A DNA stretch of 64,000 nucleotides, taken from Haloterrigena gelatinilytica (GTDB lineage Archaea > Halobacteriota > Halobacteria > Halobacteriales > Natrialbaceae). Every line of letters begins with the position of its first letter. Within the stretch, counting starts at the first letter, position 1. The position numbers and the translations under genes were made by a program. Below are positions 1 to 64,000 of the stretch, in pieces. Location: positions 2,976,001 through 3,040,000 of the forward strand of contig NZ_JABUQZ010000001.1 of assembly GCF_013342145.1 (NCBI RefSeq), read 5' to 3'. Under the pieces are notes generated by a model that saw nothing but the letters and a program-made list of their open reading frames with translations, was not told where the DNA came from and did no database searches.

Positions 1-130
1 CGAGTCCGGTCAGGACGACGAGCAGCACCATCCCGACCCAGGTAAGCGCGCCGAACTGGGTGACGAGGAACCCGAGTAACACCGCATCGAGGAACGGGAT
101 GAGCAATAACGCGGCAATCCACCGGAGCAT
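1..130 (-). CDS. fxsA: FxsA family membrane protein (5' part only)
   Basis: The reverse strand from 130 reads into a hydrophobic N-terminus beginning MLRWIAALLLIPFLDAVLLG, followed by VTQFGALTWVGMVLL. This fits the first two membrane segments of FxsA proteins, small inner-membrane proteins named for suppressing F-exclusion of phage T7 in E. coli. Only about 43 codons lie in the window; the rest is off the left edge. An alternative ATG at 140 is in another frame and lacks the hydrophobic pattern. The family call is a pattern match from a short fragment. Confidence 0.6.
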   Translation of the reverse strand, partial: MLRWIAALLLIPFLDAVLLGFLVTQFGALTWVGMVLLVVLTGL

Positions 131-307
131 ACGTCGACATAGCCGGCGGAGGGTGAAAACGCTTTACTCTCACTACACGTCCGCGGAACGACCGTTTCGG
201 AACGGGTTCGCTCGCCGGAAGTCCGATCTCGCCGGTCCCGAAATTGCGCCGGTCAGCGGCGGTTCCGCAGTCGAAGGGCTTACGCCCGCAACAGCCGAGA
301 CTCCGGT

Positions 308-1957
308 ATGGACGACCAGACGCGCGTCGAGTGGCGCGACTGGGGACAGGACGCCTTCGACGAGGCGGCGGAGGCGGACGCCCCGGTTTTGCTCTCGCTC
401 ACCGCGACGTGGTGTGATCACTGCCACGAGATGGACGCGGAGACCTACGCGGAGCCTCGCATCGCGGCGAATATCAACGACAGTTTCGTCCCCGTTCGGG
501 TCGACGTCGATCGCCATCCGCGCGTGCGCGATCGGTACAATATGGGCGGGTTCCCGTCGACGGTCTTTCTGGCCCCGGACGGAACGGTCCTGACCGGCGC
601 GGGCTATCTCGGACCCGATGGCATGCGACAGGTGCTCGACAGCGTTCGAACGATGTGGCAGACGAAAGGCAGCGGCGCCGGTCGCGTCCCGCGCCCGCTT
701 CGCGAGGACAACCCGCCCGCGGGTCGGCTCACGAGCGACGTCGAGTCGGCGATGCTCGGCCAGCTGACCGAGGCCTACGACGAGGTCGCCGGCGGCTGGG
801 GCGGGAGTCCGAAGTTCCCGCTGCCCGACGCCCTCGAGTTCGCCCTCAAGCGCGATCGGGAGATGGCCCTGCGCTCTTTCGACGCGGTCAGCGCGAACCT
901 GTTGGACGAGTACGACGGGGGCTTCTACCGGTTCGCGGCCGAACGCGACTGGGCCGGACTCCAACACGAGAAGCTCTTGGATACCAACGGCGCGCTCGTG
1001 CGCGCGTTCGCCAACGCCTACCTGCTGACGGGCAAAGACGAGTACCGCGAGCCAGCCGAGCGGACCGTCGACTACCTCACGACGACGCTGTGGAACGACG
1101 AGGCCGACGCCTTCGCGAACAGTCAGGCGCCCGGCGAGGACGACGCCCACACGATCGACGCGACCGATCGGTCGATGGCAGACGAGCCGCCGGTCGACGA
1201 GGGCGTCTTCGCCGGCCCGAACGGGCTGGCGATCGAGGGGCTGCTCACCTACCACGCCTACACCGACGACGAGCGGGCGCGCCGGTACGCCGAACGCGCG
1301 CTCGAGACCCTACAAGACGACCTGCTCGAGGACGGCGTCGCCGTCCACGCGCTCGAGGGCGATGTCGAACGCGACGCGGACGGCGAGCCGATACCGCTGC
1401 TCGCGAACCAGGCCCGCGTCCTGTCGGCGCTGACGACGACCGCGAGCGTCCTCGAGACGGACGCGCTGACGGACGCGACCGCGGTCGCGGACGCGACGAT
1501 CGATCGGCTCCGCGACGGGGAGTCGTTCCTCGACGGACCGGCGTCGGGGGCCGGGCTCCTCGAACGCCCGCTTCGGCCGCTGGATACGAACGTCGCGCTC
1601 GCGGACGCGCTGCTGGAGGTCGCGGTCCTGACCGGCGAGGAGCGGTACCGCGAGGTCGCCCGGGAGACGCTCGAGGCCTTCGCGGGCGCGAGCGACCGCT
1701 TCGGCGTCCAGATGGCTCGCTACGCGACCGCCGTCTCGCGGCTGCTCGAGGGACCGCTGGTGATCCGCGTCGCGGCCGACCCCGGAACCGACCTCCATCG
1801 GGCCGCCCTGCGAATGGCGGACCACGAGAAGGTCGTCGTTCCCGCCGCCGACGACCTCGAGGCGGGGCTGGCGCGGGTCGAACGCGGCGATCAGCGCTCG
1901 GACACTGCCGAAACCCCCGCCGAGTTGAGCGAACGCGTCCAGTCGGTCCTCGAGTAA
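308..1957 (+). CDS. DUF255 (YyaL/SSP411-like) thioredoxin-fold protein
   Basis: A 549-residue protein. The N-terminus is a thioredoxin-like DUF255 domain with a CxxC active-site motif in WCDHCH (Cys36, Cys39) and the downstream GGFPSTVFLAPDG signature carrying the cis-proline. The rest is an alpha-rich (alpha/alpha)6-like region, as in the YyaL/spermatogenesis-associated protein 20 family, where glycosidase-fold repeats follow the redox domain. It is shorter than the roughly 700-residue family norm, so the helical part looks reduced. It stands alone between fxsA and a divergent-style regulator promoter. The biochemical role of the family is not settled; a redox or sugar-related role is inference. 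No signal peptide is visible, so it is probably cytoplasmic. Confidence 0.85.
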   Translation: MDDQTRVEWRDWGQDAFDEAAEADAPVLLSLTATWCDHCHEMDAETYAEPRIAANINDSFVPVRVDVDRHPRVRDRYNMGGFPSTVFLAPDGTVLTGAGYLGPDGMRQVLDSVRTMWQTKGSGAGRVPRPLREDNPPAGRLTSDVESAMLGQLTEAYDEVAGGWGGSPKFPLPDALEFALKRDREMALRSFDAVSANLLDEYDGGFYRFAAERDWAGLQHEKLLDTNGALVRAFANAYLLTGKDEYREPAERTVDYLTTTLWNDEADAFANSQAPGEDDAHTIDATDRSMADEPPVDEGVFAGPNGLAIEGLLTYHAYTDDERARRYAERALETLQDDLLEDGVAVHALEGDVERDADGEPIPLLANQARVLSALTTTASVLETDALTDATAVADATIDRLRDGESFLDGPASGAGLLERPLRPLDTNVALADALLEVAVLTGEERYREVARETLEAFAGASDRFGVQMARYATAVSRLLEGPLVIRVAADPGTDLHRAALRMADHEKVVVPAADDLEAGLARVERGDQRSDTAETPAELSERVQSVLE

Positions 1958-2017
1958 CGCGAGCGGAGGCGGCGGCTCCCCGCGGCTCAGTCATCCGTCT
2001 GTCAAACGACCACAGCG

Positions 2018-2025
2018 TTTATATT
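2018..2025 (+). promoter_or_regulatory. TATA box of the TrmB-family gene
   Basis: TTTATATT lies 24-31 nt upstream of the ATG at 2049. This is the usual haloarchaeal TATA-to-start-of-transcription spacing, so the transcript is probably leaderless or nearly so. No Shine-Dalgarno-like sequence is seen before the ATG. Confidence 0.6.
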
Positions 2026-2048
2026 TCCCCGGTTAGTTTTTTCAGAAT

Positions 2049-2852
2049 ATGTCCAGTCTCAGGGATCTCGGGCTCTCGGAGTACGAGGCTCGAGCCTACC
2101 GGTCGTTGCTCAACACCGGCCCCACAACGGCCAAGGAGTTGTCCCGCGCCAGCGACGTGCCGATGGGACGGATCTACGACGTCCTCAACAGCATCGAGCA
2201 GTACAACCTCGTCCGGAGCCAGACCGCGAGTCGGCCGAAGAAGTACGTCGCCGTCGAACCCTCGACGGCGTTAGACCGGCTTCTCGAGGACAAGAAACGC
2301 GAACTCGAGGAGAAAGCCGACCAGTACGAGTCGATCGTCGACGACCTGGCCAACGAACTCGACGCGGCCGAACCGGTCGAAGACCAGTTCTGGACCGCCG
2401 CCGTCGGCCCCGAGGAGACCGTCGACCTCATGCTCGAACGGCTCGCGGCCGCCGACGATCACATCGTGATGGTGTCGGCCGATCCGGCCCCCCAGTGGGA
2501 CCTCCAGACCGTCAGCGAGGCGGTCAACGCCCAGCTCGAGGACGCCCTCGACCGAGGCGTCTCGATCGACCTCCTGATGACCCGCGAGATGGTCGGCTCG
2601 CTCTCGGAGGACGTGGGTCGACGGTACCGAACGACCCTCCAGCAGCGCGACGACTTCGACGTCCGGACGAACGACGACATCTCGGGCTCGTTCAACATCA
2701 TCGACGGCGTCGAGATCTGCATTCAGGTGCCGAACCCGCTGTCGTCTGGCGACGCCTTCGGCATGATCGATCTGAAGGACCCGGAGTTCGCCGCGAACGT
2801 CCACGAGGAGTTCGTCCCCCGGTGGGAGGAGGCGGAACCGCTGCAGTTCTGA
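2049..2852 (+). CDS. TrmB-family transcriptional regulator
   Basis: A 267-residue protein. Residues 1-70 form a winged helix (LGLSEYEARAYRSLL, ELSRASDVPMGRIYDVLNSI), followed by a coiled-coil-like stretch around residues 75-105 and a C-terminal effector-type domain. This is the TrmB layout, a family of archaeal regulators that mostly respond to sugars and act on transport and central-metabolism promoters. The neighbours (DUF255 protein, mptA) do not reveal a regulon. It is shorter than TrmB proteins with a full maltose-binding domain and resembles the many haloarchaeal TrmB-like regulators. Ligand and targets are unknown. Confidence 0.85.
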   Translation: MSSLRDLGLSEYEARAYRSLLNTGPTTAKELSRASDVPMGRIYDVLNSIEQYNLVRSQTASRPKKYVAVEPSTALDRLLEDKKRELEEKADQYESIVDDLANELDAAEPVEDQFWTAAVGPEETVDLMLERLAAADDHIVMVSADPAPQWDLQTVSEAVNAQLEDALDRGVSIDLLMTREMVGSLSEDVGRRYRTTLQQRDDFDVRTNDDISGSFNIIDGVEICIQVPNPLSSGDAFGMIDLKDPEFAANVHEEFVPRWEEAEPLQF

Positions 2853-2954
2853 GCGGTCGATCGCTCCGCGTCGGTCGCGCCGATTCAGACGCTCCGTTCG
2901 AAACCACGCGAAAGTTCGGCCGGGCCTCGAGTCCCGAGGAGAAGCGCGCAGTGC

Positions 2955-3887
2955 TCAGTCGTCGCCGGCGACTTCCTCGCGCAGCGTCCCCATCTCGACT
3001 TTTCGCTCCGCGTGGGCGTTGTGCTGGTGGATCGACTCGTCGTTGGACTGTTTCATCGTGATCACCGCGTCGTCGGGGAGGTGATCGAACTCGTCGACGA
3101 CGCCCTCGGCGAGCGCGCGCACGCAGTCCTCGACGAACTTCGCGTCGGCGTGGGCCGCGTAGGTCATGTGATCCTCGTCGGGCCGCTTCGCGAGGTTGTA
3201 GATCCGCGCGCTCATCGCGTCGCGCGCGATGTCGATGACGTCGTTGAGATCGACGTCGGGATCGCCGTTCGATTCGACCGTCAGCGTCGCGTGGCCCCGC
3301 TGGGAGTGGCCCGGCTGTGGCACTTCCTCGAGGAACTCGGTGATCGTATCCTCCTCGACGCCCAGATCCTCGAGCGTCTGTTTCGCGCGTGCGGCGGACA
3401 TCCCCTGCGAGCAGGGACAGACCGTCATCCCCGTGACCTCGGCACCGATCTCCTCGCGGGTGCCCTCCTCGGTCGCGGTCGCGGAGGCGATGATGTCGAC
3501 GGTGTGCTGAGTCTCGCGGTCGCTGGCTGGCGTCTGCTCGCGACGCATGAACTCCGCTTCCATCGAGACCTTGGCCGTGGACGTGTAGTCGTGTTTCTCG
3601 AGAAGCCGTTCGGCGGCGTCGCCGCAGACGTCCTCGACGCGGTAGGCCTCCTCGCGGGTGGCCTCCTCGAGAATCTCGTCGATGACCTCCATGTTGCGGC
3701 TCATGTCCGCGCCCTTGCGCCAGGCGGGCAGGTCGACGAAGACCTCGAACTCGGCGGTGAGGACGATCGGTCGTTTCCCCTCGCGGGCGATCTTGACGAG
3801 TTTGTCGACGCCGGTGACGCCGACCTGACTCAGACCGACGGTGACGTCGGGTGACGTTGCCTGCACGTCCGGAAGCTGATGACTCAT
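2955..3887 (-). CDS. mptA: GTP cyclohydrolase MptA (type IV / FolE2 family)
   Basis: A 310-residue protein of the MptA/FolE2 family. It converts GTP to 7,8-dihydroneopterin 2',3'-cyclic phosphate, the first step of tetrahydrofolate or methanopterin-type pterin synthesis in archaea. The signature [15 protein letters not shown] (about residues 152-166) carries the metal-site cysteine region, and [19 protein letters not shown] and [10 protein letters not shown] are family-typical. Length matches the family. It faces away from the following repeat array, which begins about 115 bp upstream of its start codon. Confidence 0.93.
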
Positions 3888-4002
3888 TGTCCGTATTCAG
3901 GGCAGGCGGCGATTCAACCTTTCGGAACGGGAAGTCGTCGGTGTACAGTTGGCCACTCCGGGCTGCAACCGGGTCTCGAATCGCCGGCAGTCTCGAGGGT
4001 CG

Positions 4003-4058
4003 TTTAAGTGCTTCTGGTCACAAGGTGAAGATACGACGGGAGATCGGTCTTCTCGAGT
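4003..4058 (+). repeat. Promoter-like repeat R1 (type A)
   Basis: First of seven copies. It has a TATA-like TTTAAGT, then GGTCACAAGGTGAAG, then ATACGACGGGAG and TCTTCTCGAGT. GAAGA and TCTTC can pair around the expected transcription start. The next 110 nt contain a strong inverted repeat (4072-4082 with 4154-4164), and no ORF follows. The layout resembles the tandem TATA modules upstream of haloarchaeal rRNA operons (resemblance from memory, not aligned). Confidence 0.7.
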
Positions 4059-4173
4059 CCTCAACAATGTCGTAGCGACGGGTACGTGGTCGGATCTGTC
4101 GTATTCGCCTCCACAGCACAGTCTTCGAGGCGATCAGTCGACGCTCTTCCCGCCCCGTCGCTACGCGATTCTC

Positions 4174-4229
4174 TTTAAGTGCTTCTAGTCATAAGGTGAA
4201 GATACGACGGGAGGCCGGTCTTCTCGAGT
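4174..4229 (+). repeat. Promoter-like repeat R2 (type A)
   Basis: Same order of blocks as R1, with CTAGTCATAAGGTGAAG in place of CTGGTCACAAGGTGAAG. It starts 171 bp after R1. A perfect hairpin, GAGCGGCG/CGCCGCTC at about 4260-4280, lies between R2 and R3 and could end a short transcript. Confidence 0.7.
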
Positions 4230-4284
4230 CGTCTACTTCGATAGCGATAGCACTCGCTCGAGCGGCGGTGATCGCCGCTCGTTC

Positions 4285-4332
4285 TTTAAGTGTCTCTGGT
4301 CACAAGGTGAAGCTACGAAGAGCTTTTCGCGG
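4285..4332 (+). promoter_or_regulatory. Promoter-like repeat R3 (type B) before the nucleotidyltransferase gene
   Basis: TTTAAGT plus the GGTCACAAGGTGAAG core as in R1, but then the type B tail GCTACGAAGAGCTTTTCGCGG. AAGCT and AGCTT form a start-proximal hairpin followed by a T run. It lies 80 bp before the ATG at 4365 and is the likely proximal promoter of that gene, with a structured leader of about 50 nt. Confidence 0.65.
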
Positions 4333-4364
4333 ACCGCTACCACTCGAGGGACGGAGCCACAGCC

Positions 4365-5324
4365 ATGTCTACCGTCCCCGAGCCCGTTTTCGAGACCGTC
4401 GACGACCTGCTGACCGACCTCGAGCGCGACCGCGGGGTTCGCGTCGCGCTGGCGGTCGCCCGCGGCAGTCACGCCTGGGGCGCGGCGAGCCCCGAGAGCG
4501 ACTACGACGTCGGCTTCGTCTTCGTTCCGGACGATCTGCGCCAGTACGCCCACCTCTCGGGCCCGCCGGAGACGATCCACGAGGCCGCCGACACGGACGA
4601 GGGCGACGTCGAACTGCAGGGCTGGGACGTCCGAACGTTCGCGCGCCTGCTCGCGGACTCCAACGACGGCGCGATCGATCTGCTCCGGAGTCCGATCCGC
4701 TACCGCGTCGCGTACGAACCCGCGGAACTCGCCGCCTACGTCGAGCGGACGTACAATCCGATGGATCTCTACCACGCGTGGCGGGGGATCGCGACGAGCA
4801 ACTACCGCAAGTACATCTCGCACCATCTGGTCCGCAACGACGACGCGATCTTCCCGATTCTCGAGGCGCGCGAGGACGAATACGTCGTCGCGACGCGGGA
4901 CGGTGCGGACGACGCGGACGGCGACGACGGAACGCGGACGATTCCGGTCGACGACGAGCGGTTCGCCGAGACGCAGACGAAACCCACGGTGAAGCGAAAT
5001 CTGACGATCTACCGCGCGGCGATGTCGGCTCGCTACCTGACGGCGACCGGAGAAGGGGACGGCCACGAGCTACCCGTAATCGAGTTCGACCGCTTCCTGG
5101 ACGAGCAGGCGCCGTCCGTCTTCGACGCCGATCGGATCGAACGCGCCCGCGCGTTGCTCGAGCGAAAGCGGGCCGGCGACGGTTCGGAGACGATCGGCGA
5201 CGCCGTCGGCCGCGAGTTCGCCCGTCCGCCCCGCGAGATCGATCCCGGGCGTCACGCGCGCAGCGGTCCCGATCCGGAGCGGTTGGACGGGTTCGTCGAC
5301 GAACTGATCGCGGCAGTGCAGTAG
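4365..5324 (+). CDS. Predicted nucleotidyltransferase (polymerase-beta superfamily, COG3541-like)
   Basis: A 319-residue protein with the minimal nucleotidyltransferase signature: GSHAWG (Gly34-Ser35) and SDYDVGF (Asp46, Asp48), the metal-binding DxD of the polymerase-beta superfamily. A helical C-terminal part contains DLYHAWRGIATSNYRKY. This resembles the YcgL/COG3541 family of stand-alone predicted nucleotidyltransferases, some of which sit near RNA repair or RtcB-type genes; no such neighbour occurs here. It lies between two repeat arrays and is preceded by type B repeat R3. The substrate is unknown. Confidence 0.8.
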   Translation: MSTVPEPVFETVDDLLTDLERDRGVRVALAVARGSHAWGAASPESDYDVGFVFVPDDLRQYAHLSGPPETIHEAADTDEGDVELQGWDVRTFARLLADSNDGAIDLLRSPIRYRVAYEPAELAAYVERTYNPMDLYHAWRGIATSNYRKYISHHLVRNDDAIFPILEAREDEYVVATRDGADDADGDDGTRTIPVDDERFAETQTKPTVKRNLTIYRAAMSARYLTATGEGDGHELPVIEFDRFLDEQAPSVFDADRIERARALLERKRAGDGSETIGDAVGREFARPPREIDPGRHARSGPDPERLDGFVDELIAAVQ

Positions 5325-5352
5325 GACGGGGCGGTGATCGGCACGCTCGTTC

Positions 5353-5408
5353 TTTAAGTGCTTCTGGTCACAAGGTGAAGATACGACGGGAGACCGGTCT
5401 TCTCGAGT
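5353..5408 (+). repeat. Promoter-like repeat R4 (type A, single)
   Basis: An almost exact match to R1 over the whole module. It starts 28 bp after the nucleotidyltransferase stop. The sequence just before it (GGTGATCG then GCTCGTTCTTTAAG) resembles that before R3. About 200 bp of non-coding sequence and then the 35-codon zinc-finger ORF at 5615 follow. Confidence 0.7.
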
Positions 5409-5614
5409 GGTGCTCTACCGGCCAGCTACTGCTGTCGAGCGCAGCGACGCCGTCGTTTCCATCCGCGACAGCCGTTCCGCAGGTATTGGGCCGTCCCCAG
5501 GCTCCCGACGGCACCTTCGTTCCGAATCGAATACCGTTGCATCGGGTAGACCGCGGCTGTTGCTACTCCCGCGGTCACAACAGGGTTTACTACGGTAAGC
5601 GTCTGAACTCGCCA

Positions 5615-5722
5615 ATGACCTGTGACGTGTGTGGCCGGGAGATAGAGGGGGTTAGATTGTACAAAGCGAGCAGGGGAAGCAAGGGAAACCTCGGCGTCTT
5701 TCACCCGGAGTGTCGTCCGTAG
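5615..5722 (+). CDS. Small CxxC zinc-finger protein, 35 residues
   Basis: ATG at 5615 encodes MTCDVCGREIEGVRLYKASR, continuing to a HPEC end. CxxC near the N-terminus and HxxC near the C-terminus make a plausible single zinc site (Cys3, Cys6, His30, Cys33). Haloarchaea encode many one-domain zinc-finger microproteins of this size, but this one is not assigned to a named family. Composition is basic for the organism. Repeat R4 lies upstream. Coding status is supported by motif spacing, not by length. Confidence 0.5.
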   Translation: MTCDVCGREIEGVRLYKASRGSKGNLGVFHPECRP

Positions 5723-5814
5723 GATCCGTCTGCCCGTCGATTCGCTCGTTGCTGCTGTCGTATTACGAGTCCCCCGTTCGTCTCGAACGACCGGGAAGGC
5801 GAACTCCGATCTGA

Positions 5815-5871
5815 TTTAAGTACTTCTGGTCACGAGGTGAAGACACGACGGAGAGGCGGTCCTTCTCGAGT
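5815..5871 (+). repeat. Promoter-like repeat R5 (type A, diverged)
   Basis: TTTAAGTACTTCTGGTCACG, then AGGTGAAGACACGACGG and CTTCTCGAGT. It is the first of the second three-unit array. The following 55 nt show no ORF. Confidence 0.65.
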
Positions 5872-5927
5872 TGTCCTCGACCGAGGAGTCACCACTATCT
5901 CCGACTGAACTCGCCCCGGTTAGTCGC

Positions 5928-5983
5928 TTTCAGTTCCTCTAGTCACAAGTAGAGATACGACGGGAGACCGGGTCTTCTCGAGT
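5928..5983 (+). repeat. Promoter-like repeat R6 (type A, weakest TATA)
   Basis: The core is kept, but TTTAAGT is changed to TTTCAGT and one base is lost near ACAAGTAGAGATACGACGGG. It starts 113 bp after R5. A perfect hairpin GAGTGGC/GCCACTC (about 5995-6011) and a GACGCT/AGCGTC palindrome follow before R7. Confidence 0.6.
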
Positions 5984-6046
5984 CCCAATTCGCGAGTGGC
6001 GAGGCCACTCTTCGAGCGGTGACTGGGATCGACGCTCCAGCGTCTC

Positions 6047-6094
6047 TTTAAGTACCTCTGGTTACAAGGTGAAGCTACGAGGAGCTTTTCGCGG
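6047..6094 (+). promoter_or_regulatory. Promoter-like repeat R7 (type B) before the RNA polymerase epsilon-like gene
   Basis: TTTAAGTACCTCTGGTTACA, then AGGTGAAGCTACGAGGAGC and TTTTCGCGGC. This type B tail is shared only with R3, so both arrays end A-A-B. It lies about 190 bp upstream of the ATG at 6240 and would give a leader of about 165 nt. Confidence 0.65.
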
Positions 6095-6239
6095 CGTCGA
6101 AATCCGTCCCCAGCCTCGAGAGCGGTCGCGCCGTCGGGTGATCGACCGTCGAGTTCGTATCACCGAGGGTTTCAGTTCCATCGAGCGACGGTTTCACTAG
6201 GAGGTGCCTTTTTCCGTCTGCCGGTCCGAGCAAGCGGTA

Positions 6240-7019
6240 ATGAGAGACGACGGTGCTGAACCCGGTCCAGGCCCCGACGAAACCGCGGCCGTCGGCGACA
6301 GCCCGCAACTCGAGTACGAGGACGAACGCCGACTCGAAAACCGGCCCGGTTCCGGGTCGCTCTCGCGGGCGGACGTCCAGCGCGATTCGACGGTCCGCCA
6401 GTGGGGGGTCGTCACGCCGAGCGCGACCGTGATCGGCCGCGCGGAGTCGCCGGAGGGGGACCTCTCGGAGAGCGTCCGCCGACTGCACGACGAACAGCAC
6501 GCGGCAACGCCGGGCTACAGCGAGCGCGCCCACCGGTTAGACCGCCTGCGGACGACCCAGGCGCTGTGTAACGCCCTCGAGGTGACGCCGTGGCAACGGG
6601 ACCTCGCGCTGGGGGTCATGGACGAGATCGATCTCACCGAGTTCGGCAGCCAGCGCGCGATCGAGAAGGTCGCGCTGGTGGTCATCCGCCACGTGGTCGA
6701 CGTCGACCGCCAGCAGTACTTCGGGCTCGACGACATCGACGCGCAGGCGCTGTCGGCCGACCGGATGGACGACCTGTTCGCCCAGTACCGCGCCCACGAC
6801 ATCACCGAAGAGGAGACGTTCAAGCGTCTCGCGGCCGACTACGGGCTGGACACGACCAGCCTGAACCGGCTCCGACGGGTCCTCAAAGAGCAACTCGAGG
6901 ACGAGCTGCCGGCGTACGGCCGGAACCCCTACCGCGACCCCAACCTCCCGGACGTCACCGAGGCCAACGCCGGGAGCGAGGAAGGCGTCGCCGCCGGCGA
7001 CGGCGCGAACGGCGCCTGA
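6240..7019 (+). CDS. rpoeps: Haloarchaeal RNA polymerase subunit epsilon-like protein
   Basis: A 259-residue protein with an acidic, disordered N-terminal 55 residues, then VRQWGVVTPSATVIGRAES and a helical body (LRTTQALCNALEVTPWQRDL, FGSQRAIEKVALVVIRHVVD). The C-terminal part contains YGRNPYRDPNLPDV. This pattern matches my recollection of the haloarchaea-specific protein annotated as RNA polymerase subunit epsilon, a cyclin-like helical protein whose role in transcription is not well defined. ATG 6240 is preferred over GTG 6204 because the upstream extension adds an atypical Cys-containing peptide. It is the only gene downstream of the second A-A-B repeat array. Confidence 0.6.
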   Translation: MRDDGAEPGPGPDETAAVGDSPQLEYEDERRLENRPGSGSLSRADVQRDSTVRQWGVVTPSATVIGRAESPEGDLSESVRRLHDEQHAATPGYSERAHRLDRLRTTQALCNALEVTPWQRDLALGVMDEIDLTEFGSQRAIEKVALVVIRHVVDVDRQQYFGLDDIDAQALSADRMDDLFAQYRAHDITEEETFKRLAADYGLDTTSLNRLRRVLKEQLEDELPAYGRNPYRDPNLPDVTEANAGSEEGVAAGDGANGA

Positions 7020-7115
7020 ACTCGCCGGCGACGGGCGGGAGTCGACGACCGGGGCCCTCGGCGGGCGATCTTCCGGTTGCCGGCGACTTTTCCGTGGTCG
7101 CTCCCTAGCGCGGAT

Positions 7116-7766
7116 ATGTCTGAGACTGCCGATTCACCCGATCGACTCGAGCTCTACGCCGATTACGTCTGTCCCTTCTGTTACCTGGGGACGCGATCGC
7201 TCGAACAGTACCGCGAAGAGCGCGAAGCGCCCCTCGAGATCGACTGGCAGCCGTTCGACCTCCGCAGCGGCAAGCGGAACCCGGACGGCTCGATCGATCA
7301 CGAGGCCGACGACGGCAAGGACGACCAGTACTACGAGCAGGCCAAACAGAACGTCCGCCGGCTGCAGGAGGAGTACGGCGTCGAGATGAACCAGATCATG
7401 GCCACCGAGGTCGACTCGCTGCCGGCCCAGCAGGCGTCGTGGTACGTCAAGCAGGAGTACCCCGAGCAGTGGGCGGCCTTCGACGAGGCGATCTACGGGG
7501 CGCTCTGGCAGGACGGCCGCGATATCGGCGACACCGACGTCCTGGCGGACCTCGCCGAGACCGTCGGGCTCCCGGTCGACGAGATCCGCTCGGCGATCGA
7601 CGACGACGGGCTTCGAACGGAGCTCGAGGACCGGTTCCAGGCGGCCCAGCGGCGGGGGATCACTGGCGTCCCGACGTTCGTCTACGAGGACCACGCCGCC
7701 CGCGGCGCCGTCCCGCCGGCACAACTCGAGCGACTCGTCGAGGGTGCGGAGCAGGCCCACCGATAG
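7116..7766 (+). CDS. DsbA-family thiol oxidoreductase (FrnE-like)
   Basis: A 216-residue protein with YADYVCPFCYLG at the N-terminus (Cys19, Cys22) and the cis-proline loop GVPTFVYED near the C-terminus, separated by a helical insert. This is the DsbA-like fold of the FrnE/2-hydroxychromene-2-carboxylate isomerase group. No signal peptide is present, so it probably acts in the cytoplasm as a disulfide or glutathione-type oxidoreductase. The ATG at 7116 gives the compact start; an earlier in-frame ATG at 7077 would add a peptide over the promoter region. Confidence 0.85.
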   Translation: MSETADSPDRLELYADYVCPFCYLGTRSLEQYREEREAPLEIDWQPFDLRSGKRNPDGSIDHEADDGKDDQYYEQAKQNVRRLQEEYGVEMNQIMATEVDSLPAQQASWYVKQEYPEQWAAFDEAIYGALWQDGRDIGDTDVLADLAETVGLPVDEIRSAIDDDGLRTELEDRFQAAQRRGITGVPTFVYEDHAARGAVPPAQLERLVEGAEQAHR

Positions 7767-7790
7767 CGGTCGCGGAACGCCGTCCCGACG

Positions 7791-8642
7791 TCAGTCGAGT
7801 TTTTCGAGGCTGGAGACGAAGTCCCCGCGAGGCCCGACGAGTCTGATCGGCTCGTCCGCGACCGAGACGGTGATCGTCGCGGGGGGATCGAGTCGCCGTC
7901 GGTTCCGTCCGTCGCTGATCGCGTAGCCGGTGTCGGAGTCGGAGATCGTAATCGAGAGATCCGTGTCCGGATCGACGACCAGCGGCGGCATCGAATCGGC
8001 GGCGGCCATCTGCGTGACGACCAGCGCGTCGGCCGTCGGGTGAACCAGCGGTCCGCCCTCGCTCAAGTTGTACGCGGTCGAGCCCGCGGGCGTCGCCACG
8101 AGGACGCCGTCGGCGTGGCTGGCGGCGTACTGCCCGCCGTCGACGCGGACCTCGACGGTCGCCCCGCCGCCCGGACCCCGGCGCGGGCCGTGGACGACGA
8201 TCTCGTTGAGTGCCGGCTCGAGGGTCCAGTCGGCGCCGTCGCTCGTCGCCTCGAGGCGGGCGAGTTCGCGCCCCTCGAACGCGCCGGTCTCGCGGTAGTC
8301 CGCGACGAGATCGGTGACGACGTCGACGGCGTCTTCGGGTGCGACGGCGTTGAGAAAGCCGACCTCGCCGAGGTTGACCCCGAGGATCGGCGTGGGGCCG
8401 ACCTCGCGGGCGACGAACAGCAGCGTGCCGTCGCCGCCGATGCTCACGACGAGATCCCGGTCGTCCATCTCGTCGACCGGACACGCGGGCGCGTCGACCG
8501 CCTCGCCGGTCGCTTCGTCGACGACGACCGCGGTCTCCCCCCCATCGCGTCCGCTTCGCTCGAGCGTCTCCGCGAGCGACGCGGCGAGTCCCTGTGCGCG
8601 CTCGTTGCCTCGCTGGCCGACGATGCCGACGGCGACGTCCAT
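7791..8642 (-). CDS. nadK: NAD(+) kinase
   Basis: A 283-residue protein that phosphorylates NAD to NADP. The GGDGT catalytic signature is at residues 69-73, followed by ILGVNLGEVGFLN and the C-terminal NE/D-containing nucleotide-binding part (ALNEIVVHG, GGQYAASHADGVLVATPAGS). It uses an ATP-NAD kinase fold of typical length and is cytoplasmic. It converges with the DsbA-family gene, leaving about 25 bp between stop codons. Confidence 0.92.
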   Translation of the reverse strand: MDVAVGIVGQRGNERAQGLAASLAETLERSGRDGGETAVVVDEATGEAVDAPACPVDEMDDRDLVVSIGGDGTLLFVAREVGPTPILGVNLGEVGFLNAVAPEDAVDVVTDLVADYRETGAFEGRELARLEATSDGADWTLEPALNEIVVHGPRRGPGGGATVEVRVDGGQYAASHADGVLVATPAGSTAYNLSEGGPLVHPTADALVVTQMAAADSMPPLVVDPDTDLSITISDSDTGYAISDGRNRRRLDPPATITVSVADEPIRLVGPRGDFVSSLEKLD

Positions 8643-8892
8643 CGTCGGCGGCTACCCGCTGCGTCGTCAAAAAGCCACCCGTCACGCCGTCGGGGCGGCA
8701 ACAACATTCATCGTGGTGGGGGACACTCGAGTACGTGAACGGCCCGCGACGGCCGCCGTCCCAGATCCCGCATGACAGAGGCGCCCCCGCCGAGGTATTT
8801 CGATCGATCGCCGCAACCGCCGCGATCGGGCGGCTTCGACCGCGGTAGCGCTTCCGGCGACGGCCGTCACGGGGCAGCGGGCGTCAGCGACG

Positions 8893-9975
8893 GTGATCCC
8901 CGTGCGTGACGAGTCCGACGACTGGTTCGAGCGCGCGCTCGAGGACGCCGAGGAGTCCGCGACCGACGACGATGACGCTGCGGACGAGCCGTCCGGCGAC
9001 GGGACCGCCGAGCAGTTCGACGCGCTCGGCGGCGCCGAGACGACGGTCGACGGCGACGAGTCTGCTGAAGCCGCAAGTCAACGAGAGACGGCCGACGAGG
9101 GTAACGACGGAAGCGAAGGCGAGGGCGAACTGTTCGACGAGGACTTCGGCGCGGCGCTCGCGGACGTCGACGCTCCGAACGCCGGCGCGGACGAAACCGG
9201 CCCCGAGGGCTTCTCGGAGCTCGACTTCGGCCTCGCGGCGGGCAACGAGACGGACTTCGACGAGGCGGTCGACTCCGACCTCCCCCGACTCGAGCTCGGC
9301 ATCGAGGGGCTCGATCGAATGATCCAGGGCGGTGTTCCCGAACGCTCCTTGCTCGTCGCGATGGGAAGCGCCGGGACCGGGAAGACGACCTTCGGCCTGC
9401 AGTTTCTCGAGCACGGGCTGGCGCGGGGCGAGAACGCGGTGTACATCACCTTAGAGGAGAGCCGCCGCCGGGTGATCGACAGCGCGACCGAGAAGGGCTA
9501 CCCCTTCGACGAGTACCTCGCCGAGGACCGACTCGCCGTCGTCGACGTCGATCCCGTCGAGATGGCCAACAGCCTGCAATCGATCACGAACGAGCTTCCG
9601 ACGCTCATCGAGGAGTTCGACGCCGCGCGGCTCGTCCTCGACTCGGTGTCGCTGCTCGAGATGATGTACGAGGACCGTGCGACCCGTCGCAACGAGATCT
9701 ACGACTTCACCCGGAGCCTGAAGGAGGCCGGGGTCACCGCCCTGCTGACGAGCGAGGCGTCCGAAGAGTCGCCGTACGCCTCCCGATACGGCATCGTGGA
9801 GTACCTCACGGACGCGGTCTTCGTCCTGCAGTACGTCCGGCCGGACGACTTCCGGGAGACGCGCCTGGCCGTCGAGATCCAGAAGATCCGGGACGCGAAC
9901 CACTCCCGGGAAAAGAAGCCCTACGAGATCACGGACGAGGGGATTTCGGTCTACCAGCAGGCGAACCTGTTTTAG
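8893..9975 (+). CDS. KaiC/RAD55-type ATPase with acidic N-terminal extension
   Basis: A 360-residue protein. Residues 1-130 are highly acidic and low in complexity. A RecA/KaiC domain follows with Walker A GSAGTGKTT (158-166), ITLEES after it, a Walker B-like LVLDSVSLLEM and a C-terminal EIQKIRDANHSREKKPYEIT. Such proteins are RecA-superfamily ATPases of the KaiC/GvpD/RAD55 group, common in haloarchaea and of unclear function. The start may instead be GTG 8902; both lie in the same acidic region. The next genes (amphi-Trp, small membrane protein, UspA) read the same way but with gaps. Confidence 0.8.
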   Translation: MIPVRDESDDWFERALEDAEESATDDDDAADEPSGDGTAEQFDALGGAETTVDGDESAEAASQRETADEGNDGSEGEGELFDEDFGAALADVDAPNAGADETGPEGFSELDFGLAAGNETDFDEAVDSDLPRLELGIEGLDRMIQGGVPERSLLVAMGSAGTGKTTFGLQFLEHGLARGENAVYITLEESRRRVIDSATEKGYPFDEYLAEDRLAVVDVDPVEMANSLQSITNELPTLIEEFDAARLVLDSVSLLEMMYEDRATRRNEIYDFTRSLKEAGVTALLTSEASEESPYASRYGIVEYLTDAVFVLQYVRPDDFRETRLAVEIQKIRDANHSREKKPYEITDEGISVYQQANLF

Positions 9976-10086
9976 CTCGTCTCGGTTCGGATTCGATGGC
10001 GGTTCGACCGCGTCTGCGGCGGTAAACCTCCGTTAGGAACCCGTTCGCTGCCCATACTTTTGCGGATATCGGCGCCACTAGCGCGT

Positions 10087-10326
10087 ATGGTTCAACGGAC
10101 GACGGCCGACGAGAAACTTCCGCGATCGGAACTCGCAGCGTTCCTGGCGACGCTGTCCGAGGAGTTCGACGGGGAGAGCGAGCAGATCAACGTCGACGTC
10201 GGCAACAAGACGGTTTCGCTGAACCCGTCCGAGGAGGTCGACTTCTCGATCGACGTCGTCGAGCGCTCCTCGATGCTCCGCGGCAGTCGCGAAACGATCG
10301 AGATCGAACTGAGCTGGAAGTCCTAA
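10087..10326 (+). CDS. Amphi-Trp domain-containing protein
   Basis: A 79-residue acidic protein ending in ETIEIELSWKS, with KLPRSELAAFLATLSEEF at the N-terminus. This matches the small amphi-Trp domain family, named for its amphipathic strand with a conserved tryptophan near the C-terminus. The function of the family is unknown. ATG 10087 is chosen over an upstream codon at 10060 because TTTTGCGGATATCG lies between them and may be promoter sequence. It is followed 7 bp later by a membrane-protein gene, so the two are likely cotranscribed. Confidence 0.75.
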   Translation: MVQRTTADEKLPRSELAAFLATLSEEFDGESEQINVDVGNKTVSLNPSEEVDFSIDVVERSSMLRGSRETIEIELSWKS

Positions 10327-10332
10327 CTCACT

Positions 10333-10695
10333 ATGGCTGTAATCGATTCCGCCGTCATCTTCGTGCTCAGTCTGCTCGTCGGGACGGTCGCGATCCTGGC
10401 CGGTGCCCGGGTCATCCTCGACCGGGACGCGAGCGTCTTTAACGCCGCGCTGACCGCGCTTATCGGCGCGGCCGTCTGGGCGCTGACGAGTTACTTCGTC
10501 GGCTGGATCCCGCTGCTCGGCGTGCTGGTGATGCTCGTCGCCTGGATCGGCGTGATCAACTGGCGCTACCCCGGCGGCTGGGGGACCGCGGCCGCGATCG
10601 GCATCGTCGCCTGGGTCGTCGCCGTCGCGATCGTGTACGCGGCCTCGATACTCGGGATCGTCACCCCCGAGGCGCTGGGCATCCCGGGCGCCTAG
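10333..10695 (+). CDS. Small four-helix membrane protein
   Basis: A 120-residue protein with about four hydrophobic segments (residues 5-25, 35-53, 56-73, 82-105). Recognisable pieces are VFNAALTALIGAAVWAL and WRYPGGWGTAAAIG. It starts 7 bp after the amphi-Trp gene. I do not recognise a functional family; it resembles conserved haloarchaeal membrane proteins of unknown role. Confidence 0.7.
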   Translation: MAVIDSAVIFVLSLLVGTVAILAGARVILDRDASVFNAALTALIGAAVWALTSYFVGWIPLLGVLVMLVAWIGVINWRYPGGWGTAAAIGIVAWVVAVAIVYAASILGIVTPEALGIPGA

Positions 10696-10800
10696 CCCCG
10701 ACCGAAATCGATCGCTACCGGAAACAGATGCGATATTCCCAGCCGGAGAGAACGACGGCAATCGCTTTTTCACCGCGGACGAGTGTCTCGCATACGCCCG

Positions 10801-11235
10801 ATGTACGAGACACTCCTCGTTCCAACCGACGGCAGCGACCAGGCGGCGGTCGCCGCGAGCCACGCGATCGACATCGCAGCGACGCGGTCGGCGACGGTCC
10901 ACGTCCTCTCGGTCGTCGACGACCGCGCGTTCCTCGTCCTCGACGAGGACCGCGTCGAGACGGTTCGCGAAGACCTGCGAGCGAACGCCCGCGACGCGAT
11001 CGACGACGTCGCGACGAGCGCGGCGGCCCGCGACCTCGCGGTCGAGACGGCCACCGACACGGGCCACCCCGCCGAATGCATCGTCGACTACGCGGCCGAC
11101 CGCGACGTCGACATGATCGTGATGGGGACCAGCGGCGACGAGTACGAGACCAACGTCGTCGGAAGCGTCTCCCAGCGGGTCGTTCGCGAGGCCCCCGCGC
11201 CCGTCCTGACCGTCGGACCGGACGTCGAGGGCTGA
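10801..11235 (+). CDS. Universal stress protein (UspA family)
   Basis: A 144-residue protein of the UspA fold: MYETLLVPTDGSDQA at the N-terminus and the nucleotide-binding MGTSG...VGSVSQRVVREAPAPVLTV signature at the C-terminus. It is typical in length, cytoplasmic and probably an ATP-binding dimer. ATG 10801 begins directly at the conserved first strand; an upstream ATG at 10783 would add six unconserved residues. Confidence 0.92.
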   Translation: MYETLLVPTDGSDQAAVAASHAIDIAATRSATVHVLSVVDDRAFLVLDEDRVETVREDLRANARDAIDDVATSAAARDLAVETATDTGHPAECIVDYAADRDVDMIVMGTSGDEYETNVVGSVSQRVVREAPAPVLTVGPDVEG

Positions 11236-11289
11236 CCGGGGTCTGCAACCACATAGATTGATGTGTAACCCGTCGCTAGTAGGGAGAAC

Positions 11290-12747
11290 ATGCGTCGATC
11301 GCTCGTGATTGCGCTCGCGTTATTCGTTCTCGCCCTGCTCTTCGTCGGCGGCCCCTCGTTGCTGTTCTCTCCCTCGACCGAGTCCGTCTCCCCGAACGAG
11401 ACGGAGGTGTCGCCCAAGATGACCGAACTCGAGGACTCCGAAAGCCGGTTCTGGCGATACTTGAGCCCCGAGGAGCGGTTCAAGCAGCGGAGTCCGATCA
11501 ACGTGATCGTTCGCGGCGACGTCGACGACGTCGAGCGGGTGTTGACCGAAGCTAGCGACGGCGACTGGGCGGAAATCAACGAGAGCGAGGTCGAAGCGGG
11601 ACCGGAGACCTACACGCTCACCGGCGGCGGCAACCGCTCCGACGATCCCGAGGACAACGAGACGGCGGGCAACGAGCCGACCGTCGACGAGCCGCCCGCG
11701 AACGACACCCCCAACGACTCCGAGGCGGCCAACGACTCGTCGGGTCCCGTCCCCAACCTCGAGTGGGGCGAAGCCGACGGCGGCACTCGCTACGCCTACC
11801 TCGATCCCGGCCCCGACGAGCCCGGCTACTGGACGACCGAGACGCGGCAACTCGAGGACGGCGACTACTACGGCCAGCGCTACCACATCAGGCTCTACGA
11901 GAGCCCCAACGAGGACGACCAGTGGGTGATCATGCAGACCCACTCGGAACACTTCGATTGGTTCACGCTCCGCCACCGCGTCCACGGCTCCCAGGACGCC
12001 CAGACGAAAGTCGAGAACGACTTCATGAAGCATCCGCGCGTCGACGTCGAGGAGGACGTCCGCAGAGTGTACCTGAACAACAGGAACTCCAGCGACGCCG
12101 ACGGCTGGGCGACCGTCGTCGATCTCACCGGGATGATCCTCCTGCCCGGGGCCGTCGGACTCGTCGCGCGCAGACGCGATCGGCTGCTGCGGGCCGACAC
12201 CGGCAGCCAGACCGACCCCGAACGCATCGCCGACCGAGCGCCGTCGGCCATCGACGACCACTTGACGGACGTCGACCGCCGGCGGATCGCGGCCGCCTAC
12301 GACCGGATCGAGGTCGGCCACCTGCTCCTCGTCGGCACCATCGTCGGACTCTACTTCGCCGTGCGCTTCGGCGGCCTCGGCCTCGAGCGTCACACCGACT
12401 TCCTCACCCCACACCAGATCGCCGGCCTGCTGTACCCGGTGCTCGCCGTCGGAATTCCGACCGCGACCTACCTGGTCGCCGGGACGCTCACTCGCCGGCT
12501 CGACGCCGCGCTCGTCGCCGCGGGCTCGCTGGCCGCCGCGATCTGGCTCGATTACGGCTACCTCGGCGTCGATTCGCTGCCCGTCGACGTCGTCCTCCAG
12601 CGCATGCTCGTCGTCGTCGCGCTGGGACTGATCGCCGGCGGCGCGGCCAAACGTGCGACCCGCGAGTCGCGGTTCAACGACATGCTGGTCGCGGGCGTCG
12701 CGCTCTGGGTGCTCGTCCTCTCCGGAACGCTGTTAGGCTACTTCTGA
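11290..12747 (+). CDS. Haloarchaeal membrane protein with extracellular acidic domain
   Basis: A 485-residue protein. An N-terminal signal or anchor (RRSLVIALALFVLALLFVGG) is followed by an extracytoplasmic region up to about residue 275 with a Glu/Asp/Asn/Thr-rich linker (about 118-155) and a compact WGEADGGTRYAYLDPG-type segment. One membrane helix at about 280-297, a cytoplasmic stretch and four to five helices (about 340-480) complete it. No enzyme motif is recognised. It stands alone between the UspA gene and tfb. Confidence 0.75.
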   Translation: MRRSLVIALALFVLALLFVGGPSLLFSPSTESVSPNETEVSPKMTELEDSESRFWRYLSPEERFKQRSPINVIVRGDVDDVERVLTEASDGDWAEINESEVEAGPETYTLTGGGNRSDDPEDNETAGNEPTVDEPPANDTPNDSEAANDSSGPVPNLEWGEADGGTRYAYLDPGPDEPGYWTTETRQLEDGDYYGQRYHIRLYESPNEDDQWVIMQTHSEHFDWFTLRHRVHGSQDAQTKVENDFMKHPRVDVEEDVRRVYLNNRNSSDADGWATVVDLTGMILLPGAVGLVARRRDRLLRADTGSQTDPERIADRAPSAIDDHLTDVDRRRIAAAYDRIEVGHLLLVGTIVGLYFAVRFGGLGLERHTDFLTPHQIAGLLYPVLAVGIPTATYLVAGTLTRRLDAALVAAGSLAAAIWLDYGYLGVDSLPVDVVLQRMLVVVALGLIAGGAAKRATRESRFNDMLVAGVALWVLVLSGTLLGYF

Positions 12748-12845
12748 GGGCGGCTCGCGGCTTTCTTTCTTCCGGAGCGTTCTGAAAAACGACCGATCTG
12801 TGGAGGGCGACACCTAAAAGCCTCGGCCGTCATTGTCTATACGAA

Positions 12846-13805
12846 ATGGCTCGCCCATCCCGCCAGCGCGAACGCGAATCAGCATCGACCGAAACCACAG
12901 ACCAACGCGAGCGCGAGCGGGCGTGTGACGAGTGTTCCGACGGAACGCTCGTCACCAGCGAAGATCAGGGCGAACTCGTCTGTGACCAGTGCGGGCTCGT
13001 CGTCGAGGGCTCGAACATCGACCACGGCCCGGAATGGCGCGCGTTCAACCACTCCGAGCGACAGAGCAAGTCCCGCGTCGGCGCGCCGACGACCCAGACG
13101 ATGCACGACAAGGGGCTGACGACCTCCATCGACTGGAAGAACCAGGACGCCTACGGCCGCTCGATCTCCGCGGACAAGCGCAGTCAGATGCGCCGCCTGC
13201 GCAAGTGGCAGGAACGCATCCGCACCAAGGACGCCGGCGAACGCAACCTGCAGTTCGCCCTCAGCGAGATCGATCGGATGGCCTCCTCGCTGGGCATTCC
13301 GCGGTCGGTCCGCGAGGTCGCCTGCGTCATCTACCGGCGCGCGTTAGACGAGGACCTCATCCGCGGGCGCTCCATCGAGGGCGTCGCCACCAGCACCCTC
13401 TACGCCGCCTGCCGCATGGAGGGCATCCCCCGCAGCTTAGAGGAGGTCGCCGCCGTCTCCCGCGTCGAACGCAAGGAGATCGGCCGCACCTACCGCTACG
13501 TCGCCCAGGAGCTCAGCCTCGAGATGGAGCCCGTCGACCCGAAACAGTACACGCCGCGCTTTTGCTCGGAGCTCGACCTCTCGGAGGAGGTCCAGGCCAA
13601 GGCCACCGAGATCATCGACACGACGACCGAGAAGGGGCTGCTGTCGGGCAAGTCGCCCACGGGCTACGCCGCCGCCGCGATCTACGCCGCCTCGCTGCTC
13701 TGTAACGAGAAGAAGACCCAGCGCGAGATCGCCGAGGTCGCGCAGGTGACCGAGGTGACCATTCGAAACCGGTATCAGGAGCAGATCGAAGCGATGGGCA
13801 TCTAG
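12846..13805 (+). CDS. tfb: Transcription initiation factor IIB (TFB)
   Basis: A 319-residue archaeal TFB. The zinc ribbon has Cys27, Cys30, Cys46 and Cys49, the B-finger/linker is [13 protein letters not shown], and two cyclin repeats follow ([32 protein letters not shown]) with [16 protein letters not shown] in the second. It bridges TBP-TATA and RNA polymerase. Haloarchaea carry many TFBs, and which paralogue this is cannot be told here. Confidence 0.94.
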
Positions 13806-13963
13806 CCGCTGGCGCGAACGCGAACGGGATTCCCACAGCCGTCGCGGCCGAGTAGACGACTGGATTTCGACTGGCGTTTCTAATTCCCGACGGATAGCGA
13901 GTACTAACGCGTCGTATCGCGGCGATTCGCGTCACTACTCGGCTGCGAGTGAGCGGGAGAAGT

Positions 13964-14033
13964 ATGCGCCGGCCGGGAATTGAACCCGATGGCAAGACCT
14001 CACTTCGTTCGGTCTTGCGTGATTCAATTCTCC
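13964..14033 (-). repeat. tRNA-Gly tail hairpin (copy of tRNA 3' end plus inverted arm)
   Basis: On the tRNA strand, arm 1 (14033-14011) is complementary to arm 2 (13999-13970) with an 11-nt loop at 14010-14000 that reads GAACGAAGTGA. Stem GCAAGACC/GGTCTTGC closes the loop. Arm 2 runs into 13988-13964, which is identical for 25 bp to the 3' end of tRNA-Gly plus one flanking base (14097-14073). The same layout follows tRNA-His, tRNA-Val and the tRNA-Phe pseudogene. Confidence 0.75.
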
Positions 14034-14073
14034 TTATGGCGCATTCACTCCTCACGTTCGTTCGTCGCAGAAA

Positions 14074-14144
14074 TGCGCCGGCCGGGAATTGAACCCGGGC
14101 CGCGAGCTTGGGAAGCTCGAGTCCTACCACTGGACCACCGGCGC
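14074..14144 (-). tRNA. tRNA-Gly (anticodon CCC)
   Basis: A 71-nt cloverleaf: acceptor GCGCCGG/CCGGCGC with discriminator A, D arm GTCC/GGAC, anticodon arm CGAGC-TTCCCAA-GCTCG (anticodon CCC) and T arm CCGGG-TTCAATT-CCCGG. All stems pair fully. CCA is not encoded. Confidence 0.93.
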
Positions 14145-14288
14145 TCACTTCGTTCGCGCCGTCATTCGACGGACGTCGTCCGTCTCATCACCGGCGCTCG
14201 TATCGAGGTGAGGCGCCGGCTCGTATTAAAAGAAACGGACGACGGCTCCGACGGCTGACGGCTCATCGGCCGCCGGGCAACGGTGCGA

Positions 14289-15041
14289 TCACGACGCGAG
14301 CGGGGACTGGCCGGTCATGACCGCCATCATCTGTTCGGCGACGTACTCGTCGTCGATCTTGTAGTGGGCCTTGCGGATCGCCTCGGTCTCCCAGCGGTGG
14401 TCCTCGAGGAATCGGATGGCGTCCTGGTTCGTCGCCGGCAGACTCTGGTACACCTTATCGTACTCGTTCTCGGCGGCCCACTGGAGCCCCCGCTCGAGGA
14501 GATTGCTGCCGATCCCGTGACCGCGGTACTCCTCGAGCACGCCCATGGTCAGCTCCGCGGTATGCGAGAGCTTCGCGTAGTTGGGCGCCTGCAGGTGGAC
14601 CCAGCCGACGACGTCGTCGTCGACCGTCGCGACGAAGAAGATCCGAGACGTGATGTCGTTGTGTCGGAAGACGACCTCCTCGTGGTCGAGCAGGTCGACG
14701 ACGGTCTCGGCGACGAGGTAGTCGTTCTCTTCGGCGACCTGTCGCATCACGCCCACGATCCCCTGCAGATCGCTCTGTTCGGCCGGCCGGATCGTGTACT
14801 CCAGCTCGTCGGTCGTGTGCGTCTTCTCTTCGCCGATGTCGATCGCCAGCCGCACGAGCCCCTCCTCGGTCTCGACGTACCCGTCGTCCTCGAGGGTCGA
14901 GAGCGTCTCCCCGAGTTCGTCGTCGTCGAACCCGAATTCCGCTTTCAACTGTTGTCGTTCGACGGCCCCGTTTCGCTCGACGAAGTCGTACACCGCCCGC
15001 TGGACGTCGGTTTCGAAGTCGCGTTGTTCGATTGCCTGCAT
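14289..15041 (-). CDS. GNAT acetyltransferase with N-terminal winged-helix-like domain
   Basis: A 250-residue protein. Residues 1-65 look like a small winged helix (VERNGAVERQQLKAEFGF, LGETLSTLEDDGYVE). Residues 80-240 are a GNAT fold with the acetyl-CoA pyrophosphate loop EEYRGHGIGSNLLERGLQWA (R/Q-x-x-G-x-G/A type). The fold suggests a cytoplasmic N-acetyltransferase with DNA-binding or regulatory potential; the substrate is unknown. It stands alone between tRNA-Gly and a decayed tRNA-Gly copy. Confidence 0.8.
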   Translation of the reverse strand: MQAIEQRDFETDVQRAVYDFVERNGAVERQQLKAEFGFDDDELGETLSTLEDDGYVETEEGLVRLAIDIGEEKTHTTDELEYTIRPAEQSDLQGIVGVMRQVAEENDYLVAETVVDLLDHEEVVFRHNDITSRIFFVATVDDDVVGWVHLQAPNYAKLSHTAELTMGVLEEYRGHGIGSNLLERGLQWAAENEYDKVYQSLPATNQDAIRFLEDHRWETEAIRKAHYKIDDEYVAEQMMAVMTGQSPLAS

Positions 15042-15200
15042 GGGAGAGCGTTCTCCGTCGGCGTATTTAGTGATTGGTAGAAGTTAACATAGAACACAGT
15101 TTGGCTGGGGAGAATAGCTCCCGGCTGTGGTTCTCTGGGACGGCATTCGCTCGAGTCGCTACTGGGGCGTCCCAGCGGGACCGAACGCGGAAACGGGCGC

Positions 15201-15271
15201 TGCGCCGGCCGGAGATTGAGCCCGGGCTGCCGGCCAGAGAGGTTCACGTCCTTCCACGAAACCACCCGCGC
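15201..15271 (-). pseudogene. tRNA-Gly pseudogene
   Basis: A 71-nt stretch the same length as tRNA-Gly at 14074-14144. The acceptor is mostly kept (GCGCGGG against CCGGCGC), the T-loop is changed to CTCAATC and the anticodon stem no longer pairs. The 3' end keeps GGCCGGCGCA. It is best read as a decayed tRNA-Gly copy rather than a working gene. Confidence 0.6.
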
Positions 15272-15481
15272 TCATTTCGTTCGCTCGTTCCCCGTGGCTC
15301 GCAACTCCCTCGAATTCGCTCACCACCGGTGCTCACCGACGCCTCGCGGCCGATTTCGCTTCACCGTCCCGCTCCTCCTCGAGACCGTTCCCCGCGACGG
15401 GTCATCGATCGGACGCGCGTCCAGTTTTTGCCCCGGAGGCGAGGCTATTAGGACGGGCCAGCCGTACGAACGCCCAGACAG

Positions 15482-16276
15482 ATGCTCGACCTTCGCTTCT
15501 CGGAGGCGGAACTGGAACGGCGACGCGATCACATTACCGACTTCGTTCAGTCCCAGGTCGACGCCGCGGGGGCCGACGGCGCCGTCCTCGGACTTTCCGG
15601 GGGGATCGACAGCACGCTCACCGCCCACCTCGCCGTCGAGGCGCTGGGCGCCGAGAACGTCCACGGGCTCGTCCTTCCGGCCCGGGTCAGCAGCGAGGGG
15701 AACATGAGCGACGCCGAACGCGTCGCCCGGGACCTCGAGATCAGCTACGACGTCATCGAGGTCGAGTCGATCGTCGACGCGCTGCTGAAGGCCTACCCCG
15801 AAGCGGAAGGCGACCGCGAGGCCGTCGGGAACGCCCGCGCACGCGTCCGGGCCGTCCTGAACTACCTCGTGGCGAACCACGAGGACCGGCTGGTTCTGGG
15901 CACGGGCAACCGCAGCGAGGCCGCGGTCGGCTACTTCACCAAGTACGGCGACGGCGCGGTCGACTGCCACCCGATCGGCAACCTCTACAAGGCACAGGTT
16001 CGCCAGCTGGCCCGTCACGTCGGCGTCCCCGAGGAACTCGCGGCGAAGACGGCCACCGCGGAGCTGTGGGCCGACCAGACCGACGAGGACGAGCTGGGCG
16101 TCAGCTACGAGACGCTCGACTCGATCCTGGCGACCCACGTCGACGGTCCCCTGTCGGTCGACGCGACGGCCCGCCTGCTCGAGGTCGAGGCGGAGACCGT
16201 CGAGACGGTCCGCGGGATGTACGAACGCAGCGAGCACAAACGGCGGGTGCCGCCGGCGCCGGAGCCGCTGGACTGA
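15482..16276 (+). CDS. nadE: NAD+ synthetase (NH3-dependent type)
   Basis: A 264-residue protein that amidates deamido-NAD to NAD with ATP. The PP-loop SGGIDS is at residues 39-44, followed by LGTGNRSEAAVGYFTKYGD and HPIGNLYKAQVRQLARH, typical of NadE. No glutaminase domain is present, so ammonia is the likely nitrogen donor. Together with nadK at 7.8-8.6 kb, two steps of NAD(P) synthesis are encoded in this window. Confidence 0.94.
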   Translation: MLDLRFSEAELERRRDHITDFVQSQVDAAGADGAVLGLSGGIDSTLTAHLAVEALGAENVHGLVLPARVSSEGNMSDAERVARDLEISYDVIEVESIVDALLKAYPEAEGDREAVGNARARVRAVLNYLVANHEDRLVLGTGNRSEAAVGYFTKYGDGAVDCHPIGNLYKAQVRQLARHVGVPEELAAKTATAELWADQTDEDELGVSYETLDSILATHVDGPLSVDATARLLEVEAETVETVRGMYERSEHKRRVPPAPEPLD

Positions 16277-16282
16277 GCGCGG

Positions 16283-16822
16283 TCAGTCGGCCCGCGACCG
16301 CCAGTTCGGCTCGAGGAGCCCGTACCAGTACGTGTCCTGGTAGTCGCCGTCGACGAACACCTCGTCGCGATGGATCCCTTCCTTCGTGAATCCGACCGAC
16401 TCGAGCAGCCGCTGCGAGGCCTCGTTGAACTCGAACACGCGGGCCGTGACCTTGTGCAGGCCGAGCTGGTCGAAGCCGTAGGTGACGAACCGCTCGACCG
16501 CGTCGGTGGCGTACCCCTGCCGGTGGTAGTCGGGCGCGATCCAGTAGCCGATCTCCGCCCGATCGGCCTCCCGGTCGATCCCGTTGAAGGCGATCGTCCC
16601 GACCGGGGTCGAGTCGGTGACGATCAGGAGGTTCACCGTGTCGTCGTCGCAGACGACGTCCTCGAAGAACTGCCGTTCCCGCTCGCGGTTGACGGGTCGC
16701 GACCGGCCGATCGGTCGCCAGACGCGCCGGTCGTTGACCGCCGGCCGCAGGAACTCGAGGTCGGCCTCCTCGATCGGTCGGAGATCGACGCTGTCGCCGG
16801 AGAGGAACACCGAGTCGGGCAT
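16283..16822 (-). CDS. RimJ/RimL-type GNAT acetyltransferase
   Basis: A 179-residue protein with the ribosomal-protein-alanine acetyltransferase layout: RPIEEADLEFL at the N-terminus, YWIAPDYHRQGYATDAVERF as the acetyl-CoA loop, and ARVFEFNEASQRLLESVGF at the C-terminus. ATG 16822 is preferred because GGTGG lies just upstream and MPDSVFLSGDSVDL is the family-typical start; an in-frame ATG at 16855 would add 11 residues. It converges with nadE. Confidence 0.85.
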   Translation of the reverse strand: MPDSVFLSGDSVDLRPIEEADLEFLRPAVNDRRVWRPIGRSRPVNRERERQFFEDVVCDDDTVNLLIVTDSTPVGTIAFNGIDREADRAEIGYWIAPDYHRQGYATDAVERFVTYGFDQLGLHKVTARVFEFNEASQRLLESVGFTKEGIHRDEVFVDGDYQDTYWYGLLEPNWRSRAD

Positions 16823-16902
16823 TGATCCACCCTCATCGTGAAACGGCAAAAACATTTCTGAGAGAACAGGTCTTGCGGCACCGCCGCCTCGTCCGCCAGT
16901 CG

Positions 16903-17613
16903 CTACTCGAGGACGGCGTCGATATCGTCCGCGTGAGCCGCGACGAGGTCGCCGAACGCCCGCGCCTCGAGCCGTTCCTGCGTGGCGCGCTCGCCGTCGT
17001 CCCGAATCCGGCGTTTCAAGACGGCGAGCGCGTCGGGCGCGTTCTCGGCGATCTCCTCGGCGACCGTCCGCGGCTCGGCTTCGATTCTCGAGATGAGGCC
17101 CATGCGCAGGGCGGCGTCGGCGTCGACGGCCCGCCCCGAGAGCGCGAACTCGAGGGCGTCCCCCTCGCCGAGCACGCGAGGCAGGCGGACGGTGCCGCCC
17201 CAGGCGCCGAACAGCCCGAACGTGACGCCGGGCTCGCCGTAGGTCGAGTCGGGCGTCCCGACGCGGACGTCGCAGGCCAGCGCGAGTTCGAGGCCGCCGC
17301 CGCGGGCGGGGCCGTCGATGCCGGCGACGACGACCGCCGGCGAGTCCTCGATCTTCCGGGCGACCCGCTGGCCCAGCCGGGCGAACTCGACGGCCCGCTC
17401 GCGGTCGCCGTCGAGATCGGCGACCGCCTCGAGGTCCGCGCCCGCGGAGAACGCCTCGCCGCGTCCGCGGAGGTAGATCACCGGCTCCTCGGCGTCTTCG
17501 ATCGCCGTCTCGAGGGCCTCGAGGCCCGCGACGGTCAGCGCGTTGCGCGCGTCGGGGCGGTCGATCGTCACGGTTCGAATCGATCGGTCGACGTTACTGT
17601 CCACATCGATCAT
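16903..17613 (-). CDS. Enoyl-CoA hydratase/isomerase family protein
   Basis: A 236-residue crotonase-fold protein: RGRGEAFSAGADLEAV (oxyanion-hole region), GPARGGGLELALACDVRVG and GVTFGLFGAWGGTVRLPR. It probably acts on acyl-CoA in fatty-acid or amino-acid degradation. It is shorter than classical hydratases and one catalytic Glu position appears kept in YGEPGVTFG. ATG 17613 (MIDVDSNVDRSIRTVTIDRP) is favoured over 17640. The specific substrate is not predictable. Confidence 0.85.
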   Translation of the reverse strand: MIDVDSNVDRSIRTVTIDRPDARNALTVAGLEALETAIEDAEEPVIYLRGRGEAFSAGADLEAVADLDGDRERAVEFARLGQRVARKIEDSPAVVVAGIDGPARGGGLELALACDVRVGTPDSTYGEPGVTFGLFGAWGGTVRLPRVLGEGDALEFALSGRAVDADAALRMGLISRIEAEPRTVAEEIAENAPDALAVLKRRIRDDGERATQERLEARAFGDLVAAHADDIDAVLE

Positions 17614-17674
17614 GTGCGCGAGTCTACCGGACGTTTCCAAAGGTCTTTGGCTCCCCCGTCGTAAGCCGCTATCA

Positions 17675-18469
17675 ATGGATCGAGCCGACAGCTGTCGGCG
17701 TGCCGCCTACGAAGCCGTCGCGGACGTGGAGCCGCCGGCGCTGCACGACCGCATCGAGACCACCCTCACTGAAGCATCGATGGTCCCCGGCGTACTGACA
17801 CTCGAGAGCGCCGCAACTACGGCCGACGGACGCGCCGTCGCCGACTCCGAGCGCAGCGGGGAGACCGACCGCGGTCGCACACAGCGCCGCGGCCGGGACG
17901 GAGACCGCGACAGCGACGCGCTCGCGACCCAGGCGGCCGGCGTCCAGCTCATCTACGAGGGGCTGCGGCTGACGCGGTCGCTCGCCCACGACGAACCCTG
18001 GGCCGCCGAGGGGAACGGCGACGACGAGAGCGACCTCGCGATCCTCGCCGCCGACATCCTCGTGGCCCGCGGCTTCTACCTGCTCGCTCGCACCGACGCC
18101 GCCGGCAAGGCGGTCCGGACCGTCCAGAAATTCGGACGCGACCAGACCCGCCGCGACGCGGTCGCCGATCGCTCGCGTGCGGCGGCCGCCGGTGCCGACG
18201 GCGAGCCCACACCGGACGACGACGAGGCGAGAGCGATCGACGCCAACCTCGAGCGCGATATCCTCGAACTCGCGGTCCGAACGGGCGCCGCCGCGGTCGG
18301 CGACGCGCCGTCCCAGCGGCTGCTCGCCACCGCCGAGACCCTCGCCGAGACCGTCGGCACCTCTTTCCCGCCGGCAGCGGACTGTCTCGCCGATCTCGAG
18401 CCGATGCCCTCCGAACAGTCCCTCGAGGATCCGACGACCGATCGAGCGACGTCGGCGACCGATCCCTGA
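17675..18469 (+). CDS. Conserved haloarchaeal protein (DUF7114-like)
   Basis: A 264-residue, Ala- and Asp-rich helical protein starting MDRADSCRRAAYEAVADVEP. It contains ASMVPGVLTLESA and a helical segment VQLIYEGLRLTRSLAHDEPW followed by LAILAADILVARGFYLLART. This looks like the haloarchaeal DUF7114 proteins, which may have a polyprenyl-synthetase-like all-helical fold (recollection, not verified). The aspartate-rich metal motifs of active prenyl synthases are not evident. Confidence 0.6.
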   Translation: MDRADSCRRAAYEAVADVEPPALHDRIETTLTEASMVPGVLTLESAATTADGRAVADSERSGETDRGRTQRRGRDGDRDSDALATQAAGVQLIYEGLRLTRSLAHDEPWAAEGNGDDESDLAILAADILVARGFYLLARTDAAGKAVRTVQKFGRDQTRRDAVADRSRAAAAGADGEPTPDDDEARAIDANLERDILELAVRTGAAAVGDAPSQRLLATAETLAETVGTSFPPAADCLADLEPMPSEQSLEDPTTDRATSATDP

Positions 18470-18558
18470 GTGTGGGTTCGAGTGGCCCGCTACACAGCCC
18501 CACGCCCCACCGCAAATCGAAAGCCCTAAAGACGACTCGAGTCAACGAAGAAGTGCGC

Positions 18559-18630
18559 GCCTGGGTAGCTTAGCGGTAAAGCGCGTCCTTGGTAAGGACG
18601 AGAGCCCGGGTTCAAATCCCGGCCTAGGCT
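18559..18630 (+). tRNA. tRNA-Thr (anticodon GGT)
   Basis: A 72-nt cloverleaf: acceptor GCCTGGG/CCTAGGC with one G-U pair and discriminator U, anticodon arm CGTCC-TTGGTAA-GGACG (anticodon GGT), T arm CCGGG-TTCAAAT-CCCGG. No hairpin copy of the 3' end follows, unlike at the Gly, His, Val and Phe loci. Confidence 0.94.
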
Positions 18631-18969
18631 CTTATCAGTTTGTTGCTAATCTCGCACAGAACCTTCTCTTGAGAACTCTCTGAGCAGGACTCCAAGTGTT
18701 TCTGAAGGGCGTAGTGAAAACGCTTCTATGGACTCCCTCTCATAGCAGACACACTCATAGCAGACACACTATCGAATCGCGCGCGAGTCTCTCGGCCCCG
18801 AATTCAGATCGCCGCCTCCAGTGAAACGGTCTAGTACTGATCGAGCCTCGGTAGCGACGTTACGTATCGGGGGTGATCTGACCGCAACAACTCCCGGTTC
18901 CTCCAGTAGCTAGCAAAAAAGCGCGGAATACAGCGGACGCATTCGTCGAATTCGAATGATTACTGGCGG
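18631..18969. other. Intergenic, 339 bp, no gene seen
   Basis: No convincing ORF. The 15-mer TCATAGCAGACACAC occurs twice in tandem near 18739-18770. This opens the patchier region that runs to 24.5 kb. Confidence 0.5.
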
Positions 18970-19422
18970 TCAAGGGGTCGTTCCGGGTCTGCTCCTATCC
19001 CGTTGGTCAATTTCATTGGGAGGATACGGATAGCGGGAGTTCAACCCAATGGCCCGGCCAATCGCGGCGAGAACGGGAAACAGGACGCGCTGGAGAGTCC
19101 GTGGCGGCTGCGCTGGAACGACTACAGCAGGGTACGTCCGAATGAGAAGCACCGTCTGGAGGACGCCGATCACGCCCGATAGTTCACCGACTGCGTGGAT
19201 GGCTGCAAACCGCGCGGTCAGGAACTCCCGCCACCGCCCGGGTGGAGTCACTTCGCGTCTGAATCGGGCTGACTCCGACTCGGTGTATGACACGTGAGGT
19301 GTGTTCGGTGGAATGACGATCGCCTCACCAGCACCGACCTTGTACGTCTCTCCATCTGATTCGACTACGAGCTGCCCCGAACGAACGTCGAACCGTTCCT
19401 CGGTGTCGGGATGGTAGTGCAT
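18970..19422 (-). pseudogene. Cupin-domain protein, probably missing its N-terminus
   Basis: The reading frame from ATG 19422 begins MHYHPDTEERFDVRSGQLVV and includes VIPPNTPHVSYTESESARF, the two histidine-bearing cupin motifs. Cupins normally have a further 25-40 residues before this point. Reading upstream in frame gives EERLIWDESRPANLEPPP, which looks like cupin sequence, but it meets a TGA with no ATG or GTG in between. So the 5' end is broken or the start is non-standard. The tail (residues 70-150) contains a hydrophobic stretch and ends with basic residues. Metal-binding function is doubtful. Confidence 0.55.
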
Positions 19423-19581
19423 CGGTGGTGGCTCGAGGTTTGCCGGCCGCGATTCGTCCCAGATCAGTCGTTCCTCACTGGAGGCGGACTCGTCGAATCA
19501 ATCTCTCTGGAGGCTTTTAGAACGGGCGTGCGAAATACAGAGAATCTACTCAGAGTGCGATTCATTCACACCGAGAGCGTG

Positions 19582-20502
19582 TTACCGGATCAGAGCCGAC
19601 TGCTCTTCGAGTGATTTTGAATCCGCCCTGACCGATGCGTATACTCGCTCGGCCCACTCGCGCGCAATCGGCGCGTCCGTATCGACGAACACCTGCATAA
19701 GACCGGTGGTCTCGTCGTAGCCCCCGATCCCGACGCGGTCGTCGAACAGCGCGAGACCGTACGGCAGGTCTTCGCGCGTTCGGAGAGTCAAGTGTCCGCG
19801 ATCGATCGCTTCGCGGGCGCGCTCGGGGTACGTCTCGAAGAGTTTCTCGACGATGTGCGGCAGGTAGATGATCTCGGTGTCGGTTTCGTCGAACACCCGC
19901 CGGTGGAACTCGCCGAGGACCAGCGGTGCCATGTGCGTCGTGTTGAACCCCCGGAACGTCGCCGACTCGTTGGCGAGCGCGACGAACCGCTCGACCGGTT
20001 TGTAGGGATCGTCCGGTTCGGCGACGGTGATCGTCGCGTCTACGAACGGCTCGAGGATGAAGTCCCGGTGATCCTCACAGACCGCGTCCAGAAGCGGCGT
20101 CATTCTGTGTGCGGTCCGCACGTTCGCCTCGAATCGGAGGACTTCCTCGGCGATGACTGCGCCGCGCCAGGTCAACTGGAATCGGCCATCGACTTTCTCG
20201 ACGAAACCCCGCTCGTCGAGCCACTGCGTGTACCGGTGGCTCGTCGCCCGCGAGACGTCGAGGCGCGCTTCGATTTCCCGCCGATCGAGCGGTTCCGAAA
20301 GCAGCGCTTCGAGGACGGGGCCGTGCCTGACGATGTCGCCGAGGAGGTCCGTATCGATACGATCACCCGCGGCGTCCAGACGCTGGCCGAGGTAACGACG
20401 GTTCCGTTCGTTTTCTAGAATCGCCTCGAGGACCGGCGAGCCCGGTGGTAGCCGACTATCCCTGTCCGATCGGTCGCCTTGGTCAGGCACCATGTGACTC
20501 AC
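19582..20502 (-). CDS. FilR1-like winged-helix transcriptional regulator
   Basis: A 306-residue protein with an N-terminal winged helix (LLGDIVRHGPVLEALL, RREIEARLDVSRATSHRYTQ, FQLTWRGAVIAEEVLRFEA). A C-terminal ligand-type domain carries RGFNTTHMAPLVLGEFHR, DRGHLTLRTREDLPYGLALF and GYDETTGLMQVFVDTD. This matches archaeal regulators with the FilR1 middle domain. It faces away from the oxidase-exporter operon, about 100 bp from that start, and may control it. The ligand is unknown. The start could also be ATG 20493. Confidence 0.8.
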   Translation of the reverse strand: MSHMVPDQGDRSDRDSRLPPGSPVLEAILENERNRRYLGQRLDAAGDRIDTDLLGDIVRHGPVLEALLSEPLDRREIEARLDVSRATSHRYTQWLDERGFVEKVDGRFQLTWRGAVIAEEVLRFEANVRTAHRMTPLLDAVCEDHRDFILEPFVDATITVAEPDDPYKPVERFVALANESATFRGFNTTHMAPLVLGEFHRRVFDETDTEIIYLPHIVEKLFETYPERAREAIDRGHLTLRTREDLPYGLALFDDRVGIGGYDETTGLMQVFVDTDAPIAREWAERVYASVRADSKSLEEQSALIR

Positions 20503-20603
20503 TCTCTAGACAGAGGAAGGCACTGATAGTAACTCTATCCCGTACCTGGTCCGAAACTCGTCTCACCGCTTGAAACGGTACTCTCGATGCCGAACGCTAC
20601 TCG

Positions 20604-22076
20604 ATGGGTGAGGCCAACATCCGTGCTGTCGTCCGCTTCTGTATGGCACAACAAGCCATCCCCATCGAACAGATCGAACAGTTCGAAGCCGGACTCCACG
20701 GCGATCTGATCCGTCCCGAGGATTCCGACTACGACGACGCGCGCGCGGTCTGGAACGGAATGATCGACAAGCGTCCGGGCCTGATTGCCCGGTGTCGGGG
20801 CGTCGGCGACGTCATCAGCGCGGTGAACTTCGCGCGCGAGAACGACCTGCTGGTGGCGGTTCGCGGTGGAGGCCACAACGTCGCCGGAACCGCCGTCTGC
20901 GACGACGGGCTCGTCATCGATCTCTCCGGGATGAGGGGTGTATGGGTAGATCCTGACGCACGGACAGGACGGGTCCAGGCCGGTGCCACGTGGGCGGATG
21001 TCGATCACGAGACGCAGGCCTTCGGTCTCGCAACGCCGGGCGGGGCCGTTTCGGATACGGGCGTCGCAGGGCTCACTCTCGGCGGCGGCATCGGTCACCT
21101 TCGCTGCAAGTACGGGTTGGCCTGCGATAACCTCAGGTCGGTTGAGCTGGTTACCGCAGACGGCGAGTTCGTGACTGCCAGCGAGAACGAAAATACGGAC
21201 CTCTTCTGGGGTCTTCGCGGTGGCGGCGGTAACTTCGGGGTAGTCACCGGTTTCGAGTTCGACCTCCACCCGCTCGGACCCGAGGTGGCGACCTGTCTCG
21301 TATTCTATCCGGGGGACCGAATGCGAGAGTGTCTACGCGCGTACCGCGAGTACGTCGCGTCAGCACCCGACGAAGTCAGCACGCTCACGTTGTCGGGTGT
21401 GATGCCCGATGAGGAACTGTTCTCCTCGGACGCGGTGGACGATACCAAAATCGCCATCACGGGCTGTTACGCGGGGTCGGTCGAGGACGGTGAGCGCGCG
21501 CTCGCGCCCCTGCGGGAGATCGCCGAACCGATCGCCGACGTCAGCGGGACGATGCCGTACGTGGACTACCAGCGGCTCTTCGACGAGGATCACCCCGACG
21601 GGATGCGCTACTACTGGAAGTCGCTGTACCTCGACGGTCTGTCGGACTCCGCCATCGATCGAATCGCGTACTGGACCGATGGAGCACCGTCACCGCTCTC
21701 GACGGTCGATGTCTGGCAGTTGGGGGGCGCGATCGAACGAGTGGACGTCGAAGACAGTGCGTTCGCGGGACGGCACGCTCCCTTCCTGCTCGGCGTCGAA
21801 GCGAACTGGGAGCGCCCGGAGGACGACGACGCGAACGTCGAGTGGGTGCGTGACTGTCTCGACGACATGCGCCAGTTCTCGGACGGGTCGGTGTACCTGA
21901 ACTTCCCGGGGTTCCTCGAAGAGGGCGACGACATGATGCGGACCACGTTCGGACCGACGTACGAGCGGTTAGTCGCCCTGAAGGACGAGTACGACCCGAC
22001 GAATCTGTTCAGCCTCAACCAGAACATCACGCCGTCTAAAAACGCCGAGGCCGACGGAGGTGCCTGCCGTGAGTGA
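20604..22076 (+). CDS. FAD-linked oxidase of the berberine-bridge type
   Basis: A 490-residue protein: PCMH-type FAD-binding domain with RGGGHNVAG (the His is the usual covalent FAD ligand) and GLTLGGGIGHLRCKYGLACD. The C-terminal BBE segment is VALKDEYDPTNLFSLNQNI. The second covalent cysteine of true berberine-bridge enzymes is not in the expected TPGGAVSDTG loop, so single attachment is likely. Substrates of such oxidases are alcohols, sugars or alkaloids; this one is unknown. The start could be ATG 20643 (MAQQAIPIEQIEQF). It overlaps the next gene by 8 bp. Confidence 0.85.
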   Translation: MGEANIRAVVRFCMAQQAIPIEQIEQFEAGLHGDLIRPEDSDYDDARAVWNGMIDKRPGLIARCRGVGDVISAVNFARENDLLVAVRGGGHNVAGTAVCDDGLVIDLSGMRGVWVDPDARTGRVQAGATWADVDHETQAFGLATPGGAVSDTGVAGLTLGGGIGHLRCKYGLACDNLRSVELVTADGEFVTASENENTDLFWGLRGGGGNFGVVTGFEFDLHPLGPEVATCLVFYPGDRMRECLRAYREYVASAPDEVSTLTLSGVMPDEELFSSDAVDDTKIAITGCYAGSVEDGERALAPLREIAEPIADVSGTMPYVDYQRLFDEDHPDGMRYYWKSLYLDGLSDSAIDRIAYWTDGAPSPLSTVDVWQLGGAIERVDVEDSAFAGRHAPFLLGVEANWERPEDDDANVEWVRDCLDDMRQFSDGSVYLNFPGFLEEGDDMMRTTFGPTYERLVALKDEYDPTNLFSLNQNITPSKNAEADGGACRE

Positions 22077-22314
22077 TCGTGGTGCGGAGACCCCGGTAGT
22101 CGGATGCCGGTTATCGACGAACTGGGTCGTCCTACTGAGTATAGCGGTGGGATGCCTGTGCGTCCTACTGGTCGCTCCCGCCCTCGGCGAGTCCGGACAG
22201 GCTGCTGCCACGGTCTGTTTCGTGCTGGCTGAAGCGCTCGTCTTGTACGTCGGATACGGGGCGCTGGCGCGGGTTGCTAGCCCGGCCGCCCGTGAAATAC
22301 TCGTGAGTAGCTGA
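22069..22314 (+). CDS. Small two-helix membrane protein (DUF7512-like), exporter partner
   Basis: An 81-residue protein starting at GTG 22069, inside the oxidase gene. It has two hydrophobic helices (about 18-38 and 45-65) and ends VLYVGYGALARVASPAARE. This C-terminal pattern resembles the small DUF7512 proteins I recall next to haloarchaeal TauE/SafE exporters (unverified). It lies 2 bp before the exporter start, so the two products are probably made together. Confidence 0.65.
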   Translation: MSDRGAETPVVGCRLSTNWVVLLSIAVGCLCVLLVAPALGESGQAAATVCFVLAEALVLYVGYGALARVASPAAREILVSS

Positions 22315-22316
22315 CC

Positions 22317-23306
22317 GTGGAACCTTTCGGCCTCGGCATCCCGACGATCGGTCTCTTCGTCGGGTTCGGCCTGCTCATCGGCATCCTCTTCGGGTTCTTC
22401 GGGATGGGGGGCTCGTTCCTCGTGACGCCGACGCTGTTGGTGATCGGATACCCGGCGCCGGTAGCCGTCGGGAGCGGACTCGCGTTCGTCTTCGGCACCA
22501 GTGTTATCGGTGCGCTCAGACACCGCGATCACGGCCAGGTCAGCTACACGCTGGCGGCGGTGATGATTCTCGGAATGACGTTCGGCATCGAGGTCGGCAC
22601 CCGGATCGTGTTCCTGCTCGCGGATCTCGGCAGCGCTGACGTCGTCATCAGCGCGGCGTACGTTGGCCTTCTCGGCGTTGTCGGACTCTTCGTCCTCCGA
22701 GATGCTCGCACTGACGGTACCGAAGTGGGAACGGGTCGAGTCGCTACCGAAGTTCAGTCCATCACGCTCCCACCACTGGTGTCGTTACCTGGCGGTGCGA
22801 CCGTCTCGGTGTGGGTTATCCTCGCTGTCGGGTCGAGTATCGGCGTCCTCTGTGGATGTCTCGGTGTCGGTGGCGGATTCCTTCTGCTCCCCGTCATGGT
22901 CTACGGGTTCGGCATTCCCACTGCAATCGCCGCTGGAACCAGCGCCCTCCAGATTTCGATTTCGGGTGCGTTCGGGACGTTCGTCTACGCCCAGTCGAAC
23001 GCCGTCGAAATCCCCGTCGTCGCCGCGTTGCTCGTCGGAAGCGGTTTCGGTGCTCGCATCGGTGCAGGTGCGACACGTCTCGTAAACGAATCCGACCTCA
23101 AGGGATACTTCGCCGGTATGCTGCTCGCTGGGAGTGTTGCCACCGCAAGTAAGCAGGCGAGTGCGGTATACGAAGTCGAGACGCTCGAGACGGTGAGCGT
23201 AGTCCTCATCTTTGGAACTGCAGCTCTGATCAGTGGTGCGATTGTCCGCGCGTCGATCGATTCGCTCGGAACGGATCGACAGCGTGAGCCGCCATGGACC
23301 CACTAA
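22317..23306 (+). CDS. TauE/SafE family sulfite/anion exporter
   Basis: A 329-residue membrane protein with about eight hydrophobic segments in two repeats. Each repeat has the TauE signature: FGMGGSFLVTPTLLVIGYP near the N-terminus and GCLGVGGGFLLLPVMVYGFG after the central loop. These proteins export sulfite, sulfonates or related organic anions. A GTG start at 22317 follows the small partner gene directly. Context with an FAD oxidase is unusual and suggests a shared substrate or stress response; this is inference. Confidence 0.85.
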   Translation: MEPFGLGIPTIGLFVGFGLLIGILFGFFGMGGSFLVTPTLLVIGYPAPVAVGSGLAFVFGTSVIGALRHRDHGQVSYTLAAVMILGMTFGIEVGTRIVFLLADLGSADVVISAAYVGLLGVVGLFVLRDARTDGTEVGTGRVATEVQSITLPPLVSLPGGATVSVWVILAVGSSIGVLCGCLGVGGGFLLLPVMVYGFGIPTAIAAGTSALQISISGAFGTFVYAQSNAVEIPVVAALLVGSGFGARIGAGATRLVNESDLKGYFAGMLLAGSVATASKQASAVYEVETLETVSVVLIFGTAALISGAIVRASIDSLGTDRQREPPWTH

Positions 23307-23612
23307 CTACTAGCACGGCTTCGACTGATACGACGACGGAGGCCGAACGATAAATTGTCCGTCAGTCTGTTGTGGTTTCCGCAGTAATATTGCGGGATTC
23401 TTTCGTCGGAACTGAAGTAACTACTGCACCCTATGGCAACAGCTAACACAATACGCGTTGTAACCGCCAGTGGCGCTTGCTCCGATGTCCGGGTATCGAA
23501 GGAGATTCTGTCGTGGTAGGCGCAACGACTGGAGGGGACCCATGGCAACATCACTAGCGATCAATACGGAAGCGGTACAACACGGTTGCAACACCAGATG
23601 CAGGGGAGCGAG
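23307..23612. other. Intergenic, about 300 bp, nothing recognised
   Basis: Lower G+C than the surrounding genes. The only ORFs are short, lack start context and show no motif. No tRNA or hairpin stands out. Confidence 0.5.
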
Positions 23613-24002
23613 ATGACTGACTTCATCGCGTATATCGACCGATCTGTGGTGCACGACGGAAAGTTGGACGATCTCAAACCGGCGATGGCGGAGTTAGTGA
23701 ACTTCGTCGAGGCCAACGAGCCGGATATACTGGCGTACGACGTCTACTTTAGCGCCGACGGAGACCGGATGACCGTGATGCATATGCACGCCGATCAGGA
23801 CTCCTTGGAGTTCCACATGGAGGTGGCGGGTCCGAAGTTTCCCCCGATCGGCGAGTTCATCGATCTCGAATCCATCGACGTGTATGGCCACGTAAGCGAG
23901 AGCCTCATCCGGCGGCTGAGGGACAAAGCCTCGGAGTTGGGAAGCGGACGCGTGTTAATCCACGAACTTCACCGAGGCGTCGACCGCGTTCCGGACGAGT
24001 GA
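23613..24002 (+). CDS. Hypothetical ABM-like (ferredoxin-fold) protein
   Basis: A 129-residue protein beginning MTDFIAYIDRSVVHDGKLDD, with ANEPDILAYDVYFSADGDRM and HMHADQDSLEFHMEVAGPKF. The alternation and the HMHADQDS motif resemble dimeric alpha-beta barrel proteins such as antibiotic-biosynthesis monooxygenase-like or quinol monooxygenase folds. GGGGAGCG just before ATG 23613 supports this start. It is monocistronic; no partner indicates a substrate. Confidence 0.65.
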   Translation: MTDFIAYIDRSVVHDGKLDDLKPAMAELVNFVEANEPDILAYDVYFSADGDRMTVMHMHADQDSLEFHMEVAGPKFPPIGEFIDLESIDVYGHVSESLIRRLRDKASELGSGRVLIHELHRGVDRVPDE

Positions 24003-24503
24003 GTCGAGGAGTAGTCGTCCGGTCGGCGATGTGCAGTTCGAGTGCACGTTTGGGATGGTGGGTCTGACCCTCGGCGGCCGCGTCCACCCGAATTCCCGTT
24101 CGCATCACTGTTTGCAGACCCTCGAATTCGAACGCCTCACGCCTCAACGGATCATCCGTTCGCTACTCGAACTGGTGCCCGCAGCGCCCATACATTTGCG
24201 GCGCAATAATGGCCCGACGGCGTTCTCGATTCTGCCAGATCTTGCTACTCGGACTGTCTGTAAACTTGGTATCGCTCTCACAAAATCAATAGACGATCCT
24301 GAGCTATGCTTTTCTCGAGAACTCACACAGAGCGTTGCTACTACCTCTTGCCAGGATATTTCGTTTGACGGAGGGTCCGTCGTCCGTTTGCCGAGCCCCG
24401 GACGGGCGGCAGTGGCGGGGCGGGGATTCAACCGTCGCGAACTCGTACGACCGCTCGAGCAGACCGAACGGCCAGCGCGGACCGACGCTCACCACGATTC
24501 ACC
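24003..24503. other. Intergenic, 500 bp, no gene seen
   Basis: Several open frames cross the region but none has a plausible start or a protein-like acidic composition. The middle part (24170-24370) is AT-richer than the chromosome. It may be decayed sequence. Confidence 0.45.
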
Positions 24504-25268
24504 ATGTCCTCTCACAGCACCGACACGGCCGATCTCGAGGCGACGTACGGAACCGACGAGACGGACTCGCGGGCCGACGCGAGCGGGATCCGCTCGACCG
24601 TTCTCACCCAGGTCCGGAACGGGGCCCTCCCGATACTGACCGGCACCGCCCTGCTCGTCGATGCGGTCCGGTCGGCGGGACGGAGTCGACGCCGCGCCGG
24701 TCTCCGCGCGTTCGCGGGGGGCGCGCTCCTCGGAATCGGCCTCCGAAAACGGCGCTCGAGCGACGACGCGTCCGGACCGGCGGGCGACGAGTCGAGCGCG
24801 TACGACGACACCGAGTCGATCGGGATCGGCGACGAGGGAGGCGAGATCTCGGACGACGCTCGAGCCAACCGCGAGCGCTCCGACGTGCTCCACGGGTCCG
24901 AGACGAACCCTCGCGGCGTGTCGGGGGAGCCCGACGTCGAGACCGAGACCGCTTCCGACGAAGGGGACGTTCGGTTCACGACGGACCGGGACGGGGACGC
25001 GTCGCCGAAGCCGCACCTCGAGGGGACCGACGAGGATCCGCGCCGCGCCGAGGCCGACCCGGAGGCGGACGACGACCACGTCGAGGTCGACCTCTCGGAG
25101 GCCGCGATGGCCGACGAGGCCAGCGAGGCGACGGGCCCCGATCCGGAGCAGGCGTACCCCTCGCTCGAGGGAACCGACCCCGAACCGATGGCGGAAGAAG
25201 CGCCGCCGCGGGACGGCCACGAAGCCGATTCGGCCGCCGATTCCGAGGGTGACGACGGCGAGCGCTAG
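24504..25268 (+). CDS. Acidic haloarchaeal protein with a short membrane segment
   Basis: A 254-residue, strongly acidic protein. Residues 30-85 contain a moderately hydrophobic, basic-flanked part (ALPILTGTALLVDAVRSAG, LRAFAGGALLGIGLRKRR) that could touch the membrane. The rest is low-complexity Asp/Glu/Ser/Pro sequence with two similar short segments, HLEGTDEDP and SLEGTDPEP. I do not recognise a family. It reads toward the epimerase gene but is separated by about 140 bp. Confidence 0.6.
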   Translation: MSSHSTDTADLEATYGTDETDSRADASGIRSTVLTQVRNGALPILTGTALLVDAVRSAGRSRRRAGLRAFAGGALLGIGLRKRRSSDDASGPAGDESSAYDDTESIGIGDEGGEISDDARANRERSDVLHGSETNPRGVSGEPDVETETASDEGDVRFTTDRDGDASPKPHLEGTDEDPRRAEADPEADDDHVEVDLSEAAMADEASEATGPDPEQAYPSLEGTDPEPMAEEAPPRDGHEADSAADSEGDDGER

Positions 25269-25407
25269 ACGGACGACGCGACGAACGAGCGACGCGGCGC
25301 CGGCCGCTGACGACCGCGTCGCAATCACGGCAGACGGATTCCGCCGTCCACCTTCTCGAGGTGCAGTTTGGAACCACGGTTTAGTGGGTGACCGTTGGAC
25401 GACCGGT

Positions 25408-26337
25408 ATGGCCGAGACCGAACTATCGACGCCGGAGTTCGAGTACGATATCGAGAGCGCGATCGTCACGGGGGCGACCGGCGACGTCGGGTCGTGGGTC
25501 GTCGACCGACTGGCGGATCGCGGCGTCGACATCGTCGGCGTCGATTTCGACCGGCCCGACGGCGTGCGCGCCAACGTCGACTTTCGGGCCGTCGACCTGA
25601 CCGAGGGCGTCGACACCTGGGAGACGATCGCCGAGGTCGATCCCGACGCCGTCGTCCACCTGGCGGCGCTCTCGGATCCACTCGAGAACCCGTCGACGCG
25701 GCTCTTCGAGAACAACGTCACGAGCGCGTACAACGTCCTGCAGGCGGCCGGCCGCGAGGGGATCGACGTCGTCTGGTCGTCCTCGCAGGCGACCTACGGC
25801 GCGCTGTTCGCGGAGTCGACGTGGACGCCGGACTACCTGCCGATCGACGAGGCCCACGACCGCCGGCCCGAGGACGCCTACGGGCTCTCGAAGGTCTGCG
25901 GCGAGGAGATCGCGAAATCGATGGCCCGCCGGTACGGGATCTCGGTCGCGACGATCCGGCCGGCGACGATCTTTTCGCCGACGAAGGAGCGAGCGCGACC
26001 GACCGAGGACGGCTCGGACCTCTCGAGCGAGGAGCCGACCGGCAACTTCGCGTCCTACGTCGACGTGCGCGACGTCGCGCGGCTGATCGAAGCGGCGCTG
26101 GCGGCCGACCTCGAGGGCCACGAGGAGTTCCTCTGCGTCGCCGACGAGAACTACCTCGGGCGGCCGACCGCGGAACTCGTGGAGACGGTCTGTGGATCGA
26201 TTCCCGGCGAGGTCGACCTCGAGGGCAAGGAGTCGGCGCTGTCGAACGCGAAGGCCGCCGAGGTGCTCGGCTGGACGCCCGCCCACACCTGGCACGAGGG
26301 GGCCGACGAGGACGTGTCGGGGCCGACGTGGCTGTAG
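25408..26337 (+). CDS. NAD-dependent epimerase/dehydratase
   Basis: A 309-residue extended short-chain dehydrogenase. The Rossmann glycine motif is VTGATGDVGSWV, followed by HLAALSDP, the serine region SSSQATYG, and the catalytic YGLSK (Tyr and Lys spaced YxxxK). It probably acts on a nucleotide sugar. ATG 25408 gives MAETELSTPEFEYDIESAIV. It converges on the methyltransferase gene. Confidence 0.87.
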   Translation: MAETELSTPEFEYDIESAIVTGATGDVGSWVVDRLADRGVDIVGVDFDRPDGVRANVDFRAVDLTEGVDTWETIAEVDPDAVVHLAALSDPLENPSTRLFENNVTSAYNVLQAAGREGIDVVWSSSQATYGALFAESTWTPDYLPIDEAHDRRPEDAYGLSKVCGEEIAKSMARRYGISVATIRPATIFSPTKERARPTEDGSDLSSEEPTGNFASYVDVRDVARLIEAALAADLEGHEEFLCVADENYLGRPTAELVETVCGSIPGEVDLEGKESALSNAKAAEVLGWTPAHTWHEGADEDVSGPTWL

Positions 26338-26338
26338 C

Positions 26339-26950
26339 TCAGCCGTCGTCGGGGACGGCCGAAAGCTGCGGGCGCCACCGCGGAACGGCCGTTTCGTTCC
26401 GGGCGACCAGCGTGACGCGCGGCTCGTCGCCGACGCGGCGCTCGGCGTAGTAGAGGATCGCGAGGTCCGAACACGCCGCCAGCAGTTCGTTCGAATCGAA
26501 CCGGAACCGATCGCCCGGTCCGGCGTCGCGCTCCGCCGACGCGAGGTAGTGTTCGTAACAGAGGACGCCCCCGGGCGCGAGGGCGTCGATCAGGGCCGGC
26601 AGGCGATCGCGCGCGTCGAAGAAACTCACCGTCACGAGGTCGTAGCTCTCCTCGGGGACGCAGTAGCGATCGGCGTCGGCCAGAATCCAGTTGACGGTCG
26701 TCCCGCGTTCGCTCGCCCGCTCGCGGGCCCGCGAGAGCTTCGCGCTCGAGAGATCGACGGCGTCGACGGTCCAGCCGCGCTCCGCCAGGGCGAGGGCGTT
26801 CCGACCGGTGCCGGTGGCGACGTCGAAGGCCCGGCCGGGGGACAGTTCCTCGACGACCGACCGAACGATCGGCGCGAGTCCGTCCGATCCGACGGCGTCG
26901 CCTCGAGACGGACCCGAACCCGACCGAGCGGCGTCGTGGTCTTCGGTCAC
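26339..26950 (-). CDS. Class I SAM-dependent methyltransferase
   Basis: A 203-residue protein from GTG 26950 (VTEDHDAARSGSGPSRG). Motif I is AFDVATGTGRNALALAERG; VDAVDLSSAKL gives the acidic SAM-ribose position and DLVTVSFFDARDRLPALI motif IV. It is similar to TehB/UbiE-type small methyltransferases of unknown substrate. A longer frame to 27022 exists, but its extra residues are basic and overlap the promoter region. Confidence 0.82.
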   Translation of the reverse strand: MTEDHDAARSGSGPSRGDAVGSDGLAPIVRSVVEELSPGRAFDVATGTGRNALALAERGWTVDAVDLSSAKLSRARERASERGTTVNWILADADRYCVPEESYDLVTVSFFDARDRLPALIDALAPGGVLCYEHYLASAERDAGPGDRFRFDSNELLAACSDLAILYYAERRVGDEPRVTLVARNETAVPRWRPQLSAVPDDG

Positions 26951-27039
26951 GGCTCGCACTCGCGGGACGCAGCGCCTTAGTTTCTCGCGGGATTCGACGA
27001 TCGCCCGTCCCGCCGTCAGCACGGTGTGTCGTCGCCGCG

Positions 27040-27333
27040 CTACGTCACGTACAGCGAGTAGGCGATGATGACGAAGCCCACGAGCATCAGGAGGCTCTCG
27101 AGCAGGATGCCCGTCATCAGCGAGACCCCGAGAATTTCGTACAGCAGGCCGGCGAGCACGAGGCCGAGCGTCACGAGACCGAAGCCGGCTGCGAGGAGTC
27201 CGAGCGCGCGCTGGCGCGTCCGGCGGTAGGCTTTGAACGCGAGAAAGGTGATGAAGCTGCCCACGAGCAGGATGAGGGTCTTGACGACGGCGAGTAAGAC
27301 GGCGATCGACGTTCCTGCGTCGTGGAAACTCAT
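27040..27333 (-). CDS. Small membrane protein (DUF7521-like)
   Basis: A 97-residue protein with three hydrophobic helices (about 9-31, 41-64, 70-95): VKTLILLVGSFITFLAFKAY, then LGLLAAGFGLVTLGLVLAGL, then the C-terminal helix. Such three-helix proteins are common in haloarchaea, often near HTH regulators (DUF7521 by recollection). Function unknown. Confidence 0.7.
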   Translation of the reverse strand: MSFHDAGTSIAVLLAVVKTLILLVGSFITFLAFKAYRRTRQRALGLLAAGFGLVTLGLVLAGLLYEILGVSLMTGILLESLLMLVGFVIIAYSLYVT

Positions 27334-27476
27334 GGTGTCCGTACGTCGAAATTACGAACGGGAACCAAGTAGCTTGCGTTCACGACGAACGCGGCCGGCC
27401 GCGACCGCGGTCTCGAGGCGGAGCGGCGACGCGCGGACACCCGAGTCTTTTGCCCACCGGACCCGAACCGACGGCC

Positions 27477-27779
27477 ATGACGCGATTGGTCGAACTCGAG
27501 GAGACGGGACCGAGAAAGCTCGAACCGTCTGATATCGACGACGAGAAGGGAGACATCGCGGTCTGTCGGTGCGGGCTTTCGGACTCGTTTCCGTTCTGCG
27601 ACGGGAGCCACCGACGGACTCGCGACGAGGACCCGGACATGACGTACGTCTACGAGGACGGCGAGCGTCGGGTCGTCGAGCAAGTGGTGACCGAAGACGA
27701 GTCGGTCGCCGACAGCGACGGGAGCACCGAGGACAGCGAAAGCGGTACCGACGCCGATGACGACGGCAGCCCCGAATAA
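27477..27779 (+). CDS. CDGSH iron-sulfur domain protein
   Basis: A 100-residue protein with the CDGSH signature CRCGLSDSFPFCDGSH (three Cys and one His ligating a 2Fe-2S cluster) in the first half and an acidic tail. ATG 27477 (MTRLVELEETGPRKLEP) is preferred over an upstream GTG-like start at 27450. These proteins are redox or Fe-S transfer proteins in the cytoplasm. The gene converges with the copper ATPase. Confidence 0.9.
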   Translation: MTRLVELEETGPRKLEPSDIDDEKGDIAVCRCGLSDSFPFCDGSHRRTRDEDPDMTYVYEDGERRVVEQVVTEDESVADSDGSTEDSESGTDADDDGSPE

Positions 27780-27799
27780 GCGACGCCACCGGGTTACCG

Positions 27800-30286
27800 T
27801 TACCGCATCGAACGCGAGGAGTTGAGCACGACCAACAGGCTGCTCGCGGCCATCGCGGCGGCGGCGAAGAGCGGGTTCAGCAGGCCGGCGACCGCCAGCG
27901 GGATCGCCACCGCGTTGTAGCAAAAGGCCCAGCCGAGGTTCTGGCGGATGCGCCGGTGCGTGCTCGCGGCGATCGCGAGCGTCTCGCCGACGGCCTCGAG
28001 GTCGTCGCCGACGATCACCGCGTCGGCCGCGTCGGTCGCGAGCTGGGTCCCGCCGCCCATCGCGATGCCGACGTCGGCGGCGGCCAGCGCGGGCGCGTCG
28101 TTGCTCCCGTCGCCGACCATCGCGACCGTCCCTCGCGTCCGGAGGCGGTCGACGGTCTCGGCCTTCGCCTCCGGCGGGACGCCCGCGAAGACCTCGTCGA
28201 CGCCGTCGACCGCGCGGAACCGCTCGGCGGCCGGCCCCTCGTCGCCGGTGAGGACGACGATCTCGCGGCCCGACGAGAGCGTCTCGAGCGCCGCGTCGAG
28301 CTCCTCGCGTTCCGAATCCCCGACCGCGACGACGCCGCGGGTCCGGCCGTCCCAGCCGACGGCGACCGGGACGCGACCGGCCGCGCGGGCGTCGTCGATC
28401 GGGGACTCGAGGGCGTCGGGAACCGACAGCCCGCGCTCGCGGCAGCAGTCGGGGTGGCCGACGACGACGCGCTCGCCGTCGACGACGCCGCTGACGCCGC
28501 GGTCGGCTCGCTCGAACGAGTCGACGGCCGTGGAACCCTCGGCGCCGGACACGGTACCACCGTCATTTTCGGCCTCGAGATCACCGCCGTCGACCGCGGC
28601 GGCGGGCGCCGCCTCGACGACGGCGGCGGCGATCGGGTGCTCCGACAGCGATTCGACCGCGCCGGCTCGCCGGAGGAGGTCGTCCGAATCGGTCCCGTCG
28701 ACGACGGTGACGTCCTCGACGGCCATTTGCCCGGTCGTCAGCGTCCCCGTCTTGTCGAGCACGACGACGTCGACGTCCGGGGCGTCCTCGAAGATCGTCT
28801 CCGCGGCGACGACGATCCCGCGCTTCGCGGCGGCCTGCACCCCCGCGGCGATCGCCAGCGGCGTCGCCAGCCCGAGCGCGCAGGGACAGGAGACGATGAC
28901 GACGGTCAGCCCGATCAGGAGAGCGGTCGACGGACTCGAGCCGGTCGCGAGCAGGACGGCGGCCGTACAGACGGCGAGAGCGGCGACCAGCGGGACGAAC
29001 ACCGTCGCGAGCTTGTCTGCCAGCCGCTGGACGCCGGGCCGGGCGCTCTGGATCGACCAGAGCAGCGAGACGAGCCGATCGAGGGTGCTCTCGGCCGCGT
29101 CGCCGACCGCGAGGACGACCGGCGCGTCGGTGACGACGGTGCCGCCGCGGAGTTCGTCGCCGGGGGCCTTCCGGACGGGGAGGGACTCGCCGGTGACCAG
29201 CGACTCGTCGACGGCCGCGGTCCCCTCCAGAACTTCGCCGTCGAGGGGAACCCGCTCGCCGGGGCGGACGAGCAGCCGATCGCCGGGCTCGACGTCTTCG
29301 AGCGGGACCGTCTCGCCGCTCTCGAGGCGGGCCTCGTCGACCTGGCGTTCGGTCAGCTCCGAGAGCAGGCCGGTCGCGCGGCGCTTGACCGCCCGCTCGT
29401 AGTGGGTGCCAGCGGTGACGACGAGGACGACGGCGACGGTGACGTCGAAGTAGAGGTGGCTCTCCCCGAGGACGATTGCGACCGCGCTGTAGCCGTACGA
29501 GCCGAGCGCGGCCGTCGCGACCAGCAGGTCCATGTTCGGCCGGCCCGCACGGAGGCTGACGTACGCGCCCCGGAGGATCGGATACCCGGTGTAGAAGAGG
29601 ATGAACGACGTGAACGCCCAGATGTTCGCGGACAGAAACGCGAGCTCGTAGCCGCCGAAGGCGACGACCGGCTCGAGGTCGAAGTAGGTCGGGTAGAGAA
29701 AGAGGACGTACCAGACCATGACCATCATGCCGAAGAAGCCGCCGAGCAGCAGCCGCGCGAGCCCGTCGTCGTCGCCCGCGTCGCCGTCGGCGGCCGATCG
29801 GTCGGCCGCGGCGTAGCCGTAGCCCGAGACGATCTCGGGGAGGTCGTCGGCCGCGAGCCGGTCGGAATCGTAGACGATCCGGATCGTGTCCGTCGCGTAG
29901 CTCGCCGTCGCGCCCAGCACGCCCGCCTCGCGCTCGGCGACCGACTCGAGGAACGCCTCGCAGGTCGAACAGTGCATGCGCTCGACCGCGAGAAAGGCGT
30001 CCTCGCCGTCGAGGTCGTCGAGGTCGCGGCCGCCCGCCGCGTCCGCCCCGTCCAGCCGCGATCGAACCGCCGCCTCGTCGGGGCCGTCGTCGCGCCGCTC
30101 GAGGGTTCGCGCGACCTCGAGACAGCCCCGACAGCAGTAGGTGCCGTCGACGTCGGGATCGGTGATCGGTGCCGACGGGAGCGGCAGATCACAGAGGTCG
30201 CAGCTCTCGCTACCGTCGGCTGTCGACGGCGATTCGGGCGCGTGTGGGCGTTCGGACGATCCTGGGTTCCGTGCGTCTGGGCACAT
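27800..30286 (-). CDS. Heavy-metal P-type ATPase, FixI/CcoI-like copper pump
   Basis: An 828-residue protein. The N-terminal cysteine module (Cys29, Cys32, Cys51, Cys52, Cys55) resembles that of FixI/CcoI ATPases. A heavy-metal-associated domain follows with MHCSTCEAF, then about eight membrane helices. The ion-path motif is SCPCALGLATP, the phosphorylation site DKTGTLTTG, and the hinge MVGDGSNDAPALAAADVG. FixI/CcoI pumps deliver copper outward for haem-copper oxidase assembly. It starts 3 bp after the COG2836 gene ends and lies next to the ba3 oxidase locus, which supports this role. Confidence 0.88.
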   Translation of the reverse strand: MCPDARNPGSSERPHAPESPSTADGSESCDLCDLPLPSAPITDPDVDGTYCCRGCLEVARTLERRDDGPDEAAVRSRLDGADAAGGRDLDDLDGEDAFLAVERMHCSTCEAFLESVAEREAGVLGATASYATDTIRIVYDSDRLAADDLPEIVSGYGYAAADRSAADGDAGDDDGLARLLLGGFFGMMVMVWYVLFLYPTYFDLEPVVAFGGYELAFLSANIWAFTSFILFYTGYPILRGAYVSLRAGRPNMDLLVATAALGSYGYSAVAIVLGESHLYFDVTVAVVLVVTAGTHYERAVKRRATGLLSELTERQVDEARLESGETVPLEDVEPGDRLLVRPGERVPLDGEVLEGTAAVDESLVTGESLPVRKAPGDELRGGTVVTDAPVVLAVGDAAESTLDRLVSLLWSIQSARPGVQRLADKLATVFVPLVAALAVCTAAVLLATGSSPSTALLIGLTVVIVSCPCALGLATPLAIAAGVQAAAKRGIVVAAETIFEDAPDVDVVVLDKTGTLTTGQMAVEDVTVVDGTDSDDLLRRAGAVESLSEHPIAAAVVEAAPAAAVDGGDLEAENDGGTVSGAEGSTAVDSFERADRGVSGVVDGERVVVGHPDCCRERGLSVPDALESPIDDARAAGRVPVAVGWDGRTRGVVAVGDSEREELDAALETLSSGREIVVLTGDEGPAAERFRAVDGVDEVFAGVPPEAKAETVDRLRTRGTVAMVGDGSNDAPALAAADVGIAMGGGTQLATDAADAVIVGDDLEAVGETLAIAASTHRRIRQNLGWAFCYNAVAIPLAVAGLLNPLFAAAAMAASSLLVVLNSSRSMR

Positions 30287-30288
30287 CG

Positions 30289-31095
30289 TTAGAACGGTGG
30301 TGCGAACGGCAGCGGCGGGTGGGGGAGGTGGATTCCGTACAGCATCAGTCCGTGCGAGAGCGGGACGTAGCCGAGGACGACGAAGGCGACGCCGAGCCCG
30401 CGGTGGAGGCGGACGCGCGTCGCCGACTCGAGGGCGGTCAGGACGGTGCCGTAGGCGAACAGCGTCGGGATCGTCCCGAGCCCGAGGACGGCGAGCGAGA
30501 GCGCCCCGCGGGTCGGCGAGCCGACCGCGAACGCGTAGAGGTACGCCGGGTAGATGATCGGACACGGCATGAGTCCGTGGACCGCACCGAGGGCGACGAT
30601 CCCCGGCGACGTCGCGAGCCGGTCGACCCGACTCGAGAGCAGCGCCGAGAGGCGCCGGAACAGCGTCCCGACGAGGGGAAGATCGTGGCCGGGGACGGCC
30701 GTCCGCCCGCGGACGTAGTAGAGCCCGCTCGCGATGATGGCGATCCCGACGAGGATCCCCGTCGCGCCCCTAACGGAGTCGCCGACCGCGGCGACGGCCT
30801 CACTCGAGGCGACCGTCGCCGCACCGAGGAGGCCGAAGCAGGCGCCGATCGCCGCGTAGCTCGCCGTCCGTCCGAGGTTGAACAGCGCGTGCTGGCGCAC
30901 CTCGTAACCGGTGAGCGTATCGTCGCGGCGCTTGTCGCCGGCGGCGCCGATCCGGTCGGCGTAGGCCGTCACCAGCGGCCCGCACATCCCCAGGCAGTGG
31001 GCGCCGGCGAGCAGGCCGACGACGAAGAGGACGGCCAGGTCCGCGTGCTCGAGTCCGAGCCCCGGGCCGGCGCTCGCGAGTGCTGCGAGCGTCAT
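30289..31095 (-). CDS. COG2836-type membrane protein (TauE/SafE-like, oxidase maturation)
   Basis: A 268-residue protein with about six hydrophobic segments. The N-terminal LLAGAHCLGMCGPLVTAYA matches the AHCxGMCGP signature of COG2836 (CcoH/urease-accessory-like transmembrane proteins), which accompany FixI/CcoI pumps in bacterial cbb3 oxidase clusters. GLMPCPIIYPAYLYAFAVG is a second repeat with a Cys. It is probably involved in copper handling for the neighbouring oxidase. Confidence 0.8.
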   Translation of the reverse strand: MTLAALASAGPGLGLEHADLAVLFVVGLLAGAHCLGMCGPLVTAYADRIGAAGDKRRDDTLTGYEVRQHALFNLGRTASYAAIGACFGLLGAATVASSEAVAAVGDSVRGATGILVGIAIIASGLYYVRGRTAVPGHDLPLVGTLFRRLSALLSSRVDRLATSPGIVALGAVHGLMPCPIIYPAYLYAFAVGSPTRGALSLAVLGLGTIPTLFAYGTVLTALESATRVRLHRGLGVAFVVLGYVPLSHGLMLYGIHLPHPPLPFAPPF

Positions 31096-31123
31096 CTCCG
31101 GCTGTCGTCCGGCCGCCGAGGCG

Positions 31124-31339
31124 TCATCTGGCGGCCCCGTTTTCGCTCGCGGCGTGATCGCCGTGCGATCCCTCGACCGGCGACATCGCGAGGTACAGCG
31201 AGCCGATGATCACCGCGACGTTCACCGCGCTGACGAGACCGGCGACGCCCGAGTTCGTGGCTCCGTAGACGACAACCGGAACGACCGCGAGTAGTCCGAC
31301 GGCCGCCGCGTGCCGCGGCGTAACTGTCTCGAGGGGCAT
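31124..31339 (-). CDS. Small membrane protein of the ba3 oxidase locus
   Basis: A 71-residue protein beginning MPLETVTPRHAAAVGLLAVV, with two hydrophobic helices and an acidic/His tail (SPVEGSHGDHAASENG). It is like the short proteins annotated as ba3 oxidase-associated in haloarchaea (recollection). ATG 31339 is favoured; an earlier in-frame codon at 31387 would extend over the divergent promoter. It shares an intergenic region of 100 bp with cbaD. Confidence 0.65.
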   Translation of the reverse strand: MPLETVTPRHAAAVGLLAVVPVVVYGATNSGVAGLVSAVNVAVIIGSLYLAMSPVEGSHGDHAASENGAAR

Positions 31340-31439
31340 AGCCGTCTCTCGGGCTGTCAGCGGCTTAATACCACCAGTCGTTTTCACCGAACGGGAATTA
31401 CGATCGGTCGTAAGGTACCGCTGTTCCCTACCAACGCGT

Positions 31440-31676
31440 ATGAGTTCGGCGACAGAACAACGGACGACCGATCAGGCCGACGAAACCGCGTCTGGGGAGG
31501 CGGGTCCGGTCCGCACGATCGGTCACGACGAGTACGATCCGATCGGGACGCTGATCCTGATCGCGATCTACTTCGCGATACTGGTACTGCTGTGGCTGTT
31601 CATGTACTTCGTCGAGTTCCTCGGTAACGGGCCGACCGTCGTCGGGGTGCTCACGACGGTGGTGGGGCTGGCATGA
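31440..31676 (+). CDS. cbaD: Cytochrome ba3 oxidase small subunit CbaD
   Basis: A 78-residue protein: acidic N-terminal half, then TLILIAIYFAILVLLWLFMY as a membrane helix, and a short hydrophobic tail. Its position as first gene of the oxidase operon and its size fit CbaD of the Natronomonas ba3 oxidase, a single-helix subunit. It overlaps cbaB by 4 bp (ATGA). Confidence 0.75.
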   Translation: MSSATEQRTTDQADETASGEAGPVRTIGHDEYDPIGTLILIAIYFAILVLLWLFMYFVEFLGNGPTVVGVLTTVVGLA

Positions 31677-32473
31677 ACATCCACACCTACGAGAAGCTCT
31701 GGCTGGCCGCGGCGATGGTGTTGATCGTCGGCTTCATCGCGACGATCACGTACGGCGCGGTCGGTCCGGGCGTCTCGATGATTGACGACGACGGCGGCTC
31801 GATCGATCCCGACGCGATCAGCGATCACGAGCGGTTCGGCGACACCGGCGTCACACACGTCGGCGGGAACGAGTACGAAGTCGACGTCGTCGCGCAGGCG
31901 TGGTCGTACTCCCCGGGCGAGATCGAGGTGCCAGCGGGCAGCGAAGTGACGTTCTACGTCACGAGCCGGGACGTGACCCACAGCTTCTCCGTGGTCGGAA
32001 CGAACATCAACACGATGGTCATCCCCGGCGAGGTCTCGAAGATGACCGTCGAGTTCGACGAGCCGGGCGAGTACGGCATTCTCTGCAACGAGTACTGCGG
32101 CGAAGGCCACCACAACATGGAAGGCAAACTGACCGTCGTCCCCGAGGACGAGTTCGACATGACCGAACTGGACGTCGAGGCCCCCGACGAGGCCGAGGCG
32201 GGCAACGAGACGACGATCAACGCGACCGTCAGCGACGGGATGCAGACCGACCTCGAGACGACCGCGACCCTCGTGATCGGCGACCAGCGGTACGACGAAG
32301 ACGTCGCGATCGAGGGCGCCGACAGCGAGACCGTCGAGTTCGCGGTCGACACCGAGGAACTGGGTGCCGGCGACCACGACTGGGCGGTGATCGTCGACGA
32401 CGAGGAGGAGAGCGGCACGCTCACCGTCACGGAGGGTGACGGCGGCTCCGACGGAGGTGACGGCGATGCGTAA
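31673..32473 (+). CDS. cbaB: Cytochrome ba3 oxidase subunit II (CbaB)
   Basis: A 266-residue protein with one N-terminal membrane helix (10-30) and a cupredoxin domain carrying the CuA site: His103 in VTHSFSV, then Cys138, Cys142, His146 and Met149 in CNEYCGEGHHNM. It accepts electrons from halocyanin or cytochrome. After about residue 158 there is an unusual extra domain of about 100 acidic residues (MTELDVEAPDEAEAGNETTI onward) that looks like an Ig/CARDB-type beta sandwich. It overlaps cbaA by 8 bp. Confidence 0.92.
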   Translation: MNIHTYEKLWLAAAMVLIVGFIATITYGAVGPGVSMIDDDGGSIDPDAISDHERFGDTGVTHVGGNEYEVDVVAQAWSYSPGEIEVPAGSEVTFYVTSRDVTHSFSVVGTNINTMVIPGEVSKMTVEFDEPGEYGILCNEYCGEGHHNMEGKLTVVPEDEFDMTELDVEAPDEAEAGNETTINATVSDGMQTDLETTATLVIGDQRYDEDVAIEGADSETVEFAVDTEELGAGDHDWAVIVDDEEESGTLTVTEGDGGSDGGDGDA

Positions 32474-34217
32474 CGCCTACGTCGATCAGTTCCCGGCGGA
32501 GGCGAAGGTCATCAAGGCCGCCTTCTGGAGTTCCTTCCTCGCGCTGGCCGTCGGCGGCCTGCTCGGCCTCGTGCAGGCGCTCCACCGGACGGACGTCCTC
32601 CGGTTCATCGATTCGGCGGACTACTACACCGTGTTGACCGCCCACGGCGTCCTGCTGGCGATCACGTTCACGATCTTCTTCCTCGTGGGCGTCTTCACCT
32701 GGGCGGTGACGACCAGCCTCGAGCGGGGCGTCGTCGACACCCGCTTCACCTGGTCGTGGTACGCCATGATGGTCGTCGGCACGGTGCTGGTCGGCGTCAC
32801 GATCTTCGCCGGTTTCCTCGAGGACGCGCCGGAGTTCCTCGGCGCGCCGCTGAACGCGGACGTGCTCTTTACGTTCTATTCGCCGCTACAGGCCCACCCC
32901 TTCTTCTACGTCGGGCTGGTGCTGTTCGTCGTCGGCTCCTGGCTGGCCGGCGTCGACTGGTTCCGGACGTGGTGGGCCTGGCGGGCGGAGAACCCCGACG
33001 AGCGGATTCCGCTCCCGACGTTCATGGTGTTGACGACGACGCTGTTCTGGTACATCTGTACGTTCGGCGTCGCCCTGTCGATCCTCGTCTTCCTGCTGCC
33101 GTGGTCGATGGGCATCGTCGACTCCGTGAACCCGCTGCTGACCCGGACGCTGTTCTGGTACTTCGGCCACGCCGTCGTCTACTTCTGGCTGATGCCGGCG
33201 TACATGATGTGGTACATCATGCTGCCGAAGCTCTCCGGCGGGAAGCTGTTCAGCGACCCGCTCGCGCGCGTCGTCTTCGTGCTGTTCCTGCTGCTCTCGA
33301 CGCCGCTCGGTATCCACCACCAGTATCTGGACCCCGGCATCGCCGAGGGGTACAAGTTCATCGCGATGACGAACACGATGTTCCTCCTGCTGCCGAGCCT
33401 GCTGACCGCGTTCACCGTCGTCGCGAGCATGGAACACGGCGCTCGCCAGCGCGGCGGCGAGGGCTACCTCGGCTGGCTCAGAGCGCTGCCGTGGCGCGAT
33501 CCGGTCTTCACCGGCATGGCACTGGCGGGCCTGATGTTCGCCGCGGCCGGCTTCTCCGGCATGATCAACGCCGGGATGAACATCAACTACCTCGTCCACA
33601 ACACCTGGTGGGTCGTCGGTCACTTCCACCTCACCGTCGGCACCGCCGTCGCGCTGACGTTCATGGCCGCGGCCTACTGGTTCATCCCGCAGGTGACCGG
33701 CAAGGCGCTGTGGAACCGCTCCGTCGCGCTCGGGCAGGTCCTGCTGTGGTTCGTCGGCATGACGTTCATGTCGAACGCGATGCACCGCTCGGGACTGTTC
33801 GGGATGCCCCGCCGGACCGCCGAACCGCAGTACTCCGGCTTCGAGTTCGAACCCGCCGCCGGGACCGTCGGCGAGATCAACGCGCAGGTCGCCCTCGGCG
33901 CCGTGATCCTGACCGCCTCGCTGGCCCTGTTCCTCCTGAACGTGGTCCTGACGTCGCTCAACGGGACCAGCGACGCCATCCCGGACAACACCTACGCCGG
34001 AACGCTCTCGGGGCCCGAGGACGCGCCCGAGATCCTCGACAACCTCAAACTCTGGACCGCCATCGCCATCGTCCTCGTGGTCTTCGCGTACACGCTCCCG
34101 CTCGCGAGCATCATCGAGAACGGCGGTCTGTTCGGTCCCGGCATCGAGGGGCGACAGCTCACGCTCGTCCCCGATACCGCGGCCGTCCTCGAGACCGTCC
34201 GCGAGGTGATGCCGTAG
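32466..34217 (+). CDS. cbaA: Cytochrome ba3 oxidase subunit I (CbaA)
   Basis: A 583-residue, 12-13-helix protein. His60 in LTAHGVLLAITF is a low-spin haem ligand. GHAVVYFWLMPAYMMWY carries the CuB His and cross-linked Tyr region, HHQYLDPG gives the two further CuB histidines, and HNTWWVVGHFHLTVG the high-spin and second low-spin haem ligands. It is a B-type haem-copper oxygen reductase and pumps protons. ATG 32466 (MRNAYVDQFPAEAKVI) overlaps cbaB; an earlier frame start at 32436 would lie inside cbaB. Confidence 0.94.
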   Translation: MRNAYVDQFPAEAKVIKAAFWSSFLALAVGGLLGLVQALHRTDVLRFIDSADYYTVLTAHGVLLAITFTIFFLVGVFTWAVTTSLERGVVDTRFTWSWYAMMVVGTVLVGVTIFAGFLEDAPEFLGAPLNADVLFTFYSPLQAHPFFYVGLVLFVVGSWLAGVDWFRTWWAWRAENPDERIPLPTFMVLTTTLFWYICTFGVALSILVFLLPWSMGIVDSVNPLLTRTLFWYFGHAVVYFWLMPAYMMWYIMLPKLSGGKLFSDPLARVVFVLFLLLSTPLGIHHQYLDPGIAEGYKFIAMTNTMFLLLPSLLTAFTVVASMEHGARQRGGEGYLGWLRALPWRDPVFTGMALAGLMFAAAGFSGMINAGMNINYLVHNTWWVVGHFHLTVGTAVALTFMAAAYWFIPQVTGKALWNRSVALGQVLLWFVGMTFMSNAMHRSGLFGMPRRTAEPQYSGFEFEPAAGTVGEINAQVALGAVILTASLALFLLNVVLTSLNGTSDAIPDNTYAGTLSGPEDAPEILDNLKLWTAIAIVLVVFAYTLPLASIIENGGLFGPGIEGRQLTLVPDTAAVLETVREVMP

Positions 34218-34433
34218 ATGCGCGTCTCCAAGGCCGGCCTGCTCGTCGTCGCGGCGATCATCGTTCCGATCGTCGTCGAACTCCGCACCGCGCTCTCTTG
34301 GTTCGGCATCGAGCTCTCGGTCCTCGAGGCGGTCGCCCTCGCCGTCGCGATCGTCCTCGCGATCGTCGTCTGGGCGGTGTGGCCGTCCGACGGGAACGAC
34401 AACGCCGAAACCGAACCCACGGGTCCCGAGTGA
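34218..34433 (+). CDS. cbaE: Cytochrome ba3 oxidase small subunit CbaE
   Basis: A 71-residue protein with two hydrophobic helices (LLVVAAIIVPIVVELR and LEAVALAVAIVLAIVVWAVW) and an acidic C-terminus. It starts immediately after the cbaA stop codon. Position and size fit CbaE, the fourth subunit in Natronomonas. The operon cbaDBAE is compact with overlaps, so one transcript is likely. Confidence 0.75.
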   Translation: MRVSKAGLLVVAAIIVPIVVELRTALSWFGIELSVLEAVALAVAIVLAIVVWAVWPSDGNDNAETEPTGPE

Positions 34434-34561
34434 TCGAGCGCGGCGGCCCGACGCCCTGACCGGGAGTCGGGCGGGGGATTCGTTTTCAGAGCAGCGCGTG
34501 AGAATCGCGGTGCGTACGGGAACGCCGGTATCGAACTCCGTCGACACGGCGAGCCCGCTGG

Positions 34562-35383
34562 TCACGTCTCGAACGGAAGATCTCCGAGAAACTCGTCGCT
34601 CTGATAATCGAGATGATCCAGTCGAGCGCCGAGCAGTTCGCGGGTGAGGACCACCAGCGGATTGGTCTGGCCCTCTCCGATCATCGCGACCTCCGTTCTC
34701 GATCCGGTGGCGTCCTCGTCCCAGAGGCCGACGACGACGGTCTCTCGATCGGCGACGACGAGCCGACTCACCTTGGGATAGTTCGCCCGTTCGTACATCC
34801 AATCCATCTGCGGCTCCCAGATCGTCGCTTCCGGGAGGCGCTCTCGAAAGAACTCTCGAGCGGCGTGGTTTTTTGTTCCGGCGTGAAGTTCGACGCCTCG
34901 GTCGATGGCGTTCTCCGCGTACGGGACACACGCTTCGTCGAGTAACTCGTCGGACGCGTAGATCAGAAAGAGTTCGTCGTCGGCGCTGTCGGCCAGCTCT
35001 CGGCAATAGTCGTACACCGCTTCGCAACCCTCGAGCCGTCCGACGGTACGCTCGTCCGGCCTCCGTCCCGTCCCGAACTGCGAGAGCAGTTCGTCGAACG
35101 CTTCGACGTCCATCCAGCCGGCGTCATCCGCCGACCGACGGCCGGTGGTGACGTGATTTTCGTCGTGGTCGTACGCGACGAGCCCGACTTCGTCGAGCCG
35201 GGGAAGGTACTCGTGGTGGAGCGAGACGATCGTCCGCTCGAGTGTCGTCTCGTCCGCCGAAGCGAGGTGTTCAGCGAGCTCCGTTACGGAGAGGCCGCGA
35301 TGAGATTCATTGAGAGTAGTTAAAATTTCACGATTGATAGTATCTGCGAGTAGTCGAATGATTTCTTCATCTTCTGACCCCAT
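34562..35383 (-). CDS. Winged-helix regulator (DUF7344-like) with C-terminal sensor-type domain
   Basis: A 273-residue protein. Residues 5-90 are an HTH region (IIRLLADTINREILTTLN, VTELAEHLA, LHHEYLPRLDEVGLVAYD), as in haloarchaeal DUF7344 proteins. Residues 120-260 form a TrmB/PLD-like domain (DELFLIYASDELLDEACVPY, NAIDRGVELHAGTK, RLVVADRETVVVGLWDE). It converges on the oxidase operon, so control of respiration genes is possible but unproven. Confidence 0.7.
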   Translation of the reverse strand: MGSEDEEIIRLLADTINREILTTLNESHRGLSVTELAEHLASADETTLERTIVSLHHEYLPRLDEVGLVAYDHDENHVTTGRRSADDAGWMDVEAFDELLSQFGTGRRPDERTVGRLEGCEAVYDYCRELADSADDELFLIYASDELLDEACVPYAENAIDRGVELHAGTKNHAAREFFRERLPEATIWEPQMDWMYERANYPKVSRLVVADRETVVVGLWDEDATGSRTEVAMIGEGQTNPLVVLTRELLGARLDHLDYQSDEFLGDLPFET

Positions 35384-35589
35384 TACTGATGGATATTCCC
35401 GTGCGGATATTAAAAACCAGGTTTCTATTCGTAGATGTTATTGCGGGATTATAGCCTGTCAATTTCCGCTGAAAGTCACCGCCGTTCGCACTCGGTTCGC
35501 GGACGGAACTACCGAATCGTTCTATTCGGCTCCGAGAGCAACTTCGAAGAACGAAACCGCGCTACGAACTACCGGCAACGCGGCGGTCG

Positions 35590-35901
35590 CTACCACGTCT
35601 CGATCCGTCCCTCGCGGACGTCCTCCGCACAGCCCTCGCAGTCGGGATGGCCCGCTTCGAAACACGCCGGCCGGTACTGGTCGTCGAGCATCGCCGCCCG
35701 CTGTTCGGCGTAGCGCCGGCAGACGATCTTCGCTCGCCCCGCCTCGTCCGAGGGAAGGCTGCGGGCGTTTTTCGCCACCTCGTAGGCCTCGCGGGCCTCC
35801 TCGAGTTGCTCGCCCGTCGAGCCCCGAACCTGTTCGTACTGCTCGCCAGCCTCCTGAAGCTTCGAGCGCAGGAACCGCTCGAGCCGACGACGATCCGCCA
35901 T
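35590..35901 (-). CDS. DUF7091-like cysteine-containing protein
   Basis: A 103-residue protein. ADRRRLERFLRSKLQEAGEQ opens a helical, charged N-terminal half. The C-terminus has Cys in KIVCRRYAEQRAAM and a cluster CFEAGHPDCEGCAEDVREG, a plausible zinc or Fe-S site. This matches small conserved haloarchaeal proteins I recall as DUF7091. It is divergent from the sulfite-oxidase-type gene. Confidence 0.7.
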   Translation of the reverse strand: MADRRRLERFLRSKLQEAGEQYEQVRGSTGEQLEEAREAYEVAKNARSLPSDEAGRAKIVCRRYAEQRAAMLDDQYRPACFEAGHPDCEGCAEDVREGRIETW

Positions 35902-36045
35902 TGGCACGTGATTCGGTCGCCGGCCACATAGTCCCGTCGCCGCCGTTCCGCGATTCGTCGGCGCGGGAACGGTCTCGGCCGACCGGCGACGAGCGACCGC
36001 TCGAGCCGGGCGAAGGATTTTGCCAGCTCGTGTTGTGTGGTGTCT

Positions 36046-37293
36046 ATGGCCACGGAGCAGCCTCGCGAGAGTCGTCGCGACGAGATCGACGCGATCCTCG
36101 AGCGGAAGGACGGCGGCGTCCGCGAAACCCGCGACGAGGCCGACAAGTACACCGTCGTCGGCGCGGCCGACAGGCGAACCTACGCGAACTGGCTGACGCC
36201 AGTCGAGGAACACTTCGTCTGCCACCGCAACGACATTCCCGACGCCGACGCGGACTCGTGGACCGTCTCCCTGACGGGAGGACTCGACGACGAGTACTCG
36301 CTGTCGGACCTGAACGACGAGTTCCCGACGGTCGCGGTGGCCCACACGATGGAGTGCGCCGGAAACGGCCGCGGACAGCACCGACCAGAGACGGGCAGCG
36401 TCCAGTGGGGATTCGAGGCCGCCGGGACGGCGGTCTGGACCGGGACGCCGCTCAGTTCGGTGTTGCGCGGCCGGCTGGACGACGCGGACGACGACGCGTG
36501 GCTCACGGCCGTCGGCGGCGACCCCTCGGACGGCGACGACGTCTTCGCGCGGTCGATCCCCCTCTCGAAGGCGCTCGAGGACTGCATCCTCGCCACGGAG
36601 ATGAACGGCCGGCCGCTCCCCCGCGAACACGGCTTTCCGGTTCGGCTGATCGTCCCCGGCTGGTACGGCGTCAACTGCGTCAAGTGGATCGAGGAACTCC
36701 GACTGATGGACGCGATGGTCGTCGACGGCTCACTGGACCGGCCCGGCGACCACGCCTACTGGCAGCAGGAGGCCTACCGAATGCACCCCGCCGGCGTCGA
36801 CCCCGAACCGAACGAGACCGTCGAAACGGTCGATACGTGGGCCCAACTCGAGGCGGGCGAGCCCGACCATCCCTACACGTTCGACCAGACCGTGATGTCG
36901 GTCATCGGTTCCCCGGACGGCGAATACGCGGTGAGCGCGCCGGAGGACGGGACGATCGAACTCACCGGCGTCGCCTGGGCCGGCGACGACGGCGTCGAGC
37001 GGGTCGAAGTCTCGACCGACGGCGGCGACGCGTGGGTCGACGCGGAGCTGTTCGGCCCCGACTACGCGGGTGCGTGGCGACTGTTCCGCTACGACTGGGA
37101 CGCGCGGCCGGGGACGCACGTCCTCTGTTCGCGGGCGACCGACGATCGGGGGCGCCGGCAGCCGATGCGGATCTCCGATCCCGACGCCTGGCGCGACGCG
37201 CTCGAGGCCGACGAGTTCCCCTGGAACGAGGGCGGGTACGCCGCGAACGCGGTTCTGCCGAACGCCGTCGAAACCGACGTCGAGTCGGCCTAA
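36046..37293 (+). CDS. Sulfite oxidase-family molybdopterin oxidoreductase
   Basis: A 415-residue protein. The molybdopterin domain carries the Mo-ligand cysteine Cys104 in HTMECAGNGRG, then FPVRLIVPGWYGVNCVKWIE and WQQEAYRM. A C-terminal dimerisation (Ig-like) domain (about 285-390) contains GVERVEVSTDGGDAWVDAEL. No twin-arginine signal is seen, so a cytoplasmic enzyme is suggested. Sulfite or another small oxyanion/sulfoxide is the likely substrate. ATG 36046 is chosen over a GTG nine bases upstream. Confidence 0.88.
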   Translation: MATEQPRESRRDEIDAILERKDGGVRETRDEADKYTVVGAADRRTYANWLTPVEEHFVCHRNDIPDADADSWTVSLTGGLDDEYSLSDLNDEFPTVAVAHTMECAGNGRGQHRPETGSVQWGFEAAGTAVWTGTPLSSVLRGRLDDADDDAWLTAVGGDPSDGDDVFARSIPLSKALEDCILATEMNGRPLPREHGFPVRLIVPGWYGVNCVKWIEELRLMDAMVVDGSLDRPGDHAYWQQEAYRMHPAGVDPEPNETVETVDTWAQLEAGEPDHPYTFDQTVMSVIGSPDGEYAVSAPEDGTIELTGVAWAGDDGVERVEVSTDGGDAWVDAELFGPDYAGAWRLFRYDWDARPGTHVLCSRATDDRGRRQPMRISDPDAWRDALEADEFPWNEGGYAANAVLPNAVETDVESA

Positions 37294-37342
37294 CGGCCTC
37301 GAGCTCGAAGCGGGGACGTTCACTTTCACCCCGGTGCCGGTA

Positions 37343-37350
37343 CTTTAAAT
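37343..37350 (+). promoter_or_regulatory. TATA box of the rpa3 operon
   Basis: CTTTAAAT lies 23-30 nt before the ATG of a 10-codon mini-ORF at 37373. The expected transcription start therefore falls at or very near that ATG. Confidence 0.55.
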
Positions 37351-37372
37351 ACTATCGGGCGCGAAACGAGAT

Positions 37373-37405
37373 ATGCCTCCCAGTGAAACGAAAGAGGAGG
37401 CGTGA
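37373..37405 (+). CDS. Ten-codon mini-ORF (possible leader peptide) before rpa3
   Basis: ATG 37373 to TGA 37405 encodes MPPSETKEEA. Its last codons overlap the Shine-Dalgarno sequence GAGGAGG (37394-37400) of rpa3. Because the TATA box places the transcript start at about this ATG, the mini-ORF could be translated leaderless while rpa3 needs the internal ribosome site; such an arrangement could couple or repress rpa3 translation. Coding status is inference. Confidence 0.4.
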   Translation: MPPSETKEEA

Positions 37406-37409
37406 CACA

Positions 37410-38339
37410 ATGAGCGACGTACGACAGCACGCGGACGACATACACGACCAGTTTTCGGATCACATCGACGTGAGCGTCGACGACGTCGAGGAGCGACTGA
37501 CGACGCTCGTCGACGAGTACAAGGTTCCCATCGACGAGGCGCGCCGGAGCGTCACCAACCACTACCTCGAAGAGGCCGGCCTCGAGCGAGAGGACATCTC
37601 GCGGGGCGGCAGCGAGGAAGTGAACGTCGAGGACGTCGACGAGCCCGAACAGTGGATCGACCTCACCGCGAAGGTCATCGAACTCTGGGATCCCCGGAGC
37701 GACTCCGTCGCGCAGGTCGGCCTGCTGGGCGACCCGACGGGCACGATCAAGTTCACCAAGTGGGCCAAGTCCGATCTGCCGGCCCTCGAGGAGGGCGCGG
37801 TCTACGACCTTCGCAACGTCGTCACCGACGAGTACCAGGGCCGGTACTCGGTCAAACTCAACTCGACGACGGTGATCGAGGAACTCGACGAGGACCTCGA
37901 GGTCGGTGACGACACCAGCGAGATCGAGGGCGCCCTCGTGGACATGCAAAGCGGCAGCGGCCTCATCAAGCGCTGCCCGAAAGAGGACTGCACGCGCGTC
38001 CTGCAGAACGGCCGCTGTAACGAACACGGCGAGGTCGAAGGCGAGTTCGACCTCCGCATCAAGGCGGTCGTCGACGACGGGATCGACGCCCACGAGGTCA
38101 TCTTCGACAAGGAGGCCACCGAGGACCTGACGGGCCTGAGTCTCGAGGAGGCCAAGGACATGGCGATGGACGCCCTGGACACGACCATCGTCGCCGACGA
38201 GATCGCTGCGGACATCGTCGGCACCTACTACCGCATCGAGGGACCGACCTTCGGCCGCTACGTGCTGGCCGACGACGTCGAGGAACTCGACGGGCCCGCC
38301 GACGCCGAACAGCTGCTGATCAGAGCGAGGTCGATGTGA
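37410..38339 (+). CDS. rpa3: Replication protein A, Rpa3 type
   Basis: A 309-residue single-stranded DNA-binding protein. An N-terminal helical part (residues 1-70) precedes an OB fold at about 80-175 (WIDLTAKVIELWDPRS, GTIKFTKWAKSDLPALEEG). A zinc finger begins at about residue 189 (CPKEDC, then CNEHG), followed by a C-terminal domain. Length, one OB fold and zinc finger fit haloarchaeal Rpa3 rather than the longer three-OB Rpa1. It shares an operon with its associated protein, 1 bp apart. GAGGAGG sits 9 nt before ATG 37410. Confidence 0.9.
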   Translation: MSDVRQHADDIHDQFSDHIDVSVDDVEERLTTLVDEYKVPIDEARRSVTNHYLEEAGLEREDISRGGSEEVNVEDVDEPEQWIDLTAKVIELWDPRSDSVAQVGLLGDPTGTIKFTKWAKSDLPALEEGAVYDLRNVVTDEYQGRYSVKLNSTTVIEELDEDLEVGDDTSEIEGALVDMQSGSGLIKRCPKEDCTRVLQNGRCNEHGEVEGEFDLRIKAVVDDGIDAHEVIFDKEATEDLTGLSLEEAKDMAMDALDTTIVADEIAADIVGTYYRIEGPTFGRYVLADDVEELDGPADAEQLLIRARSM

Positions 38340-38340
38340 T

Positions 38341-38982
38341 ATGAGCCAGTCAGAACTCACCCGCGAAGTCGCCCGCCGCGTCTTCGCATCGGAATTCAAC
38401 GATTCGACGTACACCTTCAAAGAGAGCGACGACGAGCGCGCGCCCAACTACGCGCTGCTCCCGACCGGCGACCGCGCCAACCGCGTGTTCATCGTCGGCA
38501 CCCTCACGGAAACGGAGGACGTCGGCGAGGACAGCGAGTACTGGCGCGGCCGGGTCGTCGACCCGACCGGGACGTTCTTCGTCTACGCCGGCCAGTACCA
38601 GCCCGAGGCCGCCTCGGTGCTCCGGGACACGGAGCCGCCGGCCTACGTCTCCATCGTCGGCAAACCCCGAACCTACGAGACCGACGACGGCAGCGTCAAC
38701 GTCTCCGTTCGCCCCGAATCCATCGCGGTCGTCGACGACGACACCCGCGACCGTTGGGTCGTCGAAACCGCCGAACGCACCCTCGACCGCATCGAGGCCT
38801 TCGAGGAGTGGGAAGCAGAACAGGAGGCCCCCGAGAGCGGCTCGACGGCGCCGACCAACGAGTACGCCCAGATGGCCCGCGAGCGCTACGACTCGCCGGT
38901 CGTCAACTACCGCAACGACGTGATTCAGGCGCTCGAGCAACTCGAGGACGTCGAGCCCGACGACGCCGAAGCGACGGCCTGA
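38341..38982 (+). CDS. rpap3: RPA-associated protein, Rpap3 (COG3390)
   Basis: A 213-residue protein starting MSQSELTREVARRVFASEFN. An OB-fold-like core (NRVFIVGTLTETEDVGED, WRGRVVDPTGTFFVYAGQYQ, AYVSIVGKPRTYETDDGSV) matches the COG3390 RPA-associated family, found in the same operon as rpa genes in Haloferax and other haloarchaea. It begins 1 bp after the rpa3 stop. It forms part of an RPA complex in DNA repair and replication in relatives. Confidence 0.9.
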   Translation: MSQSELTREVARRVFASEFNDSTYTFKESDDERAPNYALLPTGDRANRVFIVGTLTETEDVGEDSEYWRGRVVDPTGTFFVYAGQYQPEAASVLRDTEPPAYVSIVGKPRTYETDDGSVNVSVRPESIAVVDDDTRDRWVVETAERTLDRIEAFEEWEAEQEAPESGSTAPTNEYAQMARERYDSPVVNYRNDVIQALEQLEDVEPDDAEATA

Positions 38983-39055
38983 GTTCGCCGTCACCGGTTC
39001 GTTCTTTTTCGCGCCGCTCAATCCAGAGAGCGACGCATTCGCGCCCGATCTCCGA

Positions 39056-39739
39056 TCACGCCTCGAGAGCGGTCTCGAGTAGCGCGCCGATCGCCGCGAA
39101 CTCGTCGTCGGTGACCTCGTGGCCGGTCTCGGGGTAGCGCCGCTCGTCGACCGCGGCGTCGGCTCGCTCGAAGATTTGCGCCGTCGCGGCGACGCGCGAC
39201 GGATCGATGTACGGATCTTCGGCACCGTAGCCGAGCAGGACCGGCGTCGCCGCCAGCGAGCCGTCGATATCGGTCGCCTCGAGTTCGGTGGCCGATCCCG
39301 GCAGGGTCGCGGAGAGAACGGCGAGCCCGCCGTAGCGGTCCGGATTCCGGCGGACGTACTCCGCGACGACGCAGGCGCCCTGCGAGAAGCCCGCGAGGAC
39401 CGTTTGTTCCGGTGGAATCCCGATCTCCGCCGCGGCCTCGCAGGCGGCGGCCACGCAGTCGACGCTCGAGGAGAGCCACGGCTCGTTCTCGGTTCGCGGC
39501 GCGGCGGCCGAACGGGGGTACCAGCGGCTCCGCTCGGCCTGCGGGGCGAGGACGGCGAGGCCGTGTCGATAAACGGGTTCGAAGAGGTTGACGACGCCCT
39601 GGGCCGTCGCGCCGCGACCGTGGCAGACGACGAGCGCGGCGTCGGCGGCCAGCGCGGGCGCGCCGGCCGCGAGCAAGGGTTGGCCGGCGTGGGGTCCCGA
39701 CACCGCGTCCATCGTCCGACCCGAGTCCCGTCCCGTCAT
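39056..39739 (-). CDS. Carboxylesterase/phospholipase-type hydrolase (MhqD-like)
   Basis: A 227-residue alpha/beta hydrolase. ALVVCHGRGATAQGVVNLFE gives the oxyanion region, VLAGFSQGACVV the nucleophile elbow Ser, VLLGYGAEDPYIDPSR the acid and YPETGHEVTDDEF the catalytic His. Its start ATGA overlaps the stop of the upstream dioxygenase, so translation is coupled. The pairing resembles MhqO/MhqD of Bacillus, which detoxify quinones. Confidence 0.85.
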   Translation of the reverse strand: MTGRDSGRTMDAVSGPHAGQPLLAAGAPALAADAALVVCHGRGATAQGVVNLFEPVYRHGLAVLAPQAERSRWYPRSAAAPRTENEPWLSSSVDCVAAACEAAAEIGIPPEQTVLAGFSQGACVVAEYVRRNPDRYGGLAVLSATLPGSATELEATDIDGSLAATPVLLGYGAEDPYIDPSRVAATAQIFERADAAVDERRYPETGHEVTDDEFAAIGALLETALEA

Positions 39740-40737
39740 CGATCGCTATCGGTGTCGACGGTGTCAGCGGTGTCGTCGGCGCGCGCAGTCGCCTCCGGAA
39801 CCGTCAGCTCCGGCAACTGGCTCTCGATCAGGTCCCGATCCCGCTCGAACCAGTCGGGCAGGTGCAGCGACTCGCCGGGCCCGCCTTCGGGGCCGCTCGC
39901 GGCGACGCCGTCGCTCTCGGTCGCCAGTTCGAAGAGGACGCCGCCCGGCTCGCGGACGTACAGCGAGTGGAAGAAGTGGCGGTCCTTGACCCGCGAGACG
40001 TCGTGGCCGCGGTCGTCGAAGAGTTCCCGCCACTCGTGGAGTTCGCCCTCGCTCCCGACGCGGACCGCGACGTGGTGGAGGGTTCCGGGGCCCTCGCGGC
40101 CGAACTCGGCGTCCCGGTCGAGCACGTCGACGACCGTCGCTCGATCGCCGGCGGCGCGATACCGGGCTCGGTCGTCCAGTTCGGTCTCGTACTCGAAGCC
40201 CAGCGTCTCGAGCGTGCCCGCGGTCGCGTAGGGATTGACCGACAGCGTCGAGACGCCGTGGAGCGCGCGGACCGCGGCGTCGTCGGGAACCGGGCCGTCG
40301 GTCCACGGTTCGACGCCGCTCGGGTCCGGCGCGTCGGGCGGGCCGGCGACGAGTTCCAGTCGCGTCCCGTCGGGATCCTCGAATCGCAGGACGCGCTCCT
40401 CGAAGCGCTCGAGCGGGCCCTCGACCGCGACGTCGTGATCGACGAGTCGGTCCCGCCAGTACTCGAGGGAGTCCGCGGGAACGACGAACGCGACCGACGC
40501 GACCTGCGGTTTGCCGACCCGGCCCGGATCGGCGTGGGGGTCCGGGAAGTGGGTCAGAACCGTCCCCGGCGTGCCGACCGCGTCGCCGAAGTAGAGGTGG
40601 TGCTGGAGGATGTCCTCGAAGTTCACCGTCTGGGTCGCGAGGCGGAGACCGAGGACGCCCGCGTAGAAATCGACGGCCGTCTGGGCGTCGCCGACCAGCC
40701 CCGTGACGTGGTGGAGTCCCGGCGTGTCGGGAGGCAT
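39736..40737 (-). CDS. Ring-cleaving dioxygenase, glyoxalase fold (MhqO-like)
   Basis: A 333-residue protein of two VOC modules: PGLHHVTGLVGDAQTAVDFY at the N-terminus and TLHHVAVRVGSEGELHEWRE in the second half. Metal-ligand histidines are seen in HHVTG and HHVAV, and the Glu in GGVLFELATESDG. It is likely an Fe(II)/Mn(II)-dependent hydroquinone-type dioxygenase, as in the LinE/MhqO group. It is the first gene of a two-gene operon with a coupled hydrolase. Confidence 0.87.
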   Translation of the reverse strand: MPPDTPGLHHVTGLVGDAQTAVDFYAGVLGLRLATQTVNFEDILQHHLYFGDAVGTPGTVLTHFPDPHADPGRVGKPQVASVAFVVPADSLEYWRDRLVDHDVAVEGPLERFEERVLRFEDPDGTRLELVAGPPDAPDPSGVEPWTDGPVPDDAAVRALHGVSTLSVNPYATAGTLETLGFEYETELDDRARYRAAGDRATVVDVLDRDAEFGREGPGTLHHVAVRVGSEGELHEWRELFDDRGHDVSRVKDRHFFHSLYVREPGGVLFELATESDGVAASGPEGGPGESLHLPDWFERDRDLIESQLPELTVPEATARADDTADTVDTDSDR

Positions 40738-40847
40738 GGTCGACGTTGGGCCTCGAGCGGAATAGCACGTCCGGTCCCGGAACCGCGAGCGGGGGTCCCG
40801 TCTGACGAATCGTTAAGTGTCATGCCCGACGAATAGACGACAAACAG

Positions 40848-41252
40848 ATGGGCAACAAGAACAAGACGATCTCGTTTCGAGTAAACGAGGACGCGTTCGA
40901 GGCGCTCCAGGATATCGCCGAAGAGCGCGACATCTCGTTGTCCGCCGTCTTCCGGGACTACGTCGACCGGCTGGTCGAACACGACGGGCAGGTCGAGGTC
41001 GTCCCCGAGGACGACCTCGAGGCGATGGGGAGCGACGACGGCGAGCAGACGTTCCCGCCGACCGTCGAGGTTCCCAAGAGCTTCATCCGCGAACACGAAC
41101 GCCTCGAACTCGAGGCCGAACACCTCCGAGAGCAACTCGACGAGTACAAGGGCTACGTCAACGAGTTGCAGGACCGACTCGAGGACGAGGAGGACGAGAT
41201 CTTGCTGCTCGACGATTTAGACGAGGAAGACGAATCGTACCAGTTGCGATAG
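40848..41252 (+). CDS. Ribbon-helix-helix DNA-binding protein with coiled coil
   Basis: A 134-residue protein. Residues 5-45 are an RHH/CopG-like unit (NKTISFRVNEDAFEALQDIA, ISLSAVFRDYVDRLVEH). Residues 75-115 are a heptad-rich coiled coil (SFIREHERLELEAEHLREQL) and the end is acidic. It is likely a dimeric DNA-binding or architectural protein of haloarchaea, autoregulated by analogy with RHH proteins (inference). TATA-like CGTTAAGTG (about 40811) precedes it. Confidence 0.75.
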   Translation: MGNKNKTISFRVNEDAFEALQDIAEERDISLSAVFRDYVDRLVEHDGQVEVVPEDDLEAMGSDDGEQTFPPTVEVPKSFIREHERLELEAEHLREQLDEYKGYVNELQDRLEDEEDEILLLDDLDEEDESYQLR

Positions 41253-41290
41253 TCGGCGCTCGGAGCAGACTGAACTGATTTCTGCGGTGG

Positions 41291-41332
41291 CGCGCGCCAG
41301 GGAGGGGCGAAGCGCGCGCCGGGGAGGGGCGA
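41291..41332. repeat. Two tandem copies of a 20-bp GC-rich repeat
   Basis: CGCGCGCCAGGGAGGGGCGA at 41291 is repeated at 41313 with one change. It lies in the otherwise empty 255-bp space between the RHH gene and the next gene's stop. No hairpin or gene is associated. Confidence 0.5.
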
Positions 41333-41507
41333 ACGAAATGTGAGCCCCACCCCGATGTCGTGTGAGGGATGAGTGAGCGAGCAGCGCGAGCGAACGAGTC
41401 GGCTGGGGAGGGTGTGGCGTTCCCCGTTGCCAAGATGAGCAGAACGTTGCTCTAGTAAACGACCTTCGCGACAACAGAGCGTACAGCGCTGAGAACGATC
41501 GACCGTA

Positions 41508-41963
41508 CTACCGGGCGAGATTCTGCTTCGCCTGCCGAATCTCGTCGTGTTTCTCGCTCTCGCCGTCGACCCGCGCCAGCCCCTCGGCCGCCTCGAGCGT
41601 GCGGACGCCGTTGTCCAGAAACGAGAGGACGTCGCCGGGGTAGGCGTAGACCATGTAGTCGTCGGTCATCACGTCGACGATCGCGTCCGGGCCCAGCCCC
41701 TGTGCGCGCAACTCGAGGAGGTACCGGATGAACTTCCGTTCCGGGCAGCCGCAGTAGGGGTTGTTGTCGCAGCTACAGTCCAGGAAGTCCTCTGTGAAAT
41801 CGAGGACGCGATCCCGGGTCGCGTCGTCTAACTTCTCGAGGCCCTGGCCCTGAAAGAGCATGTCCAGCGTCGCCCCCTTGAACGCGCCCTTCGGGATGTT
41901 CGTCTCGAGCTGGGAGCTGAGCTGCCGGTGGTTTTTGACGTAGATTTTGTCGGTGATGGCCAC
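41508..41963 (-). CDS. DUF5814-like protein with Cys cluster
   Basis: A 151-residue protein. AITDKIYVKNHRQLSSQLET opens it, and a cysteine cluster DCSCDNNPYCGCPERKFIRY (about 83-102) offers four Cys for zinc or an Fe-S cluster. It continues with LGPDAIVDVMTDDYMVYAYP. The sequence matches, by recollection, the haloarchaeal DUF5814 family, whose role is unknown; some relatives are found in helicase-like proteins. Confidence 0.7.
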   Translation of the reverse strand: MAITDKIYVKNHRQLSSQLETNIPKGAFKGATLDMLFQGQGLEKLDDATRDRVLDFTEDFLDCSCDNNPYCGCPERKFIRYLLELRAQGLGPDAIVDVMTDDYMVYAYPGDVLSFLDNGVRTLEAAEGLARVDGESEKHDEIRQAKQNLAR

Positions 41964-42119
41964 GCGTTGGCGGCCCTAGCGGCGCTGGGCCGAAAAACGT
42001 CCCGGTCCGCGTCGCCCGCCGACGAGTGTCCCGGAATCACGCGGTACTGTCTCGCACAGTGGCGTACTCGAGTCGTAACGTATTTCAGTTGGACCGGCCG
42101 TAACTGATTGTGTAAGCGT

Positions 42120-42192
42120 GTCCGGGTTGGGGTAGTGGTTATCCTTCAGCCTTGTGGAGGCTGAGACGCGGGTTCGATTCTCGCACCCGGAC
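42120..42192 (+). tRNA. tRNA-His (anticodon GTG)
   Basis: A 73-nt gene including the encoded extra G-1 (42120) opposite C73. Acceptor TCCGGGT/ACCCGGA, anticodon arm CAGCC-TTGTGGA-GGCTG (anticodon GTG), T loop TTCGATT. A T run (CTTTTT) follows directly and may end the transcript. Confidence 0.92.
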
Positions 42193-42233
42193 TTTTTCAC
42201 GACGACCATCGGGAGGAGTGGAAAAGCCGGACG

Positions 42234-42300
42234 GCGAGATCGAACCACGCGAGACGAACGAAGTGAGTCTCGCAGTCGGGTTCGATTCTCGCACTCGGAC
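42234..42300 (+). repeat. tRNA-His tail hairpin (copy of tRNA 3' end plus inverted arm)
   Basis: Arm 1 at 42234-42255 is complementary to arm 2 at 42267-42292. The loop is GAACGAAGTGA (42256-42266), the same 11-mer as at tRNA-Gly, and GCGAGAC/GTCTCGC closes it. The region 42277-42300 repeats 42169-42192, the tRNA-His 3' end, with one mismatch. The similarity continues about 14 bp into the T run and CGACGA flank. Confidence 0.78.
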
Positions 42301-42444
42301 CTTTTCGCGACGAATAAATCCGCCAGCGGCGCAAATCCGACCGAGAATCAAATCGCGAGATCTGACACATCTCCACTGCAGGTGCGAAGAGTAGGAGAGA
42401 ACGTCGCCACAGGTTGAATACCCCCGCCGCCGTCCGTTCGAACG

Positions 42445-42612
42445 ATGACGGCCACCGACGGTCCGTTCGAGTGCGACACCTGTGACGCCGACGTTCGATT
42501 CGAGGCGGCCCGCCGGACGAAAACGATGGGCGGACTCGATCCGACGACGTGGCAGACCCTCTGTTGTCCCCACTGCGGCTCGCGACTGAAGACGGTCTAC
42601 GTCGGCGACTGA
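42445..42612 (+). CDS. Small two-CxxC zinc-finger protein, 55 residues
   Basis: ATG 42445 encodes a 55-residue protein with CDTC near the N-terminus and CCPHCGSRLKTVYVG near the end; the spacing between the CxxC pairs (about 30 residues) suits a zinc ribbon. It is acidic in the first third. Haloarchaeal microproteins of this kind are common and mostly uncharacterised. It is monocistronic. Confidence 0.7.
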   Translation: MTATDGPFECDTCDADVRFEAARRTKTMGGLDPTTWQTLCCPHCGSRLKTVYVGD

Positions 42613-42746
42613 TCGGCCGCTCGAGTCAGGGATTCCAGACCTGAGCGTCCGAGGACGATGCGGAAATCCGAGCACCGCCTCGAGTGACCCGTTCGGCGGC
42701 GTGTTCATGCGTCCGCGTTTAGGACGGCGGTCGCGTACGAACCCGC

Positions 42747-44027
42747 ATGGCCGATGCCGGACTCGGACGGACCGTCGACGAGCCCGCGCGGAACGCGGCG
42801 CTGGCCTGGATCGTCACGCTCGCGCTCGTCGCCTTCGCGATCGACCACGGCCTCGCCGAGTCGTACCGCTGGTTCGCCTTCACCGGCTTCGCGGTCGCGA
42901 TCGTGGTGCTGCCCGTCGCCGCGTTCCGCGATCCGCTCGCGATGCCGCCGTGGGAGCTGCTGGCGCTGGTCGCCGTTCCCGTCGTCGACGCGACGCTGTT
43001 CGGTCAATCTCCGCTGACGACGGTCGCGACCTACGTCGCCGTCGCCGCGGTCGCGCTCGTCGCGACCGTGGAGATCGATCGGTTCACGGCCGTGCGAATG
43101 AACCACACGTTCGCGATCGTCCTGGTCGTGCTCACGACGCTGGCGGTCGCCGGAACGTGGAACGTCGCCCAGTGGCTGGCCGACGTGACCCTCGGCACCG
43201 ACTACGTCCTCGACGGTCGCTCGCAGGACGCCGCCAACCGCGCGCTGATGATCGACTTCGCGTACGCGGCCCTGGCCGGACTCCTCGCGAGCGTCGTCTT
43301 CGGGCGCTATTTTTCGTACGCGCCGAACGACACCGATCGGACGCGAGCGTACGCTCCGGACGACGACGCGCCGGACGAAGAACCCGATCCGGTCCCGAGT
43401 CTGATTCGCGATCGGTTGGACGTCCCCGACCGAACCGTCACGATTCTCTCGCGAACGATGCAGGTCGCCCTCGCCGTCCTCCTGCTGTACGGGTTCGTCA
43501 CGCGGGACCTGACGACGGTCTCCAACAGCGCCATCGCGCTCGGGATCACGTTCCTCCCCGCGGCCTTCGAACGGGACCGGCGACTGCCCCTCGAGCCGGG
43601 ACTGGTCTTCTGGCTCACGGCGGCGGTGTTCCTCCACGCGCTCGGCTCCGCGGGCCTCTATAGCTTCATCGGCCCGTGGGACAGCCTGACCCACACCGTC
43701 TCGGCGTCGATCGTCGCCGCGGCCGGCTACGCCGTCGTCCGGGCGATCGACCTCCACACCGACGAGATCTACTTCCCGCCGCGGATGCTGATCGCCTTCA
43801 TTCTCGTGTTCGTGCTGGCCTTCGGCGTTCTCTGGGAACTCATGGAGTTCGCGCTCGACTGGAGCGCACAGCGACTCGGCCTCAGCGCGGTCGTCGCCCA
43901 GCACGGCCTCGACGACACGATCGTCGATCTCTTCTACGACGTCGTCGGCGCCGGCGTCGCCGCGATCTGGGGCTCGTTCTACCTCACCGAACTTTCGAAT
44001 CGCATCGCTAGCCAACTCGAGAGTTGA
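42747..44027 (+). CDS. DUF2238-like polytopic membrane protein
   Basis: A 426-residue protein with about 10-11 hydrophobic segments. The C-terminal half carries the DUF2238/YjdF-type motifs GPWDSLTHTVSASIVAAAGY, then FGVLWELMEFALDWSAQRLG, and DDTIVDLFYDVVGAGVAAIW. Acidic linker residues (about 190-220) separate the two halves. Role unknown; some relatives are thought to be membrane enzymes or transport-related. Confidence 0.8.
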   Translation: MADAGLGRTVDEPARNAALAWIVTLALVAFAIDHGLAESYRWFAFTGFAVAIVVLPVAAFRDPLAMPPWELLALVAVPVVDATLFGQSPLTTVATYVAVAAVALVATVEIDRFTAVRMNHTFAIVLVVLTTLAVAGTWNVAQWLADVTLGTDYVLDGRSQDAANRALMIDFAYAALAGLLASVVFGRYFSYAPNDTDRTRAYAPDDDAPDEEPDPVPSLIRDRLDVPDRTVTILSRTMQVALAVLLLYGFVTRDLTTVSNSAIALGITFLPAAFERDRRLPLEPGLVFWLTAAVFLHALGSAGLYSFIGPWDSLTHTVSASIVAAAGYAVVRAIDLHTDEIYFPPRMLIAFILVFVLAFGVLWELMEFALDWSAQRLGLSAVVAQHGLDDTIVDLFYDVVGAGVAAIWGSFYLTELSNRIASQLES

Positions 44028-44086
44028 ACCAATCGGCTACTGAGCCACCGCTCGAGAGACCCCCGATGCTCGACGGCGTTCCGAGG

Positions 44087-44473
44087 CTACGCCGACTCCT
44101 CGAGCTCGTCTCGCTCGGCGCGCTCGATCGGATACCGCCGGCCGTCGGCGAGCTCCGCGAGCGCCTCGTCGCCGACCGACTCGACGTCGGCCAGCAGCCC
44201 CTCCTCGAACTCGGCGACGAGTTGGTAGGTCAGTTTACCGTCGTCGGTGACGCCCGCCGGGAGGACCTCCTCGCGAAGCCGCTCGGCGAGGGCGTCGCGC
44301 TCGTCCAGTCGCCCCTCGGCCTCGTCGAAGTGGTCGATCCCGCGGCCGACCGCGTGGTGAAACTCCACGAGCGCGCCGTGGGCCCGGCGCAGTTCCTCGA
44401 GGCCGCGTTCGATCTCCTCGAGAGCTACTCGCTCGTCCTCGGTCGCATCGTCCAGCGCAGTTCGGTCGCCCAT
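44087..44473 (-). CDS. Helical haloarchaeal protein of unknown function
   Basis: A 128-residue, acidic, nearly all-helical protein (ERVALEEIERGLEELRRAHG; DEAEGRLDERDALAERLREE). The pattern suggests a coiled coil. No catalytic motif. It stands between a membrane protein and an aldo/keto reductase, on the reverse strand like the latter. Confidence 0.65.
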   Translation of the reverse strand: MGDRTALDDATEDERVALEEIERGLEELRRAHGALVEFHHAVGRGIDHFDEAEGRLDERDALAERLREEVLPAGVTDDGKLTYQLVAEFEEGLLADVESVGDEALAELADGRRYPIERAERDELEESA

Positions 44474-44540
44474 ATCGGCTCTCGAACGTCCGCTCCGGTA
44501 GGCGTGGGGCCTGAACTGGACGGGCGGAAAACCCAGCGCT

Positions 44541-45401
44541 TCAGTCGGCCGCGTCGGTCAGTCGCTGCACCTCATCCTCGGACAGCGACAGCTGCGAGGC
44601 CGCGACGTTCGACTCGAGGTGGTCGGGATCGGACGTGCCCGGAATCGGCAGAATGACCTCCGAGCGCTCGAGGAGCCACGCCAGGGCGACCTGTCGGCGC
44701 GTCGCGTCGTGTTCGTCGGCGATCTCGTCTAAGAGGTCGCCGTGCTCGTCGACGTCGTCGCCGTTGATCGGCGCCCACGGGATGAAGCCGATCCCCTCCT
44801 CGGTACAGAGCTCGAGGGCGTCGGCGGCCCCGCGGTCGCCGACGTTGTACCGGTTCTGGACCGTCGCGATCTCGACCTGTTCGCGGGCCTGATCGATGTG
44901 TTCCGGCGAGACGTTGCTGAGCCCCACCTCGTCGACGAGCCCCTCGTCTTTGAGTTCGGCGAAGGCCGCCACGGAGTCCTCGAACGGCGTGTCGTCGTCG
45001 GGACGGTGGAACTGGTAGAGGTCGATGGTGTCCGTCTGTAGGCGATCGAGCGAGGTGAGCACCTGATTGCGGATGTAGTCGGGGTCGCCGTGGGCGATCC
45101 AGTCGCCCTCGCGGTTGCGCAGCAGACCGGCCTTGGTCGCGACCAGCACGTCGTCGCGGTCGCCGATCGCCTCGCCGATGAGCCGTTCGCTGACGGCCGG
45201 GCCGTAGGAGTCGGCCGTGTCGATGAGGTCGACGCCGCAGTCGACGGCGTGTCGGACGACCTCGCGTGCGGTGTCCTCGTCGTCCGGCGCGCCGATGATG
45301 TCCTCGCCGGTGATCCGCATCGCACCGAACCCGAGCCGGTGGACGGTTCTGTCGCCGATCTCGAACGTGTCGCTCTCGTTGGTGATCGTCTCGTCGCTCA
45401 T
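44541..45401 (-). CDS. Aldo/keto reductase
   Basis: A 286-residue (beta/alpha)8 NADPH oxidoreductase. The tetrad is seen as Asp/Tyr in LIDTADSYGPAVSERLIGEA, Lys in VLVATKAGLLRN, and His in IDLYQFHRPDDD. The cofactor region is LPIPGTSDPDHLESN. ATG 45401 (MSDETITNESDTFEIGDRTV) is the natural start; the longer frame upstream is basic and not conserved-looking. Substrate unknown. Confidence 0.9.
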   Translation of the reverse strand: MSDETITNESDTFEIGDRTVHRLGFGAMRITGEDIIGAPDDEDTAREVVRHAVDCGVDLIDTADSYGPAVSERLIGEAIGDRDDVLVATKAGLLRNREGDWIAHGDPDYIRNQVLTSLDRLQTDTIDLYQFHRPDDDTPFEDSVAAFAELKDEGLVDEVGLSNVSPEHIDQAREQVEIATVQNRYNVGDRGAADALELCTEEGIGFIPWAPINGDDVDEHGDLLDEIADEHDATRRQVALAWLLERSEVILPIPGTSDPDHLESNVAASQLSLSEDEVQRLTDAAD

Positions 45402-45616
45402 GGTCGTACCGACAGCGGCCCGCCTCTTGAGACGTTGGCTTGCCCGAACGGCATGCCGGTTCTGCGATCGCACGGAGTCTACTGGCCGCTCCACCTATTC
45501 CTATCGGCACGCGGGTTCGTCACTCCCGCTCGCCTTGCCTCTCCCCGACGTCGGACCGCTCGGGCAGCGGACATCGGCGGTACTAACGGCGAGTACGGCG
45601 GACGGCGACCGCGTCG

Positions 45617-46102
45617 TCAGCCGTACACGCGCTCCGCGAAGAGCAAGGCGACCAGGCCGAAGATGATGATCGTGTACGAGACCGCGGCGAAGAGGGCGTC
45701 CTGCGCGGTCGCGTACTCGTCCGTCCGGAAGATGATCGCCTTCCGGACCATCGCGATCACGCCGGTGTAGATGACGAGCCTGACGATCTGGCGGGTTTCG
45801 CTCTCCTGCGTGTAGGCGATGACCGTGTGATAGACTTCGACGATGATCAACAGCAAGAGGCCGGTATCGATGAACCCGATGACGACGAGCGGATCGGTGA
45901 TGGTCCGCGCTCGAATCGACTGCACGATCTGCAGCGTCAGGTCGATGACGCCGATCGCGAAGAGGATCGCGAACACCCAGGCCGCGATCAGTTCGACGAA
46001 CCGAATGAACCGATCCGCGGCCGCGGCGATCCGATCGGATCCGGCGACGGTTTCCGGACTGCTGCCCGGCGGGTCCGGTGGCTGGGAGTCGTCGTCGGCC
46101 AT
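45617..46102 (-). CDS. PsiE-family (phosphate-starvation-inducible) membrane protein
   Basis: A 161-residue protein with four hydrophobic helices (ELIAAWVFAILFAIGVIDLT; VIGFIDTGLLLLIIVEVYHT; a shorter third; AAVSYTIIIFGLVALLFAER) and the conserved RKAIIFRTDEYATAQ loop. This fits PsiE, of unknown exact function. ATG 46102 gives MADDDSQPPDPPGSS; in-frame starts further out (46135, 46240) extend into the promoter region. Confidence 0.82.
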   Translation of the reverse strand: MADDDSQPPDPPGSSPETVAGSDRIAAAADRFIRFVELIAAWVFAILFAIGVIDLTLQIVQSIRARTITDPLVVIGFIDTGLLLLIIVEVYHTVIAYTQESETRQIVRLVIYTGVIAMVRKAIIFRTDEYATAQDALFAAVSYTIIIFGLVALLFAERVYG

Positions 46103-46249
46103 GATGCGATCGAACCGTCGGTCCGTTCCGGACATCGACTCGAACGCGGATAAACGTTCGACGTCGCGCCCATCGGTCCGGTCGGCGGACGGCGTTCGAT
46201 CCGCAGGCGTCACGCGTGCAGTTATGGTTCCGCCGGTCATCGCGCCGGT

Positions 46250-46538
46250 ATGAGCGTCACTCGCGACGCGATCCTCGATTGCATCGGGACGATCCCCGAC
46301 CGCCCCGATCCGGCCGTCGAAACCGTTTCGACCACGGCCGCCGACGGGTTCGAGCGCCGACTCGTCGAGTACGACGTCGAACCGGGGAGCGAATCCGTGC
46401 GTACCTGCTCGTCCCCGACGACGTTAATGCCGATGACGAGCACCCCGGCGTCCTCGCCGTCCACCCTCATGCGGGTGAGTTTACCGTCGGTAAGTCCGAT
46501 CCGGCCGGGCTGAGCGAGACGGCCGCGTACCACTACAA
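46250..46538 (+). pseudogene. Truncated, frameshifted dienelactone-hydrolase-like gene
   Basis: ATG 46250 opens MSVTRDAILDCIGTIPDRPD and reads to about 46387. One lost base in the G run 46384-46387 shifts the frame, after which GERIRAYLLVPDDVNADDE, HPGVLAVHPHAGEFTVGKSD and GLSETAAYHY continue. That is the front of an alpha/beta hydrolase (dienelactone or acetyl-xylan esterase type), which normally goes on for another 200 residues with the nucleophile. The homology stops at about 46538, 90 bp before the tRNA-derived hairpin and the element edge. Confidence 0.65.
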
Positions 46539-46623
46539 TGATGATCAGGTCTCAGCCGAGGAATCACGGAGAAATTGCCATACAGCGCTACTGGCCTGCG
46601 AATGTAGACCGAGTAGAACCGGA

Positions 46624-46701
46624 TGCCGCCTCCCGGATTGTGAACTACGCCGGAGAACCTGCGCGAAGCGCAGAACCTCCGTCTAGTTCAAATCCATCCG
46701 G
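46624..46701 (-). repeat. tRNA-Phe tail hairpin (copy of tRNA 3' end plus inverted arm)
   Basis: On the tRNA strand, arm 1 is 46701-46677 and arm 2 is 46655-46633; they pair over about 20 positions with mismatches. The loop 46676-46656 itself folds (CTGCGC-GAA-GCGCAG). Arm 2 runs into 46645-46624, a copy of the tRNA-Phe 3' end with a small insertion. It follows the tRNA-Phe pseudogene at 46758-46834 in the same order as at Gly, His and Val. Confidence 0.65.
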
Positions 46702-46712
46702 ATCGCCTTCTG

Positions 46713-46750
46713 GATTCTAACGTGGCTCGCTACGCTCGCCGGTTAGAATC
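46713..46750. repeat. Perfect 9-bp stem hairpin between two tRNA-Phe-derived sequences
   Basis: GATTCTAAC (46713-46721) pairs with GTTAGAATC (46742-46750). The loop contains GCTCGCTACGCTCGC, itself able to fold. It lies directly beside the left element boundary. Confidence 0.6.
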
Positions 46751-46757
46751 ACAGAAG

Positions 46758-46834
46758 TGCCGCCTCCCGGATTTGAACGCGGGAGACGGCATCGACTTCG
46801 TCGCGTAGCTTTCCCCGTACTGTGCTACGGCGGC
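46758..46834 (-). pseudogene. Degenerate tRNA-Phe at the left element boundary (att copy)
   Basis: On the reverse strand the 5' end reads GCCGCCGTAGCACAG, against GCCGCCTTAGCTCAG in the intact tRNA-Phe. GACGAAGTC keeps the GAA of the anticodon, and the 3' end 46778-46758 is identical over 21 bp to that of tRNA-Phe (59427-59407). The T stem and anticodon stem no longer pair properly, so it is not a working tRNA. It is one of the two direct repeats that bound the element. Confidence 0.7.
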
Positions 46835-46876
46835 GCACCTGAACCTCGGGGTGAGTCGGGCGTTTCGGTGGTTAAA

Positions 46877-47899
46877 ATGAACACGGACGAACTGCAACCT
46901 ATCACCCCGGAACGTGCGAAGGAAATGTACCTCGAAGCACGCAAGCATGAGGTATCCCAATCGACTCTCGACGGCTACCACTACCGGCTCAAACACTTCA
47001 TCAGGTGGTGTAACGAGGTCGCGGACATCGACAACATGAACGATCTTACGGGGCGCAAACTCCAAGCGTTCCGGACGTGGCGTCGGGACGACGGTGATCT
47101 CAAGCCGGTCACCTTGGAAGGGAATCTCGACGCACTACGGGTCTTCATCCGATGGTGTGAATCGATCGACGCTGTCCATCAGGGACTCCATGAGAAGATC
47201 ATCATGCCGAAGCTCTCGAAGGAAGACGAGCAAAGCGAGAGTATCCTCGAACTGGAAGAGGCTGAAGCGGTGTTGGAGTACCTTCGCCAGTTCGAGTATG
47301 CCACCCGCGAACATGTCATCATCGAAGTCCTCTGGCACACCGGGATGCGACTCGGAGCCTTCAACTCGATTGATCTGGGGGACTACGATTCGGAGCGCGA
47401 AACGTTGGAGATTCGCCACCGTCCGGAAACGGGAACTGCCCTCAAGAACGGAAAGGAAGGGGAGCGGTTAGTCGCGCTTAGTTCGACTATGTGTAGCGCC
47501 TTGGACGCATATATCGAACACAACCGCCACGATGTGCGAGACGATGCTGGACGGGAGCCGCTATTGACGAGTCGTTACGGACGCATAGCAGGGTCGTGTA
47601 TCCGTGACGCCGTTTACAAGGTTACCCGCCCTTGCTATTACACCAACCAGTGTCCACTTGGCCGCGACATCGACACCTGCGAGGGGACACACTACGACGG
47701 GTACAGCAAGTGCCCCAGTAGCGTCTCACCGCATGCTATCCGGCGCGGAAGTATCACACATCATCTTTCCGAGGACGTTCCTGAAAAGGTCGTGAGCGAT
47801 CGTATGAACGTCGGACCGGACGTCCTCGACAAGCACTATGATAAGCGAACGAAAGAGCAAAAGGTCGAACAACGCCGGGGGTATCTCGGGAATATCTGA
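46877..47899 (+). CDS. Tyrosine-type site-specific integrase
   Basis: A 340-residue recombinase. A SAM-like N-terminal core-binding domain (about 10-105; VSQSTLDGYHYRLKHFIRWC) precedes a catalytic domain with Arg158 in HTGMRLGAF, His286 and Arg289 in PHAIRRGSI, and the nucleophile Tyr321 in LDKHYDKR. Four cysteines (about 253, 259, 268, 279) form an insert before the HxxR box, probably a zinc site. ATG 46877 is used; the longer frame upstream runs through the tRNA-like sequence. It lies 43 bp from the left att copy and should catalyse integration and excision of this element. Confidence 0.93.
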   Translation: MNTDELQPITPERAKEMYLEARKHEVSQSTLDGYHYRLKHFIRWCNEVADIDNMNDLTGRKLQAFRTWRRDDGDLKPVTLEGNLDALRVFIRWCESIDAVHQGLHEKIIMPKLSKEDEQSESILELEEAEAVLEYLRQFEYATREHVIIEVLWHTGMRLGAFNSIDLGDYDSERETLEIRHRPETGTALKNGKEGERLVALSSTMCSALDAYIEHNRHDVRDDAGREPLLTSRYGRIAGSCIRDAVYKVTRPCYYTNQCPLGRDIDTCEGTHYDGYSKCPSSVSPHAIRRGSITHHLSEDVPEKVVSDRMNVGPDVLDKHYDKRTKEQKVEQRRGYLGNI

Positions 47900-47906
47900 A
47901 CGCTGG

Positions 47907-48755
47907 TTAGTCAAAGGATTCGAAGGTTCCCTGATAGCTATCATCATCAGCTAAGTCCTTGATAGCCCGTTGACAGCGGTCCATGAAAGCATCACTCGTA
48001 TTAACAAAATATTGCCTGTCGCTATCTTCTAATTTTCTCATATGTCTATTTCCATTCTTAGCTGCGAATTCTGAAAGAGCGACATCGATTTTATCAATTA
48101 TCTCTTGTTTTTCTGATCCACTTAGATCGTTCCAAAAATCCTCATAGATTTTTTCAGCAATATGGTAGGCGTCAGTCGTTGCACCGCCCTCAAATGTTTC
48201 AGAACAAAGCTTTTGATAAACCTTCTCTGCTACTAACGCCGGGTGATCGTCTCCAAGAATAGGAATAAAATGGCTTGGGAAGTAATCTATCGTAGATGAA
48301 GATACCTGGCGATCAAGAGCAGTATCGTCAAAGGTATTGATCTTCTCCAGTGTTTTGGTGTGTTTATCGTAAAGAAGCGCTGGGGAGTCGATATCCAGAT
48401 CATCTACATCCGACTCGATATCATCCAGACCAAAATACACTATCTGATGTCCCATACCCCCATTGGTAACAGCATGGCTAAATTCGGTTCTTAGGTTATC
48501 GAGATCGATATCATCTAACTTGGAAACAGTGGAATTCGTCAGTTCTTCTGGCTCACATTCAAAAACGAGAACGTATCGTTGGGACGCAAATATGATATCC
48601 GTCTTCACTCGATCACCGTTTGCGTTTAGAAACGAAGGGGAAATATTCTCTTCCTCGTATCCAGCATCTTTCAGGAATGAGGGATAATCAACTACTCCAT
48701 TAGCAAATCCAATAGCCATATTAATCAAACGCGTGCGGTCAGACAATGATACCAT
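47907..48755 (-). CDS. Uncharacterised protein A of a two-gene cassette (possible nuclease fold)
   Basis: A 282-residue AT-rich gene of unknown family. Residues 50-72 read GDRVKTDIIFASQRYVLVFE then CE; a hydrophobic strand with Asp at its start and an acidic pair at the end of the next strand is reminiscent of a PD-(D/E)xK core, but the expected Lys is absent and I do not claim a nuclease. The rest is mixed alpha/beta with acidic residues (SYQGTFESFD end). It overlaps the upstream gene by 17 bp, so the two are translated together. It converges with the integrase, 7 bp from its stop. Confidence 0.7.
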   Translation of the reverse strand: MVSLSDRTRLINMAIGFANGVVDYPSFLKDAGYEEENISPSFLNANGDRVKTDIIFASQRYVLVFECEPEELTNSTVSKLDDIDLDNLRTEFSHAVTNGGMGHQIVYFGLDDIESDVDDLDIDSPALLYDKHTKTLEKINTFDDTALDRQVSSSTIDYFPSHFIPILGDDHPALVAEKVYQKLCSETFEGGATTDAYHIAEKIYEDFWNDLSGSEKQEIIDKIDVALSEFAAKNGNRHMRKLEDSDRQYFVNTSDAFMDRCQRAIKDLADDDSYQGTFESFD

Positions 48756-49860
48756 GATCTATACCTACCAATTCTGCTCTGGAATCAAAATAGTGTTGGA
48801 TAATGGAATATAGTCGGAGAACTACGTTCCCGCAACTGCCCTCGGGAAGGTAGACTCGGATCCATTCAGAGCTAACTTCCAGATTGACTTCATCACCAGT
48901 ATGTTGGTCTACACCGGACACTCGATAGTAATCATCACCGATCTTATTATATACACCCCACAATCTGAACGGCTTTTTCGAGGTGAGTATTGTATCAAAG
49001 AAGTCCTCAAAATCAGTTATCTCGCGGTCTAAATTGATGGTCAAGGGGCTTCCACTGATTTTTGAACTGGATTCTCCCGTACCACGCGAGATACTATACT
49101 CTTCTTCAATGATCTGTAGAAGTTCATGATATCGCTCCTTCACTATATTTAATTGATAAAAGTGACCGTCTACTGAATCGCCTCTTGCTGTGAATTTACC
49201 CTGGTTAGTGATATCTTCTAAAACTACTTCTCCATCACCAACTTCGCGGCGAATTCCAATATTTGAGAGCGATGTAGATGAACCAATAGTTTCGTCGTCC
49301 GATAATTTGTCTAATACTTCTTGAGCTGTTCCACCCCACAAACGCATCGACATTCCGGATATTTGTCCGCTTGAACTGTTATTCCCAAGATTCCCAAATT
49401 CGTCTTCAAACTTGAGGGAAAAGCTTCGGAAATTATTCTCTTCCCCAAGTGTTCTTAAAAATTGGTTTGATAGCCATGGGAAGTCCAATTTGGTATATCG
49501 TGGGAAAACGACCTTCTCAATGAATCTGTCACTAACTCTCGATTTAGCAAGTGTATGTATCGACCAAAAGCGGTCATCTAATTTGTCCAGATAAAACCTC
49601 TCCGTGCTTTCCGAGCCGTTTCTAACTTTGAGGTTCACAAACCCCTTATCCTCGGTAGGGACTGTCTCAACAGAATACTTATCTGTACCTACAATGTTCG
49701 ATGAAAAATCATCTCGGTCTGATTCGATCAGGTACGACTTTAGATAGGTTTTGTCCTCATCCAATCGTTGGTCTTCCCGAATATCCTCATAAGATGCCGC
49801 CATTCGGTTCTGAAGGACTTCCTTCAGTTCCTTCCGCGAGTTGATGACGGCAGTGGCCAT
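48739..49860 (-). CDS. Uncharacterised protein B of the two-gene cassette
   Basis: A 373-residue protein from ATG 49860 (MATAVINSRKELKEVLQNRM). It has a central region with DDRFWSIHTLAKSRVSDRFI and YTKLDFPWLSNQFLRTLGEE, then SGMSMRLWGGTAQEVLDKLS, and a C-terminal part ending LYSIIQHYFDSRAELVGIDH. It is soluble with no signal peptide. I do not recognise it; the RFW...IHT pattern recalls uncharacterised proteins in archaeal defence or mobile regions. It shares a divergent promoter region of 128 bp with the pentapeptide-channel gene. Confidence 0.65.
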   Translation of the reverse strand: MATAVINSRKELKEVLQNRMAASYEDIREDQRLDEDKTYLKSYLIESDRDDFSSNIVGTDKYSVETVPTEDKGFVNLKVRNGSESTERFYLDKLDDRFWSIHTLAKSRVSDRFIEKVVFPRYTKLDFPWLSNQFLRTLGEENNFRSFSLKFEDEFGNLGNNSSSGQISGMSMRLWGGTAQEVLDKLSDDETIGSSTSLSNIGIRREVGDGEVVLEDITNQGKFTARGDSVDGHFYQLNIVKERYHELLQIIEEEYSISRGTGESSSKISGSPLTINLDREITDFEDFFDTILTSKKPFRLWGVYNKIGDDYYRVSGVDQHTGDEVNLEVSSEWIRVYLPEGSCGNVVLRLYSIIQHYFDSRAELVGIDHGIIV

Positions 49861-49987
49861 TATAGGCACTATTTCAATCGCACAGACATAAGGATTCATG
49901 GTTTGCAGCGAAAGTGAAACTGAGGGTAGGAAATAGAGAGGTCCAAGTGAGAAAGAAATTTTGATATGACAGTATTAGCAATAGTGA

Positions 49988-51532
49988 GTGAACTTGAATA
50001 GTAATCCTGTTCCAGAAGATCGGTGCGGGGTTGAATTTGAATGGAATGACGATGTAGTTCTAACCTCTGCGGATATTGAAGTAGTTGAGGGGGAGGTCAC
50101 CGGAGTTGATTTTGATGATTTCGCAATACGTAACCAATCTTGTCATAGAAAAACAGCTCCAAGCAAAGATCGGTGTAAATGGCATTCTCGATCTTACTCG
50201 GAAATAGAGTCGGAACTTCTTCAGAAAGAAGAGGAGTGGGTAGATGGTATAATACCAGGGGTTCGATTCAATAATATAACTGAAACTGATCTTTCTGAAT
50301 TCGTGCTTCCCTTTAGTCGATTCGAAGGAAACATTAATAATATTGATTTCAGTAGATCGGTCTTAGCATATTCTGATTTCTCAGGAGCAACAATAGAGGG
50401 TGTAAACTTCACAGAAAGCCATTTAGAAGAATCGCTGTTCATTGAATCAAAGATAGATCTAAACCGTGACTGGGGAAACCGAACCCAATTCCGGGAGTGC
50501 ATGCTTAATGGGGTGAATTTTTCAGGAGCAAGCTTCAATGAGCCAGTTTTCTCCGGATCTGAACTTGATGTGAATACGACCTTCGATGACGACCAAAAGC
50601 TTTCCGGCGCAGACTTCAGTGGTTGCGATTTAAGCGATACAGACTTTTCTAATACGGTAATCCGGAAGTGCGATTTCAAAAACACCAATCTCAATGACGC
50701 GGATTTCTCCAAAGCCACTTTAGACAAATCATCATTCATCAATGCAAATTGTTTGGGTGCAGTGTTTAGAGAGGCATATCTGGAAGGTGCAAAGATGGAT
50801 AGTGCCAATCTTAAATCAGCTAATTTCGAAAAAGCAGAGATAGATTCAGTTGATTTTTCTGATAGCCAAATCAATCATCAGACAGAGTTTGGGACAAAGA
50901 CGATATACGAGATTAAGAAAGAATCAGAGACATCCTTTGAAAAAGAGGCGGGTCGTAGCCTAAAGGCAATTTGGTCCTATCGGGCCCTACAGAGGTTGTA
51001 TCGAGAGAATGCATTGCTGGAAGGTGCCAGTCATTTTTATAAGAAGGAAAAAGACCTAAGGCGAAGACAGCATCGACGGGAAATCACTGGTGATGTGAAC
51101 AGAAATGTTCTAAATGAATACCCACCACAAAGCGCTATCCCATACCGCGTAGGAATCATATTCAATTATATTAAAGCAGAAGCATCCAGGCTTTCAATTC
51201 GGTATGGTGAAAGTCCATTTCAATTAATCCTCTTTTCTGGAGCTATAGTCTTTTTATTCGGGATCTTCTATCCGGTATTCGGGATTAAGTCTGATGAGGG
51301 AATAATAAGATATTCCCTTTCCACAAGTAACAGCGGTACATATAATATAATACAGCAGCTATCGTATTTCGCTGATATCCTTCATTTTAGCTTCTTCACC
51401 TTTGCCCGAACAGGAATAAGAGAAGCACAGCCAGTCGGATTTAGTCAATTTCTTGCAGCTGTTCAATCAGTAGCTGGAGCGATTGTTATTGCGTTAGCGG
51501 TATTCGTGTTAACTCGCCGGGCAACTTCGTAA
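49988..51532 (+). CDS. Pentapeptide-repeat protein with C-terminal channel-like membrane domain
   Basis: A 514-residue protein starting at GTG 49988. Residues 25-70 carry Cys/His (NQSCHRKTAPSKDRCKWHSR), possibly a zinc-binding part. From about 85 to 300 there are many A(D/N)(L/F)xx pentapeptides (GADFSGCDLSDTDFSNTVIR, ADFSKATLDKSSFINANCLG), folding as a right-handed beta helix. A charged helical linker follows. Then two membrane helices (about 405-427 and 485-510) flank FHFSFFTFARTGIREAQPVG, which lines up with the pore-loop segment of two-helix ion channels but lacks the GYGD filter. It may be a membrane effector; this is inference. Confidence 0.75.
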   Translation: MNLNSNPVPEDRCGVEFEWNDDVVLTSADIEVVEGEVTGVDFDDFAIRNQSCHRKTAPSKDRCKWHSRSYSEIESELLQKEEEWVDGIIPGVRFNNITETDLSEFVLPFSRFEGNINNIDFSRSVLAYSDFSGATIEGVNFTESHLEESLFIESKIDLNRDWGNRTQFRECMLNGVNFSGASFNEPVFSGSELDVNTTFDDDQKLSGADFSGCDLSDTDFSNTVIRKCDFKNTNLNDADFSKATLDKSSFINANCLGAVFREAYLEGAKMDSANLKSANFEKAEIDSVDFSDSQINHQTEFGTKTIYEIKKESETSFEKEAGRSLKAIWSYRALQRLYRENALLEGASHFYKKEKDLRRRQHRREITGDVNRNVLNEYPPQSAIPYRVGIIFNYIKAEASRLSIRYGESPFQLILFSGAIVFLFGIFYPVFGIKSDEGIIRYSLSTSNSGTYNIIQQLSYFADILHFSFFTFARTGIREAQPVGFSQFLAAVQSVAGAIVIALAVFVLTRRATS

Positions 51533-51648
51533 AAGAGGTAGATATACGAACTCTCTCCTTAATCATCCCCATCAACGTAGGTATATTTAGAGAGTCTAAC
51601 ATAGGGGGCGGGGAAAGAATGTTGGCGATACGGAATCAATAGGTATTC

Positions 51649-51798
51649 ATGGTCGAAAAACCAGACTTGAGCGACGTCAAGCTTCCTGAAGACGAAGATG
51701 ACGTGGTGGATATGGTGGCAGAAACTCATGGCCAGGAGTGGGCCGAAGAGCATCGTGAATTGTTGGTGGCTCAAGCCGAATTGATTGGAGACTTGTGA
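51649..51798 (+). CDS. Small acidic protein, 49 residues
   Basis: ATG 51649 encodes MVEKPDLSDVKLPEDEDDVV and continues to ELLVAQAELIGDL. It is acidic with a helical C-terminal half containing EEHRELLVAQAEL. Haloarchaeal composition inside an AT-rich element supports it as a real gene. Similar short proteins accompany integrated haloarchaeal elements (recollection). Function unknown. Confidence 0.55.
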   Translation: MVEKPDLSDVKLPEDEDDVVDMVAETHGQEWAEEHRELLVAQAELIGDL

Positions 51799-52159
51799 TT
51801 GAAAGAGCCTATTTGCTTATCGGTTAGCTTATAAAGTATTAAAACACGGGGCAAACATCACGGAACAGAATTCCGGAATAGAACTTCTATAGAAGAACCC
51901 CGAGAGGGAGAGCGAGGCTCCGAGAAAAGATCGGTCACCCAAGAGTCTATCCTGTTCCGATGGGATCGATCGTTCGAAACGGGTCCCATGTTGGGGTTTC
52001 CATTCCAGATGGCCTATCAATCCTTGACCCCGGTTTTACCCTATTTTGGGGGTCCTTTTGAACTGCGAGATACACGCAAAGAGTGTTAAACCAATTTTAG
52101 GAATTCGGGATTATACTCTTATATTAATTATATTATTTGGGAGTGGTGCGAGATTTCAG
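51799..52159. other. AT-rich intergenic region, possible plasmid control region
   Basis: No ORF is convincing. It contains short inverted repeats near 51870-51900 and 51960-52010 and an AT tract TTATATTAATTATATTATTT at about 52120. The position beside the replication-type gene would suit an origin or control region, but no iteron array or known ORB repeat is seen. Confidence 0.4.
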
Positions 52160-52206
52160 CCTCAATGTCTCTTACCATATTACTATTGCTGTAAGAGGCA
52201 TTGAGG
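52160..52206 (-). terminator. Long hairpin just past the helicase-like gene
   Basis: Arms 52160-52175 and 52191-52206 pair over 16 bp with one mismatch (CCTCAATG core) around a 15-nt loop. It starts 5 bp beyond the stop of the reverse-strand gene at 52212, where a transcript end is expected. It could also be a replication or mobility structure. Confidence 0.5.
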
Positions 52207-52211
52207 TTGAG

Positions 52212-54068
52212 TCAGACAATCCACGAATACTCGTTGGGTTGACGACCGTCTGTGATGTGCTTGTCAATCCATCCTTGGTCTATTAGCTGGTTTCTCGCCC
52301 GACGTACGGTGTTTTCTGAAACACCGACTTCGAACTGGATATCGTCCATCTTTACACGGGTACCGTTTTGGTCCCGAAGATACCGTGCTACCGCTCTTTG
52401 ACCGTTCGCGTTCTCGGGAAGGATCTGCGTTGGGGATGCCCGAGTAACGAGTCGGCTATCTTGGAGCCACTTGGGGACAGCGGTTGTATTCAGAATGACG
52501 ACGCCGTTTGGGTTGGCAAATCGAGTCGCCCACTTCGCCACGCGCGATTCGCTGAATTGATGCCGGATTGTATCACCGACCTGTCCAAACGATCCCTGTT
52601 GATCCGGAGAGTCGGGAATGGACTCCCCTGCGAGCGCCCCCCAAAGTTGGAACTCTTCGTTCCGAGGACGTGGTGACCCGTTGAGGACGACGAGCGGGGC
52701 ATTGTCGGTAATGATCGAACCGCCACGGCGATACCCAATGCCGTCCTTGGCATCGGTATTGAGTAAAGGGGGCTGTTTCGACCGATAGCGTCCGAAAGCA
52801 TTCTTAGTACTGACAATGAAGGGGCGTTTTCCGAACTCGGCTGTTGCCCATACGGCGATACTCGCGTCCCGTCCTGGTGTTACGTTGTTTCCTTCGTAGG
52901 GTTTCCGACTTGTTGCTGTCTGAATTACATCAACGTCCGTCTCTTTAGAGAGAAATTCGACAATTTCGTTGTCAGAATACACGCGTTGGTGACTGAAGTT
53001 CACCCCGTAGTAGGTTCCCCACATCCACGGTGTCGGATCTATGTTGAACGCGACGACGCTCTTAGCTTTGGTGAAATTTGGTACGTCGAGAGCGTAGATC
53101 GTATCGTCTACGGGTGTCTCGCCGGGATGTCGAACTACTCGCGTTCGGTAGTAATCGACACCACCAGCTTTGAAGGGGTCACGACCTATCGGCGGACGAT
53201 TGGTGGGGTATTTCTTTCCATGTTTGCCTTCCTGGTGGTGGAAAGATGTTTCCCACCCATTGTCAAGTTCCTCGGTGTGTAGTAATCCGAAGACGATTTG
53301 CGGCGCTAAATGGTGTCCACTCTCGTCAATTGCATATCCGAACTCTTCGTCGTGCGTAGACGGGTCGATTGTCCCATTCTCGTAGTCCCGTATGGACGGC
53401 GAACGGTTTGTGTCCCGGTTTTGAACAAAATCGCAGTATCCGGTGAATTTGGTATTTTTATTGAGGTATGAATCCAGCGCCTGTGATGGGTTCTCGATTT
53501 CAGTAATATAGGCATCTCCGCGAAGGGAACAAGTGAAAACAACACGGTCTTCAAGCAAATTGCCCATATAGGCGTGTCGTGGATTTGCGAGAACAACTTG
53601 TTCAGTGAAATTCGGACGATTCCAATCGGTGAATCGACAGTTTGGACAACACGGTAAGTCTCGGGTCAGATGAAGCAAACCGAGAGGTAGATCTTCTGTG
53701 GCACTCTTCAGTTGCTCTTCAACGGTATCTCCATAGTCCCCGACGTATGAAGGACACTTATCATATGGCGAACTTATTTCACGCGTCGATAGATTTCGCT
53801 TCTGACAACGCCGCTTCATCCTATTCAATTGGGAATTGGTGGGTGCAATGAAGACGATATTTAGGTCGTGAGCGGCAACAAGTTCAGGAATGAGTTGTTC
53901 TGGGTGAACCGTTGGAACTGGCTGAACAAGACAATCCTCGCCGCGCTGTGGCCCTCGAAGAAGGAGTTCTTTCGTCTTCCTAATGGCGTATCTTCGGCTG
54001 ATTCGACTGTTCGATAGGCTCTTACCAGTTGGACTTGTAGGTAACATTGTCTGGGGTCTACTCGACAC
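52212..54068 (-). CDS. Plasmid-type helicase-like replication protein with C-terminal winged helix
   Basis: A 618-residue protein from GTG 54068. LPTSPTGKSLS (residues 9-19) is a Walker A-like P-loop, DLNIVFIAPTNSQLNRMKRR a motif-Ia-like strand, and EFGYAIDESGHHLAPQI a possible Walker B. A further helicase-like stretch is FGKRPFIVSTKNAFGRYRSK. Residues 560-618 are a winged helix (MDDIQFEVGVSENTVRRARN). Cys-rich PCCPNC (about 140-146) may bind zinc. The layout fits large haloarchaeal plasmid or virus replication/helicase proteins. No upstream ATG exists in frame before a TGA, so the P-loop is nearly N-terminal. Confidence 0.6.
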   Translation of the reverse strand: MSSRPQTMLPTSPTGKSLSNSRISRRYAIRKTKELLLRGPQRGEDCLVQPVPTVHPEQLIPELVAAHDLNIVFIAPTNSQLNRMKRRCQKRNLSTREISSPYDKCPSYVGDYGDTVEEQLKSATEDLPLGLLHLTRDLPCCPNCRFTDWNRPNFTEQVVLANPRHAYMGNLLEDRVVFTCSLRGDAYITEIENPSQALDSYLNKNTKFTGYCDFVQNRDTNRSPSIRDYENGTIDPSTHDEEFGYAIDESGHHLAPQIVFGLLHTEELDNGWETSFHHQEGKHGKKYPTNRPPIGRDPFKAGGVDYYRTRVVRHPGETPVDDTIYALDVPNFTKAKSVVAFNIDPTPWMWGTYYGVNFSHQRVYSDNEIVEFLSKETDVDVIQTATSRKPYEGNNVTPGRDASIAVWATAEFGKRPFIVSTKNAFGRYRSKQPPLLNTDAKDGIGYRRGGSIITDNAPLVVLNGSPRPRNEEFQLWGALAGESIPDSPDQQGSFGQVGDTIRHQFSESRVAKWATRFANPNGVVILNTTAVPKWLQDSRLVTRASPTQILPENANGQRAVARYLRDQNGTRVKMDDIQFEVGVSENTVRRARNQLIDQGWIDKHITDGRQPNEYSWIV

Positions 54069-54269
54069 CCGGCGTTCATCGGAAAGGGAACCCTTGGCAA
54101 ACTTCCCTTTCAGTTCCTTCCTATCGGATTTCCCTCATAGTGATGTGACCAGGAGTCGTTACCTCATCTTAATATCTCCGCGACCATAAGCAAAACGCTG
54201 AATCGGGAGATAATAGGGGTATTAGGGGCTGAAGGTCGGAAATCCCATTCCAAAATAGGGGATGTGTGG

Positions 54270-54452
54270 TCAAAATATTTCGAGGTATTCTTCGACAACC
54301 TCATGCTCGTCGGTCAGGTCAAAGAGGTCGTAGACTGCCACGTCGATCTCGGCTTCAAGTCATCGGTATTTGTTGCGGCCACTTCTTCATGATCGACTTC
54401 GAGACGGGACAGTAATTCCTCAACGCCGTCGTCACTTCGGGAATGGGCGTCT
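54270..54452 (-). pseudogene. Decayed C-terminus of a restriction-modification enzyme
   Basis: Read on the reverse strand, DDGVEELLSRLEVDHEEVAA is followed by TNTDDL, then one lost base near 54359, then EAEIDVAVYDLFDLTDEHEV and VEEYLEIF before TGA 54270. The ending IDxxVYDLFDLTxEE...V resembles the C-terminus of Eco57I/type IIG methyltransferase-nucleases. The rest of the enzyme is absent. It is a remnant, not a gene product. Confidence 0.5.
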
Positions 54453-54519
54453 CTTCACCACTCTTCACATTGCGACCGTCTACGGTAGCGTGAACGTATT
54501 CCGATTGACGTTTTGATTG

Positions 54520-54819
54520 TCAATCGTCGCGGGTTAGTTCGTTCTCGGGCTGACTCCGATCTATGGTGGTCACACCAACGAGTCGATTCCGCCAGAGCAC
54601 CGCATCAATGACTACCTCGTCCATGCCATCAGTGTCGGTACCGATAGTTGAGCCCCCACAGTCATCACACCATATGCGCCGGATGACCCACCCGTCGGCA
54701 ACGCAGTGGGTTGCATGAGCGATCACTTTGTTGCCCGTCCGGATACCCTGATTGCATTGGTCGCAAATCTGGCCCGTCTTTGCACCGTTGAGCGCCGTTG
54801 CCGGAGCGATCTCGCTCAT
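54520..54819 (-). CDS. Zinc-finger protein, 99 residues
   Basis: A 99-residue protein with ICDQCNQGIRTGNKV (CxxC) and IRRIWCDDCGGSTIG (second CxxC) spaced for a zinc ribbon; HATHC lies between them. The tail is TIDRSQPENELTRDD. It overlaps the upstream small gene by 4 bp (ATGA), so both are translated together. Element-borne zinc-ribbon protein of unknown role. Confidence 0.65.
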   Translation of the reverse strand: MSEIAPATALNGAKTGQICDQCNQGIRTGNKVIAHATHCVADGWVIRRIWCDDCGGSTIGTDTDGMDEVVIDAVLWRNRLVGVTTIDRSQPENELTRDD

Positions 54820-54998
54820 TCAGCATCACCTGGAATCTCCCGGCGACCGCTCTGGTAGCAGTCGAAACATGGGAAGTCGTTGCTGTCACACCAGCATCCG
54901 TCTCTATCGCTCGCGGGGGCGTCGAGATGGAACCCCAGTAGTTCTCGATGTATTTCCCGTTCGGTACGCTCTTGACTCTCGGCGTGCGTAGTTGACAT
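54816..54998 (-). CDS. Small Cys-rich protein, 60 residues
   Basis: MSTTHAESQERTEREIHREL opens it, and CWCDSNDFPCFDCYQSGRRE follows with four cysteines. The stop overlaps the start of the next zinc-finger gene. Both coding status and role rest on the coupling and the Cys spacing. Confidence 0.6.
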   Translation of the reverse strand: MSTTHAESQERTEREIHRELLGFHLDAPASDRDGCWCDSNDFPCFDCYQSGRREIPGDAE

Positions 54999-55551
54999 TG
55001 GTCTTCCTTCCTGAAGGCCACTGTCCGGCGTCCCAAGCGCCGGGCTTTTCCGAAAAGTCAGCCCCGTAGGACAGCCGCCCTCTATTGATTACTACGTTCT
55101 ATAGAATAATAAGTGTTGGGAATAATGGATCAGTAAATAATAATTCAAAGTTATCTGATCTCAAAAGGGAAACCAGCGCTCTCCCTTCGTTATAAAATCA
55201 TCACATCACTCACGGTCGCTTAACGCCGCATAATGCCTTCTGACAGAGGGAGTGAAGACCATTCGGTTCAGGAAAGACATCGTCACGCGCCGTCACGCGC
55301 CGTCAAACAACGCTGTTACTCGTCGCCTTGATCGGGTTGCGCGGTATCGATGCTATTCGACTGGAAACTGGGCAGTCATTGGAAGAAGTGCCGGAGAGGA
55401 ATCACCGGATAAGTCTGTAAACGGACCCGATATTCTTCTATAACAGTAGTTAGTAATGCGGTTTCTCTATTCAGAGTTCAGTGCGAAACTCACGGTAAGT
55501 ACAGATGATGTACATACCATTTACTACTGGTGAGTTACTGTTCACCAGCTC
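54999..55551. other. AT-rich spacer, about 550 bp, no gene supported
   Basis: ORFs here are short and lack motifs; one at 55252-55443 has an atypical composition. GTCACGCGCC repeats twice at about 55280-55300. No tRNA. Confidence 0.45.
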
Positions 55552-55707
55552 TTATTGAATGGGTTGTAACTCACCCTCACCACAAGTGCAGTCAGAAACA
55601 CCGATTGGATTCACGTTTCCGTCTGAGTCAATTTGTGAGACGTACATCTCACCACAGTTCGTACAGATGGCAGCGGTTTTTTGCCGTCTACCTTCGGAAC
55701 TACTCAT
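55552..55707 (-). CDS. Small zinc-ribbon protein 1, 51 residues
   Basis: ATG 55707 encodes MSSSEGRRQKTAAICTNCGE, then a middle with DSDGNVNPIG and a DCTCGEGELQPIQ end. Two CxxC-type pairs bracket a short strand region. It is clearly a paralogue of the protein at 56157-56351 (MTEEGERQRAAAVCENCGTA, DETCTCGDGDLRIL), sharing spacing and the xPIGxxxxCTCGxGxL pattern. Short zinc ribbons of this type may bind nucleic acid; role unknown. Confidence 0.7.
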   Translation of the reverse strand: MSSSEGRRQKTAAICTNCGEMYVSQIDSDGNVNPIGVSDCTCGEGELQPIQ

Positions 55708-56156
55708 GATAACTCATGCCACAACATCACGCATCAGTATTAGCCCAAATCAGAGGGGTAGTTAACTAAGATAATTAACTTGTAGCCACGCATAACAATT
55801 TGTGGCTCTCCTTTGCAATTACTGGTTCTCCACAGACTGTCCCCCAGATAATCGCTACAAGCCTGCAGTGGACGGCCAAGGGGCTATGCGTGTTACTCCT
55901 TAACACTAACATGATCTGCCCCAGCGGATATACACCGTGAATAGGGCAGGTCACGCAGTGAATCGGAACGGCCACGCATCTCATAAACGCTCCTGCACTG
56001 AACCACTGAAAATTCATCCCGTTCCGTTGGCTGCGTACACGGTGAGGGCAAATGCAGCGACACCCCTACTGCATTTGCCTTTTGAGAACCGTGACGAAAG
56101 GTATGCCGTTAAGTACAGAGGATATAGTTACCAGTACATTCAGCTACCTCTTTGTT
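55708..56156. other. Spacer between two paralogous zinc-ribbon genes, no gene seen
   Basis: About 450 bp. A frame at 55775-56017 on the reverse strand has an atypical His/Cys/Val composition and no start context; it is not supported. It probably holds the promoter of the 55552-55707 gene. Confidence 0.45.
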
Positions 56157-56351
56157 CTACATATCTACGTCTTCGAGAACGGACCCATCGTTACTGAGAA
56201 TACGAAGATCCCCATCGCCACATGTACAAGTCTCATCTCGTCCACTCCCAATAGGCCGTATTTCGCCGTCAGGCCCTAGACGCACCGCATGGGCAGTCCC
56301 ACAGTTTTCACAGACTGCTGCTGCCCGCTGTCTCTCACCTTCCTCCGTCAT
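56157..56351 (-). CDS. Small zinc-ribbon protein 2, 64 residues
   Basis: From ATG 56351: MTEEGERQRAAAVCENCGTA, then AVRLGPDGEIRPIGSGRDET and CTCGDGDLRILSNDGS. It is a paralogue of the 51-residue protein 450 bp to the left, which fixes this start rather than the longer frame to 56465. CENC and CTC supply the metal ligands. Confidence 0.7.
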   Translation of the reverse strand: MTEEGERQRAAAVCENCGTAHAVRLGPDGEIRPIGSGRDETCTCGDGDLRILSNDGSVLEDVDM

Positions 56352-56756
56352 ATCTGATTTCATGGGAGGATCTGAGTTAACTATTGCCATAGCGGGAGAG
56401 ATAGTCTCTCGTTGATTAGTTAGACGAGCACTGATCGTTGCAGCGTTAAGAAAAATGCGGGCCATTGAATCGTGGTTGGGCAGTTGATCAATGACCCGCC
56501 TCTATCGTAACGTTCCCTGTACGGATAAGAAAGTGGATCAGTCAGCGGCCCACTCAATACGCACATAGCGTTACCATGCCTTTCAGATAGAACTTACCTG
56601 AAAGACTATCCGAGAACCCCGGTAGAATTGGCTGGATGATCGTGGGTTAGCGGTCAGTACAGGGGGCACAAAGCTCGTTCGTAATCGGAGAATCAAATCC
56701 TGGTACAGAAAGGCACCACACCTTTTCCAGCTGACCGGCAAAGTACCAATCAACGA
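56352..56756. other. Intergenic, about 400 bp, divergent promoter region
   Basis: It separates the reverse zinc-ribbon gene and the forward membrane gene. No ORF with motif and no RNA seen. Confidence 0.4.
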
Positions 56757-57668
56757 ATGGACGACCGAGTCAGTCGATGGCTGCTCCTCTCAGGGGATCG
56801 GTTTACCGTCGCCACTGGGATACTCTTCGCCATGGCTGTGGTGGTGCTTATCCCTCTCTTCTCCCAGTTTGCCATCCGCAATCTCACGCCGTTAGTCTAT
56901 CTCGCGAGCGCGTTAATCGGGGGGAATATCACGCTTATCACCCTTGTGGTCGCGATCAACCAAGTAATTCTCTCCCAAGAACTGGAATCACCGGGGTCGC
57001 TCCGAGACGAGATTGACCAAACGTCCGACTATCGGCAGGCAGCACTCGACCAGCCGGCACCACCGACCGATCCAGCCGACTTCCTGCAACAGCTCCTTCA
57101 ACAAACCCAAGAACGCGCCGGGTCGCTCACGGAATTTCTCCCCGACTCGACCAGTGAATCGGATACCCACCTTATCGATGAGCTACCGGAGGAATGTGCC
57201 CAGATTAGCGAGGAACTCGGGACAGGATCGGATAAGCTCTCTTCGGTGATTGTTCCTCTCCTTGGTATCGAATACGCGACCTACATTCATGAATGCCATC
57301 AGCTTGAATCGGCTTACGAGGGGAATGAGGATGAACAACTGCTCTCCACGCTCGATGGCTTGAGCGCGGATTTGAAGAATCTCGACATTGCTCGACAGTA
57401 CTTTACGACCGCGTTCATGAAGGAAGAACTCGCAAAACTCTCTCGCTCACTCCTGTATGTCGGTGTACTGGCTATTTCTCTCCCAGTGGCGTTACTCCTC
57501 CAGCTCACTACCTTTCCCACGGCGTTTGCCCCTCTGCCAATAGTGTTTGTTTTCACTCTCCTCACAGTTTTGGTCGGTCTCGTCCCTCTTGCGCTCCTGA
57601 TAGCGTTTATCCTCCGGGTAGCAACAGTGGCCCAGCATATCGCGTCAATCACTCCATTCATGACGTAG
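56757..57668 (+). CDS. Four-helix membrane protein with large soluble loop
   Basis: A 303-residue protein: two N-terminal helices (FTVATGILFAMAVVVLIPLF; YLASALIGGNITLITLVVAI), a soluble part of about 150 residues rich in Gln, Glu and Ser (DPADFLQQLLQQTQERAGSL), and two C-terminal helices (YVGVLAISLPVALLLQLTTF; FVFTLLTVLVGLVPLALLIA). It has no known motif. Similar layouts occur in haloarchaeal proteins of unknown function. It is cargo of the element. Confidence 0.7.
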   Translation: MDDRVSRWLLLSGDRFTVATGILFAMAVVVLIPLFSQFAIRNLTPLVYLASALIGGNITLITLVVAINQVILSQELESPGSLRDEIDQTSDYRQAALDQPAPPTDPADFLQQLLQQTQERAGSLTEFLPDSTSESDTHLIDELPEECAQISEELGTGSDKLSSVIVPLLGIEYATYIHECHQLESAYEGNEDEQLLSTLDGLSADLKNLDIARQYFTTAFMKEELAKLSRSLLYVGVLAISLPVALLLQLTTFPTAFAPLPIVFVFTLLTVLVGLVPLALLIAFILRVATVAQHIASITPFMT

Positions 57669-57900
57669 CAACAACCGCGACTGGGAGTGATTTCGTCGCC
57701 GTACGGGAGGACATGTTAGTTGTATCAGGCTACCCAAGAGAGAAGACGTAAGTTGGTTAATAGCACGGATTTCGATCAGTAAGCACACGTAGTTTTCGCT
57801 CAGGGATGAAACTCATAATAGCCGATTTATAAGGCGAGAATGGCCAGTATGTGTAGGCTCTGCCGTTTTATCCCGTGAATGAGTACAGCCAGTGTCGATC

Positions 57901-58338
57901 ATGAGCAACACGAACACTGAAACGGGCCGCGATGCTGAATCGACTCGGAACAGAGATGCCCTCAACACGGACACGATGCAGTGGGTGAGCGCGATCGTCG
58001 CCTTGGCCGGACTGGGACTCGTCGCCTACCCGTTCATGTTTGAGTCCACGGAGGCGGCAATCTGGAATGACACCCTCACAGGGACGGCGATCTTCCTGCT
58101 CTCCGGCTATAACTTCGTCCGTCTGTCGCGGAATCGGCTAGCGAGCGTCGGCGTCGCCTCGCTGGCCACACTACTCGGACTTTGGGCACTCGTCTCGCCA
58201 GCGGTCATCGAAATGGGGAGCAGTGAACTCGCGACAGCCACCGCCGCCGGTGGACTGATCGCAGCTGCCCTCTCAGCATACAACGCCTACGCTAACAGCA
58301 AGGCTGATACCCCCGAGCATGCCCCCGCTCGCGCTTAA
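57901..58338 (+). CDS. SPW-repeat-like membrane protein
   Basis: A 145-residue protein with about four hydrophobic helices. MQWVSAIVALAGLGLVAYPF and LATLLGLWALVSPAVIEMGS are the two repeat halves, each with the W/P pattern typical of SPW-motif proteins. The acidic N-terminus is short. ATG 57901 is used; a GTG 9 bp upstream is in frame. G+C is near chromosomal level here, unlike the middle of the element. Confidence 0.7.
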   Translation: MSNTNTETGRDAESTRNRDALNTDTMQWVSAIVALAGLGLVAYPFMFESTEAAIWNDTLTGTAIFLLSGYNFVRLSRNRLASVGVASLATLLGLWALVSPAVIEMGSSELATATAAGGLIAAALSAYNAYANSKADTPEHAPARA

Positions 58339-58690
58339 ATAAGATCACTAGTTTTTCACCCCCGAAGGGATGAGAACGGGTTCGACAGTTCCTACACCGA
58401 TCTAATAAAACAACTGCTCACTACGCAGCTGTAGTTACCGAATCGTCCGATTCAGTTTCAGGGAATATCTGAATAAAGAAATCGTGCTACTATCTGCTGA
58501 TAAGATTATCGCGGCCCAATGTGGCTGTGAAAATGGTTAGAAGAGAAATTATAGAACGGGATGACTGGACGAAAGCGCGATGAACCCCATTCACGATCTA
58601 TCCGACGGCCTCTCGTAGGAGCCATAGATCATCTCTTCTGTGAAGACACTTGATCGTCAATTCTATTGTTTGTACACCGCGTCTTATACT
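58339..58690. other. Intergenic, 350 bp, nothing recognised
   Basis: AT-rich, with no ORF or structured RNA that I can support. Confidence 0.4.
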
Positions 58691-59068
58691 ATGGTACGAG
58701 AGACAGACCTTGACCGTGATCGGGATGCGATCCGCAAACTTCTCTACCGACTTCGTCCGGGTGACAAAGTTGCCGTGGCGACCAACGCAAGCTGGAGTGG
58801 GGGAAGTGATGGGACGCGGAAAATGCAAATCGAAACAGTGACCCTCGAAACATCACCCGTAGACGGCGAAGAATACTATCGGATCTACGGGAAGGGGAAG
58901 AGGCAACGTCAACAGGAAGAGAGCGGGAGTTACGTCTTGATGCCCGAGAAGCCGTCGGGAAAAGGGAACCATCCCGCTCCGGAAGGCTATCACCGTACCC
59001 CCAACTCGGATGCCGAGTATCAGGAAACCACTGGGGGTGCGATCACGGGGATCGAAGTGAGTCGATAG
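58691..59068 (+). CDS. Hypothetical protein of the element, 125 residues
   Basis: From ATG 58691: MVRETDLDRDRDAIRKLLYR, then LRPGDKVAVATNASWSGGSD and a basic, Gln/Gly-rich second half (GKGKRQRQQEESGSYVLMPE). The first half looks like a small beta barrel with a helix before it. No family recognised. It is the last gene before the right att site. Confidence 0.6.
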   Translation: MVRETDLDRDRDAIRKLLYRLRPGDKVAVATNASWSGGSDGTRKMQIETVTLETSPVDGEEYYRIYGKGKRQRQQEESGSYVLMPEKPSGKGNHPAPEGYHRTPNSDAEYQETTGGAITGIEVSR

Positions 59069-59313
59069 CAATCCACTGGATTACGTTCCGGTCTTCTTGA
59101 GCGGAAAGCTACTTCACCGTAGCTTAGATCAGTTGGGCGCGCGCCAGATTCACTTGACCGAATACATGATTATCTTATGACCCAATCACAACAATTTCCG
59201 GATCTAGGCAGTACACGTGGTTCAAACGCCGATATTCATACCTACAGACGGAAATTTGATAAGTCTACAGCCCCTATGATTATACAGAAACGCCCGACTG
59301 CTCTGGGGCGCGT

Positions 59314-59337
59314 CCGTCTCCCGGTTCAAATCTCTCC
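59314..59337. repeat. Inverted arm matching the left att pseudogene
   Basis: The forward strand here reads CCGTCTCCCGGTTCAAATC, which is complementary to 46771-46789 at the left boundary apart from one extra base. On the tRNA strand it lies 70-93 nt beyond the tRNA-Phe 3' end, where the proximal arm of a tail hairpin would be. The partner arm lies 12.5 kb away at the other end of the element. Confidence 0.55.
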
Positions 59338-59406
59338 AGGATTTTCGGGGGCAGTACCGTCGAAATCCACTGCTGTACGGTCAATGTGGATCGTTTCGGA
59401 GAAGTA

Positions 59407-59480
59407 TGCCGCCTCCCGGATTTGAACCGGGGACAGCTCGATCTTCAGTCGAGTGCTCTCCCAGTCTGAGCTAAGGCGGC
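59407..59480 (-). tRNA. tRNA-Phe (anticodon GAA), right att site
   Basis: A 74-nt cloverleaf: acceptor GCCGCCT/AGGCGGC, D arm with GCTCAGACTGGGAGAGC, anticodon arm TCGA-CTGAAGA-TCGA (anticodon GAA), T arm CCCGG-TTCAAAT-CCGGG, discriminator A. Its 3' terminal 21 nt are repeated at 46758-46778; the element lies on its 3' side. Confidence 0.93.
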
Positions 59481-59702
59481 GCATCTCTATCTCTGTCGAT
59501 CGTATAAAAAAGGATTTCGAATCGGATCCGGTATGGCAGCCGCCTGCACGAGTATCATTTTGTTTGTGATAAGTGGGGTTAGGAAAACACATCGGAAAGT
59601 AACGCGGAGAATACGCTCGAGTTTATCAGTCATTGATCCGTGTCTGTTGGATTTTTAGATATTCAAGACACCCTTTTCCGGGCTGGCGAGTAATATCGTG
59701 TT

Positions 59703-60149
59703 ATGGAGGCACTTACCTCGAGTCAGGAGGGACGACAACTCTCGGCAGATACCATCCTCGAACTGCTCGCGAACCGGCGACGGCGGTACCTCCTCTACGC
59801 GCTCCGCGGACAGGAAGATCCGATCGAGCTCTCGACGCTGGCCGAACAGGTCGCCGGCTGGGAGCACGACGTGCCCCCGGACGAAGTCGCGAAAAACGAG
59901 TACAAGAGCGTCTACGTCTCCTCCGTCCAGTGTCACGTCCCGAAACTGGCCGACGCGGGCGTCGTCGACCACGACGAGGACAACCACACGGTCGTCCTCG
60001 GGGACAACTTCGACCAGCTCGAGCCGTACCTCCGCGTCGTCGTCAAGGACGAACCGGAGAATTCGACACTCCACGCCGCGCTCGAACACGAGTCCGGTGA
60101 CGGCCTCCTGGGACGCGTCCGGGAGAACGTCGCCCGGCTCAAGCAGTAG
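59703..60149 (+). CDS. DUF7344-like winged-helix protein
   Basis: A 148-residue protein. ADTILELLANRRRRYLLYAL, then STLAEQVAGWE and YVSSVQCHVPKLADAGVVDH are the recognition elements of the haloarchaeal DUF7344 HTH domain, and DEDNHTVVLGDNFDQLEPYL completes it. It is probably a DNA-binding regulator of unknown target. It lies 222 bp beyond the tRNA-Phe 5' end, on the chromosome side. Confidence 0.82.
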   Translation: MEALTSSQEGRQLSADTILELLANRRRRYLLYALRGQEDPIELSTLAEQVAGWEHDVPPDEVAKNEYKSVYVSSVQCHVPKLADAGVVDHDEDNHTVVLGDNFDQLEPYLRVVVKDEPENSTLHAALEHESGDGLLGRVRENVARLKQ

Positions 60150-60729
60150 CTCGACTCGAACCGCCGCCCGAACCGACGACGGCGAACCACGTCGCTCGAG
60201 GCACAGTGGCTGTTTTCTCGCAGGGCGATCGTTTCGAACGGCTCGCGACAACCGGTAAGCAGGGACGTGACGACGCTATCAGTGCGTCGGAGCGATTCCA
60301 GCTCCGCAAAACCGGTTTCGAGAGAGCTATCCTTACATTACCGACGGGGGCTGTCTTAACAAACGAGTGTCCATAATACGTCATTGGAAACCAGTTACGG
60401 GCGTCTCGTGGCAGAGAACGGAGTGGTTCGAGCGACGCGTCGAATCCGAACGGCAGCCACAGCGAGCGGCCTGAATCGGGTTACCGCAACCGACAGTCAC
60501 CTGATCGTTTCACTGACTGCAACGAATCCTCTACCCGACGAGACGAGTAGTGTATCGAATGCAAGAGCGTCATCGCGACTGGAATGGACATCGTCTCGAG
60601 TGGAAGGAACGGAACGCTCTCGTAGTGAGTCGGAAGAGCCCCGACAGATGAGCCGACCGTCCAGCGTGCGGCGTCCGGAGCGCGTCAAACCGGTTGCGGC
60701 GAGTCGCCGCCGGCGACGGGGATCGAACG
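60150..60729. other. Intergenic, about 580 bp, decayed sequence
   Basis: A frame at 60384-60761 exists but is Arg/Ser/Thr-rich and starts with TTG; it is not supported. No RNA gene seen. Confidence 0.45.
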
Positions 60730-61028
60730 CTCGACCCCCGACTCGACGTGATCACGATTAGGATCCGACGGGACGGCGCGCTGTCGTACGACGGCCGGGA
60801 CGATCACCGGCCGGCCATCACCAACTGCTCGACCTCGAGGCGAGTCCGGTCCTCGTCCGCCGGCGGCACGCGCGGTGGCAATCGATTCGCGAAGAGCTCT
60901 CGACCGCGACGCGGCGCTCGGAACTGACCCACTGGACGGAAACGCACCTCGAGCATCCCGACATCTGCGACCTGCGTTCGTTCGAACCGCCGGTCGACGG
61001 GGGCGCGATGCCGGCATCGAACGAGTGA
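60730..61028 (+). pseudogene. Frameshifted remnant of an unidentified gene
   Basis: VITIRIRRDGALSYDGRDDH reads in one frame and, after a shift near 60818, QLLDLEASPVLVRRRHARWQ, then SIREELSTATRRSELTHWTE and FEPPVDGGAMPASNE with a stop at 61028. The acid-rich composition of the second part is protein-like. I do not recognise the family. Confidence 0.35.
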
Positions 61029-61245
61029 GGCTGATCGGGGCGCGACGGTGGCCCGGCGAATCCGCCTTCGGGAGAGCGCGCAATCGGGCCGCGGGAACCT
61101 CTCAACGGCCGGTAGCGGGCCGTAATGCGGTCGCTACCGACTCGCCACGCGGTCGATACCACGAGCAACGATTCGGTATCGCTCGAGTACCGCACGGAGG
61201 GGAACGCGTAACTATCCGACCCGAACGTGTCACCCCGGACAGAGT

Positions 61246-61422
61246 ATGCTCGAGTCTCGAGACGAGGACGCGTTCCGACCGGCGCCCGCCGAAGCGGAGT
61301 GGGAACCCGAGTCGATGTCCGGCGTCGTCGGCGTCCGCATCGCGACCGGAGAGGAAGACGGACCGTCGTCCTCGGAGTGGCTCTGGTCTTCGCAGTGGCT
61401 CGACCTCGTGGCCAAACGCTGA
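61246..61422 (+). CDS. Small acidic protein, 58 residues
   Basis: ATG 61246 encodes MLESRDEDAFRPAPAEAEWE, continuing through SMSGVVGVRIATGEEDGPSS to SQWLDLVAKR. It is acidic and Trp-containing with a haloarchaeal composition. No motif, no operon. Coding is plausible only from composition. Confidence 0.4.
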   Translation: MLESRDEDAFRPAPAEAEWEPESMSGVVGVRIATGEEDGPSSSEWLWSSQWLDLVAKR

Positions 61423-61671
61423 CCCGTTCGTCGTCGAGCGATCTTCGTCCGGTTCGGCGTCGGCTCGGCCGGATCGCGAAGGTGAGAATGATCGCCGACG
61501 GTCCCGTTCCGAGCGCAGCGTTTCCGGGAGGATATTTGCGGTCGGTGGCGCATGAGAATCGATAGTCCAGGAGTGCACTCTCGTCGCGAGGCTTGGCGGT
61601 TGCGCTGGCTCGTACGTTTGAAGAGAGATCGACTCGAGTGCGTTCGAGAGAGACTGGCTCGAGTCGAAGAG

Positions 61672-61745
61672 GGGCCCGGGCGGGTTCGAACCACGCCGAG
61701 ACGTGCTCACTACGTTGCGCGCGTCTCGTCTAATTCGAACCGCCC
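61672..61745 (-). repeat. tRNA-Val tail hairpin (copy of tRNA 3' end plus inverted arm)
   Basis: On the tRNA strand, arm 1 61745-61722 pairs with arm 2 from 61703 down. CGAGACG/CGTCTCG closes an 18-nt loop holding CAACGTAGTGAG. 61694-61672 copies the tRNA-Val 3' end (61815-61793) with one mismatch. A second perfect hairpin GCTGTCGC/GCGACAGC (about 61758-61786) sits between it and the tRNA. Confidence 0.75.
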
Positions 61746-61791
61746 TCTCGTCACGATGCTGTCGCTCACGGGTTGTTCGCGACAGCAATAG

Positions 61792-61865
61792 TGGGCTCGG
61801 GCGGGTTCGAACCACCGACCTCGGCCTTGTAAAGGCCGCGTCATGACCAGCTAGACCACGAGCCC
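61792..61865 (-). tRNA. tRNA-Val (anticodon TAC)
   Basis: A 74-nt cloverleaf: acceptor GGGCTCG/CGAGCCC with discriminator A, anticodon arm CGGCC-TTTACAA-GGCCG (anticodon TAC), T arm with TTCGAAC loop. All stems pair. CCA not encoded. Confidence 0.93.
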
Positions 61866-61926
61866 GCATCCGAACCAAATCACCCCGTCCGAATAACCTT
61901 TACTTTCTCGCGCTCGAGGATCGATC

Positions 61927-62421
61927 ATGGCCCTCGAGCGCGTCCAGAAGGTCCTCCTGGCGGTTGCAGCCGTCGGCGTGGTCGCCATGCTCGTTCTCCA
62001 GATGGGGCTGGTCACGCCGCCGTGGACCGAAGACGAGGGCACCGTCCGCGTCGTCGACGGCGACACCGGCGCGGAGCTCGCGACCGTCGACGTCGCGGTC
62101 GCGGACACGCCGAACGAACGCTACACCGGGTTGAGCGACCACGAGTCGCTCGCGGACGGCGAGGGGATGCTGTTCGTCCACGACGACGAGGACGAGCGGA
62201 CCTACGTGATGCGGGAGATGGACTTCGACATCGACATCGTCTTCGTCGGCGCCGACGGTGAGATCACGGCGATCGAGCACGCCCGCGCGCCCGAAGCCGG
62301 CGAGGACGGCGAGAATCTCGAGTACTCCGGCGAGGCGAAGTGGGTTCTCGAGGTGCCCCGCGGCTACGCCAACGAGACCGGAATGGAGCCCGGCGACGAG
62401 ATCGAAATCGAGTACGAGTGA
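61927..62421 (+). CDS. DUF192 domain protein, membrane-anchored
   Basis: A 164-residue protein with an N-terminal helix (VLLAVAAVGVVAMLVLQMG) acting as signal or anchor, then the DUF192 domain: DTPNERYTGLSDHESLADGE, GMLFVHDDEDERTYVMREMD and FDIDIVFVGADGEITAIEHA. WVLEVPRGYANETGMEPGDE is the C-terminal motif. DUF192 function is unknown, although the fold is a compact extracellular-type barrel. It starts 61 bp after the tRNA-Val 5' end. Confidence 0.9.
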   Translation: MALERVQKVLLAVAAVGVVAMLVLQMGLVTPPWTEDEGTVRVVDGDTGAELATVDVAVADTPNERYTGLSDHESLADGEGMLFVHDDEDERTYVMREMDFDIDIVFVGADGEITAIEHARAPEAGEDGENLEYSGEAKWVLEVPRGYANETGMEPGDEIEIEYE

Positions 62422-62499
62422 GACGACGGTCGATCCCCGCAGACCACCGTTTCGATTCGTAGCAAACCCTTATTGGCGGCCGACCCGGACTCGAAGACA

Positions 62500-64000
62500 A
62501 TGAGCGGGAGTGGCGTCGACTGGGAGGAGGACGACCCGTTCGAGGAACAACGCGAGGAGATCGAGAACCCGATGAAGCGGCTGTTCCTCGAGTACGGGCG
62601 CAACTACACGTTTCAGGCGATCGTCGGCGTCTTCGCGAGTATCTTCGCCCGAATCCTGGATCTGTTGCCGCCGATCATGCTGGCGGTCGCGCTCGACGCC
62701 GTGTTCCGCGACGAGGCCGCCAGTTACGCCGAGGCGCTCCCCTTCGGCGGCGATCTGGTCGCGCCGTACATTCCCGCGACCCAGGAGGGGCAGTTCTACC
62801 TGACCGTCGGCGTCATCGCCGCCGCCTTCTTCTTCGGCGCGGCGTTTCACTGGCTTCGCAACTGGGGCTTCAACGCCTTCGCCCAGAACATCCAGCACGA
62901 TATCCGGACCGACACCTACGACAAGATGCAGCGGCTGAACATGGACTTCTTCGCGGACAAGCAGACCGGGGAGATGATGTCCATCCTCTCGAACGACGTC
63001 AACCGCCTCGAGCGCTTTCTCAACGACGGGATGAACTCCCTGTTCCGGCTGACGGTGATGGTCGTCGGCATCGGCGCCATCCTCTTCGCCTACAACTGGC
63101 AACTCGCGCTGGTGGCGCTGCTTCCCGTGCCGCTGATCGCCGGCTTCACCTACCTGTTCGTCAGGATCATCCAGCCCAAGTACGCCGCCGTCCGCTCGAC
63201 CGTCGGCAAGGTCAACTCCCGCCTCGAGAACAACCTCGGCGGGATCCAGGTGATCAAGTCGAGCACCACCGAGGACTACGAGTCCGAGCGCGTCGAGGAC
63301 GTCTCGCAGGATTACTTCGACGCCAACTGGGACGCCATCGAGACCCGGATCAAGTTCTTCCCGGGGCTTCGCGTCCTCGCCGGCATCGGCTTCGTCGTCA
63401 CCTTCCTCGTCGGCGGTCTGTGGGTCTTTCGGGGGGCGCCCGGTCCGTTCACCGGCAGCCTGAGCGAAGGCGAGTTCGTCGTGTTCATCCTCTACACGCA
63501 GCGCTTCATCTGGCCGATGGCCCAGTTCGGGCAGATCATCAACATGTACCAGCGCGCCCGCGCCTCCTCGGCGCGGATGTTCGGGCTGATGGACGAACCG
63601 AGCCGCGTCGCGGAGAACCCGAACGCGACGGACCTCGAGGTAACGGCGGGCCGCGTCTCGTACGACGACGTCACCTTCGGCTACGGCAATAGCGGGGCGC
63701 AAAGCGCTCCGGAAACGTCGACCGAGGAGCGAAGCGACTCGAGAGACGACGAGATCATCGTCGAGAATATCGACTTCACCGTCGCCGGCGGCGAGACGCT
63801 GGCGCTGGTCGGCCCCACGGGCGCGGGCAAGTCGACCGTCCTCAAACTCCTCTTGCGGATGTACGACGTCGACGAGGGGGCGATCACCGTCGACGGCCAA
63901 GACGTCCGAAACGTCACGCTCGAGAGCCTGCGCGAGTCGATCGGCTACGTCAGCCAGGACACGTTCCTCTTCTACGGCACCGTCGAGGAGAACATCAAAT
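62500..64000 (+). CDS. ABC exporter, permease-ATPase fusion (3' end outside window)
   Basis: From ATG 62500, MSGSGVDWEEDDPFEEQREE opens it; six membrane helices run to about residue 345, and TGEMMSILSNDVNRLERFLN is the ABC-exporter coupling region. The nucleotide-binding domain begins at about 385 with LVGPTGAGKSTVLKLLL (Walker A) and YVSQDTFLFYGTVEENI (Q-loop). A charged insert of about 20 residues (NSGAQSAPETSTEERSDSRD, 63688-63747) interrupts the first strand of the ATPase domain. Signature motif and Walker B are beyond the edge. Probably a multidrug or lipid exporter; substrate unknown. Confidence 0.92.
   Translation, partial: MSGSGVDWEEDDPFEEQREEIENPMKRLFLEYGRNYTFQAIVGVFASIFARILDLLPPIMLAVALDAVFRDEAASYAEALPFGGDLVAPYIPATQEGQFYLTVGVIAAAFFFGAAFHWLRNWGFNAFAQNIQHDIRTDTYDKMQRLNMDFFADKQTGEMMSILSNDVNRLERFLNDGMNSLFRLTVMVVGIGAILFAYNWQLALVALLPVPLIAGFTYLFVRIIQPKYAAVRSTVGKVNSRLENNLGGIQVIKSSTTEDYESERVEDVSQDYFDANWDAIETRIKFFPGLRVLAGIGFVVTFLVGGLWVFRGAPGPFTGSLSEGEFVVFILYTQRFIWPMAQFGQIINMYQRARASSARMFGLMDEPSRVAENPNATDLEVTAGRVSYDDVTFGYGNSGAQSAPETSTEERSDSRDDEIIVENIDFTVAGGETLALVGPTGAGKSTVLKLLLRMYDVDEGAITVDGQDVRNVTLESLRESIGYVSQDTFLFYGTVEENIK

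Follow-up and report, generated by a model that had tools for sequence, protein, structure and literature searches.

The window, a 64-kb stretch of the Haloterrigena gelatinilytica genome, contains seven copies of a promoter-like element of 40–55 base pairs, the neighbors of which are folE2, a gene encoding an RlaP-family nucleotidyltransferase, a 35-residue open reading frame, and rpoeps, encoding RNA polymerase subunit epsilon. The copies, called modules here, are all on the forward strand and have the positions and the A-A-B, A, A-A-B grouping by tail type that were given in the initial annotation. The box TTTAAGT, previously claimed for every module, starts at 4003, 4174, 4285, 5353, 5815, 5928, and 6047; however, the degenerate copy at 5928 reads TTTCAGT, has a short deletion in the core and five mismatches, and is recovered with one mismatch by a shorter pattern. 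The six other modules score 55–72 bits against a 39-position matrix built from relatives. The maximum in shuffled sequence is 4 bits, and the rest of the 64-kb window has no other site above 5 bits.

4003..4057, forward: module 1, type A, 72.0 bits; TATA-like box at 4003–4009, spacer core to 4030, predicted +1 near 4035
4074..4079, forward: third conserved box of module 1, AGCGAC, identified by enrichment, spacing, and conservation
4174..4228, forward: module 2, type A, 65.3 bits
4285..4335, forward: module 3, type B, 63.9 bits; 48 nucleotides from the putative +1 to the nucleotidyltransferase ATG
4365..5324, forward: RlaP-family nucleotidyltransferase gene (PF10127, E-value 1.2e-28)
5353..5407, forward: module 4, single, type A, 72.0 bits
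5815..5870, forward: module 5, type A, 54.9 bits
5928..5983, forward: module 6, tail of type A; the TATA-like box is degenerate, and the core has a short deletion
6047..6097, forward: module 7, type B, 57.9 bits; the final copy ahead of rpoeps
Near 4243, 4355, 5424, 5887, and 6121, forward: equivalents of the third box in other modules, read from the sequence
6240..7019, forward: rpoeps, subunit epsilon, characterized by annotated orthologs, co-occurrence, co-location, and fold prediction

The genes following modules 3 and 7 had been called a nucleotidyltransferase and RNA polymerase epsilon-like, respectively. Both calls hold: the former belongs to the RlaP family, and the latter has RefSeq orthologs that carry the name RNA polymerase subunit epsilon. 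The 35-residue open reading frame (5615–5722, forward strand) contains a CxxC...HxxxC motif, has similar sequences in 16 fetched loci, and is possibly a zinc-binding micro-protein.

The genome contains exactly twelve modules, seven in the window and five in a second array at C1:3240158–3240662 on the reverse strand, which is followed by a GNAT gene and thiE/thiM. A whole-genome search with the reversed module pattern yields zero matches, and the twelve copies are far beyond chance. The second array, outside the window, corresponds to L012:7159–7663 among the fetched loci; three congeners have an additional module approximately 2 kb upstream of it, preceding a PAP2 phosphatase gene. The spacing of 111–171 base pairs reported for the window is narrower within arrays, mostly 105–150 base pairs in all fetched loci and 118–121 base pairs in the second array. 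A CRISPR array is ruled out by the divergence of the units (60–90% identity) and by their spacing of 105–150 base pairs or more.

Conserved boxes and tail types of the module

The consensus of the module is TTTAAGT-NN-YTCTGGTCACAAGGTRRAG-[AC]TAYGACGGGA, followed by a variable stretch and TTCTC, with positions numbered from the first T of TTTAAGT. The TTTAAGT box is nearly invariant, with C preferred at positions −8 and 0, and the spacer, which occurs in variants such as GGTCACAAGG and GGCGACAAGG, is almost as conserved as the box. The TATA-like box at positions 1–7 and the conserved TAYGA at positions 30–34 match the geometry of archaeal promoters, in which +1 would be located near the G of TAYGA. 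This geometry, together with conservation beside orthologous genes, supports the designation of the element as promoter-like.

The background is flat upstream of position −10. Among close relatives, identity is 83–97% at positions 1–55, except for 78% at positions 6–10; it drops to the background of about 75% past position 55 and rises again at positions 71–75. A third box, AG[CT]N[AG]C (AGYNRC), is several-fold enriched at positions 62–77 over the flanking background and is mostly positioned 22–25 nucleotides past TTCT. De novo motif searches of the regions −60 to −1 and +90 to +160 yielded nothing beyond composition-like motifs and the following module, and a scan for T-run terminators found no consistent site other than the TTCT region and the TATA box that follows. 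A small peptide starting from GTG in the core was rejected, because many copies have GTA at this codon and the reading frame is not maintained.

The two tail types are real. Type B (CTACGAAGGGCTTTTCG), a near-palindrome at the DNA level, is present in 16 of 17 rpoeps-proximal copies and 10 of 81 array-internal copies from loci of Natrialbaceae, the family of H. gelatinilytica. However, type B is not restricted to places next to a gene. The related locus L061 has six type B copies in succession, and type A copies can precede other genes.

The start-proximal hairpin proposed for each module did not withstand tests of stability, consensus folding, and covariation. The stability of hairpins in 110 units shows no excess over dinucleotide shuffles (mean z of +0.2), RNAalifold finds no consensus structure for the modules, and pairing frequencies reveal no coherent covarying stem. 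An Rfam scan of the window identifies tRNAs only, leaving the module without a curated family. The equivalent of the tail in Halobacterium-type genomes is GAAGNNCTTC, with a gap of two nucleotides, which is too short for a loop; therefore, a DNA palindrome is possible there, but an RNA hairpin is not.

Linkage of modules to rpoeps

Modules and rpoeps are linked both in cis and by their distribution among genomes. Haloarchaea of at least seven families have relatives of the module. A strict search identified modules in 33 of 61 relatives, mostly Natrialbaceae, and class-wide in 106 of 391 genomes, with zero matches to the reversed pattern in both sets; the named strict matches are nearly all from Natrialbaceae, plus Halorhabdus and Haladaptatus. 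Modules are conserved beside orthologous genes, and their distribution tracks that of one gene, rpoeps. Because many of the modules first found outside Natrialbaceae adjoined rpoeps, the co-occurrence of the two was tested. The rpoeps gene is present in 160 of 391 genomes (E-value ≤ 1e-20), including all 106 of the 106 genomes with strict modules, and none of the 231 rpoeps-negative genomes has a strict module. Most of the rpoeps-positive lineages that lack strict modules have variants near rpoeps, such as TTTAAGTNNYTCTGGCGACAAGGGATAGATACGAAGGACTTCTC in Halobacterium-type genomes. These variants mostly score 31–54 bits, compared with the shuffled maximum of 4 bits, and those in the f7 genomes are weaker at 9–26 bits. 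A looser pattern matches 20 of 22 and 15 of 21 strict-negative, rpoeps-positive genomes; overall, a match is present in at least 141 of the 149 rpoeps-positive genomes tested, compared with 1 of 59 rpoeps-negative genomes. The sole rpoeps-negative match (G107) is a module located 52 base pairs past a divergent epsilon homolog. Among 49 rpoeps loci selected solely for protein similarity, 46 contain a module no more than 1.5 kb upstream of the gene. Within genus g12, one genome (G231) has both rpoeps and modules, and three (G109, G138, and G375) have neither. A genus-level table for lineages outside Natrialbaceae gives p ~3e-7, a value from a hand tally of genera that are not fully independent. 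The near confinement of modules to rpoeps-bearing genomes, where they usually adjoin the gene, suggests a hint at the purpose of subunit epsilon.

Haladaptatus-type genomes and loci (L190, L193, G268, G273, and G339) carry several rpoeps copies per genome, and modules are located 20–40 base pairs from individual copies, some of them downstream of the stop codon. In a Halorussus halophilus plasmid (L198), rpoeps and modules travel together. The H. gelatinilytica genome also encodes a distant epsilon homolog outside the window (C1:2405693–2405977, reverse strand; 34% identity over 96 residues), and similar homologs are present in several rpoeps-negative genomes.

Stand-alone modules and gene neighbors

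In heuristic gene calls for 538 modules from partly overlapping fetched loci, the next feature downstream is another module in 218 cases, a same-strand gene in 229, a convergent gene in 80, and nothing called in 11. Of seven modules inspected on annotated plasmids, five are directed at a convergent gene, and two are more than 400 nucleotides away from the next gene. Since some copies, notably those on plasmids, face convergent genes, the modules are stand-alone units, and their dispersal on plasmids of rpoeps-positive species implies action in trans. Plasmid modules from Haloterrigena, Halopiger, Natronococcus, and Halomontanus (L200–L206) often have the variant tail ATATAGCAGGGGAGTCGTTCT and sit in long stretches with few genes; more than 150 base pairs past the module are common to two Haloterrigena plasmids. 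Neither a strict-pattern search of IMG/VR nor a query of phage records with a 49-nucleotide variant produced a match, and thus there is no sign of viral origin.

The RlaP gene is often flanked by modules in Natrialbaceae. Besides rpoeps and RlaP, recurrent same-strand neighbors encode GNAT, DsbA-type, and PAP2 proteins, together with genes that we take, from their N-termini, to be serS, PRPP synthetase, and hisG. Some of the module-linked genes carry a separate TATA-like box near the ATG; for example, TTTAAA is located about 30 nucleotides upstream of rpoeps in the Halobacterium-type genome G106. Thus, the modules are additional units rather than simply promoters for the genes that follow.

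Predicted fold of subunit epsilon

The ordered core of epsilon (residues ~86–226) was modeled with a pLDDT of 87.8 and pTM of 0.82. All structural matches listed for the core are TFIIB-type or cyclin folds, among them archaeal TFB on BRE/TATA DNA and Brf2; their Z-scores of ~10–11 at 2.4–3.6 Å are in a range that helical domains may reach by chance. Foldseek E-values for the core are not significant, and hhalign of the epsilon profile against haloarchaeal TFBs gives a probability of 0.1%, showing no profile homology. The epsilon protein from the window has a single cysteine and thus lacks an N-terminal zinc ribbon, and a sequence search of the PDB returned only a weak match to ribonuclease HII (E-value 0.04). 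The resemblance of the core to TFIIB and cyclins is no more than suggestive. A gene for a TFB of the two-repeat TFIIB family, one of several TFB genes in the genome, is located at ~13242–13790 on the forward strand, ~6 kb downstream of rpoeps.

Subunit epsilon and its activity on native templates were reported in the 1980s. The epsilon-containing polymerase transcribes native templates efficiently; however, the relevance of the subunit has been described as enigmatic (PMC8305020). A cyclin- or TFIIB-like fold would fit this activity. Literature searches found no description of the module, nor of target sites or a promoter class for epsilon.

Possible functions of the modules

The modules are a conserved, multi-copy, promoter-like element with stand-alone copies. 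In the best explanation, which we regard as having a roughly even chance of being correct, they constitute a promoter class used by the epsilon-containing polymerase, which would control rpoeps and produce short untranslated RNAs. TBP and TFB would be positioned by the TATA-like box, at about −32 to −26, together with its C-rich flank. Epsilon, or the polymerase containing it, would recognize the conserved spacer (−24 to −1) and the beginning of the transcribed region, which comprises GACGGGA...TTCTC and, at about +40, AGYNRC. Through the arrays beside rpoeps, epsilon would regulate rpoeps itself as well as neighboring genes, and modules without a downstream gene would give rise to short untranslated RNAs or serve as docking sites for the epsilon form of the polymerase. 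In favor of this explanation are the promoter-like anatomy, the linkage to rpoeps, the dispersed plasmid copies, the predicted cyclin-like fold of the epsilon core, and the activity of the epsilon-containing polymerase on native templates. The separate TATA-like boxes of some linked genes count against it, as do three rpoeps-positive genera (g7, g69, and g74) in which no modules are detectable, the non-significant Foldseek E-values of the fold match, and the lack of profile homology to TFB. The modules could instead be regulatory sites recognized by a different factor whose gene is close to rpoeps.

The main rival, which is possible but clearly less probable, is that the modules are tandem small-RNA genes, units of ~110–120 base pairs each with a promoter, whose RNA (GACGGGA...TTCTC...AGYNRC) would be functional and perhaps bind epsilon or the polymerase like 6S RNA. 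The conserved sequence extends beyond +1 as far as about +23 and reappears near +40, unit spacing is clustered at 105–150 base pairs, and the stand-alone copies without a downstream gene, including the plasmid copies that mostly face convergent genes, would be expected of such genes; by contrast, the sequence after +23 is mostly unconserved, no stable, consensus, or covarying structure or Rfam match was found, and the Halobacterium tail palindrome is too tight for an RNA hairpin. The two explanations overlap, because stand-alone epsilon promoters would also make short RNAs. It is unlikely that the modules are operators through which a sequence-specific regulator, either epsilon as a repressor or another factor, autoregulates rpoeps and a small regulon without a special promoter mechanism. 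Near-palindromic tails, linkage to rpoeps, and the assorted neighbors are consistent with operators, but the TATA-like box belongs to the unit at a nearly fixed distance from the predicted start, and many modules have no gene to regulate. The multiple copies, variable copy number, and plasmid occurrence would also suit a dispersed, MITE-like mobile repeat with no function at its site; however, modules occupy the same places beside orthologous genes across families, and their conservation is confined to separate boxes with background in between, which makes this origin very improbable. The likeness to rRNA promoters suggested in the initial annotation has been largely refuted. TATA-containing tandem units ahead of a polymerase gene, and an rRNA operon about 1.7 kb to the left of the window, speak for rRNA-type tandem promoters with growth-rate control, but none of the three rRNA operons of the genome is preceded by a similar sequence; the regions ahead of their 16S genes score at most −7.8 bits compared with 55–72 bits for modules. 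Furthermore, modules track rpoeps, yet rRNA operons exist in every genome. Growth-rate control is thus left without specific support, and an rRNA-type function is scarcely credible.

Comparison with known systems

The rpoeps gene following module 7 is the RefSeq-named ortholog of that encoding Halobacterium salinarum epsilon (rpoeps, OE_1279R), which has been linked to the transcription of native templates (PMC8305020); the papers searched describe neither target sites nor a promoter class for it. Haloarchaeal rRNA promoter arrays share tandem promoter-like units with the modules but, as represented by the three rRNA operons of the same genome, have no sequence likeness to them. In bacteria, 6S RNA binds RNA polymerase. 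If the modules were small-RNA genes, their product would likewise be functionally tied to the polymerase; unlike 6S RNA, the modules have no conserved hairpin that could be found and no Rfam match. The modules have in common with canonical haloarchaeal TBP/TFB promoters a TATA-like box, and their putative start is likewise ~25–32 nucleotides downstream. By contrast, they have a fixed TTTAAGT, a strongly conserved spacer between the TATA-like box and the putative start, and a conserved region that would be transcribed, and are found almost only together with rpoeps.

Eukaryotes divide labor between Pol II and Pol III. Unlike Brf2 of TFIIIB, epsilon has a single predicted cyclin-like domain and no homology was found; nevertheless, Brf2 and the type 3 promoters of Pol III, a TFIIB-like factor with a dedicated promoter class for short RNAs, provide a working analogy. 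Extending this analogy, it is conceivable, although doubtful, that haloarchaea have a second, epsilon-dependent initiation system beside the standard TBP/TFB machinery. Its separate promoter class would mainly serve rpoeps itself and short RNAs that are not translated, and factor and promoter could be mobilized by plasmids as a unit. If a role of the modules as targets of epsilon were confirmed, archaea would possess an initiation factor distinct from TFB and a promoter class dedicated to it. The modules make the role of the subunit testable in a standard laboratory archaeon and provide concrete candidate target sites of epsilon in many genomes, including those of the Halobacterium type.
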